NCBI RefSeq assembly: GCF_012396235.1
Contig: NZ_JAAXPA010000013.1
Location: forward strand, 1 to 64,000
Origin: Rhodococcus opacus
Lineage (GTDB): Bacteria; Actinomycetota; Actinomycetes; Mycobacteriales; Mycobacteriaceae
Reading direction: 5' to 3'
DNA: 64,000 nucleotides
Positions 1-64,000 of the stretch are shown here, piece after piece. Numbering within the stretch: the first letter of the stretch is position 1; each line of letters starts with the position of its first letter. The position numbers and the translations under genes were made by a program. Under the pieces are notes generated by a model. That model was not told the DNA's origin. It saw only the letters and a list, made by a program, of their open reading frames with translations, and made no database searches.

Positions 1-133
1 TCTGGACGCTCTCGGAGAGGTCCGGCCAGATGAGGACGATTTCCACCGCGAGCACGACGACGAGCAGGCCGCCGATCACCCATTCGACTCGACGCCTGCG
101 GGGCGTCGGGCGGGTGTCTTGGGCGTCAGTCAT
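1..133 (-). CDS. N-terminal fragment of an unidentified membrane protein
   Basis: Only the first 44 codons lie in the window; the gene continues off the left edge. It opens with a charged stretch rich in Arg and Pro, then a hydrophobic segment of about 20 residues (roughly residues 18-37, GGLLVVVLAVEIVLIW), then an acidic turn. This is a single N-terminal membrane anchor or the first of several segments. The start is an ATG about 27 bases from the stop of the neighbouring SDR, which is transcribed the same way, so the two could be co-transcribed. No family can be assigned from this fragment. Confidence 0.6.
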   Translation of the reverse strand, partial: MTDAQDTRPTPRRRRVEWVIGGLLVVVLAVEIVLIWPDLSESVQ

Positions 134-159
134 ACGCGTCCATTACACATGGCCGGTGA

Positions 160-942
160 TCACACCGTGTATCCGCCGTCGACGTCGAGTTTCTGTCCGG
201 TGACGAAACCCGCCCGGTCGCTCGCGAGGAAGCAGACCGCCTCGGCGACGTCCGCGGCGGTGCCGAACCGGCGTAGCGGTATCCGGCTCATGGCGGCGTC
301 GAGTGCGCGCTGATCGAGTTCTTCGGAGTTGATCAGCCGCTCGGCCATGCCGTCGGTGAGCATTCCCGGGCCCACCGAATTGAAGCGGACGCCGTAGCGG
401 CCCTCCTCGGCGGCGAATCCCTTGACCAGCTGTTCGATCGCACCCTTGGTGCCCGGCGACAGTCCGTCGCGCACCGGATATCGGCTGGTGGCCGCGGTCG
501 TGACCGCGACGACGGAACCGGACGCTTCCCGCAGCGCGGGGAGGGCGGCCTTGACGACGGTGAAGAAGGCCACCGCTTCCTGTTCGAGGTGCTCGGCGTA
601 GTCCCGGGGAGCGATCTCGGACAGGTGGATCATCGGAATGTGCGGTCCCGCGGCGTGAACGAGGACGCCGAGGCCGCCGAAGTGTTCGATGGTCTGTGTC
701 ACGACACTCGCGACGCGGGGCTGGTCGGTGAGGTCGGCGGAGAACGCCTGCGCTCCGACGCCGCGGCTTTCCAGTTCGCCGACGAGGTCCGCGGCGACGT
801 CGGCGTTGGATCGGTAGGTGATGGCCACGTCGTGGCCGAGGGTCGCGAGTTGCCGTGCGATGGCCGAGCCGATGCCGCCGGTGCCGCCCGTGACCAGTGC
901 GGCGCAGCGACGTCGGGGGGTGCTGGTGGCGGGTGTCGCCAT
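160..942 (-). CDS. SDR-family protein with altered catalytic residues
   Basis: A Rossmann-fold short-chain dehydrogenase/reductase of 260 residues. The nucleotide-binding motif TGGTGGIG sits near residue 20 and the usual NNAG is replaced by VHAAG. The C-terminal half follows the FabG-like pattern (VRFNSVGPGML, then VDGGYTV). In the active site the classical Y-x3-K reads SPGTK, so Tyr is Ser while Lys is kept, and the residue 13 before it is Thr instead of Ser. The protein may be a non-catalytic NAD(P) binder or use unusual chemistry. I chose the ATG preceded by TTGGAG at a 6-base spacing over a TTG four codons upstream. Its substrate is unknown. Confidence 0.85.
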   Translation of the reverse strand: MATPATSTPRRRCAALVTGGTGGIGSAIARQLATLGHDVAITYRSNADVAADLVGELESRGVGAQAFSADLTDQPRVASVVTQTIEHFGGLGVLVHAAGPHIPMIHLSEIAPRDYAEHLEQEAVAFFTVVKAALPALREASGSVVAVTTAATSRYPVRDGLSPGTKGAIEQLVKGFAAEEGRYGVRFNSVGPGMLTDGMAERLINSEELDQRALDAAMSRIPLRRFGTAADVAEAVCFLASDRAGFVTGQKLDVDGGYTV

Positions 943-1081
943 GAGGAACTCCAAGCGTGTGAGGAACGAGCGCCCCTAACCTAGCAACTGCTTGGTTTCG
1001 GTGGGTGGGGAACAGTTCACCCCGGCCGAGCGCAGCCTAGCCTGGCTATCCGACCAGGCCTTTTCGTCTTAGCCTGAACGC

Positions 1082-1819
1082 ATGTCAGCAGAGAACGCCG
1101 AGCGGGCCGAGCCCTCGCGGCATCCCGACGAGCCGCACGCACCGAGTCTGGCGAGCCGCCTCAACTGGTTGCGGGCCGGCGTTCTCGGCGCCAACGACGG
1201 CATCGTGTCGACCGCCGGCCTGGTGGTCGGGGTGGCCGCGGCCACCACCGAACGATCGGCGATCTTCACCGCCGGATTCGCGGGTCTCGCGGCCGGGGCG
1301 GTGTCGATGGCCCTGGGCGAGTACGTCTCGGTGAGCACCCAGCGCGACACCGAACGCGCTCTTTTGTCGAAGGAACGCCGCGAACTCACCGAAACCCCCG
1401 ACGTCGAGTTCGAGGAACTCGTCGCGATGTACGAGGCCAAGGGGCTGAGTGGCGACACCGCCCGGACGGTCGCGCGCGAACTCACCGACCACGATGCGTT
1501 CGCCGCCCACGTGGACATCGAACTGGGCATCGACCCGGACGACCTGACCAACCCCTGGCAGGCTGCGGGATCCTCGGCGCTGTCCTTCACGCTCGGCGCC
1601 CTCGTCCCGCTGCTGGCGATCCTCGTACCGCCTGTGCACCTGCGCATTCCGGTGGCGTTCTTCGCCGTGCTGGTCGCGCTGGCCCTCACGGGCACCGTCA
1701 GCGCGGCTCTCGGCGGCGCACAGCGCACCCGGGCAGTGCTCCGCGTCGTGCTGGGCGGGGCACTCGCGATGATCGTCACGTACGGCATCGGCCAGCTGGT
1801 GGGAACGGGCATCGCCTAG
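1082..1819 (+). CDS. VIT/CCC1-family membrane transporter
   Basis: A 245-residue protein of the VIT1/CCC1 family, whose characterised members move Fe(II) or Mn(II) out of the cytoplasm. Family marks are GANDGIVSTAGLVVGVAAA after about residue 36, an AGAVSMALGEYVSVSTQRD helix pair, and hydrophobic segments near residues 40-75 and 155-245. A hydrophilic acidic domain lies between them (about residues 90-150) and corresponds to the metal-binding region in this family. The gene is single and divergent from the SDR to its left. The metal is not determined from sequence. No convincing iron box was found upstream. Confidence 0.88.
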   Translation: MSAENAERAEPSRHPDEPHAPSLASRLNWLRAGVLGANDGIVSTAGLVVGVAAATTERSAIFTAGFAGLAAGAVSMALGEYVSVSTQRDTERALLSKERRELTETPDVEFEELVAMYEAKGLSGDTARTVARELTDHDAFAAHVDIELGIDPDDLTNPWQAAGSSALSFTLGALVPLLAILVPPVHLRIPVAFFAVLVALALTGTVSAALGGAQRTRAVLRVVLGGALAMIVTYGIGQLVGTGIA

Positions 1820-1832
1820 CTTCGGGCGACAG

Positions 1833-2717
1833 TCACTCGCTCCGGCAGATCATGACCGGACATTTCGCGTGGTGGAGCAGATTCTGGCTCGTCGAGCCCA
1901 TCAGCGCGCCGAGCCACGGTCCCCGGCCGTGGCTGCCGACGACGATGAGCTGGGCGTCCCCTGCATGCCGCAGGATGACGTCGGCTGCGGCACCCTGCTC
2001 GGCCACCCTCGTCACGGACACGTCCGGGTATCGTTCCGACTCGCCCGCGAGGCCCTCGGACAGCAGCGCCTCCTCTTCCTGCTTCACGGCGTCCCAGTCG
2101 ACGAGCATGCCGGTGCCGCCCGCGCCGAGCGTGGGGGAGCCCTGCCACGTGTGGACGGCGGTCAGCGGCGCCTCGAAGAACGACGCGAATTCGAATGCGT
2201 GGGCCACGGCGTCGCGGCTGAGGTCGCTTCCGTCGACCCCGACCACCACCGGACGCTGGTCGGGTGTGGTGACTTCACCCCGGAGAACGGTCACCGGGCA
2301 GGGTGCGCGGTTGACGACGTGCAGCGCCGTCGAGCCGAGCAGCACCGAACGGATCGCTCCCGTTCCCGTGGATCCGAGCACGATCAACCGCGCCCAGTCG
2401 GCGGCCTCGAGCAGTGCGGTGCCCGCGGGACCGGGACTGATGGTCGTCTCGATCTCCAGACCGGGGAACTTCGGTCCCAGTAGCCGCTTCGCCGTCCCGA
2501 TGATGGCCTCGCCGTCCTCGCGCAGCTGACTGAGGAACTGCGACTCCAGCATGATCGCAGCGGGGCTGTACAGCGGGCCGTCCTGCGGCAGTGCGTGCAC
2601 GAGCGACAGCGTGGCACCCCACTTCGACGCGACTGCGGCGCCCCACAGGGCGGCGGCGGTGGAGGCGTCGGATCCGTCCAGGCCGACGACGACGGAATGA
2701 CTGGCGGGTGTGCTCAC
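1833..2717 (-). CDS. Tandem universal stress protein
   Basis: Two UspA domains in one 294-residue chain, about residues 1-145 and 155-294. Both keep the ATP-binding signature: GSTGTG...GST in the first and GSHGRG...GST in the second. This is the ATP-binding tandem form abundant in mycobacteria and rhodococci, where such proteins are linked to hypoxia or stationary phase. The GTG start has AAGGGAG seven bases upstream. It lies 48 bases downstream of the CYTH-CHAD gene on the same strand, so the two may be co-transcribed. It converges on the VIT gene with 13 bases between stops. Confidence 0.92.
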   Translation of the reverse strand: MSTPASHSVVVGLDGSDASTAAALWGAAVASKWGATLSLVHALPQDGPLYSPAAIMLESQFLSQLREDGEAIIGTAKRLLGPKFPGLEIETTISPGPAGTALLEAADWARLIVLGSTGTGAIRSVLLGSTALHVVNRAPCPVTVLRGEVTTPDQRPVVVGVDGSDLSRDAVAHAFEFASFFEAPLTAVHTWQGSPTLGAGGTGMLVDWDAVKQEEEALLSEGLAGESERYPDVSVTRVAEQGAAADVILRHAGDAQLIVVGSHGRGPWLGALMGSTSQNLLHHAKCPVMICRSE

Positions 2718-2765
2718 GTCTGGCTCCCTTCGCTCACGCTGTTGGGGGTACTCCCCGACTGTGCC

Positions 2766-4301
2766 CTACTTCCAGACTTTTCGGGCCGCCTTCCTCGCGG
2801 TCTTCCACTCGGGTTTCACGAGCGGCGTCAGGGTATCGCCGCGATCGAGCTCACGCTGCAAGAGCATTCCGAGGCCCAGGCTCGACTCGGCGGAGTGCTG
2901 ATCCTCCGCGACCATCGCGAGGATGTGGTCCCGTGCGACGACGGCGTCCTGGTACTCGCCGAGCACGTCCTGAAAGCCCTTGAATTTCGTCTGAGCGCGG
3001 TCGGACGCCTTCGGTGTCAGCGACCGCGTCGCCTCGATCGCATAGCGCATTCGCTTGGCGCGCTTGCGCGCCCGGTGTGTCCGTGCGTCGCGCTCGGCCC
3101 GGGTGGTCGCGGACGCCGCCTTCCGCACGCGCTTGTGGACGGACTTCGACAAGGTGCGCAGGGATTTCGCCACGGCCTTCTTCGACGGGCCACCGTCCCC
3201 GGACGCCTCGACGGCGACCAGGAACGTATCGAGTCCGGCGAGCAGGTCGAGGTAGCGCCGGGAGTTCAGGGCGGCCAGTGCTGCGGGCCGGGCCGTCGCG
3301 GCGAGTCCCGAGAAGTACTCGTCGAGGCGCGCACGCACGACCTCGCGGTCGGGTATTTCCTCGGCGCCACCCAGCCGGTCCACGAGCCGGCTCCACTGCA
3401 CCTCGGTGTCCCGCGCCGAGCCGAGGGCCTGACCGACCCAGCGGAGTTCGACGATCAACTCGTCGACGGTTTCCTGATCGCGCAGGCTGGACCCGTACAC
3501 CTGGAGGACACTCCGGATGCGCCGGGCCGAGACCCGGAGGTCGTGGACGGACTCCTCGAGGTCGCGCCGCACGCCGAGGTCGGCCGTCACGAGAGAATCC
3601 TTCTGCGCCGCCAGATACTCCAGCAGCAGTGTCCGGGGAGTGGACCCCTTCGTCCTGCGCGCGGGGCGCGGGGTGCCGGTCACCGCGTCGCCGAGCGCCC
3701 GCCGCAACTTCGACGGCGCGTCCGACCGAGCTATCCCGGCGTCCGTCAGCCGGGAGTCGATGGCGTCGAACAGGTTTCGGTCTCCGGCCGCGAGCTCCAC
3801 TTCGATCTCGCGCCACACCCGCTCGTCGGATCCGGTGCCCTTCTCGGGGACGGCGGCGATCACGACGTCCGAGACGACCTCGGCGAGCGTCGTCCCCGCC
3901 GCGTCCACGAGCCGCTGCCGTTCGCGATCGGTGCTGATGAGAGCGACCGGGTTCAGGGCGGCGCCGCGGGTGACGGCAGTGAGCAGTTCCGCGAATTCCC
4001 GGGGCACTTCCGTCTCGGGGAGCTCGGCGTCGGGCGCCAACTGCAACTCGGTTCGCTCGTCCGCGCCTGCCGGGATCTTCAGATGCCAGCCGGCGTCGTC
4101 GCCGCCTTCCCGGCGGCGGAGGGTGATTCCGGCGCGCAGCAGCAGAAGTTCGCCGGTGTCGTAGTACAGGGCGGACAGCTGAACGGTGTCGCGCCGCGGT
4201 TCACCGTCCACACCGGGCAATCCCGAGAGGCTGGGTATCTGCTGCTCCGAACCGGCCTCGTACTTGCGTTCCACTTCGGAGACGGACGTCGCGGTACTCA
4301 T
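2766..4301 (-). CDS. CYTH and CHAD domain protein
   Basis: A 511-residue fusion. The N-terminal CYTH (triphosphate tunnel metalloenzyme) domain, about residues 5-200, begins with the expected ExExK motif (EVERK) and has alternating Arg/Glu strands. The C-terminal CHAD domain, about residues 220-505, is helical and rich in His and Arg (VHDLRVSARRIRSVLQ, RKRAKRMRYAIEA), fitting polyphosphate binding. CYTH-CHAD proteins are associated with inorganic polyphosphate or triphosphate metabolism, but the reaction cannot be read from sequence. The ATG is preceded by GGAAGGATGGGG. Single gene, possibly leading into the USP gene. Confidence 0.92.
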   Translation of the reverse strand: MSTATSVSEVERKYEAGSEQQIPSLSGLPGVDGEPRRDTVQLSALYYDTGELLLLRAGITLRRREGGDDAGWHLKIPAGADERTELQLAPDAELPETEVPREFAELLTAVTRGAALNPVALISTDRERQRLVDAAGTTLAEVVSDVVIAAVPEKGTGSDERVWREIEVELAAGDRNLFDAIDSRLTDAGIARSDAPSKLRRALGDAVTGTPRPARRTKGSTPRTLLLEYLAAQKDSLVTADLGVRRDLEESVHDLRVSARRIRSVLQVYGSSLRDQETVDELIVELRWVGQALGSARDTEVQWSRLVDRLGGAEEIPDREVVRARLDEYFSGLAATARPAALAALNSRRYLDLLAGLDTFLVAVEASGDGGPSKKAVAKSLRTLSKSVHKRVRKAASATTRAERDARTHRARKRAKRMRYAIEATRSLTPKASDRAQTKFKGFQDVLGEYQDAVVARDHILAMVAEDQHSAESSLGLGMLLQRELDRGDTLTPLVKPEWKTARKAARKVWK

Positions 4302-4346
4302 GTCCCCATCCTTCCGTCTGACCGGCCCGGGGGAAAGAAGCCGAGG

Positions 4347-5303
4347 TCACTTCGGCCAGTCGAGGCTCCGGACGCTCGCGAAGCGTCGCGTGACGCCGGA
4401 GTGGGGGTCGACGAATTCGACGGACCGGGCCAGCAGCCGCAGCGGCGTCGAATAGTCGTCGGCGGCAACGTCGTAGAAGTCGGGATAGAAGTTGTCGCCG
4501 TGGATCGGGATGCCCAGCGAACTCATGTGCAGCCGCAACTGGTGCGTCTTGCCGGTGTGCGGCAGCAGCCGGTACCGGGCCGCGTCGCCGTGGACCTCGA
4601 GGAGTTCGATGCGGCTCTCGCTGTTGGCGGGACCGTCCACCTCGTACGCCTTCAGGACGCCTCGCTCCTTGACGATTCGACTGCGGACGGTGGCGGGTAG
4701 CGGGAGATCGGGGTCGTAACGCGCGACCGCCTCGTACTCCTTGACCACCCGGCGCTGGTCGAACAGCGACTGGTAGTCGCGCCGGACCTCACGCCGCACC
4801 GTGAAGATCAGCACCCCGGCGGTCAACCGGTCGAGCCGGTGCGCGGGTGTCAGTTCCGGGAGGTCGAGGTCTCTGCGCAACCGGACCAGCGCCGACTCGG
4901 CGATGTACGCGCCGCGTGGGGTGCTGGCCAGGAAGTGGGGTTTGTCCACGACGAGGAGGTTCTCGTCGCGGTGGAGGATCTCGATCTCGAACGGCACCCG
5001 TGTCTCGACTGGCGGATCCCGGTACAGGTACACGAATCTTCGGGGTGCGAACGGGGTGGAGTCGGTGATCGGCTGCCCGCGCTCGTCGACGACTTCCGCG
5101 GTGGCCACCTTCTCGCGGAGGCGCGTCTCGTCGTGCGGGAAACGCGCGACCAGGTACTCGAGCACGGTGGGCCACGAGCCGTCGTCCGGCATCCTCAGCC
5201 GCGTCGGGTTGAGGCCGTCGCGGACGGGAAGTGGGGCGTCGGGCACCCCGTCACGGTAGACGACAGGCTGCGGAAATCCGCCGTTGACCGCGGGGGGACT
5301 CAT
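4347..5303 (-). CDS. RluA-family pseudouridine synthase
   Basis: An RNA pseudouridine synthase of about 318 residues. The catalytic motif HRLDRLTAG carries the invariant Asp, and the C-terminal TGKTHQLRLHMSSLGIPIHGD segment matches the RluA fold. The enzyme isomerises uridine in rRNA or tRNA; the target base is not deducible. The reading frame is open back to 5363, but the ATG at 5303 (MSPPAVNGGF) leaves room for the divergent CocE gene promoter and gives a normal family length, so I prefer it. The longer start stays possible. Confidence 0.85.
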   Translation of the reverse strand: MSPPAVNGGFPQPVVYRDGVPDAPLPVRDGLNPTRLRMPDDGSWPTVLEYLVARFPHDETRLREKVATAEVVDERGQPITDSTPFAPRRFVYLYRDPPVETRVPFEIEILHRDENLLVVDKPHFLASTPRGAYIAESALVRLRRDLDLPELTPAHRLDRLTAGVLIFTVRREVRRDYQSLFDQRRVVKEYEAVARYDPDLPLPATVRSRIVKERGVLKAYEVDGPANSESRIELLEVHGDAARYRLLPHTGKTHQLRLHMSSLGIPIHGDNFYPDFYDVAADDYSTPLRLLARSVEFVDPHSGVTRRFASVRSLDWPK

Positions 5304-5384
5304 GGTTACTATCCGGTAAGTTTGTGACGCGGGCCACCCTGACTGGTCGCTGAGGCGCGTCATCGGAGGATTTCACGGGGGTTC

Positions 5385-7430
5385 GTGGTGATCGTGCGTC
5401 GATGGGCGTTTCGACCGGGTGTGGTGGCAGTCGCTCTGGCGGTGGGGGTGGGGCTCGCGGTGGTGCCCACGGTGACGGCGTCGGCGGATCCGACGGGCGG
5501 GGCGGCGGGGGCCGCGTGGAACGCCGCGGTCGACGCGCCGCCCGAGTACCCGGTGATCGCGATCGACTGGGACGTCCCCATCACCATGAGCGACGGAACG
5601 GTGCTGAAGGCCAACGTCTATCGCCCCGCGGACGCCTCCGGCAACCCGATCGACACCAGGATGCCGTCGGTCCTCAACGTCACGCCGTACACGAAGCTGG
5701 TCGGCAACCTCGTCGATTCCGTGTTCGCGGTGCCGGGGCTCGAGGACACCGTCGTCGACCTGGTGAACTCCTTCGATCTCGCCGGAACACCGTTCGACGG
5801 CGTCGGGGAAGCGGTCAAGGTGCTCACCGGTGGCGGCATGCGCGTCTTCGGCATCAACCGCGACCTCGTCCGGAACGGGTACACCCAGGTGGTCGTCGAT
5901 GCGCGGGGCACCGGCTTCTCTCAAGGGGAATGGCAGGCACTCGGTCCGCTCGAGCAGCAGGACTCCGTCGAGATCATCGACTGGATGAGCAAGCAGGGAT
6001 GGTCCGACGGCAAGGTCGGCATGGCGGGGGTGTCGTACTCGGGAATCAATTCGCTGCAGGCCGCGGGGCATCAGCCGCCGGCGTTGAAGGCGATCTTCCC
6101 GACCGAACCGGGCAACGATCTGCTCCGCGACATCGTCGGAACGGGCGGTGGTCTCGGCGTGGGATTCATGCCGCTGTGGCTGTCACTGGTCAACGGTCTC
6201 AAGTTCGTTCCCGACATCCAGGCCCTTGCGCAGGGGCGCTTCGACCAGCGGTGGCTGCAGGATCGGTTGCGGGATCCGCTGACGCTGTTCCCCGCACTGA
6301 TCGAGGCCATGACCGCGCCGGACATCAACGGTCTCGACCCCGGCACGCTGCGGGTGGCGCAGGACGGCCAGTTCTACGAGGAGCGGAAGGCGCAGGCCGC
6401 GAACATCGAGGTGCCGACGATGCTCTACGGCGCGTGGCACGACATCTTCGCGAACAGCGAGCCGCGGGTCTACAACGACGTCCCGCTGCCTGCCGGTGAG
6501 AAGCAGCTGATCATGAGCGACGCCTACCACATCTCATTCGGTGGCGGCTTCGGCGAACAGGGTGCGCCGCCACGACTCGACGTCCTCGAACGCGCCTGGT
6601 TCGACAAGTGGCTGAAGGGCATCGACAACGGCATCGACGAGTACGGCCCGGTCACGCTGTACCAGCAGGGCAACGGCTGGACCACCACCGATCAGTTCCC
6701 GCGGGCCGGTGTCGACTACCAGCGGATGTACCTGTCGGGTGCCCCCAGTGGCACCGCCGGGCACGCCGCCCACGACGGCAGCCTGGTGTCGGCGAAACCC
6801 GGCGACGCAGCACGACTCACCGTCGCACCCGGCCTCCGCGGGCTCTGTTCCCGCGACGGCGCACAGGGCACCGCAGGAGCTGCCGTCGTCTTCGGATCGG
6901 TGTGCAGCAAGGACTCCCGGTTCGCCGAGGCCGAGGGGCTGACGTTCACCAGCGCCCCCGTCACGCAGCCGACCGAGCTGTCGGGTCCGGTCAATCTGCA
7001 CCTCGAAACCGTGCTCGACGCCCCGGACGGATTCTGGGCGGTGACACTGAACGACGTCGCACCGGACGGCACGTCGACCCCGCTCACCAATGGTGCGCTC
7101 ACCGCTTCCATGCGGGCCGTGGACGATTCGAAGAGCACCAAGTCGGCGAACGGCGACTACACCGAACCGCACCACTATCTGACGGTGGACGCACGTCAGC
7201 CGCTGGTGCCGGGTGAAGTGACACCGGTGGACATCAACTTCGTGCCCACCGACGCCGTCCTCGCGCCGGGGCACCGGCTGCGCGTCGACGTGTACGCGGG
7301 CAGCGTCCCCCGGTACCTGCCGCTCGGACCGATTCTGGCCGACAGTCAACTGAAGCCGCAGCACGTCGCGTTGTCCCCGGATCGGCCGAGTTTCGTCAAT
7401 CTGCCGCTGGTCGGAGCGCAGGCGTGGTGA
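5385..7430 (+). CDS. Secreted CocE/NonD-family serine hydrolase
   Basis: An alpha/beta hydrolase of the S15 X-Pro dipeptidyl-peptidase/CocE class, 681 residues. An N-terminal signal peptide (two Arg, then a hydrophobic core, ending near VTASA, residue 33) indicates export. The nucleophile sits in GVSYSG near residue 215; WHDIFAN and AYHISFGG supply the likely Asp and His of the triad. A C-terminal jelly-roll domain follows from about residue 440. Relatives cleave esters or amides such as cocaine, beta-lactams or glutaryl groups; the substrate here is unknown. The GTG start lies 14 bases after a GGAGGA ribosome site, slightly long, so a GTG three bases later is also possible. Confidence 0.88.
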   Translation: MVIVRRWAFRPGVVAVALAVGVGLAVVPTVTASADPTGGAAGAAWNAAVDAPPEYPVIAIDWDVPITMSDGTVLKANVYRPADASGNPIDTRMPSVLNVTPYTKLVGNLVDSVFAVPGLEDTVVDLVNSFDLAGTPFDGVGEAVKVLTGGGMRVFGINRDLVRNGYTQVVVDARGTGFSQGEWQALGPLEQQDSVEIIDWMSKQGWSDGKVGMAGVSYSGINSLQAAGHQPPALKAIFPTEPGNDLLRDIVGTGGGLGVGFMPLWLSLVNGLKFVPDIQALAQGRFDQRWLQDRLRDPLTLFPALIEAMTAPDINGLDPGTLRVAQDGQFYEERKAQAANIEVPTMLYGAWHDIFANSEPRVYNDVPLPAGEKQLIMSDAYHISFGGGFGEQGAPPRLDVLERAWFDKWLKGIDNGIDEYGPVTLYQQGNGWTTTDQFPRAGVDYQRMYLSGAPSGTAGHAAHDGSLVSAKPGDAARLTVAPGLRGLCSRDGAQGTAGAAVVFGSVCSKDSRFAEAEGLTFTSAPVTQPTELSGPVNLHLETVLDAPDGFWAVTLNDVAPDGTSTPLTNGALTASMRAVDDSKSTKSANGDYTEPHHYLTVDARQPLVPGEVTPVDINFVPTDAVLAPGHRLRVDVYAGSVPRYLPLGPILADSQLKPQHVALSPDRPSFVNLPLVGAQAW

Positions 7431-7470
7431 AAGGTGCACGCCACGTCCCGAGATCCGTAGGGTTGACGCC

Positions 7471-8349
7471 ATGACCAAGTGGACAGCTTCGGACATCGTC
7501 GATCAGAGCGGCCGCACGTTCGTCGTCACGGGCGCCAACAGTGGTCTGGGGGAGGTGGCCGCGCGGGCCCTGGGCAAGGCGGGGGCGCACGTCGTGCTGG
7601 CCTGCCGCAACACCCACAAGGGGGAGGTCGTCGCACGGTCGATCGGTGACAACGCCGAGGTGCGCCGCCTCGATCTGTCCGACCTCGCCTCGGTGCGCGA
7701 GTTCGCCGCCGGCGTCGAGTCCGTCGACGTTCTCGTGAACAACGCGGGCGTGATGGCGGTTCCGCAGCGCAAGACCGCCGACGGATTCGAAATGCAGATC
7801 GGCACAAATCATCTCGGGCACTTCGCATTGACCGGCCTGCTGCTCGACAGGATCACCGATCGGGTCGCCACGATGTCGAGTGCGGCACATCAGGCGGGAA
7901 CGATTCACCTCGACGACCTCAACTGGGAGCGCCGCAAGTACAACCGCTGGAGCGCGTACGGGCAGTCGAAACTCGCGAATCTGCTGTTCACATACGAGTT
8001 GCAGCGCAGGCTGTCGGCGGCGGGGTCACCCGTGAAAGCGGTGGCCGCGCACCCCGGTTACGCGTCGACCAATCTGCAGGCCCACACCGAGTCGGTGCAG
8101 GACAAGCTGATGGCCGTCGGCAACCGGATCTTCGCGCAGTCGGCGGAGATGGGGGCGCTGCCGATGCTGTACGCGGCAACGGCACCCGATGTGATCGGTG
8201 GCAGCTACATCGGGCCGGACGGCCTGTTCGAGCAGCGTGGCCATCCGAAGGTGGTGGGCTCCAACAAGAAGTCGCGGGACGAGCACACCGCGCGGGCGCT
8301 GTGGGCGCTGTCGGAGGACCTGACGGGCGTCGAGTTCAAGTTCGGGTGA
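7471..8349 (+). CDS. SDR-family oxidoreductase, retinol dehydrogenase/WWOX-like
   Basis: A 292-residue SDR with intact active site: TGANSGLG cofactor motif, NNAGVM, Ser in MSSAAHQ, and YGQSK. The TGANSGLG and DLSDLASV pattern, with a long C-terminal segment after LFEQRGHPK, is typical of the retinol dehydrogenase/protochlorophyllide reductase-like branch common in mycobacteria and rhodococci. The substrate is unknown. The gene follows the CocE hydrolase by 40 bases on the same strand and may share its transcript. It converges with ohr. Confidence 0.9.
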   Translation: MTKWTASDIVDQSGRTFVVTGANSGLGEVAARALGKAGAHVVLACRNTHKGEVVARSIGDNAEVRRLDLSDLASVREFAAGVESVDVLVNNAGVMAVPQRKTADGFEMQIGTNHLGHFALTGLLLDRITDRVATMSSAAHQAGTIHLDDLNWERRKYNRWSAYGQSKLANLLFTYELQRRLSAAGSPVKAVAAHPGYASTNLQAHTESVQDKLMAVGNRIFAQSAEMGALPMLYAATAPDVIGGSYIGPDGLFEQRGHPKVVGSNKKSRDEHTARALWALSEDLTGVEFKFG

Positions 8350-8370
8350 CGCGACGCCCGTCAGGGTTGC

Positions 8371-8793
8371 TCAGTCTTCGGTGACCTCGAGGGTGACGTC
8401 GATGTTGCCGCGGGTGGCGTTGGAGTAGGGGCACACCTGGTGTGCCTTCTCGGTCAGCTCGAGCGCCTCGGCGCGCGGCAGGTGGGGCAGGGAAACCTCG
8501 AGGGTGACGGCGAGACCGAATCCGCCGCTGTCCGTCGGGCCGATGCCGACGCGGGCGCCGACGGCCGAGTCGGCGACGTTCGCCTTCGCCTGACGGCCGA
8601 CCAGCTGGAGCGCGGAGTGGAAGCATGCCGCGTATCCGGCGGCGAACAACTGCTCGGGGTTGGTGCCGTCGCCGGACCCGCCCATCTCGGTGGGGATCGC
8701 GAGGTTCAGGTCGAGCTTGCCGTCGGACGTGCGGGCGTGGCCGTTGCGGCCTTCTCCGGTCGCGAGGGCTTCGGCGGTGTAGACGATCTTCAT
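8371..8793 (-). CDS. ohr: Organic hydroperoxide resistance protein Ohr
   Basis: A 140-residue OsmC/Ohr-family peroxidase that reduces organic hydroperoxides. Both redox cysteines are present, one in AACFHSAL on the central helix and one in VCPYSNATRGN. Ohr-type start (KIVYTAEALATG) and length match the family. The ATG is preceded by AGGAGAG. It starts two bases after the ohrR stop on the same strand, so ohrR and ohr form one operon, and OhrR probably represses both until a peroxide oxidises its cysteine. Confidence 0.95.
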   Translation of the reverse strand: MKIVYTAEALATGEGRNGHARTSDGKLDLNLAIPTEMGGSGDGTNPEQLFAAGYAACFHSALQLVGRQAKANVADSAVGARVGIGPTDSGGFGLAVTLEVSLPHLPRAEALELTEKAHQVCPYSNATRGNIDVTLEVTED

Positions 8794-8795
8794 GG

Positions 8796-9248
8796 TTACT
8801 TCTCTCCTGTAGGGGTGGTGAAGCTGTGGAGTGATTCGGTGAGACGCGACAGTGTGTCCCGGAGGGCGACGAGTTCGTCGATCTCCATTCCCGTCGAGTC
8901 GGCGAGTTCGGCGGGGATGCCCTCCGCGGCGGCGCGGAGGGCCGCACCCTTCTCGGTGAGGTGGATCCCGACCCGGCGCTCGTCGGCCGAGGAGCGCCGG
9001 CGTTCGACCAGGCCCAGGGTTTCGAGCCGCTTGAGCAGTGGCGACAGCGTGCCGGTGTCGAGGTCGAGGGCGTCGCAGATCTCACGTACTCCGCGGCCGT
9101 CCCGTTCCCAGAGCACCAACAGCACGAGGTACTGCGGGTAGGTCACTCCCAACGAGTCGAGCATCGACCGGTATCTCGCCGTCATGGCCCGGGAAGCCGA
9201 GTACAGGGCGAAGCACACCTGGCGGTCGAGGGTGAGGTTGTCGGTCAC
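8796..9248 (-). CDS. ohrR: MarR-family peroxide sensor OhrR
   Basis: A 150-residue winged-helix MarR regulator. The N-terminal LDRQVCFALYSASRAM has the reactive Cys conserved in OhrR proteins, and YPQYLVLLVLWERDG leads into the HTH, matching OhrR. The frame stays open upstream, but the GTG at 9248 gives the family length and leaves the palindromic operator outside the gene. It is immediately upstream of ohr. Expected role: repressor released when the Cys reacts with organic hydroperoxide. Confidence 0.92.
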   Translation of the reverse strand: MTDNLTLDRQVCFALYSASRAMTARYRSMLDSLGVTYPQYLVLLVLWERDGRGVREICDALDLDTGTLSPLLKRLETLGLVERRRSSADERRVGIHLTEKGAALRAAAEGIPAELADSTGMEIDELVALRDTLSRLTESLHSFTTPTGEK

Positions 9249-9256
9249 CCCTGAAT

Positions 9257-9285
9257 AGTTGCACACAACTAGGTTGTGCACAACC
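9257..9285. promoter_or_regulatory. Probable OhrR operator, two inverted repeats
   Basis: Just upstream of ohrR lie an imperfect palindrome AGTTGCACACAACT (9257-9270) and a perfect 14-bp palindrome GGTTGTGCACAACC (9272-9285), one base apart and sharing TTG and CAA half sites. Position and symmetry fit an autoregulatory MarR/OhrR site. It also lies upstream of the divergent riboswitch transcript, so it could affect that promoter. Assignment to OhrR is inference. Confidence 0.65.
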
Positions 9286-9326
9286 AAGAACTGGAATCGG
9301 TGATTGCGCTTACACTGTTGGCCAGT

Positions 9327-9412
9327 GACACGGGGTGCTGCCCGGCGACGAGCCGGACGGCTGAGAACAGACCCGTCGAACCTGAACTGGGTAATGCCGG
9401 CGAAGGGATGTC
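9327..9412 (+). promoter_or_regulatory. Thiamine pyrophosphate (TPP) riboswitch, THI element
   Basis: Near-consensus THI-box: GGGGTGC near the 5' side, CTGAGA, ACCC, GAACCTGAACTGGGTAAT and GCCGGCGAAGGGA in the right order, closed by GACA/TGTC at the ends (9327-9330 with 9409-9412). A possible -10 hexamer TACACT lies at 9311-9316. The aptamer ends about 60 bases before the ATG of the SDR gene, a layout compatible with control of translation initiation. TPP binding is expected to repress the downstream genes. Confidence 0.93.
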
Positions 9413-9473
9413 GCGGAGACGGCCGTATGCGCTCATCCGATGTCTCGTCGCCGACCGAACGGAAGGTGACAGC

Positions 9474-10238
9474 ATGCAGCTCGACAAGCAGATCGTCCTG
9501 GTGACCGGCGGTGGGCGGGGCCTCGGCGCCGCCATCGTGCGGTCGTTCGCGGCGCAGAACGCGCGGGTGATCGTGAACTACCGGAACAGCCGGGAGGCGG
9601 CCGAAGAACTCGCGACCTCCCTGGGCGCGGACCGTGCGGTCGCGCTCCGGGCCGACGTCACGGACGCCGGACAGGTGGCGGCGCTGTTCTCCGCGGCGGA
9701 AGAACACTTCGGCTCACCGGTGACCACGGTGATCAACAACGCGCTCGCCGACTTCTCCTTCAACGGCGACGCACGCGACAAGGCGGACGTCATCACGTGG
9801 GATGCCTTCGACTCGCAGCTGCGTGGCAGCGTGAAGGCGACCCTGCACACGACGCAGGCCGCGCTGCCGGGCATGCGTTCGCTCGGGTTCGGCCGGATCG
9901 TGAACATCGGAACCAACCTGTTCCAGAACCCCGTCGTCCCGTACCACGACTACACGGCCGCCAAGGCCGCGGCGTTGTCGCTGACCCGCACGCTCGCGGC
10001 CGACCTCGGTCCCGACGGCATCACCGTCAACATGGTGTCGGGCGGGCTGCTCCGCACCACCGACGCGAGCGCCGCCACTCCCGACGAGGTGTTCGACCTC
10101 ATCGCGGCGAGCACCCCGCTGCAGCGGGTCACCACGCCGGACGAGTTCGCCGACGCGGTGCTGTTCTTCGCGTCCCCGTGGTCGCGTGCGGTGACCGGCC
10201 AGAACCTCGTCGTCGACGGCGGACTGGTCAAGGACTGA
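9474..10238 (+). CDS. SDR oxidoreductase under TPP-riboswitch control
   Basis: A 254-residue FabG-like SDR: TGGGRGLG cofactor motif, NNA segment, YTAAK catalytic pair and a VDGGLVKD C-terminus. The residue 13 before the Tyr is Thr (IGTN) instead of the usual Ser. The ATG was chosen for its GGAAGG site seven bases upstream and because it starts exactly at the Rossmann fold; upstream in-frame sequence is riboswitch. The next gene starts one base after its stop, so it forms an operon with the flavin monooxygenase. Riboswitch control suggests a role in making, salvaging or modifying thiamine or its precursors; the reaction is unknown. Confidence 0.88.
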   Translation: MQLDKQIVLVTGGGRGLGAAIVRSFAAQNARVIVNYRNSREAAEELATSLGADRAVALRADVTDAGQVAALFSAAEEHFGSPVTTVINNALADFSFNGDARDKADVITWDAFDSQLRGSVKATLHTTQAALPGMRSLGFGRIVNIGTNLFQNPVVPYHDYTAAKAAALSLTRTLAADLGPDGITVNMVSGGLLRTTDASAATPDEVFDLIAASTPLQRVTTPDEFADAVLFFASPWSRAVTGQNLVVDGGLVKD

Positions 10239-10239
10239 C

Positions 10240-11535
10240 ATGAGCGACGCCCGGCAACTGCACTTCAACGCGTTCCTCTACAGCTGCGGGCACCACGGCG
10301 CCGCGTGGCGGCACCCCTCGTCCCAGGTGGAGCGCCTCTGCGACATCGCCTACTACGAGGAGTTGGCGCAGACCGCGGAGCGCGGATGCCTCGACGCGGT
10401 GTTCTTCGCGGACGGGCATTCGGTGCGCGACCCCGCATCCGGAGGCATGTGGTTCCTCGAACCGCTCACCGCGCTGTCCGCGATGGCGCGGGCGACGGAG
10501 CGGGTCGGACTCGTGACGACGGTGTCCACCACGTTCTACACACCGTTCCACGCCGCCCGGATGCTGGCGTCGCTCGACCACATCAGCGGCGGCCGTGCCG
10601 GCTGGAACGTGGTGACGTCCATGTTCGACGCCGAAGCGCGCAACCACGGACTCGAGGCGATGCCGCCGCACGACGAACGCTATTCGCGCGCCGCGGAGTT
10701 CGTCGACGTGGCACTTGCTCTGTGGGATTCGTGGGAGCCCGACGCGCTCGTGCTCGACCGTGAGGGCATCTTCGCGGACCCGGCCAAGGTGAAGCCGGTC
10801 GAGCATCGGGGAAAGCATTTCCTCGTGGACGGTCCGCTGAACGTGCCGCATTCGCCGCAGGGTCGTCCCGTGCTGTTCCAGGCCGGCGCGTCCGATCAGG
10901 GCCGCGACCTGGCCGCCCGGTGCGCCGAGGGCATCTACGCCGTCGCCTACGACCTCACGGCCGCGCAGAGCTACTACGGCGACGTGAAGCGGCGCATCCG
11001 TGCGGCGGGCCGCGACGCCGACGCGGTGGTCGTGATGCCCGGTCTGGTGACCTATGTCGGCTCGACCGGTGCGGAGGCCCGGCGGAAGAAGGCGGAACTC
11101 GACGCGCTTCTGCCCGTCGAACAGTCGCTGGCGCAGTTGTCGATGTTCGTCCAGCAGGACTGCAGTGCCTGGGAATTGGACGCACCGGTTCCCGCGCTGC
11201 CGCCACTGTCGGAGTTCACCGGGCCGCAGGGCCGGTACGACACGATCCTGCGGATCATCGACAAGGACCGTCCCACCGTGCGGTCGCTGCTGGGCACGTT
11301 GGCGGCCGGTGGCGGCCACTGCACCATGATCGGAACCCCGGAATCGATCGCCGACGAGATCGAGGTGTGGTTCCGCCGCGGCGGGGCCGATGGCTTCAAC
11401 CTGATGCCGCCGCTCTACCCGAACGGCCTCGCCGACTTCGTCGACGAGGTGATCCCCGTCCTGCAGAAGCGTGGACTGTTCCGCGCGGAGTATGAGACAG
11501 ACACTCTGCGCGACCATCTCCGGGGGCGCCCGTAG
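10240..11535 (+). CDS. NtaA/SnaA/DszA-type flavin-dependent monooxygenase
   Basis: A 431-residue luciferase-like enzyme of the nitrilotriacetate/pristinamycin/dibenzothiophene monooxygenase group, which uses reduced FMN supplied by a separate reductase. Group marks include HFNAF near the N-terminus, WFLEPLTALSAMARATERVGL, HISGGRAGWNVVTS and GRPVLFQAGASDQGRDLAA. It is translationally close-coupled to the SDR and therefore downstream of the TPP riboswitch. Relatives attack C-N or C-S bonds, so oxidation of a thiazole or pyrimidine derivative is conceivable, but that is inference. No flavin reductase gene is adjacent. Confidence 0.9.
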   Translation: MSDARQLHFNAFLYSCGHHGAAWRHPSSQVERLCDIAYYEELAQTAERGCLDAVFFADGHSVRDPASGGMWFLEPLTALSAMARATERVGLVTTVSTTFYTPFHAARMLASLDHISGGRAGWNVVTSMFDAEARNHGLEAMPPHDERYSRAAEFVDVALALWDSWEPDALVLDREGIFADPAKVKPVEHRGKHFLVDGPLNVPHSPQGRPVLFQAGASDQGRDLAARCAEGIYAVAYDLTAAQSYYGDVKRRIRAAGRDADAVVVMPGLVTYVGSTGAEARRKKAELDALLPVEQSLAQLSMFVQQDCSAWELDAPVPALPPLSEFTGPQGRYDTILRIIDKDRPTVRSLLGTLAAGGGHCTMIGTPESIADEIEVWFRRGGADGFNLMPPLYPNGLADFVDEVIPVLQKRGLFRAEYETDTLRDHLRGRP

Positions 11536-11655
11536 TTGCCACCACAAAGAACACAACCTTCTCTAAGTACGCAACAGTGACTGTGAGCGTCCCTCCCCCC
11601 GACACTGGCTGTTATCGCGATCACACCACGACGCGAGTTCGGACGAGGAGTGGCA

Positions 11656-13065
11656 ATGCTGGTAGCACTCGGCTTTCTGATGGTGGCCGTGTTCATGTTC
11701 TTGATCATGTCCAAACGGGCCACTCCCGTGGTCGGGTTGATCGCCGTCCCGGTCGCATTCGGGATCGCGGCCGGGGCCGGCCTCGGCATCGGCGACATGA
11801 TCACCGACGGGATCAAGGCGCTGGCACCGACGGCCGCCTTGCTGTTCTTCGCGATCATCTTCTTCGGGATCATGATCGACGTCGGCTTGTTCGACCCGCT
11901 GGTGAAACTCATCCTCCGGCTCGTCCGCAACGACCCCATGCGGCTCGTCGTCGGCACCGCGGTGCTCGCGATGGTGGTGTCGCTGGACGGTGACGGATCC
12001 ACGACGTTCATCATCGTGACGTCCGCACTGCTGCCGCTGTACATGAAGCTGAAGGTCAGCCCCGTGGTTCTGACGGTGGTCGCCGGCCTCGCGAACGGCG
12101 CGATGAACATCGTCCCGTGGGGTGGACCGACGGTCCGGGCAGCCGCGGCGCTGGGAATCTCACCGTCGGACGTGTTCGTGCCGATGATCCCGTCGCTGGT
12201 GGTCGGACTGCTCGTCGTGCTGCTGTTCGCCGTGCAGCTGGGCTACAGCGAACGCCGCCGCATCGGAACGCTCGAACTCACCGACGAGCGTCTCCTCGTC
12301 TCCGCAGGCTCCGGCCTCCGGCGGTCCGTGACCGGATCCGGATCCGGGGGCAATGGTGACGCACCCCGAACGGGTGGCGGCTCCGGCGACGCCGGATCGG
12401 ACGACGGCCAGGGCTTCGTCGACGGTCTCGACCCCCAGCGGCCCACGCTGCGGCCGAAGCTGCTGTGGTTCAACGCGCTCGTGACGGTGGCGCTCCTCGT
12501 CGTGCTCGTGATGGACGTACTGCCTATTCCGGTCCTGTTCATGGTTGCCGCATCGATCGCGCTGACGGTGAACTTCCCGCGGGTCAAGGAACAGCAGGAA
12601 GCGATCACCCGCCACTCGTCGAGCATCGTCTCCGTGGTCGCGATGGTGTTCGCCGCGGCCGTGCTCACCGGCGTATTCCAGGGCACCGGAATGGTCGAGG
12701 CCATGGCGCAGTGGCTGCTCGAAATCATCCCGGCCTCGCTCGGACCGCACCTGGCCGTCATCACGGGCATCCTGAGCCTGCCGTTCACGTTCTTCATGAG
12801 CAACGACGCCTTCTACTTCGGCATCATGCCCGTGCTCGCCGAGACGGCGGCCACGTACGGCATCGAGCCGGTCGAGATGGCCCGCGCATCCATCACCGGC
12901 CAGACGTTCCACATGCAGAGCCCCCTCGTCCCGGCCATCCTCCTGCTCGTGACCCTGGCGGGTGTCCCGCTGGCGGACCATCACAAGAAGGTGCTGTGGC
13001 GCGCGGCGCTGGTGTCGCTGTCGATGCTGGTGATCGGTGTGGTCCTCGGCCAGATCCCCTGGTGA
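11656..13065 (+). CDS. CitMHS-family divalent-metal citrate transporter
   Basis: A 469-residue polytopic membrane protein of the CitMHS family, which imports metal-citrate complexes with protons. Family regions are seen at DGDGSTTFIIVTSALLPLY, NIVPWGGPTVRAAAALG, and FFMSNDAFYFGIMPVLAETA with MQSPLVPAILLLV. A polar, Gly-rich cytoplasmic loop separates the halves (about residues 215-262). The ATG was taken over a GTG two codons upstream because GAGGAG lies five bases before it. It follows the monooxygenase by 120 bases, so co-regulation by the riboswitch is possible but not shown. Confidence 0.9.
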   Translation: MLVALGFLMVAVFMFLIMSKRATPVVGLIAVPVAFGIAAGAGLGIGDMITDGIKALAPTAALLFFAIIFFGIMIDVGLFDPLVKLILRLVRNDPMRLVVGTAVLAMVVSLDGDGSTTFIIVTSALLPLYMKLKVSPVVLTVVAGLANGAMNIVPWGGPTVRAAAALGISPSDVFVPMIPSLVVGLLVVLLFAVQLGYSERRRIGTLELTDERLLVSAGSGLRRSVTGSGSGGNGDAPRTGGGSGDAGSDDGQGFVDGLDPQRPTLRPKLLWFNALVTVALLVVLVMDVLPIPVLFMVAASIALTVNFPRVKEQQEAITRHSSSIVSVVAMVFAAAVLTGVFQGTGMVEAMAQWLLEIIPASLGPHLAVITGILSLPFTFFMSNDAFYFGIMPVLAETAATYGIEPVEMARASITGQTFHMQSPLVPAILLLVTLAGVPLADHHKKVLWRAALVSLSMLVIGVVLGQIPW

Positions 13066-13066
13066 C

Positions 13067-13252
13067 CTAGTCCTCGGTGTCGGTGTCGGTGTCGGTGGCG
13101 GGGCCCTCAGGGGTCGCGCCACCTTCGCCGCTCCAGTCGGCGCCCGAACTCTTGTCGTCCTCGGCCGGATCGGACATCACGTCCTTGTCCGCGCCCGGGG
13201 CGCCGCTGTCGGTGGTCGTGGTCTTCGGTCCGGATGCGTCCTTCGGTGTCAT
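13067..13252 (-). CDS. Small acidic, probably disordered hypothetical protein
   Basis: A 61-residue reading frame rich in Asp, Glu, Thr, Ser, Gly and Pro with no hydrophobic core, ending in a run of alternating Asp and Thr. This looks like an intrinsically disordered protein. It overlaps no other credible gene and its stop lies one base from the stop of the CitMHS gene. No clear ribosome site is visible, so it is a tentative call with no assigned function. Confidence 0.45.
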   Translation of the reverse strand: MTPKDASGPKTTTTDSGAPGADKDVMSDPAEDDKSSGADWSGEGGATPEGPATDTDTDTED

Positions 13253-13328
13253 GTCCGACGAATACCCCGCCGGCAGGGTTCTCCAATCAGACGGACCCGG
13301 GTCTGCAATTCGAAAACTCCGTCGGGGA

Positions 13329-13359
13329 TTGGCAGGTGAACAATACTTCGACGTAGTGT
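13329..13359 (+). promoter_or_regulatory. Possible lsr2 promoter
   Basis: A TTGGCA hexamer (13329-13334) and TAGTGT (13354-13359) are separated by 19 bases upstream of lsr2. The spacing is slightly long for a SigA promoter; this is a weak by-eye call. Confidence 0.3.
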
Positions 13360-13392
13360 TCCCCGGGTTATCGACGATGAAGGAGTGGGACT

Positions 13393-13734
13393 GTGGCGCG
13401 CAAAGTTGTTGTCGAACGCATCGACGACATCGACGGAACTCCGATCAAGAACGGTAAGGGGGAGACCATTCCGTTCTCTGTCGACGGCGTCGACTACGAG
13501 ATCGATCTGAAGGTCAAGAACGCCAGGGAATTCCACAAGACTCTCGACTACTACATCGAGCATGCAACTCGGGTCGGTGGAAGAAAGCGTCGGTCGACTC
13601 CTGCAGTGGCACCGTCGCAGGGACGGAGCCAGGCAAAGGAAATTCGAGAATGGGCGACGTCGCAGGGGTATGAGTTGTCCACGCGTGGACGTATTCCTGC
13701 CGAGATCGAGGAAGCGTACAACGCCGCTCACTGA
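13393..13734 (+). CDS. lsr2: Lsr2-family nucleoid-associated protein
   Basis: A 113-residue Lsr2 protein, the actinobacterial H-NS functional analogue that bridges AT-rich DNA and silences acquired genes. The N-terminal dimerisation domain (KVVVERIDDIDGTPI...VDYEIDL) is followed by a basic linker and the C-terminal DNA-binding domain with the AT-hook-like RGRIP motif in STRGRIPAEIEEAY. GTG start with AAGGAG about eight bases upstream. Rhodococci often carry more than one lsr2 paralogue; whether this is the main copy cannot be told here. A hairpin terminator follows. Confidence 0.93.
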   Translation: MARKVVVERIDDIDGTPIKNGKGETIPFSVDGVDYEIDLKVKNAREFHKTLDYYIEHATRVGGRKRRSTPAVAPSQGRSQAKEIREWATSQGYELSTRGRIPAEIEEAYNAAH

Positions 13735-13759
13735 GTCAACGGTGTCGCGGATGGTCGGC

Positions 13760-13793
13760 GCCTCCAGCCGCCCTGTTCAGGTCGGCTGGAGGC
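13760..13793. terminator. Hairpin between lsr2 and the NlpC/P60-like gene
   Basis: Perfect 11-bp inverted repeat, GCCTCCAGCCG and its complement, with a 12-base loop, placed between two convergent genes. There is no strong U-tract, as is common for actinobacterial terminators; it could serve both directions. Confidence 0.7.
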
Positions 13794-13805
13794 TGTAATC
13801 GGTCG

Positions 13806-14210
13806 TCAGTATCGGCGCGCTGCGTGAAATGACATGGAGTTCATGGCTACTCGCGTGACCGGCCGTCCCGGAGCGGGTGCGTGGACGACTGTGTCGTTCC
13901 CTGCATAGATCCCCGCGTGGCCGCCCCCGTAGAAGAGGACGACGTCACCGGGTTGCAGGTCGCTCTCGTCCACGGCGGTCCCGTGTCGTAGTTGCTCGTA
14001 GGTGGTGCGCGGAACGGCTACACCGGCCTGTTTGTACGCCCATTGAACGAGCCCGGAGCTGTCGAAGGCGCGGTGGTCGCCGGCGCCGCGGATGCACGGG
14101 ATTCCGATTCTGGATGCGGCGGCATGCAGTGCGTGGCGTCCCGGCCGCACCGGAGGCCGGCGGAGCGTGTGAACCAGGTGATATCCGTGATTCCCGGTGT
14201 GTGGGTTCAT
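13806..14210 (-). CDS. Degenerate NlpC/P60-like protein lacking the catalytic Cys
   Basis: The C-terminal part clearly follows the NlpC/P60 peptidoglycan hydrolase pattern: SSGLVQWAYKQAGV, PRTTYEQLRHG, LQPGDVVLFY and GHAGIYAG with the active-site His. The nucleophile position, normally DCSG, reads FDSSG, so Cys is Ser, and the preceding YVWGG motif is replaced by CIRGA. No signal peptide is present from this ATG, and the frame, open back to 14360, shows none there either. The enzyme is probably inactive or a decaying paralogue. Start choice is weak (GGAG about 11 bases upstream). It converges with lsr2. Confidence 0.65.
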   Translation of the reverse strand: MNPHTGNHGYHLVHTLRRPPVRPGRHALHAAASRIGIPCIRGAGDHRAFDSSGLVQWAYKQAGVAVPRTTYEQLRHGTAVDESDLQPGDVVLFYGGGHAGIYAGNDTVVHAPAPGRPVTRVAMNSMSFHAARRY

Positions 14211-14482
14211 GCCGTCGTTACTCCAGTGCGCTCGGTGTGGTGTCGCGTCGTCGAGACGTCCGATTACAGGGTGTTCCCGGCGCGATCCGGGCGCATCGGC
14301 CGAATTACCCGGATACGTGCCTGTCTTCTCTGCGGATTCGACGGCCGCCGGGTAAACCATTCGATCTGGTCGGTTTGGTACTCGCGAGTAGTGCGGGCCC
14401 CTCGTAACGTCGATCGGGTAACTGTCAGGTCAAAGGGAGTGGTCCGCTACGTCCTGTGGACTGGGATGAAGGAAGGCGGACG

Positions 14483-14704
14483 ATGACGATCCGAGAATCG
14501 GCGAACTGTGCTTTCGGTGTCGCACGCTTGGTGTTCGACGCGGGAGCTGCCCTCCTGTCCGTTGCCGTGGCGGTACCGGTCGCCTTCGCCGCGGGCGAGG
14601 CGAGATCGATGGCACTCACGGCACGTGGTGACATCACGCCGGCCGCCGGGCCGGCGGACAGCGAGCATGTGCACGACCTGGGGACCGTCGTCGAACTGAT
14701 CTAG
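14483..14704 (+). CDS. Small hypothetical protein with hydrophobic N-terminus
   Basis: A 73-residue frame with AAGGAAGG seven bases before its ATG. A hydrophobic segment (about residues 15-37, ending in FAAGEA) could be a membrane anchor or signal sequence; the rest is short and polar, ending near HVHDLGTVVELI. No family recognised. The good ribosome site and position between genes support it being real. Confidence 0.5.
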   Translation: MTIRESANCAFGVARLVFDAGAALLSVAVAVPVAFAAGEARSMALTARGDITPAAGPADSEHVHDLGTVVELI

Positions 14705-14731
14705 CCGACACCGAATCGTTCTACCCGCTCG

Positions 14732-15658
14732 TCACCCCGTGGTGGAGTGTGCTCCGGTCATCAAGGCGGCGAGGTCGTCCGGTTCGAGGAACGACGGGGG
14801 CGGCGGTGGCCCCCAGGCGTACAGACCTTGCAGGCTGTGGAGCACTTCCGGTGACCAGAGTTCGTCCTCGGGGACGGTGTCCATGTCGGAGTAGTACTCG
14901 GAGAAGTTCCCCGCCGGGTCCTTGAGGTACCAGAAGAAGTTCGCGCCGGCATAGTGCCGTCCGAGACCCCAGATGTGGCGTTCGGGGTTGTTCTCGAGCA
15001 TCGCGTGGGCGCCGCGGCCGACCTCGTCGATGTCGTCGACCTGCCAGCTGGTGTGATGCAGGAAGTTCACCGGTGCGGCCATGACGAGCACGTTGTGGTG
15101 CTCGGCGGAGCAGCGCAGGAACGCGGCCTTGTCGCCCATGTAGTCGCTGACCTTGAATCCGAGACCCTCGGTGAAGAATTGCATCGTGGTCTGGAGGTCG
15201 GTGGACCCGATCACCGCGTGCCCGAGTTTGCGGGGGCGCACCGGCTCGGTGCGGGTGAGGAACGGGGCCCGCCCCCAGCGGTCGATGCGCCCAGGCCCGT
15301 TGTACGGCGTCGGCAACACCGCGGGCTCGATGACGATCCGGGGCCGGACCGCCACCCTGACGATCGTGCCGGTGACCGGTTCGACGGCACTGACGGACGT
15401 GCCGTTCTGCTCGATCGCCACACCGAGCCCGGTCAGCCGTGAAGTGATGGCGGTGATGTCGTCCGGGTCGTCGGCGGCGACGGTCAATTCGACCAGCCGC
15501 CGGGTCGGGGCGTGCACGATGTGGAGTTGTTCGCCGCCGTTGCGGGTGGCGAACACCCCGTTCCCGCGGTGCTCGAGGCCGAATTCGATGTAGTAGGCGA
15601 TGGTGTCGTCGACGTTGGGGACGCCGACGGTGACCTTGCCCAGTCCGTGCAGTGCCAT
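14732..15658 (-). CDS. VOC-family extradiol ring-cleavage dioxygenase
   Basis: A 308-residue two-module vicinal oxygen chelate protein of the type I extradiol dioxygenase fold. The C-terminal module has the Fe(II) ligand pattern: His in KLGHAVIG, His in VNFLHHTSWQVDD and Glu in GNFSEYYSD. Such enzymes open catecholic rings next to the diol. It is the last gene of a run of four (amidohydrolase, MFS carrier, FAH enzyme, dioxygenase), starting 12 bases after the FAH stop. The ring substrate is unknown. Confidence 0.92.
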   Translation of the reverse strand: MALHGLGKVTVGVPNVDDTIAYYIEFGLEHRGNGVFATRNGGEQLHIVHAPTRRLVELTVAADDPDDITAITSRLTGLGVAIEQNGTSVSAVEPVTGTIVRVAVRPRIVIEPAVLPTPYNGPGRIDRWGRAPFLTRTEPVRPRKLGHAVIGSTDLQTTMQFFTEGLGFKVSDYMGDKAAFLRCSAEHHNVLVMAAPVNFLHHTSWQVDDIDEVGRGAHAMLENNPERHIWGLGRHYAGANFFWYLKDPAGNFSEYYSDMDTVPEDELWSPEVLHSLQGLYAWGPPPPPSFLEPDDLAALMTGAHSTTG

Positions 15659-15670
15659 GATCGGTGTCCT

Positions 15671-16552
15671 CTACTTCGCGTCGGGGTCGGCGACGAAACG
15701 CTGATGAAGTGTGCCGATGCCGTCGATCCAGCTGTCGAGTTTCTCGCCGGCCTGCAGGAACCGTTGCGGGTCGCGGCCGACGCCGACGCCGGCGGGGGTG
15801 CCGGTGAAGATGACATCACCCGGATAGAGGGTCACGGTGCGGGAGAGGGTGGCGATCAGCTTCGAGACCGGGAAGATCAGGTCGCGGGTGCGGCCCTTCT
15901 GCACTTGTTCACCGTCGATGGTGCAGCCGAGTTCGAGGTCGTCGGGGTCGGTGAACTCGTCCGAGGTGACCAGCCACGGACCTTGCGGAGAGAAACCGGC
16001 GAACGATTTTCCGAGCCCGAATTGCGGTGCGGGACCACGGGTCTGGGTGATCCGTTCGGAGATGTCCTGTCCGGCGGTGAGGCCGGCGACGTGGGACCAG
16101 GCGTCGGCCTCGTCGATGTTGGTGGTGTCGCGGCCGATGACGGCGACGAGTTCGATCTCCCAGTCGACGTTGCCGCCGGCGGGAACCACGACGTCGGTGT
16201 CGGGGCCGGTGAAGCTGGAGGAGTACTTGGTGAACACCGGCGGCACATGGGTGGGGGATTCGAAACCGGATTCGGCGGCGTGCGCGTGGTAGTTCAGCCC
16301 GACCGCGAACACCTGCCGGGGAGCCGGTGACGGTGCACCCAGCAGGGACCGGTCGATCGGGAAGCTGTCGTCGGCCAGGGCCGAGAGGTCCTGGTCGGTG
16401 GCCCAGGCGGTGACATCGTCCCAAGCCTGATAGACGGCGGGCAGGTCGGGGCCGAACCGGCCACGGGAGGCGTGAGCGAGGTCGACGCCCCGCTCGGCCC
16501 CCTCGGCTCCGATGACGAGGGCGGCACGGTCGTCGATGTTGGCGATACGCAT
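15671..16552 (-). CDS. FAH-family (fumarylacetoacetate hydrolase-like) enzyme
   Basis: A 293-residue protein with the FAH fold: GLNYHAHAAESG, FTKYSSSF, VDWEIELVAVIGR with the metal-binding Glu residues, and VIFTGTPAGVGVGR. Members hydrolyse, hydrate, decarboxylate or isomerise the dienoic or oxo-acid products made by extradiol dioxygenases. Its place directly before the dioxygenase gene supports action on the ring-cleavage product. The start is the ATG giving MRIANIDDRA; the frame is open upstream but that sequence belongs to the MFS gene on the same strand. Confidence 0.92.
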   Translation of the reverse strand: MRIANIDDRAALVIGAEGAERGVDLAHASRGRFGPDLPAVYQAWDDVTAWATDQDLSALADDSFPIDRSLLGAPSPAPRQVFAVGLNYHAHAAESGFESPTHVPPVFTKYSSSFTGPDTDVVVPAGGNVDWEIELVAVIGRDTTNIDEADAWSHVAGLTAGQDISERITQTRGPAPQFGLGKSFAGFSPQGPWLVTSDEFTDPDDLELGCTIDGEQVQKGRTRDLIFPVSKLIATLSRTVTLYPGDVIFTGTPAGVGVGRDPQRFLQAGEKLDSWIDGIGTLHQRFVADPDAK

Positions 16553-16590
16553 GAAAGTGGTTCTCCTGGAGCGGTGTCTGTTATGTGTGG

Positions 16591-17847
16591 TCAGAGATCT
16601 GCGTTGACGGAGGCGGGTGTCGGCCTCGTATCGGAAGGGGCGGGGGTGACCCGGCGCGGGGACGGCAGGGCCAGGAAGGCGACGGCGCACAGCACCGTCA
16701 GCGCGGCGACGACGTAGAGGACTGCGGTGTAGCTTCCTGTTCGGTCCACCACGGCACCGACCCACAGGGGCGCGATACCGCCTCCGAGGACGAACGCCAT
16801 ATAGGGGCCTGCATAGGCCTTTCCGAAGGCGGCGAGTCCGAAGTACCGCGACGTGAAGTAGCCCACCATGTCCAGCTCGGCGCCGAGCATGCACCCCAGC
16901 GTAAAGGCCAGGACGGGGGCGAATCCGACTCCGCCGACTGCGAACAGCACGACGCCGGTGGCGCACAGCAGGCAGAGCGAGGCCGCGACCGCGGTAGGCC
17001 GGAGGATGTCGATGAGCAGTCCGATCACCAGTCGGCTCAGGATGACCGCGAGTCCCATGATCGATGCGATCGATGCCGCACCGCCGACGCTCATCCCGTA
17101 CTGCCGAAGCATAGGGACCAGGTAGGGGACGAGGCCGGTGAAGGCGACCGACATCAGGCCGAATGTGAGAATCAGCCGCCAGTAGAGCGGGTTCCGACGG
17201 ATGGTGGCGAAGTCGTCACCGTCGTCGGCCGACCGTCCGGCCGTGCCCGGCGTACTTACGCTTCGGGGTGCGACCTTCAGGAGGAAGACGGTGGGAAGGG
17301 TCCCGGCGAGCGCAATGCAGGCCAACGTGAGGTAGCCGAGCCGCCATCCTTCGAGTTCGATGACGCGTCCGATGGCGACCGGAATGATGGCGCCGGAGAG
17401 TCCCATTCCCATCATCGTGATGCCGAGCGCGAGGCCCCTGGCGCGGTCGAACCAGCTGCTCACCGCCCGAGTGAAGGCAATCGGTCCGGAACTTGCACCG
17501 AAGAATCCGATCAACGCCATCGCTGTCATGTAGGCCGGCACCGAGTGCACGACCGTTCCCAGTGCGGTGAATCCGGTTGCCAGGCACAGTGCTCCGGCAA
17601 TCGTCGGGGCCTTGACTCCGAACTTGTCGACGGCGTAGCCGACGACGGGGGCGGCGAGTGCCATCCCGAAGGTCAGCAAGGTGATGGACAGCCCGTACAT
17701 TGCGGCGCTGAGGCCGATCTCCCTACCGAGATCGCCGGTGAACAGACCCGCCGAGTAGATGGCGAGCCCGGATACCCCGGTGCCGACACCCACGGCGGCC
17801 GCTGACAGAGTCGGCCACCCGCGCCGGAATTCGTCCCCGCGTGACAT
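16591..17847 (-). CDS. MFS transporter, monocarboxylate/oxalate-antiporter type
   Basis: A 418-residue carrier with about 12 hydrophobic segments and MFS loop motifs such as GYAVDKFGVKAP after helix 2 and SSWFDRARGLALG after helix 4, as in the OFA/MCT-like branch for organic acid uptake. In this cluster it probably imports the aromatic acid or amide that the neighbouring enzymes degrade. A TTG two codons upstream is an alternative start with a well-spaced AAAGGAG. The FAH gene starts 38 bases after its stop. Confidence 0.88.
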   Translation of the reverse strand: MSRGDEFRRGWPTLSAAAVGVGTGVSGLAIYSAGLFTGDLGREIGLSAAMYGLSITLLTFGMALAAPVVGYAVDKFGVKAPTIAGALCLATGFTALGTVVHSVPAYMTAMALIGFFGASSGPIAFTRAVSSWFDRARGLALGITMMGMGLSGAIIPVAIGRVIELEGWRLGYLTLACIALAGTLPTVFLLKVAPRSVSTPGTAGRSADDGDDFATIRRNPLYWRLILTFGLMSVAFTGLVPYLVPMLRQYGMSVGGAASIASIMGLAVILSRLVIGLLIDILRPTAVAASLCLLCATGVVLFAVGGVGFAPVLAFTLGCMLGAELDMVGYFTSRYFGLAAFGKAYAGPYMAFVLGGGIAPLWVGAVVDRTGSYTAVLYVVAALTVLCAVAFLALPSPRRVTPAPSDTRPTPASVNADL

Positions 17848-17993
17848 GGTCAATGCCTTGCTCCTTTGTTGCGGTGGTGATGACCATCACTGTTCCTGTT
17901 CTCGGGTTATCCGGGAAGCGGCAACACCTGATGGAGGGAATTCGTGCGGTGAATACACCCTGTTCGGACGGGGGGGTCACGCGCACACGAGTG

Positions 17994-19358
17994 CTAGCGG
18001 CCGGCGCGTCTTCCCAGGATCCGTCGTTGCGATGCCTCCGCCGCGCTCACGAGAGCGGACGGATCACACCCGAGCACGACTCCGCCGCGCTTGACGAATC
18101 GCCCGCCGATGAGCACCGACTCGACATTGCCTTCATGAGCGGCGAGGACCACGGACGCCATCGGATCGAGTACGGGCACCAGGTTCAGGTCGGTTGCACG
18201 CACCAGGATGATGTCGGCCTGCTTGCCGGGAGTGAGCGAGCCGATGCGATCGCCCTGCCCGACCGCTCTCGCCCCCTCGATGGTGGCGAATGCCAGCACA
18301 TCGTGCAGGAACAGCTGCGCCCGATCGGCGGTGACGGAGCTGTGCCCACCGCCCATCCACGAACGGTGGTAGCCGAAGAGCATTCGCATCTGCGTGAACA
18401 TGTCTCCGCTGCATTTGGTTTCGGTATCCCCGCTGAGGCTCGGTCGTACACCGGCGGCGAGCATGCGGTCGAGGGGGATGTCGCCGATGCCTTGTGAGTT
18501 GAGCTCGCAGTGCACGCCGATCGACACGGTGGCACCGGCGTCGGCGATCATCGCGAGTTCGGCGTCGGAGGAGCGGCAGCAGTGCACGAACGTCAGGTCG
18601 TCGGCGAGAAGGCCCGCGTTGTCGTACTGCGCCACGGCGTGGACCGGTTCGTTGTGCGCGTACGCACCGGCATGCACCGACGTGCGGATGCCCAGGTCGC
18701 GCGCGAGGGCGAGGTCGGCCTGCCATACCCCGGGCGCTGCCATCTCGGGGCCTCTGGCCGCCATCGCCAACGTCACGAGTCCGCCGGGGTCGGCGAAGTG
18801 CTCCTTCTGCAGCCGTTCGATGTCGGCCGGGTGGGTGAGCGTGCTGTTCTCGGTCCACCGGCCGTCGCCCTGCAGGGGCCATCCGTGGCCGAAGACGGCA
18901 CGGATACCCGACTCGCGCAGACCGGCGACGGCAGCGTCGGAATGCTCGGGCGAGTTCTGGATGTGGGACCAGTCGAAGAGGGTGGTCGTGCCTGCACTCA
19001 GCGCCGAGACCGCGCCGAGGAGGTTACCGACCCTGACGTCCTCGGGCTCGTACGCCGCCCCGATTCCCCTGAGCATTTCGTCGAAGTACTGGAGGGGATC
19101 GAGTTCGGCGTACCCGTGCCGCATGACGCTCTGCCAGGTGTGGCGGTGAGTGTCGACGAAGCCGGGAAGCGCGATCATGCCGTCGACGTCGACGACCTCG
19201 ACGCCCGGTTCGACGTCGATCCTCACGTCGATTCCGGCGATCAGATCGTCGCTGATCAGGATGTCGGCTCGGTCGACGTTTCCGATGGCCGGATCGACGC
19301 TGACGACCGTTGCTCCGCGGAGGAGTGTGCGGCGTGGGCGGGCATGACTCGGGTCCAT
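17994..19358 (-). CDS. ATZ/TRZ-family amidohydrolase
   Basis: A 454-residue metal-dependent amidohydrolase of the atrazine chlorohydrolase/cytosine-guanine deaminase branch. Metal ligands appear at DTHRHTWQ, SVHAGAYAHN, FVHCCRSSD and LSGDTETK. Members hydrolyse C-N or C-Cl bonds of N-heterocycles or deaminate amines. It is the first gene of the leftward run and divergent from the LysR gene, so it may remove or hydrolyse a nitrogen group before ring attack. An AGGA site precedes the ATG. Exact chemistry is unknown. Confidence 0.88.
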   Translation of the reverse strand: MDPSHARPRRTLLRGATVVSVDPAIGNVDRADILISDDLIAGIDVRIDVEPGVEVVDVDGMIALPGFVDTHRHTWQSVMRHGYAELDPLQYFDEMLRGIGAAYEPEDVRVGNLLGAVSALSAGTTTLFDWSHIQNSPEHSDAAVAGLRESGIRAVFGHGWPLQGDGRWTENSTLTHPADIERLQKEHFADPGGLVTLAMAARGPEMAAPGVWQADLALARDLGIRTSVHAGAYAHNEPVHAVAQYDNAGLLADDLTFVHCCRSSDAELAMIADAGATVSIGVHCELNSQGIGDIPLDRMLAAGVRPSLSGDTETKCSGDMFTQMRMLFGYHRSWMGGGHSSVTADRAQLFLHDVLAFATIEGARAVGQGDRIGSLTPGKQADIILVRATDLNLVPVLDPMASVVLAAHEGNVESVLIGGRFVKRGGVVLGCDPSALVSAAEASQRRILGRRAGR

Positions 19359-19405
19359 GAGTGTCCTGTTCGGAGAGAGGCAGATTGACTGTCCTCAGTC
19401 TCATT

Positions 19406-19425
19406 TTCCCGCGGTTATTTGGGAA
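19406..19425. promoter_or_regulatory. Inverted repeat in the LysR/amidohydrolase divergent promoter
   Basis: TTCCC-N10-GGGAA lies between the divergent starts, about 27 bases before the lysR ATG. The arm spacing resembles LysR-type regulator sites (short dyads around an A/T-rich centre). TATAGT further downstream (from 19438) may be a -10 element for the lysR gene. Confidence 0.4.
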
Positions 19426-19451
19426 CGCCGGGTTGCCTATAGTTTGTATCC

Positions 19452-20375
19452 ATGAGCTCGATACAGCGGATCTCCGGTCATCGCGCCAAGCTGGACCTCA
19501 ACCTCATCGTGTCTTTGGACGCGCTCCTGCGCGAGCGGAGTGTGAGCCGCGCGGCGATCGAGGTCGGCCTGAGCCAGCCGGCAATGAGTGCGGCGCTCGC
19601 ACGGCTTCGGAGGTACTTCGGGGATCCGCTACTGGCGCGGGTCGGCAACTCGTATCAACTCACGCCGCTCGCCCGCAGCCTGGTCGAGCGCACGACGGTG
19701 GCGATCTCCGCAGTCGATCGAGTGCTCGACGCCGAGCCGGGCATCGAGATCGAACGGTCCAGCCGCGAGTTCACCCTGATCATGTCCGACTACATGCTCG
19801 CCGCCGTCGGCGACACCATCACCCGCGATCTGCTGGCGCAGGCTCCGCACCTGCGCATCAACTTCGTCCAGTTGCGACCGGAGATCGTCGACCGCGCATC
19901 GGACAGTCTCCGTACCGCCGATGCCCTGGTCGTACCCCGTGGCTTCGTCAGCGACCTGCCCTCGGTCGACCTCTTCTCCGACCGGTGGGTCTGCGTGGTG
20001 GCCGAGGACAACGAGCACGTCGGGGACGCAATACGGCTGGACCAGCTCACCGAATACCCGTGGGCTGTGTTTCAGACGCATCCCCACGCCGCGACGACAC
20101 CGCTGCATCAGGTCAGGGCTCAGGGAGTCGAACCGTACGTGCAGGTTGTCGGCGAGAACTATCTGGCTCTGCCGTATTTCGTCGCCCACACCGATCGTAT
20201 CGCCCTTCTGCCGGAGCGATTGGCGGCCCGGATGAGCGGCGGAATGGGAATCCGGTCGGTCGACTTCCCGTTGAATCTCGCCCCACTGAACCATGCGCTG
20301 TGGTGGCACCCGATGTACAACGCGGATCCCGAACACCGCTGGCTCAGAGCGCAACTCGTGAAGTCACTCGAGTGA
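19452..20375 (+). CDS. LysR-type transcriptional regulator
   Basis: A 307-residue LTTR. The N-terminal HTH covers about residues 14-75 (LDLNLIVSLDALLRERSVSR, SQPAMSAALARLRRYFGD, LLARVGNSYQLT), followed by a type 2 periplasmic-binding-like effector domain. The DLNL..LDALL opening is typical of the NodD/LinR/NahR branch that senses aromatic compounds. It is transcribed away from the amidohydrolase run and towards the FAD hydroxylase pair, so it probably controls one or both. Confidence 0.92.
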   Translation: MSSIQRISGHRAKLDLNLIVSLDALLRERSVSRAAIEVGLSQPAMSAALARLRRYFGDPLLARVGNSYQLTPLARSLVERTTVAISAVDRVLDAEPGIEIERSSREFTLIMSDYMLAAVGDTITRDLLAQAPHLRINFVQLRPEIVDRASDSLRTADALVVPRGFVSDLPSVDLFSDRWVCVVAEDNEHVGDAIRLDQLTEYPWAVFQTHPHAATTPLHQVRAQGVEPYVQVVGENYLALPYFVAHTDRIALLPERLAARMSGGMGIRSVDFPLNLAPLNHALWWHPMYNADPEHRWLRAQLVKSLE

Positions 20376-20396
20376 GTGCCGGACCCTCCCGGCATG

Positions 20397-21896
20397 TCAT
20401 TCGACGGCGAGGCACCGCTTGATCGCCAGCTGTGCGTCCTCGCGTGCGGGGGCGTCGGCGCTGGCCCAGGCGATGTATCCGTCCGGCCTGACCAGCAGGC
20501 TCTTGACGTCGCCCAGCCCGGCGGGTGCCAGCACGATGTGTCCGGTGTGTGTGCGAACCGGCGCGCCCTGCAGATCGAGGTCCGCGTAGGTGCCCGCCCC
20601 GGTGGCGTCGACGAGGACGACAGCGGAATCGCGCAGCATTTCACCCATCCTCATCGGACCGGTCGCGGTGACGAGATCCAGGTCGGGACAGCGGTATCCG
20701 ACCATCAGGTGTTGGTGCGACTCAGCAGAGTAGGGGAACGACAATCCGTTGAGTTCGAGTCCGATTCGGCGATTGACCTCCGGAATGGGCAACAGATCGC
20801 GTTCGAACATCCGCTTGAACGCCACGCCCTCCGGTGTGAAGTCGAACTGGACCGAACACTGCGCCGCGACACTGCGCAACAGTGCTTCCGCCACCGGGCG
20901 GCGTTCGGCCTCGTAGGTTTCCAAGAGCGCCGGTCCTGCGTGTTCATTGATGACCGCGGCAAGCTTCCACCCGAGGTTGAACGCATCCTGGATGCAGAAG
21001 TTCATCCCGACGCCGCTGGCGGGATAGTGGATGCGCGCCGATTCGCCGACGAGGAACACTCGACCCTGCTGGAATTTCGTTGCGATTCTGAGCGAATCGG
21101 TGAAACGGGACGCCCACACCAGATCGTCGAACGGCAGGTCCTTCTCCAGAACATCGGTGAGGCATCGGCGAACCTCGTCGGCCGTGACCGGCTCCGACGC
21201 AGAAGCGTGCCTGCGCTCGGCGTGCACGATGTTGAACCGGGTGATGGACTCGTTCTCACCGAACGGAAACGAGGTGACCCAGCCCTTGTCGTTGTCGATC
21301 ATCCGCCGCGCTTCGGGCCAGGGCCGATCCATCCTCAGGTCTGCCACGATTCCGGTGAATGTCGGCCCGTGGCCCTCGAAACCGAGACCGAGCTGCGACC
21401 GCACGATACTCCGCCCGCCGTCCGCGCCGACCAGATAATCGGCTGACAGCCTCACGGGTCCGCCCTCGGCCGCCGCGGTCACGGTCACGGCGGTCGACTG
21501 CTGGACGACGGATTCGACAGTCACCCCGTGCCTGACCACGACACCGAGACGGAGCGCTTCCTCGAGCAACAGTTCCTCGGTGTGATTCTGGGGCAGAACC
21601 AGCCGAAACCCGAACCTCGATTCGAGGTGACGCCATTCCACGGGTTGCATTCCCGCCCAGATATGCACGGGAATCAGCGGATTGGACCGAATGGTCGCGG
21701 CGCGGTCGATGAACTTCTGCGCCAGGCCTCGAGAATCGAGAAGCTCGAGAACCCTCGGCAGAACGGTTCCGGCCCGCGACTGCACCGGCTGCGTTCGACG
21801 TTCGAGGACGACAACTTCGACTCCGGCCCGGGCCAGTTCGGTCGCGACCGTCAGACCCGACGGTCCGCCGCCGACGACTATTACTCGAGCGGTCAT
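20397..21896 (-). CDS. FAD-dependent aromatic-ring hydroxylase
   Basis: A 499-residue class A flavoprotein monooxygenase. It has the N-terminal GGGPSGL dinucleotide motif, the DG segment YLVGADGGRSIVR, and the second FAD motif VFLVGESARIHYPASGVGMNFCIQDAFNLGWKL; the usual GD at its start is GE. A thioredoxin-like C-terminal domain follows, as in phenol hydroxylase and PgaE/RdmE-like enzymes. It probably adds a hydroxyl to the aromatic ring with NAD(P)H and O2. The alpha/beta hydrolase gene ends six bases upstream on the same strand. Confidence 0.92.
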   Translation of the reverse strand: MTARVIVVGGGPSGLTVATELARAGVEVVVLERRTQPVQSRAGTVLPRVLELLDSRGLAQKFIDRAATIRSNPLIPVHIWAGMQPVEWRHLESRFGFRLVLPQNHTEELLLEEALRLGVVVRHGVTVESVVQQSTAVTVTAAAEGGPVRLSADYLVGADGGRSIVRSQLGLGFEGHGPTFTGIVADLRMDRPWPEARRMIDNDKGWVTSFPFGENESITRFNIVHAERRHASASEPVTADEVRRCLTDVLEKDLPFDDLVWASRFTDSLRIATKFQQGRVFLVGESARIHYPASGVGMNFCIQDAFNLGWKLAAVINEHAGPALLETYEAERRPVAEALLRSVAAQCSVQFDFTPEGVAFKRMFERDLLPIPEVNRRIGLELNGLSFPYSAESHQHLMVGYRCPDLDLVTATGPMRMGEMLRDSAVVLVDATGAGTYADLDLQGAPVRTHTGHIVLAPAGLGDVKSLLVRPDGYIAWASADAPAREDAQLAIKRCLAVE

Positions 21897-21902
21897 TTCG
21901 AA

Positions 21903-22838
21903 TCACTCTCCTTGTTGTACGGCATTGTGGGGAAGCGGGGGTGTGTGGCAGGGCCCGCCCAGGTGTTCGTGCAGGAACGCGGCGACGTCGGCGATCGTGG
22001 CGTCCGTGTCGAACGCGGAGTCCTCGTGGTTGGCGCCCTCGAGAAGGCGCAGGCGCACCGTCTCCCCGCGGCGTCGAAGTTCCTGTGCCATCCGCAGGCT
22101 CTGCTGCACCGACGTGACCGAGTCGCGTGTTCCGTGGAGCAGGAAGACCGGCACGTGGATGTCGTGCGCCCTCGCGAACGGGCTGATGGCGGCGAGGTCA
22201 CGATCGCTCATCGCCGACTCGTCGACGCCCAGTAATCGGGCCCTCAGGTAGCGAGATGACGGCGGTGCGGGGACACCTGACGGCCAGTCCTGCTCGAGGA
22301 TCTCCCGAGGTATCGGCGAGCCGGTGTCCGGGCGGTCGAGGTCGCCGTGGGAGGTGAGGTCGTAACATCCGAAGTAGCCGACAGCGGCCTGCACGGGTGG
22401 ACCCGGCACGTCGTGCGGTGCCCGCCGAATCGCCGGAGCGGCGGTGGCCAGAAGCGCGAGATGGGCACCTGCCGATGCGCCCCAGAGCGCGACACGATTC
22501 GCGTCGATACCGAAGGCTTGTCCGGGACCTTTCAGCCACTCGATCGCGGTCACGATGTCGAGGATCTGGGCGGGGAAGGGAGCCACAGTGGAGGGGCGGT
22601 AGTCGATGCTCGCGACAGCAAATCCGTGCCGCGCGAGCCGCTCCGCCCGTGCGGCATGACTCTTGCGAGATCCGATCATCCAACCACCGCCGTGCAGGTA
22701 GAGGACGACGGCGGGGGCGGCAACGCCGATCGGCAGAGACAGATCGAGCCGGAGGATGTGCCCGTCGGGACGCCCGAACTCGATGTCGGGACAGGATTGG
22801 ATCTCGTATCGGGCGGACTGCCCGACCGGGGTTGTCAC
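21903..22838 (-). CDS. Alpha/beta hydrolase of the HSL/carboxylesterase type
   Basis: An alpha/beta hydrolase of about 311 residues with the oxyanion motif YLHGGGWMIG, the nucleophile elbow GASAGAH, and C-terminal LLHGTRDSVT and GANHEDSAF carrying the Asp and His. This is the hormone-sensitive-lipase/BD-FAE-like group acting on small esters or amides. I chose the GTG with AAGAGGTG eight bases upstream; another GTG lies 12 codons earlier. It is paired with the FAD hydroxylase and may release an aromatic acid or alcohol from an ester. Confidence 0.87.
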   Translation of the reverse strand: MTTPVGQSARYEIQSCPDIEFGRPDGHILRLDLSLPIGVAAPAVVLYLHGGGWMIGSRKSHAARAERLARHGFAVASIDYRPSTVAPFPAQILDIVTAIEWLKGPGQAFGIDANRVALWGASAGAHLALLATAAPAIRRAPHDVPGPPVQAAVGYFGCYDLTSHGDLDRPDTGSPIPREILEQDWPSGVPAPPSSRYLRARLLGVDESAMSDRDLAAISPFARAHDIHVPVFLLHGTRDSVTSVQQSLRMAQELRRRGETVRLRLLEGANHEDSAFDTDATIADVAAFLHEHLGGPCHTPPLPHNAVQQGE

Positions 22839-23081
22839 GTTGCCGTCACCTCTTCGTCTGGTCGCGGGATCCACTCATCGGGGTGGCCCGTGGCTCAAGG
22901 GTGGCGGATCAGGCAGTATTCGGGAATCGGCTGTTCTGTATGGGGGAGATCCATCGGACGAATAGCGTCAGTTCGGGGTGTGATTCGGGGTCGGCGGAGA
23001 ACTACGGGGCCCCCGGCGCGGGGATACTCTGTCTCATCATCGCCCCTCACAGGCCTACTCTTCTTGAAAGATGGTAATTCC

Positions 23082-23669
23082 ATGGCAGATTCACGGATCA
23101 AAACCCTGAGACCGGCCGAGTTGGACGTCGAGCAGAAGGCGTTGTACGACAGCATCGTGACGGGTCCGCGCGCACAGGGGCCCCAGCTGTTCGCGCTTCA
23201 GGATGACGAGGGCAGGCTCAACGGCCCCTTCGGGTTGATGTTGCACGTGCCCGGACTCGGTTCTGCGCTGCAGGAACTCGGGAGTGCGGTGCGCTATCGG
23301 ACGGCGATGACCGCCCGGATCAGAGAAATCGCGATACTCACGGTCGCTGCCGCAACGGAGAGCGAATTCGAACGCTATGCCCACGAACGGGTCGGACACG
23401 CCGTCGGGTTGAGCGCCGAAGAGACGACGGCACTTCGGAGCGGCGAGTTCCGTTCCGAAGACACCACCGAACAGGCTGCGTACGACGTGTGCCGTCGTCT
23501 GCTCGCGGGCGCCGACACCCTCGGAGACGAGCACTTTCGTCGTTTCGAAGCCGGCCTCGGTCACTCGGCATTGCTCGAACTCGTGGTCCTGGTCGGCTAT
23601 TACCGGACCCTGTCTCAGATGATGAATGTGTTCGGCGTCGGCGCACCGGCGGGTCTCGAAGACGAGTAG
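23082..23669 (+). CDS. Carboxymuconolactone decarboxylase-family protein
   Basis: A 195-residue helical protein of the CMD/AhpD superfamily (RIREIAILTVAAATESEFERYAHERVGHAVGLS). The E-x6-H pattern is kept but the CxxC of AhpD peroxidases is absent, which places it nearer the decarboxylase-like members. Its position beside the FAD hydroxylase/hydrolase pair suggests a part in the same pathway. The start at MADSRIKTL was chosen from domain alignment; the frame is open far upstream without similarity. It is divergent from the hydrolase gene across 243 bases. Confidence 0.85.
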   Translation: MADSRIKTLRPAELDVEQKALYDSIVTGPRAQGPQLFALQDDEGRLNGPFGLMLHVPGLGSALQELGSAVRYRTAMTARIREIAILTVAAATESEFERYAHERVGHAVGLSAEETTALRSGEFRSEDTTEQAAYDVCRRLLAGADTLGDEHFRRFEAGLGHSALLELVVLVGYYRTLSQMMNVFGVGAPAGLEDE

Positions 23670-23687
23670 AACACCGCAGCATCTGTT

Positions 23688-26009
23688 TCAGCGCCGGCGG
23701 GGACGGCGCAGCCGGAGCCGGCTGTAGGTGACGACCGCGAGCACGCAACTGATGAGCACCAGCATGGCGATGTTGAGCAGCCACCACGATGCGGTGTGCT
23801 GCCAGAGCGTGTCGGGTTCGGTGCCCGTGGCGTTCGTGCGCAGGTCCACTGTCGAGGCGGCGGCCGCGAACCCCCAGCGGGACGGGAAGAGCCACGACAC
23901 CTGTTCGAGCACGGCGCGTCCGGTGATCGTGATCAATCCTCCGCACATCACCAACTGCACCATGATCGTGACCACCAGCATCGGCATCACCTGCTCGTTC
24001 GAGCGTGCCACCGACGACAACGCCAATCCGACGAGGACGCAGGAGCAGGTGGTGACGGCGATGTCCACGATCAATTCGACGGAACCGGAGGGGATCACGC
24101 TGCCCCGGCCCGGAAAGCCCTTGCCCACGAACACGATCATCACCATGATCACCGACTGCACGATCGCGGCGGCGCAGAAGACGACGATCTTCGCCGTCAG
24201 GTAGGCGGACGGCAGAAGCCCGGCGGCGCGTTCGCGGTGATAGATCATGCGCTCACCGACCAGATCGCGGATGGTCAGTGAGCAACCCATGAAGGCGGCG
24301 CCGAGGATCAGCACGACCAGGATCTGGGTGAGTTCACCGGATTCGTCGAGGCCCGACGGACCGAATCCGGTGTCGCCGGGCACGAGCACGGCCAGGCCGC
24401 CGAGCACGAACGGGAGAAGGGACAGGAAGATCAGGTACCCCCGGTCGGCGCGGATCAGCCGCGCCTGCCGGCGGACGACGGTGCTCAGCTGCTTGCGCCG
24501 CGACGTGTGCGCGGGACTGCCGAGAGGTCCGGGCGGGCTCGGTGGTGGCACCTCTACGGCGGGGCGGGTGGCGCGGTACTCGGCGAACACCCCGTCGGGG
24601 TCGGCCGCGACGCGGGCGAAGATGTCGGCCCAATCGGTGCTGCCCAGCGCGGCCCCGACCTTGTCCGGTGGGCCCACGTAGGCGGTCTTGCCGCCCGGTG
24701 CGAGGAGCAGGACCTGATCGCACATCTCGAGGTACGACAGCGAATGTGTGACGATGACGACGACGCGGCCCGAATCGGCGAGGCGGCGCAACGTCGCCAT
24801 GATTTGCCGGTCGAGCGCAGGGTCGAGGCCCGACGTCGGTTCGTCGAGGATGAGCAGGGACGGGCCGGTGAGCAACTCCATCGCGACGGACGCGCGTTTG
24901 CGCTGTCCGCCGGACAGCCGATCGACCCTTGTGTCGGCGTGTTCGGACAGCTGCAGCTCGTCGAGCACGGTCTCTATCACCTCCTCGCGGTCGGTCCGGC
25001 TGGTGTCCGGCGGCAGCCTCAGCTCCGCGGCGTAGCCGAGCGCCTGCCGGATCGTCAACTGCCGGTGCACGACGTCGTCCTGGGGGACCATTCCGATGCG
25101 GGAGCGCAGCACCTGGTATTCGGCGTGCACGCTGCGGCCCTCGAACTCGACCACACCTTCCGTGGGGCGTTCCGAACCGGAGATGATGGTGGCCACCGTG
25201 GTCTTTCCCGCGCCGGAGGGGCCGATCACCGCGGTGAGACTGCCGGGCTGGGCAGTGAACGTGACGTCCTCGAGCAGCCGACGCCCGCCTTCGATGGTGA
25301 GTCCGACGCCGTCCACCCGCAGTCCGCCTGCGGTCGGAGCCACCGCCTGCCGTGGAACGAGCCTGCCTTCCTGCACGCTGAAATCGGTGTTGCCGATCGT
25401 GACGACGTCGCCGTCGGTCAGCTGCGCGCGCGACACCCGGATGCCTCCGACGAACGTTCCGTTGACGCTCCCCAGGTCGTCGATCTCGAGGCCGGACGTC
25501 ACGTTGTGGACGATGGCGTGATGGCGTGAGGCCAGCACGTCCCGGACGACGATGTCGTTGTCGGGCGACCGTCCCACCGTGAGGGATCCTTTCGGGACCG
25601 CCTCGTGCGGGGTCGGGGGCGGAGCGCTCGGGGCGCCTACGCCGATCGTCGATTCGTCCCATCGAGCGCCCACGTCCTGTCGCGTGGCGTCCGGGTCCTC
25701 GACCGAGATCCGCACGGCCGGCCCCTCGGCCGCGTCACCCAGGCGGACGACGACGGGGTTCGTGACGGAGACCTTTTCTCGGCGCGCACCGTCGACGTAG
25801 ATTCCGTTCTTGCTGCCGGAGTCGACCAGCTGCCATCCCTCGTCCCAGGTGAGCCGTGCATGCTCGCGCGACACCACCGGATCGACGATCGTGATCTCCA
25901 GCTGCGGATCCCGGCCGATGCGGACGGCCTTGCCCGCGCCGTAGCTCGTCCGGCCGTGTTCGGTCTCGACCACGACCCGCGGGTGCGCTGTGTTCGCCCG
26001 GTCGTCCAT
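23688..26009 (-). CDS. Two-FHA-domain ABC exporter, Rv1747 type
   Basis: One 773-residue chain with two N-terminal FHA phosphothreonine-binding domains (about residues 8-95 and 145-235, each with GR/S/N pocket residues such as SREHARLTW and SRHHAIVHN), an ABC ATPase (about 245-465; GPSGAGKTT, LSGGQRKRASVA, LLILDEPTSGLD) and an ABC-2 permease domain (about 500-770). This layout matches Mycobacterium Rv1747, which is phosphorylated by a Ser/Thr kinase and linked to export of a cell-envelope lipid. No kinase gene is adjacent. The ATG with GGAGG eight bases upstream was chosen over a GTG two codons earlier. Confidence 0.92.
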   Translation of the reverse strand: MDDRANTAHPRVVVETEHGRTSYGAGKAVRIGRDPQLEITIVDPVVSREHARLTWDEGWQLVDSGSKNGIYVDGARREKVSVTNPVVVRLGDAAEGPAVRISVEDPDATRQDVGARWDESTIGVGAPSAPPPTPHEAVPKGSLTVGRSPDNDIVVRDVLASRHHAIVHNVTSGLEIDDLGSVNGTFVGGIRVSRAQLTDGDVVTIGNTDFSVQEGRLVPRQAVAPTAGGLRVDGVGLTIEGGRRLLEDVTFTAQPGSLTAVIGPSGAGKTTVATIISGSERPTEGVVEFEGRSVHAEYQVLRSRIGMVPQDDVVHRQLTIRQALGYAAELRLPPDTSRTDREEVIETVLDELQLSEHADTRVDRLSGGQRKRASVAMELLTGPSLLILDEPTSGLDPALDRQIMATLRRLADSGRVVVIVTHSLSYLEMCDQVLLLAPGGKTAYVGPPDKVGAALGSTDWADIFARVAADPDGVFAEYRATRPAVEVPPPSPPGPLGSPAHTSRRKQLSTVVRRQARLIRADRGYLIFLSLLPFVLGGLAVLVPGDTGFGPSGLDESGELTQILVVLILGAAFMGCSLTIRDLVGERMIYHRERAAGLLPSAYLTAKIVVFCAAAIVQSVIMVMIVFVGKGFPGRGSVIPSGSVELIVDIAVTTCSCVLVGLALSSVARSNEQVMPMLVVTIMVQLVMCGGLITITGRAVLEQVSWLFPSRWGFAAAASTVDLRTNATGTEPDTLWQHTASWWLLNIAMLVLISCVLAVVTYSRLRLRRPRRR

Positions 26010-26145
26010 CGCCACGGCCTCCGGTCAGCGTCATCGGGCGTAGAGCGTCGACTCCATCCATGGTCGCATGCACGGCCCGGGATTCGTCGGCATAACGGTC
26101 ACTCTCGGTATTCCCGCGGCCAGGAAGTGAGGAACACTGAGCCGG

Positions 26146-26910
26146 GTGAGTACGTCCTTGGCGAATCCCGGTGTCGGACTGGCTGTGCTGTGCACCGTGA
26201 TGGTCGTGTGCGCGGCGGTTGTCTACCGCGTCACTAACCTCGGCAGCCCACTCGTCGTGCCGGCCGCGGCGATTCGCGGCGCCGCCCAGCTCGCCGCGGT
26301 GTCCCTCATCCTGGCCGCGGCTCTCGCGCATCTGTGGTCCTCGATCCTCGTGTTGGCCGTGATGTTCGCGGCGGCGGTGGGAACGTCCGCTCGGCGCGCG
26401 AGAGCCGGGCGTTCGGCCGCGTGGCTGGCGCTGTCCCTCGCTGCGGGTGTGGGTATCGTCGTGCCGTTGATGCTGGTCAGCCGGGTGGTTCCGCTCGAAG
26501 GTGTCGCAATCGTTCCCGTCGGCGGAATCGTGCTCGGCGGTGCGATGACGGCCACCTCCCTCGCCGCGCGACGCGCGCTCGATGCGGTCGAACAACGGTG
26601 GGGTGAGGTCGAGGCGGGGCTCAGCCTCGGACTCGGCGTCCGCGATGCCCGCATGGAAGTGATCCGGTCCGCGGCCTCGGACGCGTTGCTCCCGGGACTC
26701 GATCAGACCCGGACCGTCGGGCTGGTCACCTTGCCGGGGGCGTTCGTCGGGGTGCTTCTCGCGAGCGGTTCCGCCGTCCAGGCCGGGGCGGTCCAGATCC
26801 TCGTCCTCGTAGGGCTGCTGCTCGCGCAGACGTGTGCGGTGGCCGTGACGATCGAACTGGTGGCCCGGGAAGCCGTTCACCGGCCGAGACTCCACACCGC
26901 GCGAACGTGA
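26146..26910 (+). CDS. FetB/UPF0014-family ABC permease
   Basis: A 254-residue membrane protein with about seven hydrophobic segments and the UPF0014 signature LVVPAAAIRGAAQLAAVS and GLVTLPGAFVGVLLASGSAV. In E. coli FetB works with the ATPase FetA in iron export and peroxide resistance. No separate FetA-like ATPase gene is next to it; the neighbour is the self-contained FHA exporter. It may recruit an ATPase from elsewhere. GTG start. Downstream is an unrelated flavin enzyme. Confidence 0.85.
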   Translation: MSTSLANPGVGLAVLCTVMVVCAAVVYRVTNLGSPLVVPAAAIRGAAQLAAVSLILAAALAHLWSSILVLAVMFAAAVGTSARRARAGRSAAWLALSLAAGVGIVVPLMLVSRVVPLEGVAIVPVGGIVLGGAMTATSLAARRALDAVEQRWGEVEAGLSLGLGVRDARMEVIRSAASDALLPGLDQTRTVGLVTLPGAFVGVLLASGSAVQAGAVQILVLVGLLLAQTCAVAVTIELVAREAVHRPRLHTART

Positions 26911-27001
26911 AGGATCGGGGTCTGGCCCGAACGCCGGTCAACTACATCGTCGGTCCCGCATACTGGTCGGTGGTCGGTCCCTGCTGACGAGGCGGTGTCT
27001 T

Positions 27002-28618
27002 GTGGTGCATCCCGAGGTATTGGTGGTCGGAGCTGGTCCGGTCGGTCTGACGGCGGCGATCGAACTGCGCAGGCGAGGTGTCGCCTGCCGCATCATCGAT
27101 CCCCTGCTCGAGCCACCGCAGTACGCGAAGGCGGTGGGGATCCAACCGCGCAGCCTCGAGGTGTTCGAGAGCATGGGTGTGCTGCGGCACATCCTGGACG
27201 CGGCGATCCAGATGCGCGGGCAGATCGTGTACGTCAACGGCGACGAGGTCGCCCGTCTGGAGTTGGCGTTACCGGCCGACGTCCCGTTCGAATTCATCGG
27301 TCTGCCCCAGTACGAGACCGAACGCATCCTCACCGAATACCTGGCCACGTTCGGAACCACGATCGAACGAGGTACGAAACTGACGGCGTTCGAGCAGGAC
27401 GACGACGGCGTCGTCGCCACGGTCACCGGCGCGGACGGCGACGACACCGTTCGAACCCAGTATCTTCTCGGCTGCGACGGCGCCCACAGCGTCGTCCGCA
27501 AGGGCCTCGGCCTCACCTTCGAAGGCGGTGCGTTCGTCGAGCAGTACATGCTCGGCGACGTCGAGGTCGACTGGTCCATGCCACGTGGCTACGGAATCCG
27601 GTCGATGCATCAGACGGACGGCGAGACCGACGATCTGCTCGTGTGCATTCCGCTACCCGGGCGCCGGCGCTACCGGATGTCGATGCTGGTGCCCAGCGAC
27701 CTCGCCGGCACCGGCACCCCGGCGGCCGACAAGATCGCGCACGGCTTCGAAGCGGGACCGAAACCGGAGCTGAGCCACATCCAGGCCGTGCTCGACCGCC
27801 TGTCGCCCGAACCGACGCGGGCGTCGAACCTCCGCTGGTCCTCCGTCTTCCGGATCAGCCACCGCATCGTCGACTCGTACGGGCGCGGAAGGGTGTTCGT
27901 CGCGGGCGACGCCGCCCACATTCATCCGCCGACCGGCGCGCAGGGCATGAACACCGGCATCCAGGACGCCCACAACCTGGCGTGGAAGGTCGCGCTGGCC
28001 GTGTCCGGTGCCGCGGCCTCCGATCTGCTGGACAGTTACGACGCAGAACGGCGGCCCGTCGGCGAGGAGGTGGTGGGACGCACCGTGCGGAGCGCCCGGG
28101 AGGGAATTGGGGCGGGGTCGTCGGATCCCGACTACGTGATCCGACGCGAAGCTCAACTCCTCATCAGCTACGCGGACAGTCCGATCGTCGCCCAGCCGGA
28201 GTCGAATGCGGCGCTCACGCCCGGCAGCCGCGCACCGGACGCCCGTGGGCTGACCCGTGCCGCGGTCGCGTTTCCCCTCCGGCTGTTCACTCTCCTCGCA
28301 GGACGGAACCACACGTTGCTGCTGTACGCCGACGAATCGGTCGACGCGCGCGGGCTGGAACTGCTCGAGGCCGCGGCGACGTCCGTGGAGGCGGCGACCC
28401 AGGGACTCGTCGACACGTACCTCGTCGCGTCGCCTTCCGCCGATGTCGGGGAAACGGTGCTTCCCCTCGTCCGGGACCGCGACGGCGAGTTCGCGCACGC
28501 GTACGGCGCGGAGGGTTCCGCCGCGTTCGTCGTCCGTCCGGACGGCTATCTGGGATTCCGGCAGAGTCCGGTCGCGGTCGACGGTCTCACGGAGTACCTG
28601 AAGTCGACTTTCCGCTGA
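27002..28618 (+). CDS. FAD-dependent aromatic hydroxylase (PheA/TfdB/MhpA-like)
   Basis: A 538-residue class A flavin monooxygenase. Motifs: VVGAGPVGLTAAIELRRRG at the N-terminus, LLGCDGAHSVVRKGLG, and FVAGDAAHIHPPTGAQGMNTG for the second FAD contact, all intact. A C-terminal thioredoxin-like domain covers about residues 400-538. The substrate is probably a phenolic or polyketide-like aromatic. It stands alone on its strand and its 3' end overlaps the APC permease gene by 32 bases in convergent orientation. GTG start; an adjacent second GTG is also possible. Confidence 0.92.
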   Translation: MVHPEVLVVGAGPVGLTAAIELRRRGVACRIIDPLLEPPQYAKAVGIQPRSLEVFESMGVLRHILDAAIQMRGQIVYVNGDEVARLELALPADVPFEFIGLPQYETERILTEYLATFGTTIERGTKLTAFEQDDDGVVATVTGADGDDTVRTQYLLGCDGAHSVVRKGLGLTFEGGAFVEQYMLGDVEVDWSMPRGYGIRSMHQTDGETDDLLVCIPLPGRRRYRMSMLVPSDLAGTGTPAADKIAHGFEAGPKPELSHIQAVLDRLSPEPTRASNLRWSSVFRISHRIVDSYGRGRVFVAGDAAHIHPPTGAQGMNTGIQDAHNLAWKVALAVSGAAASDLLDSYDAERRPVGEEVVGRTVRSAREGIGAGSSDPDYVIRREAQLLISYADSPIVAQPESNAALTPGSRAPDARGLTRAAVAFPLRLFTLLAGRNHTLLLYADESVDARGLELLEAAATSVEAATQGLVDTYLVASPSADVGETVLPLVRDRDGEFAHAYGAEGSAAFVVRPDGYLGFRQSPVAVDGLTEYLKSTFR

Positions 28619-30611
28619 GCTCGGCGGCGGGCGGGAGCCCACGCCGGATGTCGCCCGGCGCCGGCTTGCCGAGCGGCGATCCGGCCCGGGTGGCCGAATC
28701 CAGCAGCCACGGCACGCTCGTGACCATCACCCCGGACGTGAACAGCAACCTCCCCTTGAGGCGCAGCGCACTCTGGTTGTGCAGCAGGTGTTCCCACCAG
28801 TGGCCCACCACGTACTCGGGGATGAAGATGGTGACCACGCCGTCCGGGATCCGCTTCCGGACGGATTTCACGTACCCCACGATGGGGGTGGTGACTTCAC
28901 GGTACGGCGATTCGAGGACTTTCAGCGGCACCGGAACCTCGTACTTCTCCCAGTCCCGCTGCAGTTCTCCGGTGTTGGCGCTGAGCACGGTGACCGCCTC
29001 GAGCGTCGTCGGATGGGTGGCGCGGGCGTAGGCCAGGGCCCGCGCGGTGGGTTTGTTGAGCACCGACACCAGCACGATGGTGTGCACCTGGGAGGGCAGG
29101 GTGAAGCTGTCCTCGTCGACGACGAGAAGCGCCGCGATCCGGTCGTAGTGCCGCCGCACCCCGCGCATCAGGAAGAACAGGATCGGCATGGCGATGACTA
29201 CGAGATAGGCACCCTGGGTGAACTTCGTGATCGTGACGATGATCAGAACGGTGCCGGTGAGGACGGCGCCGGTGCCGTTGAGGGCCCGCCGGCCGTGGAT
29301 GCGACGACGTTCGCGGGCGTCGGATTCGGTTGCCAGCACACTGTTCCAGTGCCGGACCATGCCCGCCTGGCTGAGAGTGAAGGACGTGAACACGCCGAGG
29401 ATGTACAGCTGGATGAGGTGGGTGACGGACGCGTCGAACAGGACGATCAATCCACCCGCCGTGACGGCGAGAAGCACGATGCCGTTGCTGAACGCCAGCC
29501 GGTCGCCGCGAGTGTTCAGCTGGACGGGGAGGTAGCGGTCGCGGCCGAGCACCGAGGCGAGCAGCGGGAAACCGTTGTAGGCGGTGTTCGCGGCGAGGAC
29601 GAGGATCAGCACGGTCGTGGCCTGGACATAGAAGAAGCCGATGTTGGTGGTGCCGCCGAACACGGCCGCCGCGATCTGGGCGATGACGGTGCGCTGCGGA
29701 TCGGTCTCGCAGTTTCCGGCGAACCCGATCAGATCGCACGGGTTCACCGCGACGTGCACCTTGGTGACGATGGCCAGCGCCGTGATTCCCGCGAACATCA
29801 CGATGGCCGTCGCCGCCATCGCCATGAGTGTCTTTGCGGCGTTGGCGCTCTTGGGTTTACGGAACGCAGGCACCCCGTTGGAGATCGCCTCGACACCCGT
29901 CAGCGCGGTACATCCGGACGAGAACGCGCGCAGCGCGAAGAACACGAGGGCCAGACCGGTCAGCCCGGACAGTTCCGGTTCGATGGTGTACCCGGCACTT
30001 TCGGCGACGGGTGTCGAGCCGGCCGCGACGCGGACGAATCCCGTCACGATCAGGATCATCACCCCGGCGATGAACCCGTACGTCGGGAAGGCGAACGTCG
30101 TCCCGGATTCGCGGATCCCGCGCAGGTTCATCACAGTCAGCAGCACGACGAACGCCACGGCCAGCGCCACCCGGTGCGTGTTCAGCGCGGGCACGGCGGA
30201 GATGAGATTGTCGACGCCGGCCGACACCGACACCGCCACCGTCATGACGTAGTCGATGAGCAGTGCCGATGCCACCGTCAGCCCCGCGGACGGACCGAGG
30301 TTCTTGGTGGCCACCTCGTACGAGCCGCCCCCACTGGGATAGGCGTACACCACCTGGCGGTAGGACAGGGCGACCACGGCGAGAAGTACGACGACCCCGA
30401 TCGCCAGATACGGCGTCAGGTAGAAGTACGCGAGACCGCCCAGGGACAGGATCAGCAGGATCTCCTGCGTCGCGTACGCCACGGACGACAGAGGGTCGGA
30501 GGCGAAGATCGGCAGCGCCAGTCGCTTGGTCAGTAACTGCTCGCCGAGGTCGTCGCTGCGCAGCGGGCGTCCCAGAGCCAGCCGCCGGACCGCTCGAACG
30601 AGAGCCACCAC
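28587..30611 (-). CDS. APC-superfamily permease, large KUP-like type
   Basis: A 674-residue membrane protein with about 12 hydrophobic segments and a long soluble C-terminal tail (about residues 490-674). The opening LALGRPLRSDDLGEQLLTKR and ALPIFASDPLSSVAYATQE is typical of the large actinobacterial APC permeases related to Mycobacterium Rv2690c, of uncertain substrate (amino acid or potassium). I placed the start at a GTG just before this conserved region. The frame is open far upstream, but that part crosses a hairpin repeat and arginase-remnant DNA and shows no similarity. Ribosome site is weak. Confidence 0.85.
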   Translation of the reverse strand: MVALVRAVRRLALGRPLRSDDLGEQLLTKRLALPIFASDPLSSVAYATQEILLILSLGGLAYFYLTPYLAIGVVVLLAVVALSYRQVVYAYPSGGGSYEVATKNLGPSAGLTVASALLIDYVMTVAVSVSAGVDNLISAVPALNTHRVALAVAFVVLLTVMNLRGIRESGTTFAFPTYGFIAGVMILIVTGFVRVAAGSTPVAESAGYTIEPELSGLTGLALVFFALRAFSSGCTALTGVEAISNGVPAFRKPKSANAAKTLMAMAATAIVMFAGITALAIVTKVHVAVNPCDLIGFAGNCETDPQRTVIAQIAAAVFGGTTNIGFFYVQATTVLILVLAANTAYNGFPLLASVLGRDRYLPVQLNTRGDRLAFSNGIVLLAVTAGGLIVLFDASVTHLIQLYILGVFTSFTLSQAGMVRHWNSVLATESDARERRRIHGRRALNGTGAVLTGTVLIIVTITKFTQGAYLVVIAMPILFFLMRGVRRHYDRIAALLVVDEDSFTLPSQVHTIVLVSVLNKPTARALAYARATHPTTLEAVTVLSANTGELQRDWEKYEVPVPLKVLESPYREVTTPIVGYVKSVRKRIPDGVVTIFIPEYVVGHWWEHLLHNQSALRLKGRLLFTSGVMVTSVPWLLDSATRAGSPLGKPAPGDIRRGLPPAAELSGKSTSGTP

Positions 30612-30630
30612 CAGTTCAGCGTAGAACCAG

Positions 30631-30696
30631 GCGCTTCGCGCCCGTGCGCCTTTCCGGTTGTTCCCGCTACCGAAAAGGCGCACGGGTGCGGAGCGC
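30631..30696. repeat. Long imperfect hairpin, GTGCGCC-type repeat copy 1
   Basis: 28-base arms (30631-30658 and 30669-30696) pair with four mismatches around a 10-base loop. The inner part CGTGCGCCTTT..CGGT matches the arms of the hairpin at 45253-45294. Here it lies in the divergent gap between the APC permease start and the arginase remnant, an unusual place for a terminator. Confidence 0.75.
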
Positions 30697-30704
30697 ATGG
30701 CGGA

Positions 30705-31395
30705 ATGGACGCTGCCGGCTGGTTCATGCTGGGTGCACCGTGGGATTGCTCCGGCCGGGATGTCGGCGACGCCGCGACCGTGATCGACCGCACCGACCGG
30801 GACGAACGGACGGGCGTGATCGCACTGTCCGAGACGGTGCGGGCCGCTCACGCGTTGGCGGACGATCTGGCGGTCGCGATGACGGACCTGCCGGGCCGGC
30901 GACCGCTGGTGGTCGGCGGCGGAGCTTGCGGTGCTCACCGGAGTCGGCGCCGAGGCATTGATCACGCTGGCCGGGACGCCCCCGATGGTGGGGGCGAGCG
31001 ACACCGTTCTGATCGGTCATCGCACCGAGGGCCTGGACGCGGCGTCCGCCGCCGAACTGGTCCGGTTGCCATCCGACTTGCGCCGCATCGACGCGCCGGC
31101 CGTCGTGCGTGACGCCGTCGCCGCAGGTCGGCAGGCTGCCGCATGGCTGGCCGGCAGAGGCACCGGGGTCTGGTTGCACCTCGACCTGGATGTGCTGGAC
31201 CCCGAGTCGCTCAATGCGGTGACGTACCCCCAGCCGGGAGGCCTCGACTGGGATCAACTCGCCGACGTGGTCGCGCCACTGGCGCGGTCGCCTCGACTCG
31301 TGGGAGTCAGCGTCGCCGACTTCCGCCCCGATCCCGATCCCACCGGCGACCAGGCGACCCGAGTGCTCGACCTTCTCGGACGCACCCTGCCGTGA
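30705..31395 (+). pseudogene. Arginase/agmatinase-family remnant with deletions and a frameshift
   Basis: Two overlapping frames together resemble one arginase-family protein. The first (from 30705) reads MLGAPWDCSGR, then jumps to DVGDAATVIDRTDRDERTGV, and runs to PGRRPLVVGGG. The second picks up at about 30922 with ELAVLTGVGAEALITLAGTPP and continues through WLHLDLDVLDPESLN (one metal-binding motif) to LLGRTLP. Between VVGG and ELAV the segment that should hold the first DxHxD metal motif is missing and the frame shifts; an in-frame loss near the N-terminus also seems likely. A functional manganese centre cannot form. A neighbouring hairpin repeat suggests local rearrangement. Confidence 0.75.
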
Positions 31396-31507
31396 GCGGG
31401 AAGATCCGGGTTCCTGTCGTCGTTGGACTGGGTCGGCACCGCCACAGACTTTCGTGATCGAGCTCACATCCATCCCACTTGGGAATTGATCGCAGGGTTG
31501 GCACGTT

Positions 31508-31530
31508 AGTTGAGTGAGTAACGCTCAACT
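31508..31530. promoter_or_regulatory. HspR-like (HAIR-type) operator upstream of the Clp ATPase gene
   Basis: AGTTGAG-N9-CTCAACT, a perfect 7-bp inverted repeat, lies 16 bases before the ATG and just before the AGGAGG ribosome site. It resembles the HAIR consensus CTTGAGT-N7-ACTCAAG bound by the heat-shock repressor HspR in actinobacteria. The gene behind it is a Clp/Hsp100 ATPase, a common HspR target. Confidence 0.6.
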
Positions 31531-31546
31531 TATAGGAGGCTGAGGA

Positions 31547-33973
31547 ATGCCAGCATTCTTCGGGCCGGAGGGCCCAGGTCGCATCGATATCAGTCGGCTC
31601 ATGAGTCGCTCCACCCAGGAGCTCATGGCTGCTGCTGCCCGTTTCGCCGCAGGTCGTGGCGATGCGGAACTCGATGCACTCCACGTTCTGCGCGTCATGA
31701 CAGAACACGAACCCGTCACTTCTCTGATGCGCCGCGCAGGCGCCGACACGTCGGCCGTAGCCGATGCCGTCGAACTGCGTCTGCCTCAGAGCCGTGACAC
31801 GTCAGGCTTTGCAACACCCGCACTGAGCGGCGCGCTGAAGACGGCGCTGCTCGAGGCGCACCAACTCGCGCGCGCCCTCGGGTCCACCTACATCGATCCC
31901 GAGCACCTCTTCCTGGCGCTCGCCGCGGATCAGGACCACGCCGCCGGACGCCTGCTCGCGTCCGAGGGAATCACCCCGGAGCGCCTGCAGACCGCCGTGC
32001 AGGGTGGATCGGTGGAGGAGGAGTCCTCGAACTCGGGGACCCCCACACTCGACAAGTACGGCTTCGACCTCACCGAACGCGCACGCGGCGGCGGAGTCGA
32101 CCCGGTGATCGGGCGCGCCGACGAGATCGAGCAGACAATCGAAATCCTGTCGCGCCGCACCAAGAACAACCCCGTGCTGGTCGGTGAGGCCGGCGTCGGC
32201 AAGACGGCGGTCGTCGAGGGCCTGGCCCAGCGCATCGTCGACGGCGACGTCCCCGACCGCCTGACGGGCAAGCGCATCGTCCAGCTCGACCTGTCGAGCA
32301 TGGTGTCGGGCACCCGGTACCGCGGCGACTTCGAGGAACGCCTCAACAAGGTGATCGACGAGATCTCGGCCCACTCGGACGAGCTGATCGTCTTCATCGA
32401 CGAGGTCCACTCCATCGCCGGTGCCGGTGGCGGCGCCGACGGCGCGATGGATGCGGGCAACATCCTCAAGCCGAAGCTCGCCCGCGGTGAGCTGCACATC
32501 GTCGGTGCGACGACGCTCGACGAGTACCGCAAGCACATCGAGAAGGACCCGGCGCTCGAACGCCGTTTCCAGCCGGTGACGGTGGCGGAGCCGAGTGTCG
32601 ACGATGCGGTGGCGATCCTGTCCGGTCTGCGTGACCGGTACGAGGAGCATCACGGCGTCCGCTACACGGACGAGGCGATCACGGCGGCCGTCGAGCTGTC
32701 GGCCCGCTACATCGGTGACCGCTTCCTGCCGGACAAGGCGATCGACCTGATCGATCAGGCCGGAGCCCGGTTGCGGCTGCGGATGCCGAGCGTCGATGTC
32801 GAGGCTCTGCGGGCGAAGCTCGCGGAACTCGAGCAGGCCAAGGAACAGGCCGTCGCCGACGAGCAGTACGAGAAGGCTTCGCGACTGCGGGACGAGACGA
32901 TGGAGGTCCAGGCCCGGATCGAGGGGAAGGCGGTCGGCACGAACGACGTGACGCCCGAGGTGACTGCCGAGCAGATCGCCGAGGTCGTGTCGCGGGCCAC
33001 CGGAATCCCGGCCAGCCAGATGACCGAGGAGGAGAAGGAACGCCTCCGCCGGCTCGAGGACGAACTGCATCGTCGTGTCATCGGCCAGGACGACGCCGTG
33101 CGGGCCATCGCCCGGGCGGTGCGCCGCAGCCGCACCGGCATGAACGATCCGGATCGTCCCGTGGGTAGCTTCCTGTTCCTCGGACCGACCGGTGTCGGCA
33201 AGACCGAACTGGCGAAGGCGCTGGCCGCCACGCTGTTCGGTGACGAGAACAAGATGCTTCGACTCGACATGAGCGAGTTCGGTGAACGTCACACGGTCAG
33301 CCGGCTCGTCGGTGCCCCTCCCGGCTACGTCGGATACGGGGAGGCGGGACAGCTCACCGAGCAGGTCCGCCGGAACCCGTACTCGGTGATCCTGCTCGAC
33401 GAGATCGAGAAGGCACACCCCGACGTGTTCAACACGCTGCTGCAGGTGCTCGACGACGGTCGGCTCACGGACGGTCAGGGCCGGACGGTGGATTTCAAGA
33501 ACACCGTTCTGATCATGACCAGCAACCTGGGATCCGACATCATCTCCAGCAAGTCGGGTGCGCTGGGCTTCAGCACCGGTGACGCCGAGGCTTCGGAGAA
33601 GCCGCTGCGGGATCGGGTGATGGGCCGGCTGCGCGAGTCGATGCGTCCGGAGTTCCTGAACCGGATCGACGAGATCGTGATCTTCCGCAAGCTCGACACC
33701 GAGCAGCTGCACCGGATCACCGACCTGCTGCTGGACGACAGCCGGAAGCGGCTGCAGTCCAAGGGCATCGAGATCTCGTTCAGCGAGGACGCGGTTGACT
33801 GGATTGCCGAGCACGGACACCAGCCCGAGTTCGGGGCGCGACCGTTGCGCCGGTCGATCCAACGGGCTGTCGACGACCGGATCGCCGATCTGCTGCTCGA
33901 CGACGTCCTCGTCGAGGGTGGCAGCATCGCGGTCGGAGTGTCCGACGACGAGTTGGACCTCGTAGTCGGCTGA
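31547..33973 (+). CDS. ClpC-like Hsp100 AAA+ ATPase
   Basis: An 808-residue class I Clp ATPase. A divergent Clp N-domain spans about residues 1-150. AAA module 1 has Walker A GEAGVGKT near 213-220; module 2 has GPTGVGKT near 545. Between them is a short middle segment with a UVR-like [22 protein letters not shown], as in ClpC, not the long coiled coil of ClpB. An LGF tripeptide (GALGFSTGD) in module 2 matches the ClpP-docking loop, so it probably feeds substrates to ClpP. An AGGAGG site lies seven bases before ATG. The upstream HspR-like repeat suggests heat-shock control. It is shorter in the N-domain match than housekeeping ClpC1, so probably a second paralogue. Confidence 0.88.
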
Positions 33974-33979
33974 TCCCCG

Positions 33980-34023
33980 ACGTGAGTGGCAGAGTGTGCT
34001 TCGGCACGCTCTGCCACTCACGT
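33980..34023. terminator. Terminator hairpin after the Clp gene, GTGAGTG family copy 1
   Basis: 20-base arms (ACGTGAGTGGCAGAGTGTGC and its near complement, one G-U pair) around a TTCG tetraloop, starting six bases after the stop. Outer arms ACGTGAGTGG recur in two other hairpins of the window. The remaining 212 bases to the DIP1984 stop hold nothing I recognise. Confidence 0.85.
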
Positions 34024-34235
34024 GTGTGGGTAGCCCTTGCCCGCCCTCGCCGTCTCGGATCAGCACCCGGTGATGAGCTGTGCGTCGTGCACTGTCACCT
34101 GTGCGGTGTGCAGGGCTGCAGTGTGATCCGGGTGTGTGCCCGGAGCGTTTGCCCTCCACGCCGGAGAAGAGCCGAATTACCGTCGACTTGCGGTGTGTGC
34201 TCGCTTCCGAGGCGGTTACCTACTACCCAGCCTGT

Positions 34236-34703
34236 TCAGTCGAGCAACTCGACTTCCCAATTCTCCTTCTGCACTTGCAGATCGATTTCCCGGATCTGCC
34301 GGGCGAGATCGTCTGCCGTCCGCCGGAGATCCCGGACGGGCAATGCCGCGACGAAGACGAGTTCGGAGCGGAGTTGCCTACCGTATCGATCCTGCTCACG
34401 ACCGGAGGCGGCATCCGCGGCGGCGGACACCACCCGGTGCCGGATGCGCAGCATGTCCCGGCGGGCCAGTGCGTCCGTGATGCTCGCGTCGCCCAGTGGC
34501 GCAGCGGTATTCGTTCGATTGATTCTTCGGACGAGGACCTCCAGGCGGTCCAGGACCTTCTCGAGTTCGACGAGGAGCGCCGCGGCGTCCTCCGCCGGCG
34601 ACTCGCCCTCCTGATGACGCGCATTCGTGAGGATGCGCGACTTGAGGTGCTCCACCCGACGCGTCAGATCGCCACGTTCGGCCAGTGCCTCAGCCAACTT
34701 CAC
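34236..34703 (-). CDS. DIP1984-family protein
   Basis: A 155-residue mostly helical protein matching the DIP1984 family: MKLAEALAERGDL opening, then DRLEVLVRRINRTN and a C-terminal RQIREIDLQVQKENWEVELLD. The whole chain looks like a long coiled coil. The family is found in Corynebacterium and many other bacteria; its function is not established. The GTG start has a strong AAAGGAGG site seven bases upstream. It is a single gene, convergent with the Clp gene. Confidence 0.85.
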   Translation of the reverse strand: MKLAEALAERGDLTRRVEHLKSRILTNARHQEGESPAEDAAALLVELEKVLDRLEVLVRRINRTNTAAPLGDASITDALARRDMLRIRHRVVSAAADAASGREQDRYGRQLRSELVFVAALPVRDLRRTADDLARQIREIDLQVQKENWEVELLD

Positions 34704-35026
34704 GGTTACCTCCTTTCTCGAAGTCGTTGTAGGGCATCACAAATAGGGGACCACGAAGTGCCCGTCCGGGGGTGGAGGGGTCGCGGCACCGCCGGGATGC
34801 CGAGCGAGGCGCGTCGAACGCGCGGGTGAATTCCCCGAACCGTTGTGCCGGAGAGATGTCTCGGTGGGCGCTCATGCGCCTTTCGTCGAGTCGAATTCGA
34901 GCATCTTCAATAGGTACCACATCCCCGCCCGTGTGGCGACAGTCAATTCGCCCCAGGTGAGTGCCGAAGTGTGTTCCGCCGTTCGTTGGCACTCACGTGC
35001 TGGTGAGGGCGACTATCGTCGAGGGC
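34704..35026. other. Intergenic region between DIP1984 gene and iclR
   Basis: A 323-base divergent gap. It contains the DIP1984 ribosome site at its left end and an imperfect hairpin near its right end (34957-34996). Between about 34850 and 34945 the sequence is locally less GC-rich. I found no credible reading frame, riboswitch or RNA gene in it; promoters for both flanking genes must lie here. Confidence 0.5.
34957..34996. repeat. GTGAGTGCC hairpin, GTGAGTG family copy 2
   Basis: Nine-base arms GTGAGTGCC and GGCACTCAC with a 22-base loop, 30 bases before the iclR ATG. The arms resemble the outer arms of the hairpins at 33980 and 42529. At this position it would lie in the iclR leader or promoter, so it may be a decayed terminator or an operator. 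Confidence 0.5.
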
Positions 35027-35812
35027 ATGCGAGCGGAAGACGGCGAATTGACCTCCAAGCACCAACCGTTGCTGGTGCTGAGCAAGATCACGGAGATCCT
35101 CGATGCGTTCAGCCTGTCGCGGCCGTCGATGACGCTGGGCGAGATCCATCAGGCGACGGGTCTGCCGACGTCGACGGTCCAACGGCTGGTCAGCAACCTG
35201 GTGGCGCAGGAATTCCTCGACCGGACCGGCGACCAGATCCGGATCGGCGTGAAGATGGCGTTCTGGGCCGCGACGGCCACCAAGGGACTCGACGTGCTGA
35301 CTGTCGTGACGCCGGTGCTGAAGGAGATCCGCGACGCCACCGGCGAGACCGCCAGCTTCTTCCGGGTCGAGCAGGGCTACCGCGTGTGTGTGGCCATCGC
35401 GGAGACCGAGCACGCGCTGCGCCGGAACATGTACGTCGGGAAGATCGTCCCCCTGCCCGCGGGTTCGGCGGGCCGGGTGTTGCTCGCCTGGAACCCGGAC
35501 CTCACCGAACAGGTCCTCGCCGGCCCGATCGAGCCGATGACCGAGGGCACCGTCACCGACACCGCGGTGCTGCGCGAACTGATCCACCAGGCCAAGGCCG
35601 ACGGGTACGCCATCACCGCGGGGGAGCGGGAGGACAGCGCCTCGGGATTGGCTGCGCCCGTGTTCGATTCGTCCGCCGACGTGATCGGTGCCTTGGCGAT
35701 CAGCGGGCCGACACTGCGCATGCCACGCGAGCAGTGCGAGAAATGGGTGGATCTGCTCGTCGGCAGCGCCGAGCAGGTCACCCGGACGCTGGGTGGCCGC
35801 TACCCGTCATGA
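35027..35812 (+). CDS. IclR-family transcriptional regulator
   Basis: A 261-residue IclR protein: N-terminal winged HTH (about residues 15-75, MTLGEIHQATGLPTSTVQRL) and a C-terminal GAF-like effector domain (ETASFFRVEQGYRVCVAIAETE, PLPAGSAGRVLLAW, SGLAAPVFDSSADVIGAL). IclR regulators usually sense small organic acids. It faces the catabolic run 41412-35778 tail to tail, and its last 35 bases overlap the glycerate kinase 3' end. It is the likely local regulator of that cluster. Confidence 0.92.
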   Translation: MRAEDGELTSKHQPLLVLSKITEILDAFSLSRPSMTLGEIHQATGLPTSTVQRLVSNLVAQEFLDRTGDQIRIGVKMAFWAATATKGLDVLTVVTPVLKEIRDATGETASFFRVEQGYRVCVAIAETEHALRRNMYVGKIVPLPAGSAGRVLLAWNPDLTEQVLAGPIEPMTEGTVTDTAVLRELIHQAKADGYAITAGEREDSASGLAAPVFDSSADVIGALAISGPTLRMPREQCEKWVDLLVGSAEQVTRTLGGRYPS

Positions 35813-36770
35813 GCTGCGCCGCGATCGCGCGGCCGGCTTCGTGCATGGCCACGGCGTCCGTGGCGACGAGGACGCCGGCGAACCGGGACCGGTAGTCGCC
35901 GAGATCGTCGCCGACGGAGCCGACGACGGCGTACACCGGGGTGGTGCCCGCGCGGGCGAGGATCACGGAGATGATCTTGCCCGCCTTCGTCTGCCCGTCG
36001 AGCCTGCCCTCGCCGACGACGATCGCCGACGCGTCCGCGGCCAGGGTGTCGAAGCCGGTCACGTCGAGGATGTACTCGGCGCCCGAGCGTAGTTCGGCGC
36101 CGTACCGCGCCCACATCCCGCCGGAGAACCCGCCTGCCGCACCGGTCCCGTCGACACTCGACGGGTCGCGGGGCAGAGCCCGCGCCTTCGCCTCGAGTTG
36201 CCGCGTGAGGACCTGCACGGCGCCCGCGTCGGCGCCCTTCTGCGGTCCGAACACTCGGGCGGCGTCGACGTACCGGGTGGTGACGTCGGTCAGCACGGTG
36301 ACGGCGGCGCCCCGGAGTCCGCCGCCCGCCTCGATGGCGGCGATGGCCCCGGTGCCGCCGTCCGTGGTGGCGGACCCGCCGGCCGCGACGACGATGTGCC
36401 GGGCACCGCGCCGGGCGGCATCGGCGACGAGCATCCCGGTGCCGTAGGTGGTGGCGGTGATCGGGTCGCGGGGGCCGTCGTGTGGCGTGGTGATCCCGGA
36501 GGCTGCGGCGATCTCGATGACCGCGGTCCCGTCGTCGGACAGTCCGTACGTCGGCCGGCACGGGCTGCCCCAGGGGTTGCGGGCGCAGGTGGTGACCGGA
36601 CGCAGTCCGAGGGGGACGGTGAGAACGTCGAGGGTGCCCTCGCCGCCGTCGGCGACCGGCAGCCTGATCGGGGCACCGCCGGACGACTCGACCCCGCCGG
36701 CGACGGCGTCGGCGACCTCGCCTGCGGTGTAGGTGCCCTTGAAACTGTCGGGGGCGATCAGAACCGTCAT
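35778..36770 (-). CDS. Glycerate kinase, GarK/GlxK type
   Basis: A 330-residue class I glycerate kinase with the family opening VLIAPDSFKGT, ADGGEGTLDVL, and GGSATTDGGTGAIAAI. Members phosphorylate D-glycerate with ATP, typically at O2, to give 2-phosphoglycerate for lower glycolysis. It is the last gene of a run of five joined by 4-base overlaps or short gaps. Its start overlaps the stop of the hydroxyacid dehydrogenase by four bases, so the pair probably converts hydroxypyruvate to phosphoglycerate. Confidence 0.93.
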   Translation of the reverse strand: MTVLIAPDSFKGTYTAGEVADAVAGGVESSGGAPIRLPVADGGEGTLDVLTVPLGLRPVTTCARNPWGSPCRPTYGLSDDGTAVIEIAAASGITTPHDGPRDPITATTYGTGMLVADAARRGARHIVVAAGGSATTDGGTGAIAAIEAGGGLRGAAVTVLTDVTTRYVDAARVFGPQKGADAGAVQVLTRQLEAKARALPRDPSSVDGTGAAGGFSGGMWARYGAELRSGAEYILDVTGFDTLAADASAIVVGEGRLDGQTKAGKIISVILARAGTTPVYAVVGSVGDDLGDYRSRFAGVLVATDAVAMHEAGRAIAAQLMTGSGHPASG

Positions 36771-37762
36771 GAGTTCCACGCTTCCGGGTTGACCGGATGC
36801 GGGGGAATCCGGTTCTGCGCCATGGCCACAGCGTTCTCGGCGCACAGCCTCGCCATCTCGGCGCGCACCGACACCGTGGCACTGCCGAGGTGGGGGAGCA
36901 GCACCGTGTTCGACTGTTCCGCGAGTCCCGGGGCGAGCGCGGGTTCGTCCTCGTAGACGTCCAGCCCGGCCCCGGCGATCTCCCCGGACTTCAGGGCGGC
37001 GACGAGGGCGGTTTCGTCGACGACGGGACCGCGGGCCGTGTTGATCAGGATCGCGGAGGGTTTCATCGCCGTCAGCACGCCCGCATCGACCAGGTGGCGG
37101 GTCTGCGCGTTGAGGGGGACGTGCAGCGACAGGTAGTCGCTGGTGGCGACGAGGGAGTTCCAGTCGGTGTGGGTGACGAGTCCGGCGAACTCCCCGAGCT
37201 CCTCGTCCGTCACCGGCCGGTCGCCGGGAGGCCGGGGGCAGAACTGCACCTGCATGCCGAAGGCCAGTGCCCGTTTCGCGGTCGCCCGCGCGATCCGCCC
37301 GAACCCGGCGAGACCGAGCGTGCGTCCCGAAACATCCTGGCCGAGGAGCAGGTTCGGTTCCCATCCGGTGAACCGCCCGGCGCGAACGAACGTGTCGGCC
37401 TCCACGGCGCGGCGGGCAGTGGCCATGATCAGCAGCATCGCGACGTCGGCGGTGGCGTCGGTGAGCACACCGGGTGTGTTGCCGACGAGTATCGAGTTCG
37501 CGGTGGCCGCACCGATGTCGACGTTGTTGAACCCGACCGCGTAGTTGGAGATCCCGCGGATCTTCGCGACGGCCAGGAGGTCGGCGTCGAACGTGTCGCG
37601 AAGCTGGGACACCACCACGTCGTAGTCGCCGGACACGCAGACCTCCCGCAGCCGGGCAGCGTCCGGAAGCTCGTCGGGGACATCGACGCTGCCCGCAGCG
37701 CGCAGCAGCGTGAGAGCGGGTTCGGGGATCGGAGTGGTGACGTAGAACCGGGCGCCGCTCAT
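36767..37762 (-). CDS. D-2-hydroxyacid dehydrogenase, probable hydroxypyruvate/glyoxylate reductase
   Basis: A 331-residue D-isomer-specific 2-hydroxyacid dehydrogenase. Catalytic Arg in INTARGPVVDE, Glu in DVYEDEP and His in LLPHLGSAT are present. The cofactor motif reads GLAGFGRIA, with Ala at the last Gly position. It resembles GyaR-type glyoxylate/hydroxypyruvate reductases. It overlaps the kinase gene and the lyase gene by four bases each, so translation is coupled. Reduction of hydroxypyruvate to D-glycerate is the most economical role next to a glycerate kinase. Confidence 0.92.
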   Translation of the reverse strand: MSGARFYVTTPIPEPALTLLRAAGSVDVPDELPDAARLREVCVSGDYDVVVSQLRDTFDADLLAVAKIRGISNYAVGFNNVDIGAATANSILVGNTPGVLTDATADVAMLLIMATARRAVEADTFVRAGRFTGWEPNLLLGQDVSGRTLGLAGFGRIARATAKRALAFGMQVQFCPRPPGDRPVTDEELGEFAGLVTHTDWNSLVATSDYLSLHVPLNAQTRHLVDAGVLTAMKPSAILINTARGPVVDETALVAALKSGEIAGAGLDVYEDEPALAPGLAEQSNTVLLPHLGSATVSVRAEMARLCAENAVAMAQNRIPPHPVNPEAWNS

Positions 37763-38697
37763 CGGCCGCCGCCGATGACCCACTCGAACGCGGTGGCATT
37801 GGAGCGTGCGCCCTGCGCGGCCTTGGACCGGTTGGCTTCGCCGAGTTCGGCGAGCGTCTTCTCGGACAGTTCCACGAGCGATCCGAATGTGGTGGGGTTC
37901 AGCCAGTCCGGGCGGGTGGCGAACAGCAGATCCTCGCTGGCGGTGTTGCCGCTGGCGCCGGGTGCGAACGGGCAGCCGCCGAGTCCGCCGAGGGCGCCGT
38001 CGACGGTCATGGCGCCGGCCGCGACCGCGGCGAGACTGTTCGCGACCCCCAGCCCCCAGGTGTCGTGGCCGTGGAAGACGATGCCCCGCTGCGGGGTTTC
38101 GAGCCGTACCCGGGAGACGAGCGAGTACACCTCGGCGGGAACGGCCTGGCCGAGGGTGTCGCAGACGACGACGTCGACGGCGCCGTGGGCGCGCGGATCG
38201 TTGGCGATGTCGATCACCCGCTGCTCCGGCACCCGGCCCTCGAACGGGCAGGTGAACGACGTCGCGATGCACAGTTGGATGCTGCCGCCGACCTCCTGCG
38301 CGAGTTCGATCGCGGCGGGCATCGCGGCGAGGCTGTCCTCGGTGGAACGTCCGATGTTCGCCTGGTTGTGGGAATCGGAGGCGGAGAAGCAGTACTGGAA
38401 ATGGCGTGCGCCTGCGGCGGCGGCCTTCTCCACGTGCCGGGGCGTCGCCACCCACACCCAGCAGTGGTCCAGTTCCTCCGCGGTCAGCTCCGAGATCACC
38501 TCGACGGTGTTCGCCATCGGCGGGACGAGGTCGGGACGGGCCATCGACCCGATCTCGAGCGCGGGCACGCCGAGTTCGAGGAGCCGCCGGGCGATCTCGA
38601 GCTTCCGGGCGGTGGACAGCATCTTGCCCGTCAACTGCAATCCGTCGCGCAGGGTGACGTCGCGGAGCAGGGCGCGTGATTCGAAGGACTGCGTCAT
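37759..38697 (-). CDS. HMG-CoA lyase-type enzyme
   Basis: A 312-residue DRE-TIM metallolyase of the HMG-CoA lyase branch: RDVTLRDGLQ near the N-terminus, metal-binding HGHDTWGL, and the catalytic-Cys loop GGLGGCPFAPGASGN. HMG-CoA lyase cleaves a 3-hydroxy-3-substituted acyl-CoA to acetyl-CoA and a keto product. No other leucine-degradation gene lies nearby; the gene is coupled by 4-base overlaps to a CoA transferase and to a hydroxyacid reductase, which suggests cleavage of another 3-hydroxyacyl-CoA whose keto product is a 2-oxoacid. Confidence 0.92.
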   Translation of the reverse strand: MTQSFESRALLRDVTLRDGLQLTGKMLSTARKLEIARRLLELGVPALEIGSMARPDLVPPMANTVEVISELTAEELDHCWVWVATPRHVEKAAAAGARHFQYCFSASDSHNQANIGRSTEDSLAAMPAAIELAQEVGGSIQLCIATSFTCPFEGRVPEQRVIDIANDPRAHGAVDVVVCDTLGQAVPAEVYSLVSRVRLETPQRGIVFHGHDTWGLGVANSLAAVAAGAMTVDGALGGLGGCPFAPGASGNTASEDLLFATRPDWLNPTTFGSLVELSEKTLAELGEANRSKAAQGARSNATAFEWVIGGGR

Positions 38698-39947
38698 GAG
38701 AGGCCACCTACTGTGTCGTTGACGATGGAGTCGATCTGTTCCGGGGTCTTGCCGAGCACTGTTTCGAGGACCTCGCGGGTGTGCTCGCCGAGGTCCGGTC
38801 CGACACTGCGGATGGGCAGTGACTTGCCGCCGATCACCGGGACGATGCCGGGGAATCCGACCTGCTTCGGCTCGGCCTCACCGGTGTCGACGGTGAACTG
38901 CTGAATCATGTTGCGGGCCGCGTACTGCTCGTCGCTGCAGATGTCGGCGGCGGTGTTGATCGGACCCGACGGCACCCCCGCCGCATCGAGGACCTTCAGC
39001 GCCTCCTCGCGCGAGTGCTGGATCGTCCACTCACCGATCGCCGCGTCCAGTTCGTCGCGGCGCGCCCACCGTCCGGCGTTGGTGGACAGATCCGGGTCGG
39101 CGCCGAGGTCGGGGCGGCCGATGGTGTCCATGTAGCGCTGGAAGATGGCGTCACTGTTGCCGGCGATGATGATGCTGTCGCCGTCGCTGCAGATGTACGC
39201 GTTCGACGGGGCTATACCCTCCATCCGGCCGCCGACGCGTTCGCGTTTGATGCCGTACGCGAGGTAGTCGGGAATCAGCGATTCCATCATCGACAGGATC
39301 GATTCGTTGAGTGCGACGTCGATGATCCGATGCGGCAGGGACGGACCCTGGGTTCCGGCGACCTTCGCGGCCTCACGCTGGAACAGGGCCATCACCGCCC
39401 CGAACGCCGCGTAGAGGCCGGCGATCGAGTCACCGATCGACACCCCCACCCGCACCGGTGGCCGGTCCGGGTCGCCGACGAGTTCACGGAATCCGCCCGC
39501 GGCCTCCGCGACCGCGGCGAACCCCGGGCGCTGCGACATCGGCCCGGTCTGCCCGAACGCCGAGATGCGGGTGATCACCAGGTCCGGATTGGCCGCGTTC
39601 AACGCGTCCGGTCCGATGCCCCACTTCTCCAGGGTGCCGGGCCGGAAGTTCTCCAGCAGGATGTCGCACTTGGCGGCGAGGTCCAGGACGAGCTGCCTGC
39701 CTTCCTCGGTGCGCAGGTCCAGCACGATCGACTTCTTGTTGCGGTTGATCGTGCGGTACAGCATCGAGGTGTCGCCGGAGTAGAGCCGCCAGTTGCGCAG
39801 TTCGTCGCCGGTCTTCGGGCGCTCCACCTTGATGACCTCGGCCCCGAAGTCGGCAAGCATCCGGCCCGCGGTCGGGGCGGCGATGTAGTTGCCCAGCTCG
39901 AGTACCCGAACCCCGTCGAGGGGCCGAATGGTGTTGTCGGAGAACAT
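38694..39947 (-). CDS. Class III (CaiB/BaiF) CoA transferase
   Basis: A 417-residue family III CoA transferase: LDGVRVLELGNYIAAPTAGR opening, ADFGAEVIKVERP, NRNKKSIVLDLRTEEGR, and the GDSIAGLYAAFGAV region (the Asp corresponds to the family nucleophile). Such enzymes move CoA from a donor such as succinyl-CoA to a carboxylic acid. It is coupled by a 4-base overlap to the lyase gene, so it probably activates the acid the lyase cleaves. The ATG is preceded by AAGGA. Confidence 0.93.
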   Translation of the reverse strand: MFSDNTIRPLDGVRVLELGNYIAAPTAGRMLADFGAEVIKVERPKTGDELRNWRLYSGDTSMLYRTINRNKKSIVLDLRTEEGRQLVLDLAAKCDILLENFRPGTLEKWGIGPDALNAANPDLVITRISAFGQTGPMSQRPGFAAVAEAAGGFRELVGDPDRPPVRVGVSIGDSIAGLYAAFGAVMALFQREAAKVAGTQGPSLPHRIIDVALNESILSMMESLIPDYLAYGIKRERVGGRMEGIAPSNAYICSDGDSIIIAGNSDAIFQRYMDTIGRPDLGADPDLSTNAGRWARRDELDAAIGEWTIQHSREEALKVLDAAGVPSGPINTAADICSDEQYAARNMIQQFTVDTGEAEPKQVGFPGIVPVIGGKSLPIRSVGPDLGEHTREVLETVLGKTPEQIDSIVNDTVGGLS

Positions 39948-39972
39948 GGTGATCCTTAACTGATAGTGACGC

Positions 39973-41412
39973 TCAGAGAACGAGGCTCATGGGCAGGACG
40001 AGCAGTATTGCGACGACCGATGCCACCGATACTCCCACCGAACACGTCTTCAGCGTGCCTCGTGTGGTCTGACCCATCAAGGACTGCAGCAGCCAGAACG
40101 TGTTGCTGGTGACATGCACCGCGAACAGGGAGCCGGCGCCGGCGGCGAGGGCGATGAGGACGGGGTCGAGGCCGAGGGTCGGTGCGATGGGGGCGAGGAC
40201 GCCCGCGGCGGTGATCGCGGAGATGGTCACCGAGCCGACGGCGACGTGCAGGACGGCGGCGATCACCCACACCATCAGCAGCGGAGCGGCGTGATTGGCG
40301 GTGAAGTACTTGCCGAGGATGTCGCCGAGACCGGCCGCGGCGATGGTCGCGGCGAGGGACCCGCCGACGCCGGTGAGGATGAGGATCTGGCCGCTCTCGC
40401 TGAAACCGCTGGCGATCGCCTTCTGGACGCGGTGCTGGCCGATGCTGAGCCGTCCGACGAAGCTGGTGCCGATCAGTCCGATCAGCAGCGCGATGAGCGG
40501 CTCGGACACGAACGACACGACCGGATTGCTGATCTCGGCGATGTCCAGGATCGCGCCGGTCGCGATGAGCAGGAGGGAGACGAGCAGCGGAGCGAGGAGC
40601 AGGATCAGGGGGCGGTCGTGCGCCGCGCGCTCGGCCGTGACCTCGGTGACGGTCGCGGTGCGTTGCGCCTGGGCGACGCGTCCGCCGGCATCGGGCCGAG
40701 GGGTGGTCCCGCCGCTGCCGCCGTCGGTCCACTGGTCCTCTTCGTCGTCGACGACCGTCTGATGGAAGTGCTCCTCGTCCTTCTCCGGGTTCCACCAACC
40801 GCGGGTGAACAGGAACGACATGATCGCGACGGAGATCGCCACGGTCGGGATCACCAGGATCAAGCCGAAGATCAGCATCTTGCCGAGCGGCACACCGAGA
40901 AGTCCGGCGAGGGCGAGGGCGCCGACACCGGGAACCATCAGCACGATGCCGCACTCCAGGCCGATGGCGAGGGCGGTGGCCATGCGTGCGGTCCCGACCC
41001 GGCCGACCTTCGGTGCGAGGTTGCGGGCGAGCGGGGCGGAGATGACGAGCAGGACGTCGAGGAAGATGGACTGCAGCAACGTCGCGATCGTCAGCGACAT
41101 CGCATAGGGCATTCGTTTCGGCCCGAACACCCGCAGAAGTGTTCCGACCAGGCGCTGGATCGCGCCCATTTCTTTCAACATGGCGCCCACCAGGACGCCG
41201 AAGGCGATCAGAAGTCCCACTTCGGCCATGATGTCGCCGAAACCGGTGCTGATGACTTCCACCGTTTCGGCCGTGCCGAGTCCCGTCGTGAGTCCGAGGT
41301 AGGCGGATCCGACGACCAGTGACACCACTGGGTTGAACTTGAAACGCACGATCATCAGAACGACCGCCGCGACGGCGACCGTGGTGTTGATCAGGATTGC
41401 TACGTCTGACAT
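39973..41412 (-). CDS. GntP-family organic acid permease
   Basis: A 479-residue polytopic protein of the GntP family (gluconate and related hydroxyacid:H+ symporters), with about 12 hydrophobic segments, a polar loop near residues 215-245, and family regions such as MLKEMGAIQRLVG, VGSVTISAITAAGVLAP and VHVTSNTFWLLQSLMGQTT. It is the first gene of the catabolic run, so uptake of a polyhydroxylated or branched acid is likely. The next gene begins 25 bases after its stop. Confidence 0.9.
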   Translation of the reverse strand: MSDVAILINTTVAVAAVVLMIVRFKFNPVVSLVVGSAYLGLTTGLGTAETVEVISTGFGDIMAEVGLLIAFGVLVGAMLKEMGAIQRLVGTLLRVFGPKRMPYAMSLTIATLLQSIFLDVLLVISAPLARNLAPKVGRVGTARMATALAIGLECGIVLMVPGVGALALAGLLGVPLGKMLIFGLILVIPTVAISVAIMSFLFTRGWWNPEKDEEHFHQTVVDDEEDQWTDGGSGGTTPRPDAGGRVAQAQRTATVTEVTAERAAHDRPLILLLAPLLVSLLLIATGAILDIAEISNPVVSFVSEPLIALLIGLIGTSFVGRLSIGQHRVQKAIASGFSESGQILILTGVGGSLAATIAAAGLGDILGKYFTANHAAPLLMVWVIAAVLHVAVGSVTISAITAAGVLAPIAPTLGLDPVLIALAAGAGSLFAVHVTSNTFWLLQSLMGQTTRGTLKTCSVGVSVASVVAILLVLPMSLVL

Positions 41413-41534
41413 GTGCGCGTCCTTATCGAGGAGGCGGGGTAGTGACTGGCGTCACAGGTACACCCATATTATGAGCACACACTCACGATATAAGCAATGG
41501 GCCTTCGGCCTCGTGCGGGTGGAATACTCGACGC

Positions 41535-42542
41535 ATGGTCGTGCTGGATCCGTTTGCGGTGGGACGGCCGACGGCCGCCGAGCGCAGAGCGTCGGAGGAC
41601 TGGAGCGAGATCCAACTCTGGTCCGACCGCGTGTACATGCCCTACGTCGTGCGTCCGCTCGGTGTCGGGCTGTCACCCCGGTCGAGCATGTACTCCACGA
41701 AGATCGGCGACATCACCGTCACCCGGTTCTCCTACGGAATCCCCGTCTCGGTCGGCGACTTCTCGTCCGACGCAGGAAACGCGCTCGTTCTCACGACCAT
41801 CCGGGGCAACGCCCGGCACCACCTCGACCACGACGCCACCGCGGACACACCGGCAGGTGACACGTTCGTCGCCGACTGCAGTCGCGTCGACTACCTCGTC
41901 GAGTTCTCGCCCGACCACGTCCAGCTCAATCTCACCGTTCCCCATGCGTTGCTCACGGACACGGCTGTGCGCTGGTGGGGATTCGACCCCGGAGATCTTC
42001 TATGGCAACGCAAATGCGCCATCGGCGGCGGCGGATCCGGCTGGCAGGCGCTGCTCGCTTACGCGATGCGGACGACGGGAGAGCTACCGGGGCACGCCAC
42101 CGAGGGGCGCATCGGACTCAACCTGCAGGAGTTGCTGGTCGGGCACCTGCTCACCGAATGGGCGGCTCGCGCCGGAGTGGACCCGGACAGGTCCACCGGC
42201 CCGGCGGCGCCCGGCTATGTGCGGCACGCCGTCCAATACATCCGGGAGTACGCCCGCGAACTGCCGACCGCTTCCGACATCGCCGACGCGGTGGGTGTCA
42301 GCGTCCGCACCCTGTCCGGGTCGTTCCGGAAATACCTGAACACCACCCCGGCCGAGTACGTGCGTGAGCAGCGCCTCCAGGGCATCCGGGAGGAACTGCT
42401 CACCGCATCGCCGGGCGAGACCGTCGCCTCGATCGCCGGCGCGTGGGGATACGTCAACCTCGGCCTCTTCGCGGCCGCCTACCGTCGCCGGTTCGGTGAG
42501 AATCCGTCGCAGAGCAGGGCCTTCGGCCCCGTGAGTGGTTGA
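41535..42542 (+). CDS. AraC-family transcriptional regulator
   Basis: A 335-residue regulator with a C-terminal double HTH (about residues 230-330: TASDIADAVGVSVRTLSGSFRKY, YVREQRLQGIREEL, VASIAGAWGYVNLGLFAAAYRRRFGENPS). The N-terminal half resembles the AraC-binding-like cupin domain of AlkS/XylS-type regulators of aromatic catabolism. It is divergent from the GntP gene and might control that cluster along with IclR, or a remote target. It ends in a shared hairpin with metE. Confidence 0.9.
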   Translation: MVVLDPFAVGRPTAAERRASEDWSEIQLWSDRVYMPYVVRPLGVGLSPRSSMYSTKIGDITVTRFSYGIPVSVGDFSSDAGNALVLTTIRGNARHHLDHDATADTPAGDTFVADCSRVDYLVEFSPDHVQLNLTVPHALLTDTAVRWWGFDPGDLLWQRKCAIGGGGSGWQALLAYAMRTTGELPGHATEGRIGLNLQELLVGHLLTEWAARAGVDPDRSTGPAAPGYVRHAVQYIREYARELPTASDIADAVGVSVRTLSGSFRKYLNTTPAEYVREQRLQGIREELLTASPGETVASIAGAWGYVNLGLFAAAYRRRFGENPSQSRAFGPVSG

Positions 42543-42572
42543 CGAGTCCAGAGACTCCTCAACCACTCACGG
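42529..42572. terminator. Bidirectional terminator between araC-type gene and metE, GTGAGTG family copy 3
   Basis: 20-base arms (CCGTGAGTGGTTGACGAGTC and its complement with one mismatch) around a CAGA loop. It begins inside the last codons of the AraC gene and ends 13 bases before the metE stop. The outer GTGAGTGG arm matches the hairpin after the Clp gene. Confidence 0.85.
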
Positions 42573-42585
42573 GCGGCGGAGCCGC

Positions 42586-44847
42586 CTACAGCTCCGCGCG
42601 GACCAGCTTCGCCGCGTCGACGAGGTTGCGCAGCGACGCCTCGACCTCGGCGGGACCACGGGTCTTCAGACCGCAGTCGGGGTTGACCCACAGCCGTTCC
42701 ACCGGCACCGCCTTCAGCGCCTCCCGCAGCGACGCCGCGATCTCCTCGACACCGGGCACCCGCGGCGAGTGGATGTCGTACACGCCCGGGCCGACGCCGA
42801 GATCGAAGCCGACGGCGTTGAGGTCGTCGAGGACCTCCATGTGCGAGCGCGCGGCCTCGATGGAGGTGACGTCGGCGTCGAGCCTCGCGATGGCCTCGAT
42901 GACCTCACCGAACTCCGAATAGCAGAGGTGGGTGTGGATCTGCGTCGAGTCCGAGACCCCGGACGTCGCGAGACGGAACGCCCCGACCGACCAGTCGAGG
43001 TACGCCGGCTGATCCGCGGCCCGCAGGGGCAGCAGTTCGCGCAGCGCGGGCTCGTCCACCTGGACGATCCGGATGCCCGCGCCCTGCAGGTCCACCGTTT
43101 CGTCGCGGATGGCCAGCGCCACCTGGTTGGCCGAGTCGGCCAACGGCTGGTCGTCGCGCACGAACGACCACGCCAGGATCGTCACCGGACCGGTGAGCAT
43201 GCCCTTCACCGGACGCTGCGTGAGTGACTGCGCGTACGTGATCCATTCGACGGTCATCGGGTTGCTGCGTCGCACGTCGCCGTACAGGATCGGCGGGCGG
43301 ACGCAGCGGCTGCCGTACGACTGCACCCAGCCGTTGTCCGTCGCGAAGAACCCGTCCAACTGTTCGGCGAAGTACTGCACCATGTCGTTGCGTTCCGGTT
43401 CGCCGTGCACCAGCACGTCGAGGTCCAGCTTCTCCTGCAGCGCAACCACATCGGCGACCTCGGCGCGCATCCGGTTCAGGTACTCGGACTCGTCGATCTC
43501 ACCCTTGCGCCGCGCCGCGCGCGCGACCCGGATCTGCGTCGTCTGCGGGTAGGAGCCGATGGTGGTGGTCGGCAGCACCGGAAGCGACAGCGCCGACTGG
43601 GCTTCCCGACGTTCCGCGGCGGGACTGCGCCCCGGATCGGACGCGGTGAGCGCGTCCAGCCGGGCACGGACCGTGGCGTCGTGCAGACGCCTGTCGGTGC
43701 TGCGGGTGGACGCCGCCGCGCGGGCGAGCGCGAACTCGTCCTCGACGGATTCACGACCGCTGGTCAGTGCGGTGCCGAGGGTGACGACCTCGCGGACCTT
43801 CTCGGTACCGAACGCCAGCCACGACCGCAGCGCCTTGCCGAGTCCGGTCTCCGCGTCGAGCGTGTACGGGACGTGCAGCAGCGAGCACGACGTCGAGACG
43901 GCGAGCGAACCGGTGCTGCCCAGCAGGGTGCCGAGCGACGCCAGTGCCGCGTCCAGGTCGGTGCGCCAGATGTTGCGTCCGTCGACGACGCCGGCGACGA
44001 CGTGCTTGCGGGTCAGATCGGGAACGGTGGCGAGAGTGTCGGATCCGGCGACCAGGTCGATCGCAATTCCCTCGACACCGGTCGAGGCGATGGCGGGGAG
44101 TGCGTCACCGAGACTGCCGAAGTACGACGCGAGGAGGATCGCCGGTCGCGACTCCAGCGCGGACAACCGGTCGTAGGCCCGCTTGGCCGCCGCGATCTCC
44201 TCCGGTGTGCGGTCGGCGACGAGCGCGGGTTCGTCGATCTGCACCCAGTCGGCGCCCGCGTCGGCGAGCCGACCGAGCAGGTCCGCATACAGCGGGACGA
44301 GTTCGTCGAGGCGGTCGAGGAGGGGTGCGTCCGAGCCGACAGCCTTCGACAGCAGCAGGAACGTGACCGGACCCACCACCACCGGGCGGGCCGGAATGTC
44401 CAGGGCACGTGCCTCTTCGAGTTCGCGGAGCACCTTCGACGGGTCGAGGGCGAACGTCGTCGTCGGGGAGATCTCCGGCACCAGGTAGTGGTAGTTGGTG
44501 TCGAACCATTTGGTCATCTCGAGCGGGGCGACCGTGTCGTTGCCGCGGGCGGCGGCGAAGTAGCGGTCGAGGTCGCTCTCGATGCCGGCGACACGGTCGG
44601 GCAGTGCGCCGAGCATCGCCGCGGTGTCCAGCACATGGTCGTAGTACGAGAACGTGTTGACGGGCACGGAGTCGAGGCCGGCGTCGCGCAGGCTCGTCCA
44701 GGTCTGACGGCGCAGATCCCGGGCGAGCGCGTCGAGCGCTTCGGCGTCGAGGCGGCCTGCCCAGTACGACTCGACGGCCTTCTTCAGTTCGCGATTCGGA
44801 CCGATGCGAGGTGAGCCCAGCACGGTCGCGGTGAAAGAAAATGTCAC
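42586..44847 (-). CDS. metE: Cobalamin-independent methionine synthase
   Basis: A 753-residue MetE (5-methyltetrahydropteroyltriglutamate-homocysteine methyltransferase), the full family length with two barrels. Conserved regions: [13 protein letters not shown] and [13 protein letters not shown] in the N-terminal half, and [35 protein letters not shown] (zinc ligands) and NPDCGLKTR in the C-terminal half. The GTG has GGAG seven bases upstream. A cobalamin riboswitch in its leader should shut it off when B12 is present, so that the B12-dependent MetH can take over. Confidence 0.97.
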
Positions 44848-44964
44848 GGTATCTCCAGTTGCGTACGCGGTACGGCTACCGCCGGCAAACGGGTACACCT
44901 CTCGAGCCCAGGGACGTGCTGCAGCGCGAGAAGGTCTACACGCCCAATCCACGAGGCGGTAACC

Positions 44965-44985
44965 GTCGGGCACGGCGTGCCCGAC
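44965..44985 (-). terminator. Hairpin in the metE leader, expression platform candidate
   Basis: Nine-base arms GTCGGGCAC and GTGCCCGAC with a 3-base loop, directly 3' of the riboswitch aptamer on the metE strand. It could stop transcription or compete with aptamer helices. No U-tract follows, so mechanism is open. Confidence 0.5.
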
Positions 44986-45190
44986 ACAGTCGGCAGGTCT
45001 TCGGACTTGCAGGCAGCCGGTGTGACATCACACCGGACCTAGTGGCCGTCGCTTCCCAGGCGGTTGCCCAGTGCATGGTGACGGCGGTCGTTCCTGCTCA
45101 CCGCTGCGGGACAGTCCCGGATTATCACCGGGTTCCCTCTCACACGCGGACTCCGGGGAGGCCGACGTGCTTCGACGCCAGGTGCGGTCT
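44986..45190 (-). promoter_or_regulatory. Cobalamin (B12) riboswitch controlling metE
   Basis: Read on the minus strand the region contains, in order, GGGAACCCGGTG, AATCCGGGACTGTCCCGC, AGCGGTGA, CTGGGAAGC, GGCCACT and the B12 box GTCCGAAGACCTGCC, the standard cobalamin riboswitch set. The 5' boundary is approximate. It lies about 140 bases before the metE start. Confidence 0.95.
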
Positions 45191-45252
45191 TCGGGGCTCC
45201 TCACGACCGTGCCGGGCGAACCAGCTGCACCGGCCAGCATAGGCCTTCGGCC

Positions 45253-45294
45253 CGTGCGCCTTTTTGGTAGCCCCAACTACCAAAAAGGCGCACG
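45253..45294. terminator. Hairpin after the response regulator gene, GTGCGCC-type repeat copy 2
   Basis: Perfect 18-base arms beginning CGTGCGCCTTTTTGGTAG with a CCCCAA loop; weaker pairing extends outwards through GGCCTTCGG to the response regulator stop. It lies just downstream of the ABC/two-component operon and upstream of the metE riboswitch, so it is a good terminator for that operon. Its arms match the hairpin at 30631-30696. Confidence 0.8.
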
Positions 45295-45306
45295 AGCCCG
45301 GAGGGC

Positions 45307-45915
45307 CTACAGCCAGCCGTTCGACTCCGCGGCGCGGACGGCCTCGGCGCGGGTGCTGGCGCCGGTCTTGCCGATCGCCGAAGACAGGTGATTGCGTACC
45401 GTGCCTGCCGACAGGAACAGTGCGGCAGCGATCGAGGCGACCGGCGCACCGTCCCGCGCCGCCCGCAGCACGTCGGTCTCCCGGTCGGTGAGCGGTGATT
45501 CCCCGCTGACGAGACTGTCGGCGGCGAGAGCCGGGTCGACGACGCGCAGTCCGGCATGGACACGCCGGACGGCGTCGGCGAGCTGCCGGGCCGGGGTGTC
45601 CTTCACGACGAACCCCGATGCACCGGCCTGCAGTGCCTTGCGCAGGTACCCGGGACGACCGAACGTCGTCACGATCAGGACGCGGGTCTGCGGCATCTCG
45701 GTCCGCAGTGCCGTGGCCGCGGCGATCCCGTCCAGGCCGGGCATTTCGACGTCGAGGAGCGCGACGTCGGGGGAGTGCTCGCGCGCCGCCGCGACGACCT
45801 CGTCGCCGCGCCCGACCTCCGCGACGACCGTCAGGTCCGCCTCCAGGTCGAGCAGGGCGGCGAGGGCACCGCGGACGAGTGCCTGATCGTCGGCGAGCAG
45901 CAGCCGGATCGTCAC
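45307..45915 (-). CDS. NarL/LuxR-type response regulator
   Basis: A 202-residue response regulator. The receiver domain has the acidic pair LLLADDQ, phosphoacceptor Asp in VALLDVEMPGLDG, and Lys in FVVKDTP; a LuxR-type HTH occupies about residues 137-195 (LTDRETDVLRAARDG, IAAALFLSAGTVRNHLSSAIGK). It resembles DesR/LiaR-like regulators paired with short membrane kinases. Its GTG overlaps the kinase stop by four bases. It probably activates the operon it belongs to. Confidence 0.93.
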   Translation of the reverse strand: MTIRLLLADDQALVRGALAALLDLEADLTVVAEVGRGDEVVAAAREHSPDVALLDVEMPGLDGIAAATALRTEMPQTRVLIVTTFGRPGYLRKALQAGASGFVVKDTPARQLADAVRRVHAGLRVVDPALAADSLVSGESPLTDRETDVLRAARDGAPVASIAAALFLSAGTVRNHLSSAIGKTGASTRAEAVRAAESNGWL

Positions 45916-47036
45916 GGGACCTCTTCCTTCAGCACGTGCAACGAGAACCCGCCCGGTTGCGGATGGGTGATGACGACCCGGGCTCCGGCGGCCGCGGCGC
46001 GCTCCCGCAGGCCCACCAGCCCGTTCCCGTGCACGGATTCGGCGCAGCCGGCGCCGTCGTCGACGACGGTGACCTCGCGTTCGCCCACCGTGACCGAGCA
46101 GTGCGTCGCGCCGCTGTGCCGGACCACGTTGGTGACACCCTCGCGGACCGTCCACGCGAACAACTCGCGCAGGCCGGTGGGCACCGACTCGGTGCTGTTG
46201 GGCAGCTCGGCCTCGATTCCGGCCGACCGCAACGCTTCCCCGGCCCGGGCGATCTCCACCGGAAGCGACAGCCCCCGGATTCCCTGCACGGCCTGCCGGA
46301 CGTCCGCGAGCGCGTCGCGGGAAAGGCGTTCCAGGTCAGCCACTTCCGTGCGGGCCCGGTCGATGTCGATGTCGAGGAGCCGGCCCACGAGTTCGGCCTT
46401 GACGGTGATGACGGTGAGGGAGTGCCCCAGGATGTCGTGGAGGTCGCGGGCCATCCGGGTGCGTTCCTCCTGCACCGCGAGTCGTTCGCTCGCTTCCCGT
46501 TCCCGGACCAATTCGATGTTGCGGTTGATCAGCTTGGTCACCCCGAACATCGCGAATGCTGCCGCGCACACGCCCAGCGAGAGCCCGGTGCCCGACCCCC
46601 AGTCCATCACCGTGGAGATCACTTCCACAAGAACTGCGACGGTCAGCGCGGTGAGCCCGCCGAGCCACGCGGGGAACAGCATGACCGCGGAGACGGCGAG
46701 GAAGACGCCGGCGGACAGCCCCGACGACCCGACGGCGACCACCATGACGGCTGCGAGCCCGAACAACGCCAACACGAGCGGTACCGCCTGGTTCAGCGGT
46801 GGCCGAAACTCGTTGTGCGCGCGCCGGGTATGCGACCACCGGAACATCGCAAGGTACGTCACCGCGAATGCCAGCGTGGCGATCATCCCGATCCAGCCCC
46901 GGACCTGATCGCGGGCGGCCCACCCGTCGAGGAACGGCTGGAACAGGAAGACCGTCCACGCGGCGGCGAAAATGAATCCGAAACGGCCCCATCGCCTGGT
47001 CACGACGGGGCCGTCGGGGGTGGTCACGGCAGTCAC
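45912..47036 (-). CDS. Sensor histidine kinase, DesK/NarX-like
   Basis: A 374-residue kinase: about five hydrophobic segments (residues 20-150), a HisKA_3 dimerisation helix with the phosphoacceptor His in RMARDLHDILGHSLTVI, and a HATPase domain (VVRHSGATHC, VVDDGAG, GNGLVGLRERA). It is the partner of the response regulator, which starts inside its stop. The short extracytoplasmic loops suggest membrane-stress sensing or sensing through the neighbouring transporter. GTG start chosen close to the permease end. Confidence 0.92.
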   Translation of the reverse strand: MTAVTTPDGPVVTRRWGRFGFIFAAAWTVFLFQPFLDGWAARDQVRGWIGMIATLAFAVTYLAMFRWSHTRRAHNEFRPPLNQAVPLVLALFGLAAVMVVAVGSSGLSAGVFLAVSAVMLFPAWLGGLTALTVAVLVEVISTVMDWGSGTGLSLGVCAAAFAMFGVTKLINRNIELVREREASERLAVQEERTRMARDLHDILGHSLTVITVKAELVGRLLDIDIDRARTEVADLERLSRDALADVRQAVQGIRGLSLPVEIARAGEALRSAGIEAELPNSTESVPTGLRELFAWTVREGVTNVVRHSGATHCSVTVGEREVTVVDDGAGCAESVHGNGLVGLRERAAAAGARVVITHPQPGGFSLHVLKEEVP

Positions 47037-47046
47037 GATACCGCCG

Positions 47047-47822
47047 TCACACTCGCTCGGTGTCGCGCTGGAAACGCCACGCCGCACCGCCGACGAAGAT
47101 CGCCAGCCACACCGCGACGTTGAGGAGCCACGTCCACTGCATCGCCTCACCGGTGAGCGGTGCGTGCACCAGCTGACTCAGCCCGTACGTGGGCATGAAC
47201 TGCGCGATCGACGCCCACACCGAACCGTCCTGAAGCGGCATGAACAGCCCGCCCGCGAAGCCGAGCACGGCGAGCCCGGGGCCGAGGATCTGCATGACGT
47301 TCTCGCTCGGCAGCAGGTACCCCATGAACAGGCCGAACGCGGCGAACACTGCGGATCCGAGCCAGGTGATCAGGGCCGTCGCGAACCACAGGGACGTGTC
47401 CATCCGGACGGACGTGAACGCGCCCACGAGGTAGACGACGCCGACGGCCCCGAGCCCGAGCATCATCGCGACGAGCACCTTGACGAAGATGTAGACCCCG
47501 GGGGACAAGGGGGTGAGCCGCAACTGCCGGCTCCATCCCGACGCCCGTTCCACCGACACCATCGCGCCGCCGCTCGTCGTCGCGATCATCGCGCCGTACA
47601 GCGCCATGCTGATCATCACGTACGCCGAGACGTTCCCGTTGCCCGCGCTCTCACCCGAGTAGCTGGGGTTCAGGCCGAAGATGAGGAAGAAGACGACCGG
47701 CATGACGAGAGTGATGATCATCGTGCGCCGATTGCGCAGCAGCCGGCGCAGTTCGAGTCCGAGGAGGGTGGTGTTGAGGCCGCCGAGCGGGGGAACGCGG
47801 CGGGGTGCGGCGAGGGTGGTCA

Positions 47823-47823
<1 letters not shown>
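47047..47823 (-). CDS. ABC-2 type exporter permease
   Basis: A 258-residue membrane protein with six hydrophobic segments, of the ABC-2 permease type used for drug, lipid or antibiotic-peptide export. The polar N-terminal segment and the RASGWSRQLRLTPLSPGVYIFVKV loop are typical of this class. Its start overlaps the ATPase stop by one base (TGATG). It forms the transporter with that ATPase; the cargo is unknown. Confidence 0.9.
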
Positions 47824-48770
<947 letters not shown>

Positions 48771-48894
48771 GCAATCAGCGTGCGATCCCGACGGCCGCCG
48801 ACCCCCACACGTCCGTCACGACCTCACCGTGACAAATGTCAGGGGCCAGGGGTAGGTGTGGCGCCGATCGGGGGCAGCCGTTACTGTGGGCGCC

Positions 48895-48963
48895 ATGCAG
48901 CGCGCATATTTCTGGTTTAGCAGGCCGGCCCCGGGTGGGCCGGTCGGCGTAACCACGCGCTGA
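48895..48963 (+). CDS. Aromatic amino acid leader peptide of the DAHP synthase gene
   Basis: A 22-codon reading frame, starting MQRAYFWFSR, with Tyr-Phe-Trp-Phe in a row at codons 5-8. Four consecutive aromatic codons in such a short frame, 89 bases before a DAHP synthase start and followed by competing hairpins, fit a classical attenuation leader: ribosome stalling on Tyr/Phe/Trp codons at low charged tRNA would change RNA folding. Too short for domain evidence; its peptide product probably has no function of its own. Confidence 0.85.
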   Translation: MQRAYFWFSRPAPGGPVGVTTR

Positions 48964-49032
48964 CTTCTTCCACCCCAGAGCCGGATTACAGACCGGCTCG
49001 CGGGAATCTCCACAGTCTTCGAGGGCCGGCCT
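48922..49032 (+). promoter_or_regulatory. Attenuator-like alternative RNA structures upstream of aroG
   Basis: AGGCCGGCCC (48922-48931), just after the aromatic codons, can pair locally with GGGCCGG (48937-48943) or at long range with GGGCCGGCCT (49023-49032), which lies close to the aroG ribosome site. An independent hairpin GAGCCGG/CCGGCTC (48978-48999) sits between. A ribosome stalled on the leader would cover the first arm, so the choice between structures depends on aromatic amino acid supply. Whether the output is termination or masking of the ribosome site is not clear. Confidence 0.6.
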
Positions 49033-49052
49033 GAGAACAGGAACCCGAACCC

Positions 49053-50141
49053 ATGACTGTCACCCTCGACACCACTACCAGCGCTGATCGGCTGGACGAC
49101 CAGCGCACCGTGAGCATCAGCCCGCTGGTGGCCCCGTCGGTCGTGCGCCGCGAACACGCCCCTGACGACGTCGCGTCCGCGACCGTGCGCTCCGGCCGCG
49201 CCGACACGGTGAACGTGCTGAACGGCGACGATGATCGACTGCTCGTCGTGGTGGGCCCGTGCTCGGTGCACGACCCGGACGCCGCCATGGACTACGCCCG
49301 CAGACTCGCCGCGAAGGCCGAGGAATTGCGCGACGACCTGCACATCGTGATGCGGGTCTACTTCGAGAAGCCGCGCACCACGCTCGGCTGGAAGGGTCTG
49401 CTCAACGACCCGCACCTGGACGGCACGTTCGACATCGACACCGGGATCCGCATGGGCCGCAAGCTGCTGCTCGACGTGTCCTCGCTCGGCCTGCCGGTCG
49501 GCTGCGAGTTCCTCGACCCGATCATGCCGCAGTACATCGCGGACCTCGTCACGTACGGCGCGATCGGTGCCCGCACCGCCGCCAGCCAGGTGCACCGCCA
49601 GCTGTGCAGCGCGCTGTCGATGCCGGTCGGGATCAAGAACTCGACGGAGGGGGACGTGCAGGTGGCGGTCGACGGCACCCGCGCCGCCGCGGCGAGCCAC
49701 GTGTTCCCCGGCACCGACCTCGACGGGCAGGCCGCGCTGATCCGCACGGTCGGCAACCCCGACTGCCACGTCATCCTCCGCGGGGGCAGCGACGGACCGA
49801 ACTACGACGCGGAGACGGTGGCGGACACGCTCGCCCGGCTGCGCAAGGGCGGTCTGCCGGAGCGGGTCGTCATCGATGCCAGCCACGGCAACAGCAGCAA
49901 GAACCACGAGAAGCAGGTCGACGTGCTGAACGACATCGCGGTGCGGCTCGAGGAGGGCGAGAAGGGGATCGTCGGTGTGATGGTGGAGAGCTTCATCGAA
50001 GCCGGTCGTCAGGACCTCACGCTCGGGAAGGCCGAGGACCTCACGTACGGCCAGTCCATCACCGACGCGTGCATCGACTGGAACACGACGGCGGCGCAGC
50101 TGGACCGTCTCGCGCAGGCAGTGGCCGCACGTCGGAAGTGA
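49053..50141 (+). CDS. aroG: 3-deoxy-7-phosphoheptulonate (DAHP) synthase, type I
   Basis: A 362-residue class I DAHP synthase (AroF/G/H type), which condenses phosphoenolpyruvate and erythrose 4-phosphate in the first step of the shikimate pathway. Conserved regions: VVVGPCSVHDP, MRVYFEKPRTTLGWKG, GARTAASQVHRQL, ILRGGSDGPNYD and IDASHGNSSK. Family length is normal. Expression should follow the aromatic leader peptide upstream. Its stop is directly adjacent to the alkB stop on the other strand. Confidence 0.96.
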   Translation: MTVTLDTTTSADRLDDQRTVSISPLVAPSVVRREHAPDDVASATVRSGRADTVNVLNGDDDRLLVVVGPCSVHDPDAAMDYARRLAAKAEELRDDLHIVMRVYFEKPRTTLGWKGLLNDPHLDGTFDIDTGIRMGRKLLLDVSSLGLPVGCEFLDPIMPQYIADLVTYGAIGARTAASQVHRQLCSALSMPVGIKNSTEGDVQVAVDGTRAAAASHVFPGTDLDGQAALIRTVGNPDCHVILRGGSDGPNYDAETVADTLARLRKGGLPERVVIDASHGNSSKNHEKQVDVLNDIAVRLEEGEKGIVGVMVESFIEAGRQDLTLGKAEDLTYGQSITDACIDWNTTAAQLDRLAQAVAARRK

Positions 50142-50789
50142 TCACCGCACGCCTCTCGTGCGGAACTGCACGCTGATCCGCGGTCCGAGCGGGCGGGTGC
50201 TCTTCGGTACGCAATGCACCCAGGTGCGCTGGCAGGAACCACCCATCACCAGCAGGTCACCGTGGCCGAGCGAGTACCGGATCGAGTGCCCGCCGCCGCG
50301 CGGACGCAGCAGCAGCGGACGCGCGGCGCCGAGCGAGAGGATGGCGACCATGGTGTCTTCGGTGCGGCTCCGGCCGGTGTCGTCGCCGTGCCAGGCGACG
50401 CTGTCGGAGCTGTCGCGGTAGAAGCAGAGTCCGGAAGTGGCGAACTTCTCGCCCAGTTCGGGCAGGTAATGCGTGCTCAGGGCGTCGCGTGCCGCGACCA
50501 GCAGCGGGTCGGGGAGCGGCTCCCCCTCCGGGTAGAACCGGACGAGGCGTGGGACGTCGACCACCCGGTCGTACATCTGGCGCCGCTCCGCCTTCCACGG
50601 CACCGTCTCCGCGAGCGTGGTGAACAGCTCGTCGGAACCGGTCAGCCACCCCGGCCGCACGTCGACCCACGCTCCCGCCGTGAGCATGCGACGCTGCACC
50701 GTCGACCCGAGCGCGCCCAGTTCGACACCGAACGACGCGTCGTCGAACAGTGAGGCCTGGTGCGCATACCGCGCATCCGCGGAAGTCAT
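50142..50789 (-). CDS. alkB: AlkB-type DNA dioxygenase
   Basis: A 215-residue Fe(II)/2-oxoglutarate dioxygenase that oxidatively removes alkyl groups from DNA bases. The iron ligands appear as WHGDD (HxD) and the distal His in TWVHCVPK; RPLGPRISVQFR carries the Arg residues that bind 2-oxoglutarate and mark the family. Full length for AlkB. A LexA-type box lies 21 bases upstream of the ATG, so damage induction is likely. It converges head-on with aroG with no gap. Confidence 0.93.
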   Translation of the reverse strand: MTSADARYAHQASLFDDASFGVELGALGSTVQRRMLTAGAWVDVRPGWLTGSDELFTTLAETVPWKAERRQMYDRVVDVPRLVRFYPEGEPLPDPLLVAARDALSTHYLPELGEKFATSGLCFYRDSSDSVAWHGDDTGRSRTEDTMVAILSLGAARPLLLRPRGGGHSIRYSLGHGDLLVMGGSCQRTWVHCVPKSTRPLGPRISVQFRTRGVR

Positions 50790-50809
50790 GCCGCCATGCT
50801 ACCCGATAT

Positions 50810-50825
50810 TCGAACGTATGTTCCC
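50810..50825. promoter_or_regulatory. LexA/SOS-box candidate upstream of alkB
   Basis: TCGAACGTATGTTCCC matches the actinobacterial SOS box TCGAAC-N4-GTTCGA at 10 of 12 defined bases, including the full CGAAC...GTTC core, and lies 21 bases before the alkB ATG, where a repressor would block the promoter. Confidence 0.65.
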
Positions 50826-50961
50826 ACTTTTTTCTCGAGGCGGCAGTCGCCGCTCAGACGCACCCCTTCTTGGTTCGCGCACTACTTTTCGGGCCCTGGA
50901 AGGAGTGCGGCTGCGGAGAAGTGGTGCGTCTGCACGGAAGCCCGGGGAACGGCGGCGGTTG

Positions 50962-53112
50962 TCACCGCGGCACCGCAGGCTCGCGGTCGTCGCCGGTGTC
51001 GACGGTCGCCTTCTGCCTGCTCGGCCACCAGAAGGCGCGACGTTCGAGTGCCGCCAGGCTCGGTACCAGCATCGGGGCCATCGCGAAGGCGGCGATGGCG
51101 ACACCGATCGCGACACCGAAGCCGAGTTCGGCGAGGTTTGCCAGTCCGGTGAGGGTCAGGGAAGCGAAGGTCAGCGCCAGGATCAGGCCGGCGGCGGCCA
51201 CCGTGGGGGCGTCGTTGGAGACGGCGATCCGCGCGGACTCACGCGGGGTGTACCCGTTGCGGAATTCCTCGCGCAGTCGCGAGGCCAGCAGGATGTTGTA
51301 GTCGGTGCCGATCGCGACGACGAACAGGTACAGCACGATCGGAATCGAGAAGTCGATCCCGTCGTAGCCGAGGCCGTGCAGAAACAGGATCACCACGGCG
51401 CCGAGGGTGGCGACGAACGTGAGTGCGACGCACACCAGCAGGTTGAGCGGGGCGAGCACGGCGAGCAGGAGCAGGGCGAGAATCAGCGCGATGGCGACTG
51501 CGGCGACGGGGAACACGAGGCGCGTATCCGCCGCGAGTTGCGCGCGGACGTCGACGAACGTGGATGTCTGCCCTCCCACAACGACTTCCGAGCCGGGGAC
51601 CGCTCCGTGGGCGGCGTCGCGGATCGGTCCCTCGACGAGGTCGAGGGACGCGTTCGAGTAGGGGTCGTCGGCGAGTACGACGTTGACGAGCGCGGCTCGA
51701 CCGTCCTGACTGGGTCGCGGCGGGGCGACCGAGGACACGCCCGGCACCTGCGTGAGAGCGGTGACGAGCGGGGTCAGCGACGCGGGATCCAGCGGTCCGG
51801 GAGCCACGACGTACACCTGGGTCGGGCTCAGCGCACCCGCGGGAAAGGATTGATCGAGGGTGTCGAAGGCCTGCTGTGACGGCGTGTCGGAGGGCAGTTC
51901 CCCCAGCGTGTTGTACGTCGACTTGTAGCCGGACGCGAAGGAGGCGAGCGCGATCAACACGACGCCGATCGCGACGGCGAACACGGCTGGCCGGCGCCCG
52001 ATCGCGGCGCCGATCGAGGCGAACGGGGTGTGGGGGCTGTCGTGCCCCGGTCCGAGCGGCCAGAACAGGTGGCGGCCCAGCACGGTGAACACGGCGGGGA
52101 TGAGCGTCAACGCCGTCACCAGCATGACGGCCACGGCGACGATGAGTCCCGGCGCGAGCGTGGTGAGCGAGCCGAGTTTCGCCAGTAGCAGGGCGGCGAA
52201 CGCGACGATGACCGTGAGCGCCGACGACGCGACGACGCGCCCGACGACGTCGGTGGAGAACACGAGGGCCTCTCGATGGGTGTCGGTGGTGGACCCCGCC
52301 GCGGCCTGCTGCCGGAGACGTTCGCGATAGCGGAACAGCAGGAAGACGATGTAGTCGGTGCCGACACCAAAGAGGACGACCACGAGTATGGATTGCAGCG
52401 ACGTGCTGACCTGAAAGTCGAACAGATCGGCGAGCACGGCGGTCAGTCCGGTGACCACCGACAGCACCACACCGATCACGACAACCGGCAGCACGGCGAT
52501 GACGGGGCTGCGGAAGATCAGGCCGAGCAGGGTGAGGATGACGATCACCGTGGCGATCGTGATGACCTTGTCGGCGTTGTCGTAGGCGGCGGTGGTGTCG
52601 ACCTGAATGGCCGCGTTCCCGGTCAGCCCGCTCACCAGGCCGGTGCCGTTCAGTTGCTGCTCGGCGTCGCCCCGGATGACCGGCACGGCGTCGTTGACCT
52701 GGTCGTCGCCGGGTTGTCCGTCGAACACCACCTGCAGTGCGGCGGCCTTCCCGTCGGCGGACAGCGACGCAGGCGACCCCTGCACGCTCACGACTCCCGG
52801 GATCGCCGAATTCTGAAGCGTGGTCGCGAGATTCAGCGCCGTCTGCTGGTCGGCGGGTGACAGCGGGGCGGCGTCGGCGCGGACCACCACCAGGCTGCCG
52901 GTGGCGCCCGACAGGCTCGGGAAGTATTCGTTTCCGACGGCCTGCGCCTCGGAGGACTCGAATGAACTGGGCAGGAACGTCTGCTGGTTGCCGGTGGTGT
53001 AGTCGTCGAGACTCGGTGCGAACAGGATGACGGCTATTGCCGCGACCACCCAGGTCGCGATGACCTGCCACGGGTGTGCGACGACAGTGCGCGCGATGTA
53101 GGCAAACATCAT
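50962..53112 (-). CDS. MMPL-family (RND) exporter
   Basis: A 716-residue RND transporter of the MMPL type. It has an N-terminal helix, a periplasmic domain (about residues 35-180), a first helix bundle (YIVFLLFRYRERL), a second periplasmic domain and a final bundle (GTDYNILLASRLREEF, FASLTLTGLANLAELG). Asp-Tyr pairs in GTDY of both halves match the proton-relay region of MmpL proteins. Family members export lipids or drugs across the inner membrane. No lipid-synthesis gene is adjacent, so the cargo is open. Two adjacent ATG codons exist; the first was used. Confidence 0.92.
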   Translation of the reverse strand: MMFAYIARTVVAHPWQVIATWVVAAIAVILFAPSLDDYTTGNQQTFLPSSFESSEAQAVGNEYFPSLSGATGSLVVVRADAAPLSPADQQTALNLATTLQNSAIPGVVSVQGSPASLSADGKAAALQVVFDGQPGDDQVNDAVPVIRGDAEQQLNGTGLVSGLTGNAAIQVDTTAAYDNADKVITIATVIVILTLLGLIFRSPVIAVLPVVVIGVVLSVVTGLTAVLADLFDFQVSTSLQSILVVVLFGVGTDYIVFLLFRYRERLRQQAAAGSTTDTHREALVFSTDVVGRVVASSALTVIVAFAALLLAKLGSLTTLAPGLIVAVAVMLVTALTLIPAVFTVLGRHLFWPLGPGHDSPHTPFASIGAAIGRRPAVFAVAIGVVLIALASFASGYKSTYNTLGELPSDTPSQQAFDTLDQSFPAGALSPTQVYVVAPGPLDPASLTPLVTALTQVPGVSSVAPPRPSQDGRAALVNVVLADDPYSNASLDLVEGPIRDAAHGAVPGSEVVVGGQTSTFVDVRAQLAADTRLVFPVAAVAIALILALLLLAVLAPLNLLVCVALTFVATLGAVVILFLHGLGYDGIDFSIPIVLYLFVVAIGTDYNILLASRLREEFRNGYTPRESARIAVSNDAPTVAAAGLILALTFASLTLTGLANLAELGFGVAIGVAIAAFAMAPMLVPSLAALERRAFWWPSRQKATVDTGDDREPAVPR

Positions 53113-53226
53113 TCCCCGTTCCGGGAGATGAAGGTTCGGCCGGCGCCCGGCCGGGCGGTCGAACCGTGCCCAGTCATCGTCGCATGCAGGACGGCGCGAA
53201 GGCTACGGGTTTCGCGGCATCGACAG

Positions 53227-53266
53227 ACCGCGGCCCCGCTCCGACGTCAGGGAGCGGGGCCGCGGT
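53227..53266. terminator. Strong GC-rich terminator hairpin after ectD
   Basis: Perfect 16-base arms (ACCGCGGCCCCGCTCC and complement) with an 8-base loop, 16 bases beyond the ectD stop and upstream of the MMPL start on the same strand. It should isolate the two genes. Confidence 0.85.
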
Positions 53267-53281
53267 ACGTCATGGTGCTCG

Positions 53282-54193
53282 TTACCGCAAGGGGGTGAAA
53301 TCCCGGCTACCGAGGTAGTCGGGGCGCGGTGCGGGCGCCGAGAACGGATCCGTCAGGGTGTTCTCGACACTGTTGAACACGATGAAGAGGTTGGAACGCG
53401 CGAACGGCGTGATGTTGCCGTTCGAACCGTGCATGCAGTTGGAATCGAACACGGTGGCGGAGCCGGCCGGTCCGGTCATCATGTCGATGCCGTACTCGTT
53501 CGCCATCCGGGTGAGCGTCGGCTGATCGGGCGAACCCGTGGGTGGAACGTAGCTGACCAGCGATTCCTTGTAGTAGTCCTCGGGGGTCTCGCCGGCGCAC
53601 GACACGAACGCGCGGTGAGATCCGGGCATGATCATCAGCCCGCCGTTGTGCCCGTAGTTCTCGGTGAGCGCGATCGAGATACTCGCGGCGCGAGGAGTGG
53701 GCATGCCGTCCTCGGCGTGCCAGGTCTCGAAGTCGGAGTGCCAGTAGAACGGGCCGCCGGAGTAACCGGGCTTGAAATTGAGTCGCGACTGGTGGACGTA
53801 GACGTCCGAACCGAGGATCTGCCGGGCGATACCCACCACCTCGGGGCGGCGGATGATCTCGTCGACGACGTCGCTGAGACGGTGGACGTCGAACACGGAA
53901 CGGACGGCGCCGTCGCCGTTCTCCCGCACGACCCGGCCGTCGCCGCGCAGCGTATCGGTCCCGGCGAGGCGGGTCATCTCGTCGACCAGGTTGAACACGT
54001 CGCGTGGTGGGATGATCGACTCGGCGGAGTGATATCCGCGTTTGTCGTAGACGGCAATCTGATTCGCGGTGAGCGGACCGGAGCGGGAATCACCCCGTTT
54101 CTGGTCCGACCAGGTGACCGGGTCCTGGCGGACGGTCATCGTGCACTCGTTGCGGTCCCTCGTGGGGTAGTTGTCGGCTACGGCCGTACGCAT
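53282..54193 (-). CDS. ectD: Ectoine hydroxylase
   Basis: A 303-residue Fe(II)/2-oxoglutarate dioxygenase of the EctD type, which converts ectoine to 5-hydroxyectoine. The signature stretch FYWHSDFETWHAEDGMPTPR holds the HxD iron ligands; the distal His is in CMHGSNGN, followed by RSNLFIVFNSV. The start MRTAVADNYPTR aligns with known EctD openings (YPSR-type). No ectABC synthesis genes are in the window, and the flanking genes are an MMPL exporter and a LysE-type exporter. It may use ectoine made elsewhere in the genome or taken up. Confidence 0.92.
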   Translation of the reverse strand: MRTAVADNYPTRDRNECTMTVRQDPVTWSDQKRGDSRSGPLTANQIAVYDKRGYHSAESIIPPRDVFNLVDEMTRLAGTDTLRGDGRVVRENGDGAVRSVFDVHRLSDVVDEIIRRPEVVGIARQILGSDVYVHQSRLNFKPGYSGGPFYWHSDFETWHAEDGMPTPRAASISIALTENYGHNGGLMIMPGSHRAFVSCAGETPEDYYKESLVSYVPPTGSPDQPTLTRMANEYGIDMMTGPAGSATVFDSNCMHGSNGNITPFARSNLFIVFNSVENTLTDPFSAPAPRPDYLGSRDFTPLR

Positions 54194-54338
54194 AACTCGT
54201 GTTTCACCCTTTCGGATTGGACAACGCTTTACTCTTCCGACGTTCCCACTGGTCGTCGACGAATGCAACCCGGACACAGGTCCACCGAGGCCGGACTGGA
54301 CCGCGACGGCGCGTCGCCGCGGTGGGATCGTCACGGGC

Positions 54339-54986
54339 ATGATCGATTCGGCGGCGGTACTCGGAGTGGCGGCGATCGCCCTCGGCATGGTTCTCACACC
54401 GGGACCGAACATGGTGTATCTGGTCTCGCGCAGCATCACTCAGGGCAGGGCGGCGGGGCTGGTCTCGCTGGCCGGGGTCGCTCTCGGATTCCTGTGCTAT
54501 CTGGCTGCTGCGACACTGGGCATTTCGGCGGTGTTCTCCGCCGTCCCGCAGGCGTACACCGCGCTGAAGCTGGCGGGCGCGTGCTACCTGGGCTGGCTGG
54601 CGTGGCAGGCGTTGCGGCCCGGCGGGCACGCGCCGTTCGCGCCTGCCCGCGGGCTGCCCCGGGATTCGTCCGCCCGGCTGTTCCTGATGGGGCTCACGAC
54701 CAACCTGCTCAATCCGAAGATCGCGGTGATGTACCTGGCGCTGATCCCGCAGTTCGTCCACCCCGGCGCTGGGCCGGTGTGGTTGCAGAGCCTGCTGCTG
54801 GGCACCGTGCAGATCGTGGTCGCGCTCACCGTGAACGCGCTGATCGTCTGCGTCGCAGGAACTGTCGCGGCGTTCCTGTCCGGACGCCCGGTGTGGCTGC
54901 GTGCGCAGAAGTTCGTGATGGGAAGCGTCCTCGGCGGCCTCGCCGTTCACCTCGCTCTCGACCGGACGCGGCCCGCGACGGTCTGA
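54339..54986 (+). CDS. LysE/RhtB-family exporter
   Basis: A 215-residue membrane protein with about six hydrophobic segments and the RhtB opening GMVLTPGPNMVYLVSRSITQG, then GACYLGWLAWQALRPG and LTTNLLNPKIAVMYLALIPQF. The family exports amino acids such as lysine, threonine or homoserine lactone. The ATG at MIDSAAVLG fits the family; the frame is open upstream across the divergent gap with ectD but lacks similarity there. Cargo unknown. Confidence 0.88.
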   Translation: MIDSAAVLGVAAIALGMVLTPGPNMVYLVSRSITQGRAAGLVSLAGVALGFLCYLAAATLGISAVFSAVPQAYTALKLAGACYLGWLAWQALRPGGHAPFAPARGLPRDSSARLFLMGLTTNLLNPKIAVMYLALIPQFVHPGAGPVWLQSLLLGTVQIVVALTVNALIVCVAGTVAAFLSGRPVWLRAQKFVMGSVLGGLAVHLALDRTRPATV

Positions 54987-55065
54987 ACCGGCAGTGGCCT
55001 GAATTATGCACGCATGAGCATGTTTCGCGGGTACCGTCGGAAGCGACGACGACGAAGGGTGAGAG

Positions 55066-56109
55066 ATGGCCGAGACCATGCGGGCGCAGCGATTCCATGC
55101 CGACACGAAAAGCATTGCGGTCGAAGATGTTCCGATTCCGGAACCCGGACCCGGTGAAGTGCTCGTCAAAGTGGAGTTCTGCGGCATCTGCCATTCCGAC
55201 CTGAGCCTGATCGACGGCACGTTCCCCGCGCTCCTGCCCGAGGTGACGCAGGGCCACGAGGCGTCGGGCACCATCGCGAAACTCGGTGCCGGAGTGACCG
55301 GCTGGTCCGAGGGAGACCGCGTCGTGCCGTCCGCGGGCAGGCCCTGCTTTGCGTGCCGCAACTGCCGCCGCGGGGACCTCACGAACTGTCTGAGCATCCA
55401 GCTGATGGCGTTCGCCTACGACGGCGCGTGGGCCGAATACACGGTGGCGCAGGCGGGGGGACTGACCCGCATCCCGGACAACGTTCCGTTCGAGCAGGCG
55501 GCCATCCTCGCCGACGCGGTGTCGACGCCGTTCGGCGCGGTCGTGCGCACCGGCAAGGTGGTGGTCGGGGAGACCGTCGGCGTGTGGGGCGTGGGTGGAG
55601 TCGGCACCCACATCGTGCAGCTGGCGCGCCTGGTCGGAGCTGTCCCCGTGATCGCGTTCGACATCAATCCCGCTGTGCGGGAACGTGCCCTGGAGCTCGG
55701 GGCCGATTACGCATTCGACTCCCGGGACGAGAACCTGAAGGAGAAGGTCGCCGACGCGACGGGCGGCCGGATGCTCGACGTCGCGTTCGACGCGGCCGGA
55801 CTGACAGTGACGTTCGAGCAGGCACTCGACTGCCTGACGGTGGGAGGCCGACTCGTGGCGGTCGGGCTGAGCGCCCAGGAGGCCTCGGTGGGCACCACCG
55901 CGCAGTTCGGACTGTCCCAGAAGCAGGTACTCGGCCACCTCGGCTACAAGAACGTGGACATCGAAACCCTCGCCGAACTGGTGTCCCGTGGCCGCCTCGA
56001 CCTGTCACGGTCGATCAGCGAGATCATCCCGCTCGAGGACGTCGCAAAGGGCATCGAGAAGCTCGCGAACCACGAGGGAGACCCCATCCGGATCCTCGTC
56101 AAACCCTGA
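55066..56109 (+). CDS. Zinc-dependent alcohol dehydrogenase
   Basis: A 347-residue medium-chain dehydrogenase. Catalytic zinc ligands: Cys in CGICHSDLS and His in GHEASGTI. Structural zinc: four Cys in CFACRNCRRGDLTNC. The NAD(P) motif is VGVWGVGGVGTHIVQLA, followed by an acidic Asp (VIAFDIN) that usually favours NAD. It oxidises an alcohol or reduces an aldehyde; the substrate is unknown. Ribosome site GAAGGGTGAG upstream. Single gene followed by a weak hairpin. Confidence 0.93.
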   Translation: MAETMRAQRFHADTKSIAVEDVPIPEPGPGEVLVKVEFCGICHSDLSLIDGTFPALLPEVTQGHEASGTIAKLGAGVTGWSEGDRVVPSAGRPCFACRNCRRGDLTNCLSIQLMAFAYDGAWAEYTVAQAGGLTRIPDNVPFEQAAILADAVSTPFGAVVRTGKVVVGETVGVWGVGGVGTHIVQLARLVGAVPVIAFDINPAVRERALELGADYAFDSRDENLKEKVADATGGRMLDVAFDAAGLTVTFEQALDCLTVGGRLVAVGLSAQEASVGTTAQFGLSQKQVLGHLGYKNVDIETLAELVSRGRLDLSRSISEIIPLEDVAKGIEKLANHEGDPIRILVKP

Positions 56110-56152
56110 CACCGGCAGGTGCCGGGATTCGGCTCACTGGGACCTGTCGGTG
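56110..56152. terminator. Imperfect hairpin after the alcohol dehydrogenase gene
   Basis: CACCGGCAGGTGCC and GGGACCTGTCGGTG pair with one mismatch and one G-U pair around a 15-base loop, immediately after the stop. It ends 20 bases before the next ATG, so termination may be partial. Confidence 0.5.
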
Positions 56153-56172
56153 CCCCGCTGTACCGTCGGGCC

Positions 56173-56598
56173 ATGGGATATGAATTTCAAGTCACAGTGG
56201 ACTCGGAGAACCCGCATACCCTGGCCAAATGGTGGGCGCAGACGCTCGGCTGGGAGGTGGAGCCGAGCAACGAGGAGTTCATCCGCGGGCTCGTCCAGGC
56301 CGGCCACGCGCAGGAGTCCGACACCATGGAGTTCGAGGGTGTCCTGGTCTGGCGGGAGGGCCAGGCCATCCGCGATCCGGAGCACCCGGAGCGCCCGCGC
56401 GTGCTGTTCCAGCTGGTTCCCGAACGGAAGACGGTGAAGAACCGGCTCCACCTGGACATCAGGGTCGGCGACGCCCGCTACGAGGTCGCCGAGAAGCTGG
56501 AGCAGTCCGGCGCCACCGTGCTGCACCGCGGCCGCCAGGGACCGAGCGAGTGGGTCACGATGGCAGACCCCGAGGGCAACGAGTTCTGCGTCAGCTGA
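56173..56598 (+). CDS. VOC-family (glyoxalase-like) protein
   Basis: A 141-residue single-domain vicinal oxygen chelate protein of the glyoxalase-like class: FQVTVDSENPHTLAKWWAQTLGW, KNRLHLDIRV and WVTMADPEGNEFCVS. The metal-ligand pattern is only partly like glyoxalase I, so it may bind or modify a small molecule. It lies in line with the alcohol dehydrogenase and converges on the AraC gene with seven bases between stops. Confidence 0.85.
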   Translation: MGYEFQVTVDSENPHTLAKWWAQTLGWEVEPSNEEFIRGLVQAGHAQESDTMEFEGVLVWREGQAIRDPEHPERPRVLFQLVPERKTVKNRLHLDIRVGDARYEVAEKLEQSGATVLHRGRQGPSEWVTMADPEGNEFCVS

Positions 56599-56605
56599 CG
56601 CGCTG

Positions 56606-57643
56606 TCACGCTCCGCGGTAGGAACTCGGGGTGCTGCCGGTCCAGCGTTTGAAGGCGCGACGGAACGCGCTGGGCTCGGAGAAGCCGAGTCGCGCCGACA
56701 GGTCCTCCACGGTCTCGCCTCGTCGGAGCCCGGCCACGGCGGCGTCGCGGAGCACTTCCTCGCGCAGCTGATTCAGCGACGTCCCCTCCTGCCGGAGCAG
56801 GCGGCGCAGGTGGGGGACGCTGATCGACAGCATCTCCGCGATGTCCTCGGCCGTCGACGTCCGGCCTTTCATGCCCAGCTCGAGGACCCGGCGCACCTGC
56901 GCCGACGCCGTGCTGTCGTAGTCACGCTCCGACATCAGCAGCGTCGGTGACTCTCGGAGGTAGTCCTCGAGCGTCTCCTCGGTCTGGATGATGGGCGCCC
57001 GCATGACGGCGTTGTCGAATTCGACTGCGGGAATGTCGGAATCGAATGTCACGGGGACACCGAAGATGTGATCGTAGTTCTCGGCGAGGTGCGGCAGCGG
57101 CGCCGGATACGGCAGTTCCACTGCCAGCAACCGGACCCTCTTGCCCACGAGCCACGCCGCGAAACGATGAAGCAGGATCAGCAGGAAATCGGTGGTCACC
57201 CGCGTCGCCTCGAGCGACGACTGCACGTCCTCGGTGGACCGTTCGGCCGCGGCCGGGCGGATGTCGATGGTCATCCGGGTTCCGCCGTTGACACCGGGAC
57301 CGATGTGCAGCGCGGGCAGCGACGGCAGGGCGCGCAGGATGTCGGCCATCCGCTCGAGAGCGGCGGACAGATCCGCGGTGTGGATCAGCGCGAGGCAGAC
57401 GAGCCGAAACGTGCCGCGGGGGACCGGGGCCGGCCCGAGCCCGAACAATTCGTCGCCCGTGATCTGCCAGACCGCCTGGGTGAACGCGGTGACCTGGGTC
57501 GGCGTCAACCGGGCCAGCGGATCCTCCAGCGACGCCGTCGTGATTCCCGCCGCCGACAGCGCGGGGGAGAGATCGACCCCACTGCGCGCCGACAGCTCGA
57601 GCGATCGCCGGACGAAGTCGGCGGGGATGGTGCGGGCAGTCAC
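56606..57643 (-). CDS. AraC-family regulator, OruR/ArgR-like
   Basis: A 345-residue regulator. The N-terminal part is the arabinose-binding-like domain of the OruR class, and the C-terminal double HTH spans about residues 240-340 (TAEDIAEMLSISVPHLRRLL, LSARLGFSEPSAFRRAFKRWTGSTPSSYR). Its GTG overlaps the stop of the aminotransferase gene by four bases, so the two form an operon and the regulator may respond to an amino or keto acid handled by that enzyme. Confidence 0.9.
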   Translation of the reverse strand: MTARTIPADFVRRSLELSARSGVDLSPALSAAGITTASLEDPLARLTPTQVTAFTQAVWQITGDELFGLGPAPVPRGTFRLVCLALIHTADLSAALERMADILRALPSLPALHIGPGVNGGTRMTIDIRPAAAERSTEDVQSSLEATRVTTDFLLILLHRFAAWLVGKRVRLLAVELPYPAPLPHLAENYDHIFGVPVTFDSDIPAVEFDNAVMRAPIIQTEETLEDYLRESPTLLMSERDYDSTASAQVRRVLELGMKGRTSTAEDIAEMLSISVPHLRRLLRQEGTSLNQLREEVLRDAAVAGLRRGETVEDLSARLGFSEPSAFRRAFKRWTGSTPSSYRGA

Positions 57644-58827
57644 GATCCGGGCTCCCCGAGGGTCCGGAGCCGCCGCGCCGCCTCCTCGAGCACGTGGTCC
57701 TGCTTGCAGAACGCGAACCGCACCAGCGGGTTCCACGGCTGCGGATGGTCGGTGAACACACTGACCGGCACCGCGGCCACGCCGATGCGCTCCGGGAGCC
57801 TGCGGCAGAAGTCGATGCCGTCGCGTTCGCCGATCGCGGTGATGTCGGCGCACAGGTAGTACGTGCCGCCGCCCGAATGGACCTCCAGACCGGACGCGAC
57901 GAGCGCGTCGTAGAGCACGTCCCGCTTGGCCTGCAGACTGTCCCGCAGCTCTTTCACCCACTGCTGCTCGTGGCTCAGCGCATGCGCCACCGCGGGTTGG
58001 AACGGTCCGCCGCCGACGAAGGACATGTACTGCTTCGCGGTCCGGACGGCGTCGATCAGTTCCGCCGGACCGCACGCCCAGCCGATCTTCCACCCGGTGA
58101 CGTTGAACGTCTTGGCGGCGCTCGACACCGAGACGGTCCGTTCGTACATTCCCGGCAGAGTGGCCAGGGCGGTGTGCGTTCGGCCGTCGAAGACCAGGTG
58201 TTCGTACACCTCGTCGCTGAGAACCAGCAGGTCGTGCTCGCAGGCCAGCTCCGCGACGGCGGCGATCTCCTCCGGGGTGAACACGGTGCCGGTCGGATTG
58301 TGTGGGGTGTTGATCACCAGCATCCGGGTCTTCGGTGTGATCGCGGCTCGCAGAGCGTCGAGGTCGACGACGAACTTCGTGCCGGAGCGGGCGAGCGGCA
58401 CGCTGCGTCGCACCGCTCCCGCCAGCGCGACCGACGCTGCGTAGGAGTCGTAGTACGGCTCGATCAGCACCACTTCTTCACCCGGTTCGACCAGCCCCAG
58501 AATGGCGGCGCTGATGGCCTCGGTGGCGCCGACGGTGACCAGCACCTCCGAGTCGGGGTCGTGGTCGAGCCCGTACCGGGCCAGGCGGTCGGCCGCGACA
58601 GCGTGTCGGAGCACGGGCATGCCGGGGCCGGGTGGGTACTGGTTGAGCCCGTCCGCGATGGCTCGGCGCGCGGTGTCGAGCATGGACGCGGGACCGTCGG
58701 TGTCGGGGAAACCCTGGCCGAGGTTGATGGCGTCGTGGCGCACGGCGAGCGCGGTCATCTCGGCAAAGATGGTGGACGCGAACGGCTGCAAGCGCTGGAC
58801 GGTGCGGTTGCGCGGCGTTGCGGGCAT
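57640..58827 (-). CDS. PLP-dependent class I/II aminotransferase
   Basis: A 395-residue fold type I aminotransferase: INLGQGFPDTDGP near the N-terminus, TVGATEAISAAILGL, NTPHNPTG, VLSDEVYEHLVFDG, and the PLP-binding Lys in SSAAKTFNVTGWKIGW. It resembles Mycobacterium Rv0858c (annotated as DapC, N-succinyldiaminopimelate aminotransferase) and the kynurenine/methionine aminotransferase group, so the true substrate is uncertain. The ATG at MPATPRNRTVQ was chosen from family alignment. It is co-transcribed with the AraC gene. Confidence 0.92.
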   Translation of the reverse strand: MPATPRNRTVQRLQPFASTIFAEMTALAVRHDAINLGQGFPDTDGPASMLDTARRAIADGLNQYPPGPGMPVLRHAVAADRLARYGLDHDPDSEVLVTVGATEAISAAILGLVEPGEEVVLIEPYYDSYAASVALAGAVRRSVPLARSGTKFVVDLDALRAAITPKTRMLVINTPHNPTGTVFTPEEIAAVAELACEHDLLVLSDEVYEHLVFDGRTHTALATLPGMYERTVSVSSAAKTFNVTGWKIGWACGPAELIDAVRTAKQYMSFVGGGPFQPAVAHALSHEQQWVKELRDSLQAKRDVLYDALVASGLEVHSGGGTYYLCADITAIGERDGIDFCRRLPERIGVAAVPVSVFTDHPQPWNPLVRFAFCKQDHVLEEAARRLRTLGEPGS

Positions 58828-58871
58828 TACTGCAGCGTAGTCGGTGTGGCGGCGAGGGTTGCACAGGGCCG

Positions 58872-58898
58872 CGTCACGTTCTGCGGGGCTGTCTCGTC
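58872..58898 (+). promoter_or_regulatory. Possible ECF41-type promoter of the CMD gene
   Basis: CGTCACG, 16 bases, then CGTC. This resembles the promoter pattern reported for ECF41 sigma factors (TGTCACA and CGTC) and lies about 50 bases before the gene next to an ECF41 sigma gene. Confidence 0.5.
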
Positions 58899-58947
58899 TT
58901 CTCTGTAGACGGCGCGCGAAGGGCGCCCGGTGACGATGGAGGACGCA

Positions 58948-59547
58948 ATGCCCCGCATTCCCGCAGTGGCCCCGGCGGACGCGAGCCCGCTGGTGAAGGT
59001 CGCCTACAAATATGCTGCCCACAAGTTCGACGAGGTGCCCGAGCCGTTCACCGTGCTCGCCCATCACCGCAAGCTGTTCGTCGCCTCGGCCCGGCACGAG
59101 CTGGCGGTGCAGAAGGCGTCGACCGTGCTTCCCGCGAACGTGCGGGAGATCGCCGTCTACCGCGTGGCGTGGACGATCGGCTGCTCGTGGTGCGTGGACT
59201 TCGGCACGATGCTGCAACGCCTCGACGGCCTCGACGTGGAGCGGCTCCAGCACATCGCCGATTACGCCGACTCGCCCGCGTACAGCGAGGACGAGCGCGC
59301 GGCCATCGCATACGCCGACGCGATGACGGCGACGCCCACCACGGTCACCGACGAACAGGTGGCAGACCTCGAGCGCCGGTTCGGCCGGGCGGGTGTCGTC
59401 GAACTGTCCTACCAGATCGGCATCGAGAACATGCGCGCCCGGATGTACTCGGCGCTGGGCATCACGGAGCAGGGTTTCGGCACCGATTCGTGCCGGGTGC
59501 CGTGGGCCGACGACGCCGCGGTCACGAAGGAAGGCCCGGGAGCCTGA
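58948..59547 (+). CDS. Carboxymuconolactone decarboxylase/AhpD-family protein
   Basis: A 199-residue CMD-superfamily protein. The helix REIAVYRVAWTIGCSWCVDFGTML has a CxxC pair (CSWC) as in AhpD-like peroxidases, which suggests thiol redox activity. The ATG at MPRIPAVAP was chosen for GGAGG five bases upstream; a GTG and another ATG lie up to six codons earlier. The gene faces an ECF41 sigma gene with a 26-base 3' overlap, the standard genomic partner of that sigma group. Confidence 0.9.
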   Translation: MPRIPAVAPADASPLVKVAYKYAAHKFDEVPEPFTVLAHHRKLFVASARHELAVQKASTVLPANVREIAVYRVAWTIGCSWCVDFGTMLQRLDGLDVERLQHIADYADSPAYSEDERAAIAYADAMTATPTTVTDEQVADLERRFGRAGVVELSYQIGIENMRARMYSALGITEQGFGTDSCRVPWADDAAVTKEGPGA

Positions 59548-60442
59548 TCCCGCCGAACTTCTCCGGATTGGCGATGTCGTACGCCGCGTAGACGAGTCCG
59601 TCCCGGACGGTGAACCCACCCACTCGCGGCGGCGAGCTGCGGTGGGCCTCGTCGCCGGTGAGTGCGGCACTGAAGAAGCCCAGCTGGCCGTTGACCAGGA
59701 CCGGCTGCATGACGGTGAACACCGCCGGCCCGTACCGTTCGATGAGACCGAGGAAGAAGCGGGCGAACTTGTCCGCGCCGCGGATGACGTTGACGGCGGT
59801 GCTCGTGGTGCCGTTGGCGTCGCCGATGACGAGGGCATCCGGGTGCAGCGCCGCGACCACCGCGTCGAGGTCGCCGGCGGCGAGTGCCTCGAGCAGTCGC
59901 TGCACGGCGAGCGCATGCTCCTCGTCGGGAACGGCGGGTGTGGTTGCGGCAGCGGCCTTGCGGGCCCGCGACGCGAGCTGACGCGCCGCGGGCGTCTCGA
60001 TTCCGAGAATCCCGGCTACCTCGTCGAACGGCACCCCGAAACCGTCGTGCAGCACGAACGCAACCCGTTGCGCAGGGGTGAGCGTGTCGAGCACGATCAG
60101 CGCGGCGAGGCGGTTGTCCTCGTCCCGGACGACCGCTTCCAGCGGGTCCGGCTCGGCTGACGGCGACAGTCCGGTGACGATGGGTTCCGGAAGCCATTGG
60201 CCGACATACTGTTCCCTCCGCACCGCGGCCGACCGCAACCGGTCGAGGCAGATCCGCCCGACCACCGTCGTGAGCCACGGCCGGAGGTCGCGGATGTTCG
60301 CGGCGTCCGCGTCGTCGAGTCGTAGCCACGACTCCTGCACGGCGTCCTCCGCGTCGCTGACGCTTCCCGTCAGCCGGTACGCTACGGAGAGCAGATGCGG
60401 CCGGTGGGACTCGAATTCGTCTACCAGCGTCGCAGTGGGCAT
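59522..60442 (-). CDS. ECF41-group sigma factor (SigJ-like) with SnoaL-type extension
   Basis: A 306-residue ECF sigma factor. Sigma2 (VAYRLTGSVSDAEDAVQESWLRL) and sigma4 (LTPAQRVAFVLHDGFGVPFDEVAGILG) are followed by a SnoaL-like C-terminal domain of about 110 residues. The linker signature YVGQWLPEP and the C-terminal ANPEKF motif match ECF41, where the extension acts as a built-in regulator instead of an anti-sigma factor. It probably drives the convergent CMD gene. Confidence 0.93.
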   Translation of the reverse strand: MPTATLVDEFESHRPHLLSVAYRLTGSVSDAEDAVQESWLRLDDADAANIRDLRPWLTTVVGRICLDRLRSAAVRREQYVGQWLPEPIVTGLSPSAEPDPLEAVVRDEDNRLAALIVLDTLTPAQRVAFVLHDGFGVPFDEVAGILGIETPAARQLASRARKAAAATTPAVPDEEHALAVQRLLEALAAGDLDAVVAALHPDALVIGDANGTTSTAVNVIRGADKFARFFLGLIERYGPAVFTVMQPVLVNGQLGFFSAALTGDEAHRSSPPRVGGFTVRDGLVYAAYDIANPEKFGGIRLPGLPS

Positions 60443-60556
60443 GCCGATATCCTACGTGCGGTCCAGACATAAAATCCGTCGTGTGCGTAACCGTTGACCC
60501 TGGTGGTGGGTCCGGACGTATGGTGTGGCGACCACACCACGTCCAGGGAGTCTGCC

Positions 60557-60586
60557 ATGTTCCAGTGTTTCGGCTGTCGTAGCTGA
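60557..60586 (+). CDS. Candidate cysteine-responsive leader peptide
   Basis: A nine-codon reading frame, MFQCFGCRS, with AGGGAG six bases before its ATG. Two of nine codons are Cys. It lies 135 bases before the first gene of a sulfonate-type ABC operon and is followed by strong hairpins. Short Cys-rich leader frames are known to control sulfur-assimilation operons in mycobacteria; by analogy this one may sense cysteine supply. Evidence is compositional and positional only. Confidence 0.6.
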   Translation: MFQCFGCRS

Positions 60587-60619
60587 CCTGGCTTTTTCGC
60601 ACCCCTTTTTCTTCTGCAC

Positions 60620-60675
60620 GTCCTGCTCACCCGTCCGGCGTCCGCCGGGCGGGTTCGGGAGTGCGCTCGCAGGAC
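60620..60675 (+). promoter_or_regulatory. Hairpins downstream of the Cys leader peptide
   Basis: An inner hairpin CCCGTCCGGC/GCCGGGCGGG (60630-60653, one G-U pair, 4-base loop) sits inside a possible outer stem GTCCTGC/GCAGGAC (60620-60626 with 60669-60675). U-rich tracts (CTTTTTCG, CCTTTTTCTTC) precede it. The layout would suit transcription attenuation linked to translation of the short frame upstream. Confidence 0.5.
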
Positions 60676-60721
60676 CCGCCGCTTCGTCGTGGGCGGGCAT
60701 CACACACTAGGAAGACCTTCG

Positions 60722-61792
60722 ATGATTCGTCCACGTTTCGCGCGGACTCTGGCCGCAGCGGCCGCCCTTCTCACATTCACCAGCCTTGCTGTCGCGTGCT
60801 CCGGTTCCGAGACCACCACGACAGCCGACGGAAAGACGGTGTTGCGCTACGAGGGGACCACGGGACAGGTCTCGTTCCCGGAACTCGCGGCCGACCTGGG
60901 CTACTACCAGAAGGTCGAACTGAACTGGATCGGCGACACCACCAGTGGGCCGCAGAGCATCCAGAATGCCGCCACGGGGCAGACCGACTTCGGTGGCGCG
61001 TTCAACGGTGCGGTGTTGAAGCTGGCCGCGGCCGATTCGCCGATCACGTCCGTCATCGGCTACTACGGCTCCGACAAGGAGACGTTCAACGGGTACTACG
61101 TGCTCGACGGAAGCCCGATCACGTCGGCACGTGACCTGATCGGCAAGAAGGTCGGGATGAACACGCTCGGCGCGCACCACGAGTTCCTCGTGCGTGAGTG
61201 GCTGGCGCGGGAGGGCCTGACCCCCGACGAGATCAAGCAGGTCGAGTTGACCGTCGTTCCGCCGGTGAACACCGAACAGGCGCTGCGGCAGGGTCAGATC
61301 GACGTCGGCACGCTCGGAAGCGTGTTCCGCGACAAGGCGGTCGAACGCGGCGGCATCCGCCCGCTGTTCACCGACGAATCCATCTTCGGTTCCTTCACCT
61401 ACGGTTCGCTGCTGTTCCGCGACGACTTCATCGCGAAGAACAAGGACGCCGTCGCGGACTTCGTGCAGGGCACGGCCCGCGCGATCCGCTGGACCCAGAC
61501 GACTCCGCGCGACGACGTGATCGCGAAGTACAAGGACATCATCACCAAGCGCGGCCGCAACGAGACCACCGACCTCGTCGACTACTGGAAGACGCCGGGT
61601 GTGGCGGGTCCCGGTGGCGTGATCACCGACAAGGAGATTCAGACCTGGATCGACTGGCTGGTCCGCAACGGGGAACTCGAGGACGGCAAGCTCACGCCCG
61701 CCGACGTCTACACCAACGAGTACAACCCGTACGCCAACGGCACGTACCCCGCCGACAGCGGCCCCGACGGACAAGCGCTGGCCGCCAAGTGA
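60722..61792 (+). CDS. Sulfonate/taurine-type ABC substrate-binding lipoprotein 1
   Basis: A 356-residue NitT/TauT/SsuA-family binding protein. A signal peptide ends at a lipobox-like LAVAC (Cys near residue 26), so it should be a lipoprotein. Family regions include DLIGKKVGMNTLGAHHEFLV and VQGTARAIRWTQ. A second binding protein of about two-thirds identity follows directly. With the downstream SsuB/TauB-type ATPase and permease it probably captures an organosulfur compound, consistent with the Cys leader peptide. Nitrate or a heterocyclic amine are alternatives for this superfamily. Confidence 0.9.
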   Translation: MIRPRFARTLAAAAALLTFTSLAVACSGSETTTTADGKTVLRYEGTTGQVSFPELAADLGYYQKVELNWIGDTTSGPQSIQNAATGQTDFGGAFNGAVLKLAAADSPITSVIGYYGSDKETFNGYYVLDGSPITSARDLIGKKVGMNTLGAHHEFLVREWLAREGLTPDEIKQVELTVVPPVNTEQALRQGQIDVGTLGSVFRDKAVERGGIRPLFTDESIFGSFTYGSLLFRDDFIAKNKDAVADFVQGTARAIRWTQTTPRDDVIAKYKDIITKRGRNETTDLVDYWKTPGVAGPGGVITDKEIQTWIDWLVRNGELEDGKLTPADVYTNEYNPYANGTYPADSGPDGQALAAK

Positions 61793-61824
61793 ACTCCACC
61801 CCAGATCCCCACGAGAAGAAAGTG

Positions 61825-62913
61825 ATGTCGATGTCCCACTTCCGGCGCGGCGCCGTGCGCGCCCTCGCGGCAACCGCAGCACTGTTCACGTTGGCCTCGG
61901 GAGTGGCGGGGTGCGCCGGCGCGTCCGATACCGCCACCACCGAGGACGGGAAGACGGTCCTGCGCTACCAGGGATGGGCCGGTGACGTGGGATTCCACGA
62001 ACTCGCCGAGGACCTGGGGTATTACGACAAGATCACGCTCGAATGGGTCGGCGACACCACCAGCGGCCCGCAGGACATCCAGTCGGCGGCCACCGGTGAC
62101 ATCGAGTTCGGCTCGGCCTTCAACGGAGCCGTCGTCAAGCTCAATGCCGCGGGGGCACCGATCACGTCGGTGCTGAGTTCCTACGGTGCGGATGCCGGCG
62201 AGTACACGGGCTACTTCGTGCTGGACGGCAGCCTCATTCGCTCGGCGCGCGACCTGATCGGCAAGAAGGTCGGGATGAACACGCTCGGTGCGCACCACGA
62301 GTTCCTGGTCCGGGAGTGGCTGGCCCAGCAGGGGTTGACCCAGGACGAGATCAAACAGGTGGAGCTGACCGTGGTTCCGCCGGTGAACAACGAAACGGCC
62401 CTGCGCGAAGGTCAGATCGACGTGGCCGCCATCAACGGCATCTTCCGCGAAACAGCCCAGGAGCGTGGGGGTATCCGGCCGCTGTTCACGGACCGGGATC
62501 TGTTCGGCGCATTCAGCTACGGAACCTACGTGGTGCGCGACGACTTCCTGGCGAAGAACAAGGACGCCGTTGCGGACTTCGTGCAGGGCACGGCCCGGGC
62601 CATCCGATGGACCCAGGTGACTCCGCGTGAGGAGGTCGTCGCACGGTTCAAGAGCATCATCGACAAGCGTGGCCGCAACGAGAGCGACGAGGCCATCGAC
62701 TACTGGCGCAGCTCCGGGATTCCTGTCGCCGGGGCCGTGATCCAGGAGAAGGAACTGCAGACCTGGGTCGACTGGCTCGTCCGCAACGGTGAGCTCGACG
62801 AGGGCAAGTTGACCGCAACCGACCTCTACACCAACGAATTCAACCCGTACGCCAACGGCACGTTCCACCCCGAGAGCGGGCCCGACGGAGAAGTACTGGA
62901 AGGACAGAAATGA
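61825..62913 (+). CDS. Sulfonate/taurine-type ABC substrate-binding lipoprotein 2
   Basis: A 362-residue paralogue of the preceding protein, with a clear lipobox (GVAGC, Cys near residue 30) and the same domain layout. DNA identity is highest around the DLIGKKVGMN and NKDAVADFVQGTARAIRW stretches, which suggests tandem duplication with later gene conversion. Differences cluster in segments such as QGWAGDVGF versus EGTTGQVSF, so the two may recognise different ligands. Its stop overlaps the ATPase start by four bases. A second ATG two codons downstream is an alternative start. Confidence 0.9.
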   Translation: MSMSHFRRGAVRALAATAALFTLASGVAGCAGASDTATTEDGKTVLRYQGWAGDVGFHELAEDLGYYDKITLEWVGDTTSGPQDIQSAATGDIEFGSAFNGAVVKLNAAGAPITSVLSSYGADAGEYTGYFVLDGSLIRSARDLIGKKVGMNTLGAHHEFLVREWLAQQGLTQDEIKQVELTVVPPVNNETALREGQIDVAAINGIFRETAQERGGIRPLFTDRDLFGAFSYGTYVVRDDFLAKNKDAVADFVQGTARAIRWTQVTPREEVVARFKSIIDKRGRNESDEAIDYWRSSGIPVAGAVIQEKELQTWVDWLVRNGELDEGKLTATDLYTNEFNPYANGTFHPESGPDGEVLEGQK

Positions 62914-63746
62914 GCACCACCGCCTCGAACCCCGATCGGGTTCAGACGCCCAAGCTCCGCCTCGAGCACGTCACCAAACAGTTCGACGTGCGAGGGTCCA
63001 AGGACAAGTTCACCGCGATCGAGGACATCGACATCGATCTCGCAGACGGCGAATTCCTCGTCCTCGTCGGGCCGAGTGGTTGCGGGAAGTCCACGCTGCT
63101 CGACCTGCTCGGCGGACTCAGCACCCCCACGTCGGGCCGGATCCTGCTCGACGGGCAGCCGGTGACCGGGCCCGGTCTCGACCGCGGAATCGTCTTCCAG
63201 CAGTACGCACTCCTGCCGTGGCGGACGGCCCGGCACAACATCGAATTCGGGCTCGAGGCCAAGGGACTGCCCAAGAAGGAACGGCGCGAACTGGCCGAGC
63301 ACTACCTCGAGCTCGTCGGCTTGAAGGGCTTCGGCGACCGGTACCCGCACGAGCTGTCGGGCGGCATGAAGCAGCGCGTCGCGATCGCCCGCAGCCTCGC
63401 GTTCGATCCCGAGGTGCTGCTGATGGACGAGCCGTTCGCGGCGCTCGACGCGCAGACCCGTGAGTCGCTGCAGGACGAACTGCTACGCATCTGGAAGGCC
63501 ACCGGCAAGACCATCCTGTTCATCACGCACGGCATCGACGAGGCCATCTACCTCGGGCAGCGGGTCGCCGTCCTGACGTCGCGGCCCGGCCGGGTGAAGA
63601 CGTTCGTGGACATCGACATCGACCGCAGCGGCGAGGACGTCCGGTCCAACGAGCAGTTCCGGCACTACCGCCACCGCATCTGGACGCTGCTGCACGGCGA
63701 AGTGGAGCGTGCACAGGTAATCGAGAAGGAGGAAGCACATGTCTAG
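62910..63746 (+). CDS. SsuB/TauB-type ABC ATPase
   Basis: A 278-residue importer ATPase: Walker A GPSGCGKSTL, Q-loop VFQQYALLPWRT, signature LSGGMKQRVAIARSL, Walker B VLLMDEPFAALD and switch His in FITHGIDEA. The LPWRT segment is typical of the nitrate/sulfonate/taurine importers. Translation is coupled to the second binding protein and to the permease (8-base overlap). It powers uptake for the operon. Confidence 0.95.
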   Translation: MSTTASNPDRVQTPKLRLEHVTKQFDVRGSKDKFTAIEDIDIDLADGEFLVLVGPSGCGKSTLLDLLGGLSTPTSGRILLDGQPVTGPGLDRGIVFQQYALLPWRTARHNIEFGLEAKGLPKKERRELAEHYLELVGLKGFGDRYPHELSGGMKQRVAIARSLAFDPEVLLMDEPFAALDAQTRESLQDELLRIWKATGKTILFITHGIDEAIYLGQRVAVLTSRPGRVKTFVDIDIDRSGEDVRSNEQFRHYRHRIWTLLHGEVERAQVIEKEEAHV

Positions 63747-64000
63747 CGCACTCGCGTCACCGGAAGCTCCCGTCGCAATCGATCGACCCGGGACCTCGGC
63801 TCCGTCGCCCGCTTCCACCCCGCCGCAGCCGGGTGCTGTCCAGCGTGCCGGTGCGGCACTGCGTCCGATCGCCTGGCGGATCCTCAAGCCGTCCGTCGCG
63901 ATCGTCGCCTTCCTGGCACTGTGGGAGATCGCTCCGCGGGTCGGTCTCGTCGACGAGGTGTTCCTTCCCCCGTTCACCACGGTGGTCGAGGCATTCTTCG
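63739..64000 (+). CDS. ABC importer permease, N-terminal part (SsuC/TauC type)
   Basis: The first 87 codons of a permease cut by the right edge. A Pro/Ala-rich cytoplasmic tail is followed by a first membrane segment (about residues 51-68, SVAIVAFLALWEIAPR) and the family motif EVFLPPFTTVVEAFF, where SsuC/TauC proteins read LPSP..V. It overlaps the ATPase by eight bases with AAGGAGG upstream. Confidence 0.88.
   Translation, partial: MSSALASPEAPVAIDRPGTSAPSPASTPPQPGAVQRAGAALRPIAWRILKPSVAIVAFLALWEIAPRVGLVDEVFLPPFTTVVEAFF

What the first reader, a model, noticed from the sequence alone, without database searches (positions are those of the whole stretch)
35027..41412. Candidate pathway for a branched hydroxy-diacid such as itatartarate, ending in acetyl-CoA and phosphoglycerate
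Seen: GntP permease, class III CoA transferase, HMG-CoA-lyase-type enzyme, D-2-hydroxyacid dehydrogenase and glycerate kinase on one strand, the last four joined by 4-base overlaps, with an IclR regulator facing them. Known: HMG-CoA lyases split 3-hydroxy-3-substituted acyl-CoAs to acetyl-CoA plus a keto product; glycerate kinase needs D-glycerate, made from hydroxypyruvate by such dehydrogenases. Inference: the lyase product is hydroxypyruvate, which requires an acid of the form 2-hydroxy-2-(hydroxymethyl)succinate (itatartarate) or its lactone 2-hydroxyparaconate, activated by the CoA transferase. An ordinary HMG-CoA or citramalyl-CoA role would leave the reductase and kinase unexplained.
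Basis: partly seen in the sequence, partly recalled or inferred. Interest (0 to 1): 0.8.

Follow-up and report, generated by a model that had tools for sequence, protein, structure and literature searches.

The report
Actinobacterial operon splitting a branched hydroxy-diacid
An actinobacterium carries a compact five-gene operon that most likely imports a branched hydroxy-acid, cuts it into acetyl-CoA and hydroxypyruvate and feeds the latter into central metabolism; itatartarate, a fungal acid for which I found no described breakdown route, fits best but is untested.

Summary
In detail: GntP permease, class III CoA-transferase, HMGL-type lyase, D-2-hydroxyacid dehydrogenase (DH) and class I glycerate kinase (GK) on one strand, the last four joined by 4-base overlaps, with a convergent IclR gene. 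It is more than a chance row. Of 58 distinct loci of this lyase subfamily, a transferase (whole or fragment) lies within 6 kb in 48, DH is directly adjacent in 15 and GK is within 6 kb in 7; the full set occurs in the window and three Arthrobacter loci. Of 46 loci of other HMGL-type lyases none has an adjacent DH or a nearby GK. An operator-like element shared by gntP upstream regions has one close match in the window's genome. The simplest chemistry is acyl-CoA to acetyl-CoA plus hydroxypyruvate, then D-glycerate, then phosphoglycerate, which points to itatartarate. Against it: 43 of 58 loci lack an adjacent DH, 51 a nearby GK, 10 the transferase, and nothing tested here separates itatartarate from citramalate, hydroxycitrate or malate. 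In the papers I read passages of, itatartarate is a dead end in Pseudomonas. Interpretation partly supported, substrate unproven.

The parts
35027..35812 (+). IclR-family regulator, convergent with the operon; proposed local regulator (start uncertain, 34961-35027)
   Evidence: Pfam IclR_C and HTH_IclR; an IclR match within 6 kb of the lyase in 27 of 58 family loci, against 3 of 46 outgroup loci
35778..36770 (-). class I glycerate kinase (GK)
   Evidence: Pfam Gly_kinase; TIGR00045 214.1 bits, cut-off 168.45; within 6 kb of the lyase in 7 of 58 family loci
36767..37762 (-). D-2-hydroxyacid dehydrogenase (DH), proposed hydroxypyruvate reductase
   Evidence: Pfam 2-Hacid_dh and 2-Hacid_dh_C; best NCBIfam and PDB matches are glyoxylate reductases; directly adjacent to the lyase in 15 of 58 family loci
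37759..38697 (-). HMGL-type acyl-CoA lyase of a distinct subfamily
   Evidence: Pfam HMGL-like; HMG-CoA-lyase catalytic residues kept, many subfamily-specific residues
38694..39947 (-). class III CoA-transferase, proposed to activate the acid
   Evidence: Pfam CoA_transf_3; best NCBIfam match succinate-glutarate CoA-transferase, below cut-off; within 6 kb of the lyase in 48 of 58 family loci, fragments included
39973..41412 (-). GntP-family permease, proposed uptake of the acid
   Evidence: Pfam GntP_permease; within 6 kb of the lyase in 21 of 58 family loci
41457..41492 (-). operator/promoter-like element upstream of gntP
   Evidence: common element of 20 gntP upstream regions, 17 used for the profile; single match with up to 3 mismatches in the own genome

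Best explanation
The operon is a compact catabolic pathway. GntP imports a branched hydroxy-dicarboxylic acid; the class III CoA-transferase puts CoA on its CH2-COOH end (donor probably succinyl-CoA); the HMGL-type lyase splits the 3-hydroxy-3-substituted acyl-CoA into acetyl-CoA and a 2-oxo acid; DH reduces that acid, hydroxypyruvate, to D-glycerate; GK phosphorylates it to 2- or 3-phosphoglycerate. The simplest acid that gives acetyl-CoA plus hydroxypyruvate in this scheme is itatartarate (2-hydroxy-2-(hydroxymethyl)succinate). IclR is proposed to act on the element upstream of gntP. Shown: the genes, their families, their conserved association and the shared element. Inferred: every reaction, the direction of DH, the regulator's binding and, above all, the substrate. 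I give about 0.6 to hydroxypyruvate as the lyase product and 0.45 to itatartarate as the substrate.
For: Five genes in the same order in Arthrobacter loci L028, L051 and L061. DH adjacent in 15/58 family and 0/46 outgroup loci; GK within 6 kb in 7/58 and 0/46 (Fisher p 6e-5 and 0.014, relatedness ignored). GK stands by the lyase in two separate supported parts of the lyase tree and in two arrangements, lyase-DH-GK and lyase-GK. In G289 the only class I GK found is the gene directly after the lyase. DH homologs of 46 and 48% lie directly upstream of a GK, away from the lyase, in G222 and G255. A class I GK is present in 24 of 24 genomes searched (23 with the lyase, plus G067; no lyase-free actinobacterial control). 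One close operator-like match in the genome. The lyase keeps the catalytic residues of HMG-CoA lyase but has subfamily-specific residues near them and scores 189 against the 246 cut-off of the HMG-CoA-lyase model, which the genome's C55 lyase passes at 328.
Against: 43 of 58 family loci have no adjacent DH and 51 no nearby GK; 10 have GntP, transferase, lyase and IclR without either, which would do for citramalate. 10 of 58 have no transferase within 6 kb, among them all three lyase-GK loci. G067 has transferase plus DH but no lyase at E 1e-60; G148 has DH alone. In four genomes of one genus the GK ortholog lies 8-12 kb from the lyase, in line with a succinate-semialdehyde-dehydrogenase-like gene and a gene over the tartrate-dehydrogenase cut-off, and without the element, so GK there may serve tartrate. 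The nearest named transferases also include formyl-CoA/oxalate enzymes. No lactonase was identified; small glyoxalase-fold genes near L051, L037 and L140 could not be assigned. I did not search how common itatartarate is in soil.
Confidence: 0.45

Rival explanations
1. Citramalate pathway: transferase and lyase convert citramalate to acetyl-CoA and pyruvate; DH and GK are passengers or serve another substrate.
For: [quoted passage not shown] 10 of 58 family loci have GntP, transferase, lyase and IclR without DH and GK.
Against: Leaves DH and GK unexplained although they go with this lyase subfamily and not with 46 other HMGL-type loci. The genome has two other transferase/lyase sets, one at least with a dicarboxylate carrier (MatC/CitMHS, C17), that could serve citramalate.
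Confidence: 0.22
2. Hydroxycitrate pathway: the lyase gives acetyl-CoA and oxaloglycolate, which loses CO2 to hydroxypyruvate, or is reduced to a tartrate that a tartrate dehydrogenase turns into glycerate.
For: Gives the same use for DH and GK; in one genus a tartrate dehydrogenase gene and GK lie about 5-12 kb from the lyase-DH pair.
Against: No such dehydrogenase was seen beside the window operon (by eye); those genes lack the element; GntP carriers are not known for tricarboxylates (recalled).
Confidence: 0.1
3. Malate/glyoxylate route: the lyase splits malyl-CoA to acetyl-CoA and glyoxylate; DH and GK act as in the serine cycle after transamination.
For: DH is most like glyoxylate reductases; malyl-CoA lyase, hydroxypyruvate reductase and GK are serine-cycle partners (recalled).
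Against: No serine-glyoxylate aminotransferase, glyoxylate carboligase or tartronate-semialdehyde reductase was recognised by eye in the neighbours printed (one look-alike in L031 is reductive-aminase-like); known malyl-CoA lyases are of another family (recalled).
Confidence: 0.08
4. Ordinary HMG-CoA lyase for leucine or 3-hydroxy-3-methylglutarate use.
For: Family resemblance (best PDB match is an HMG-CoA lyase, E 4.1e-45); second-best PDB match of the transferase is a succinate-hydroxymethylglutarate CoA-transferase.
Against: Below the HMG-CoA-lyase cut-off (189 against 246 bits) while the genome's C55 lyase passes it (328 bits); DH and GK unexplained.
Confidence: 0.04

Closest known systems
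Succinyl-CoA:(R)-citramalate CoA-transferase (EC 2.8.3.20) with (R)-citramalyl-CoA lyase (EC 4.1.3.46)
   Same: Transferase and lyase split a 2-hydroxy-2-substituted succinate to acetyl-CoA and a 2-oxo acid (PMC8307300, passages)
   Different: Here a reductase and a glycerate kinase follow in the operon, with GntP and IclR; proposed substrate has CH2OH in place of CH3. No reference sequence of that pair was compared
Pseudomonas itaconate cluster (PA0878-0886)
   Same: CoA activation and lyase cleavage of a branched C5 diacid; its PA0880 turns 2-hydroxyparaconate into itatartarate (PMC9875883, section 2.3 and passages)
   Different: Itatartarate is not used for growth there and is drawn as a dead end; no reductase or glycerate kinase step in the parts I read
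HMG-CoA lyase
   Same: Sequence family and catalytic residues
   Different: Below the model's cut-off, subfamily-specific residues, different partner genes
Hydroxypyruvate reductase plus class I glycerate kinase
   Same: Last two proposed steps; class I kinases serve sugar-acid and glyoxylate routes in E. coli (PMC2063504, passages)
   Different: Here proposed to be fed by an acyl-CoA lyase

Membership tests
HMGL-like superfamily (PF00682) | Pfam gathering score | tested here: met
   144.2 bits, cut-off 29
HMG-CoA lyase (NF004283) | curated NCBIfam cut-off | tested here: not met
   189.4 bits, cut-off 246; the genome's C55 lyase scores 327.9
HMG-CoA lyase | residues equivalent to human R41, D42, E72, H233, H235, C266, N275 (list recalled) | tested here: met
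   present in every one of the 56 or 57 family rows with a letter there
(R)-citramalyl-CoA lyase (EC 4.1.3.46) | similarity to the characterised enzyme; activity on citramalyl-CoA | not tested
   no reference sequence obtained; activity cannot be tested here
Class III CoA-transferase (PF02515) | Pfam score and conserved catalytic Asp (role recalled) | tested here: met
   374.1 bits, cut-off 23.3; Asp of GVSIGDS in 46 of 46 aligned rows
Succinate-glutarate CoA-transferase (NF052585) | curated cut-off | tested here: not met
   251.9 bits, cut-off 750
D-2-hydroxyacid dehydrogenase | Pfam scores and catalytic Arg, Glu, His (roles recalled) | tested here: met
   all three in 16 of 16 aligned rows (one a duplicate)
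Glyoxylate reductase (NF009714) | curated cut-off | tested here: not met
   293.8 bits, cut-off 455
Glycerate kinase class I (TIGR00045) | curated cut-off | tested here: met
   214.1 bits, cut-off 168.45
Gluconate:H+ symporter (TIGR00791) | curated cut-off | tested here: not met
   204.3 bits, cut-off 292.75; Pfam GntP_permease is met
Itatartarate catabolic pathway | itatartarate to acetyl-CoA and hydroxypyruvate | not testable with these tools
   needs enzyme assays

The most novel reading that the evidence does not exclude
A dedicated bacterial pathway for the fungal itaconate derivative itatartarate (and, after lactone opening, 2-hydroxyparaconate), whose lyase family spreads over several actinobacterial orders and whose full set is also carried on an Arthrobacter megaplasmid, turning a described metabolic dead end into acetyl-CoA and phosphoglycerate.
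Probability: 0.42. Interest if true: 0.75.

Novelty: new variant of a known kind. Interest (0 to 1): 0.6.

Why it matters
If true it would be the first breakdown route for itatartarate in the open-access library I searched (subscription papers are not held). Smut fungi make it from the antimicrobial itaconate (PMC9875883), and in Pseudomonas it is a dead end. It would give HMGL-type lyases and class III CoA-transferases a new substrate class, correct automatic names for a family found in many soil-type actinobacteria, and supply enzymes for using itaconate derivatives.

Tried and rejected
A 2-hydroxyparaconate lactonase link could not be made: the own genome has 51 matches to PF00903 and no PA0880 sequence was on hand. 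Small glyoxalase-fold genes stand near L051 (14360-14731, 123 aa), L037 (8021-8818) and L140 (12393-13349); the family scans do not assign them. The aldehyde dehydrogenase / tartrate dehydrogenase / GK genes of one genus do not carry the element (no hit over 11 bits in L032, L033, L037, L142-L144). Further element sites in the own genome: none with up to 3 mismatches, but the pattern was drawn close to the window's own site and weaker sites would be missed. Class II (MOFRL) glycerate kinase as substitute: 0 of 24 genomes; class I in 24 of 24, weak evidence without a lyase-free actinobacterial control (5 of 14 named controls have it). A 3-hydroxyisobutyrate-dehydrogenase-like gene near L031 proved reductive-aminase-like. 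Isosaccharinate breakdown as a source of itatartarate: considered only; the listing held two isosaccharinate papers, none read. 2-Deoxy-aldonate substrates rejected because the product would be an aldehyde. Searches of papers on the gene combination found none on it (0 papers; 8 listed, one read in passages for kinase classes); (lyase pocket, hydroxycitrate) listed nothing of use among the rows shown.

No structure prediction was run. Neighbour genes were mostly named by eye from sequence starts; ten were then scanned against NCBIfam and Pfam. The gene caller in my scripts is a simple codon model and missed genes (gntP of L057, lyases of low-GC loci); one search uses six-frame profile searches instead, with profiles built from the family's own members, so weak homologs in the outgroup may be missed.
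Full report
On the minus strand run GntP permease (39973-41412), class III CoA-transferase (38694-39947), HMGL-type lyase (37759-38697), D-2-hydroxyacid dehydrogenase DH (36767-37762) and glycerate kinase GK (35778-36770); the last four are joined by three 4-base overlaps, and an IclR gene ending at 35812 converges on GK. The window lies in a genome of 8.1 Mb. In NCBIfam GK passes a cut-off (TIGR00045); the lyase, transferase, DH and GntP pass none of the models listed for them.

The lyase is a separate subfamily. Orthologs at 65-77% identity occur in 19 of 298 genomes drawn from the order, counting the window's own (E 1e-60), and in 13 of 394 drawn from the class, 9 of these already in the first sample (E 1e-75). 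The own genome's longer paralog matches are 31-36% identical (short stretches of about 70 residues reach 42%). Against human HMG-CoA lyase the residues R41, D42, Q45, E72, D204, H233, H235, C266 and N275 are kept in every family row with a letter there (57 rows; roles recalled). Other positions are specific to the subfamily: human S78, L106, N109, G173 and Y238 read R, W, T, T and W in 55 or more rows. Whether these line the substrate pocket was not tested. The genome's C55 lyase passes the HMG-CoA-lyase cut-off, and C1 and C17 carry two further transferase/lyase/transporter sets, with no DH or GK in the stretches held; the C17 transporter is a MatC/CitMHS type.

Gene association was counted by six-frame profile searches. 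Family loci: 18, 3 plasmid loci, 33, 4 and the window, 59 in all, less one duplicate (L149 of L052) = 58. Outgroup: 47 less one near-duplicate = 46. Within 6 kb of the lyase, family: transferase 48 (fragments in L027, L037 and L075 included), DH 15 (all directly adjacent), GK 7, GntP 21, IclR 27. Outgroup: transferase 39, DH 2 (weak, 3-5 kb off, none adjacent), GK 0, IclR 3. The window and Arthrobacter loci L028 (a 1.35 Mb plasmid), L051 and L061 have all five genes in the same order plus IclR. L035, L062 and L063 have lyase-GK with neither transferase nor DH within 6 kb. Ten loci have GntP, transferase, lyase and IclR without DH and GK, and ten have no transferase. On a tree of 57 family and 5 outgroup lyases GK appears in two separate supported groups; DH appears in Nocardiaceae, Mycobacteriaceae, Micrococcaceae and a further family of the order (G138, G255), with 8 changes on the tree, 4 of them forced by well-supported branches, against 13.6 for shuffled labels. 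Fisher tests (DH p 6e-5, GK p 0.014) ignore relatedness.

From the other genes' side: close DH orthologs (E 1e-100) occur in 10 of 298 order genomes; 8 are directly beside the lyase, G067 has one directly after the transferase with no lyase at E 1e-60, and G148 has one alone beside beta-ketoadipate-type genes named by eye. GK matches (E 1e-70) occur in 7 of 298; six are 70% or more identical, two of these (window, G289) in line with the lyase and four (G021, G234, G254, G293, one genus) 8-12 kb from it, with a succinate-semialdehyde-dehydrogenase-like gene and, in the one copy scanned (L033), a gene over the tartrate-dehydrogenase cut-off. In three of these four the transferase is fragmentary or missing and no gntP was found. 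Away from the lyase, DH homologs of 46 and 48% lie directly upstream of a GK in G222 and G255. A class I GK is present in 24 of 24 genomes searched, 23 with the lyase plus G067; class II in none. In G289 the only one is the gene after the lyase. No actinobacterial control without the lyase was run; 5 of 14 named controls have the family.

Regulation: a palindrome-biased search of 20 gntP upstream regions (of 21 GntP loci; L057 was missed by the gene caller) gave one common element. For 17 of the 20 it scores 23.5-45.8 bits leave-one-out; L076-L078 carry diverged versions and were left out of the profile. One shuffle of each of 153 sequences gave at most 18.9 bits, but one unrelated, apparently AT-rich locus (L102) reaches 22.9, close to the weakest member. 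L057 (28.7) and L071 (28.9, before the transferase) also have it. In the window it is 41457-41492(-). The core pattern with up to 3 mismatches occurs once in the whole genome, its reversed control never; in the window 1 match against 0.01 expected for a shorter form. It is not seen near the aldehyde dehydrogenase / tartrate dehydrogenase / GK genes. L150 and L151 have an ABC importer, with an NMT1-type binding protein, in place of GntP. The unit thus looks like one import-and-use operon; that IclR binds the element is inferred.

Mechanism: HMGL-type lyases split R-C(OH)(X)-CH2-CO-SCoA into acetyl-CoA and R-CO-X (recalled). A 2-oxo-acid reductase and a glycerate kinase next to such a lyase are explained most simply if the product is hydroxypyruvate, so R is CH2OH and X is COOH: itatartarate. 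An Arg conserved in 16 of 16 DH rows in the cofactor region, with no Asp among the letters shown, suggests NADPH and hence the reducing direction (rule recalled). Class I glycerate kinases make 2- or 3-phosphoglycerate (PMC2063504, passages). Citramalate needs neither enzyme; hydroxycitrate and malate remain possible. Nearest named transferases are succinate-glutarate first, then formyl-CoA/oxalate and mesaconate types; the best PDB match is an unnamed CaiB/BaiF protein, the next a succinate-hydroxymethylglutarate transferase.

Literature: in the library eight papers hold 'itatartarate' and sixteen 'itatartaric acid' (listings). I read passages of PMC9875883, PMC11626831 and PMC12290011, and section 2.3 of PMC9875883 whole. 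There PA0880 opens 2-hydroxyparaconate to itatartarate, neither supports growth of the Pseudomonas strains tested, and itatartarate is drawn as a dead end. I found no catabolic pathway for it in what I read. The (R)-citramalate transferase and lyase are named in PMC8307300 (passages); that this lyase is of the HMGL type is recalled.

Conclusion: observation confirmed; interpretation plausible and strengthened by comparison, substrate unproven. About 0.6 for hydroxypyruvate as product and 0.45 for itatartarate as substrate.

Noticed in passing
window 41535-42542 (+): AraC-family regulator diverging from gntP; not found at 40% identity or more in the 54 other loci searched, so probably unrelated.
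   Followed up: partly
window 44975-45182 (-): Cobalamin riboswitch (RF00174) upstream of a metE-like gene named by eye.
   Followed up: no
window 9321-9425 (+): TPP riboswitch (RF00059) upstream of genes that look by eye like a short-chain dehydrogenase, a flavin monooxygenase and a transporter rather than thiamine synthesis.
   Followed up: no
L032, L033, L037 (G254, G293, G234): The operon is decaying: transferase fragmentary or missing and gntP not found, while lyase and DH stay open.
   Followed up: partly
L140 (G067) 8249-10446: CoA-transferase directly followed by DH with a 4-base overlap and no lyase in the genome at E 1e-60.
   Followed up: partly
L150 and L151 (G601, G477): Transferase-lyase pair preceded by an ABC importer with an NMT1-type binding protein instead of GntP.
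   Followed up: partly
L051 13842-14731 (+): A DUF3237 gene and a 123-residue glyoxalase-fold gene follow the full operon and its IclR; a possible accessory lactonase cannot be judged from the scans.
   Followed up: partly
own genome C1 near 474443-476414 and C17 near 111035-114440: Two further class III transferase / HMGL-type lyase / transporter sets without DH or GK in the stretches held; candidates for citramalate or similar acids.
   Followed up: partly
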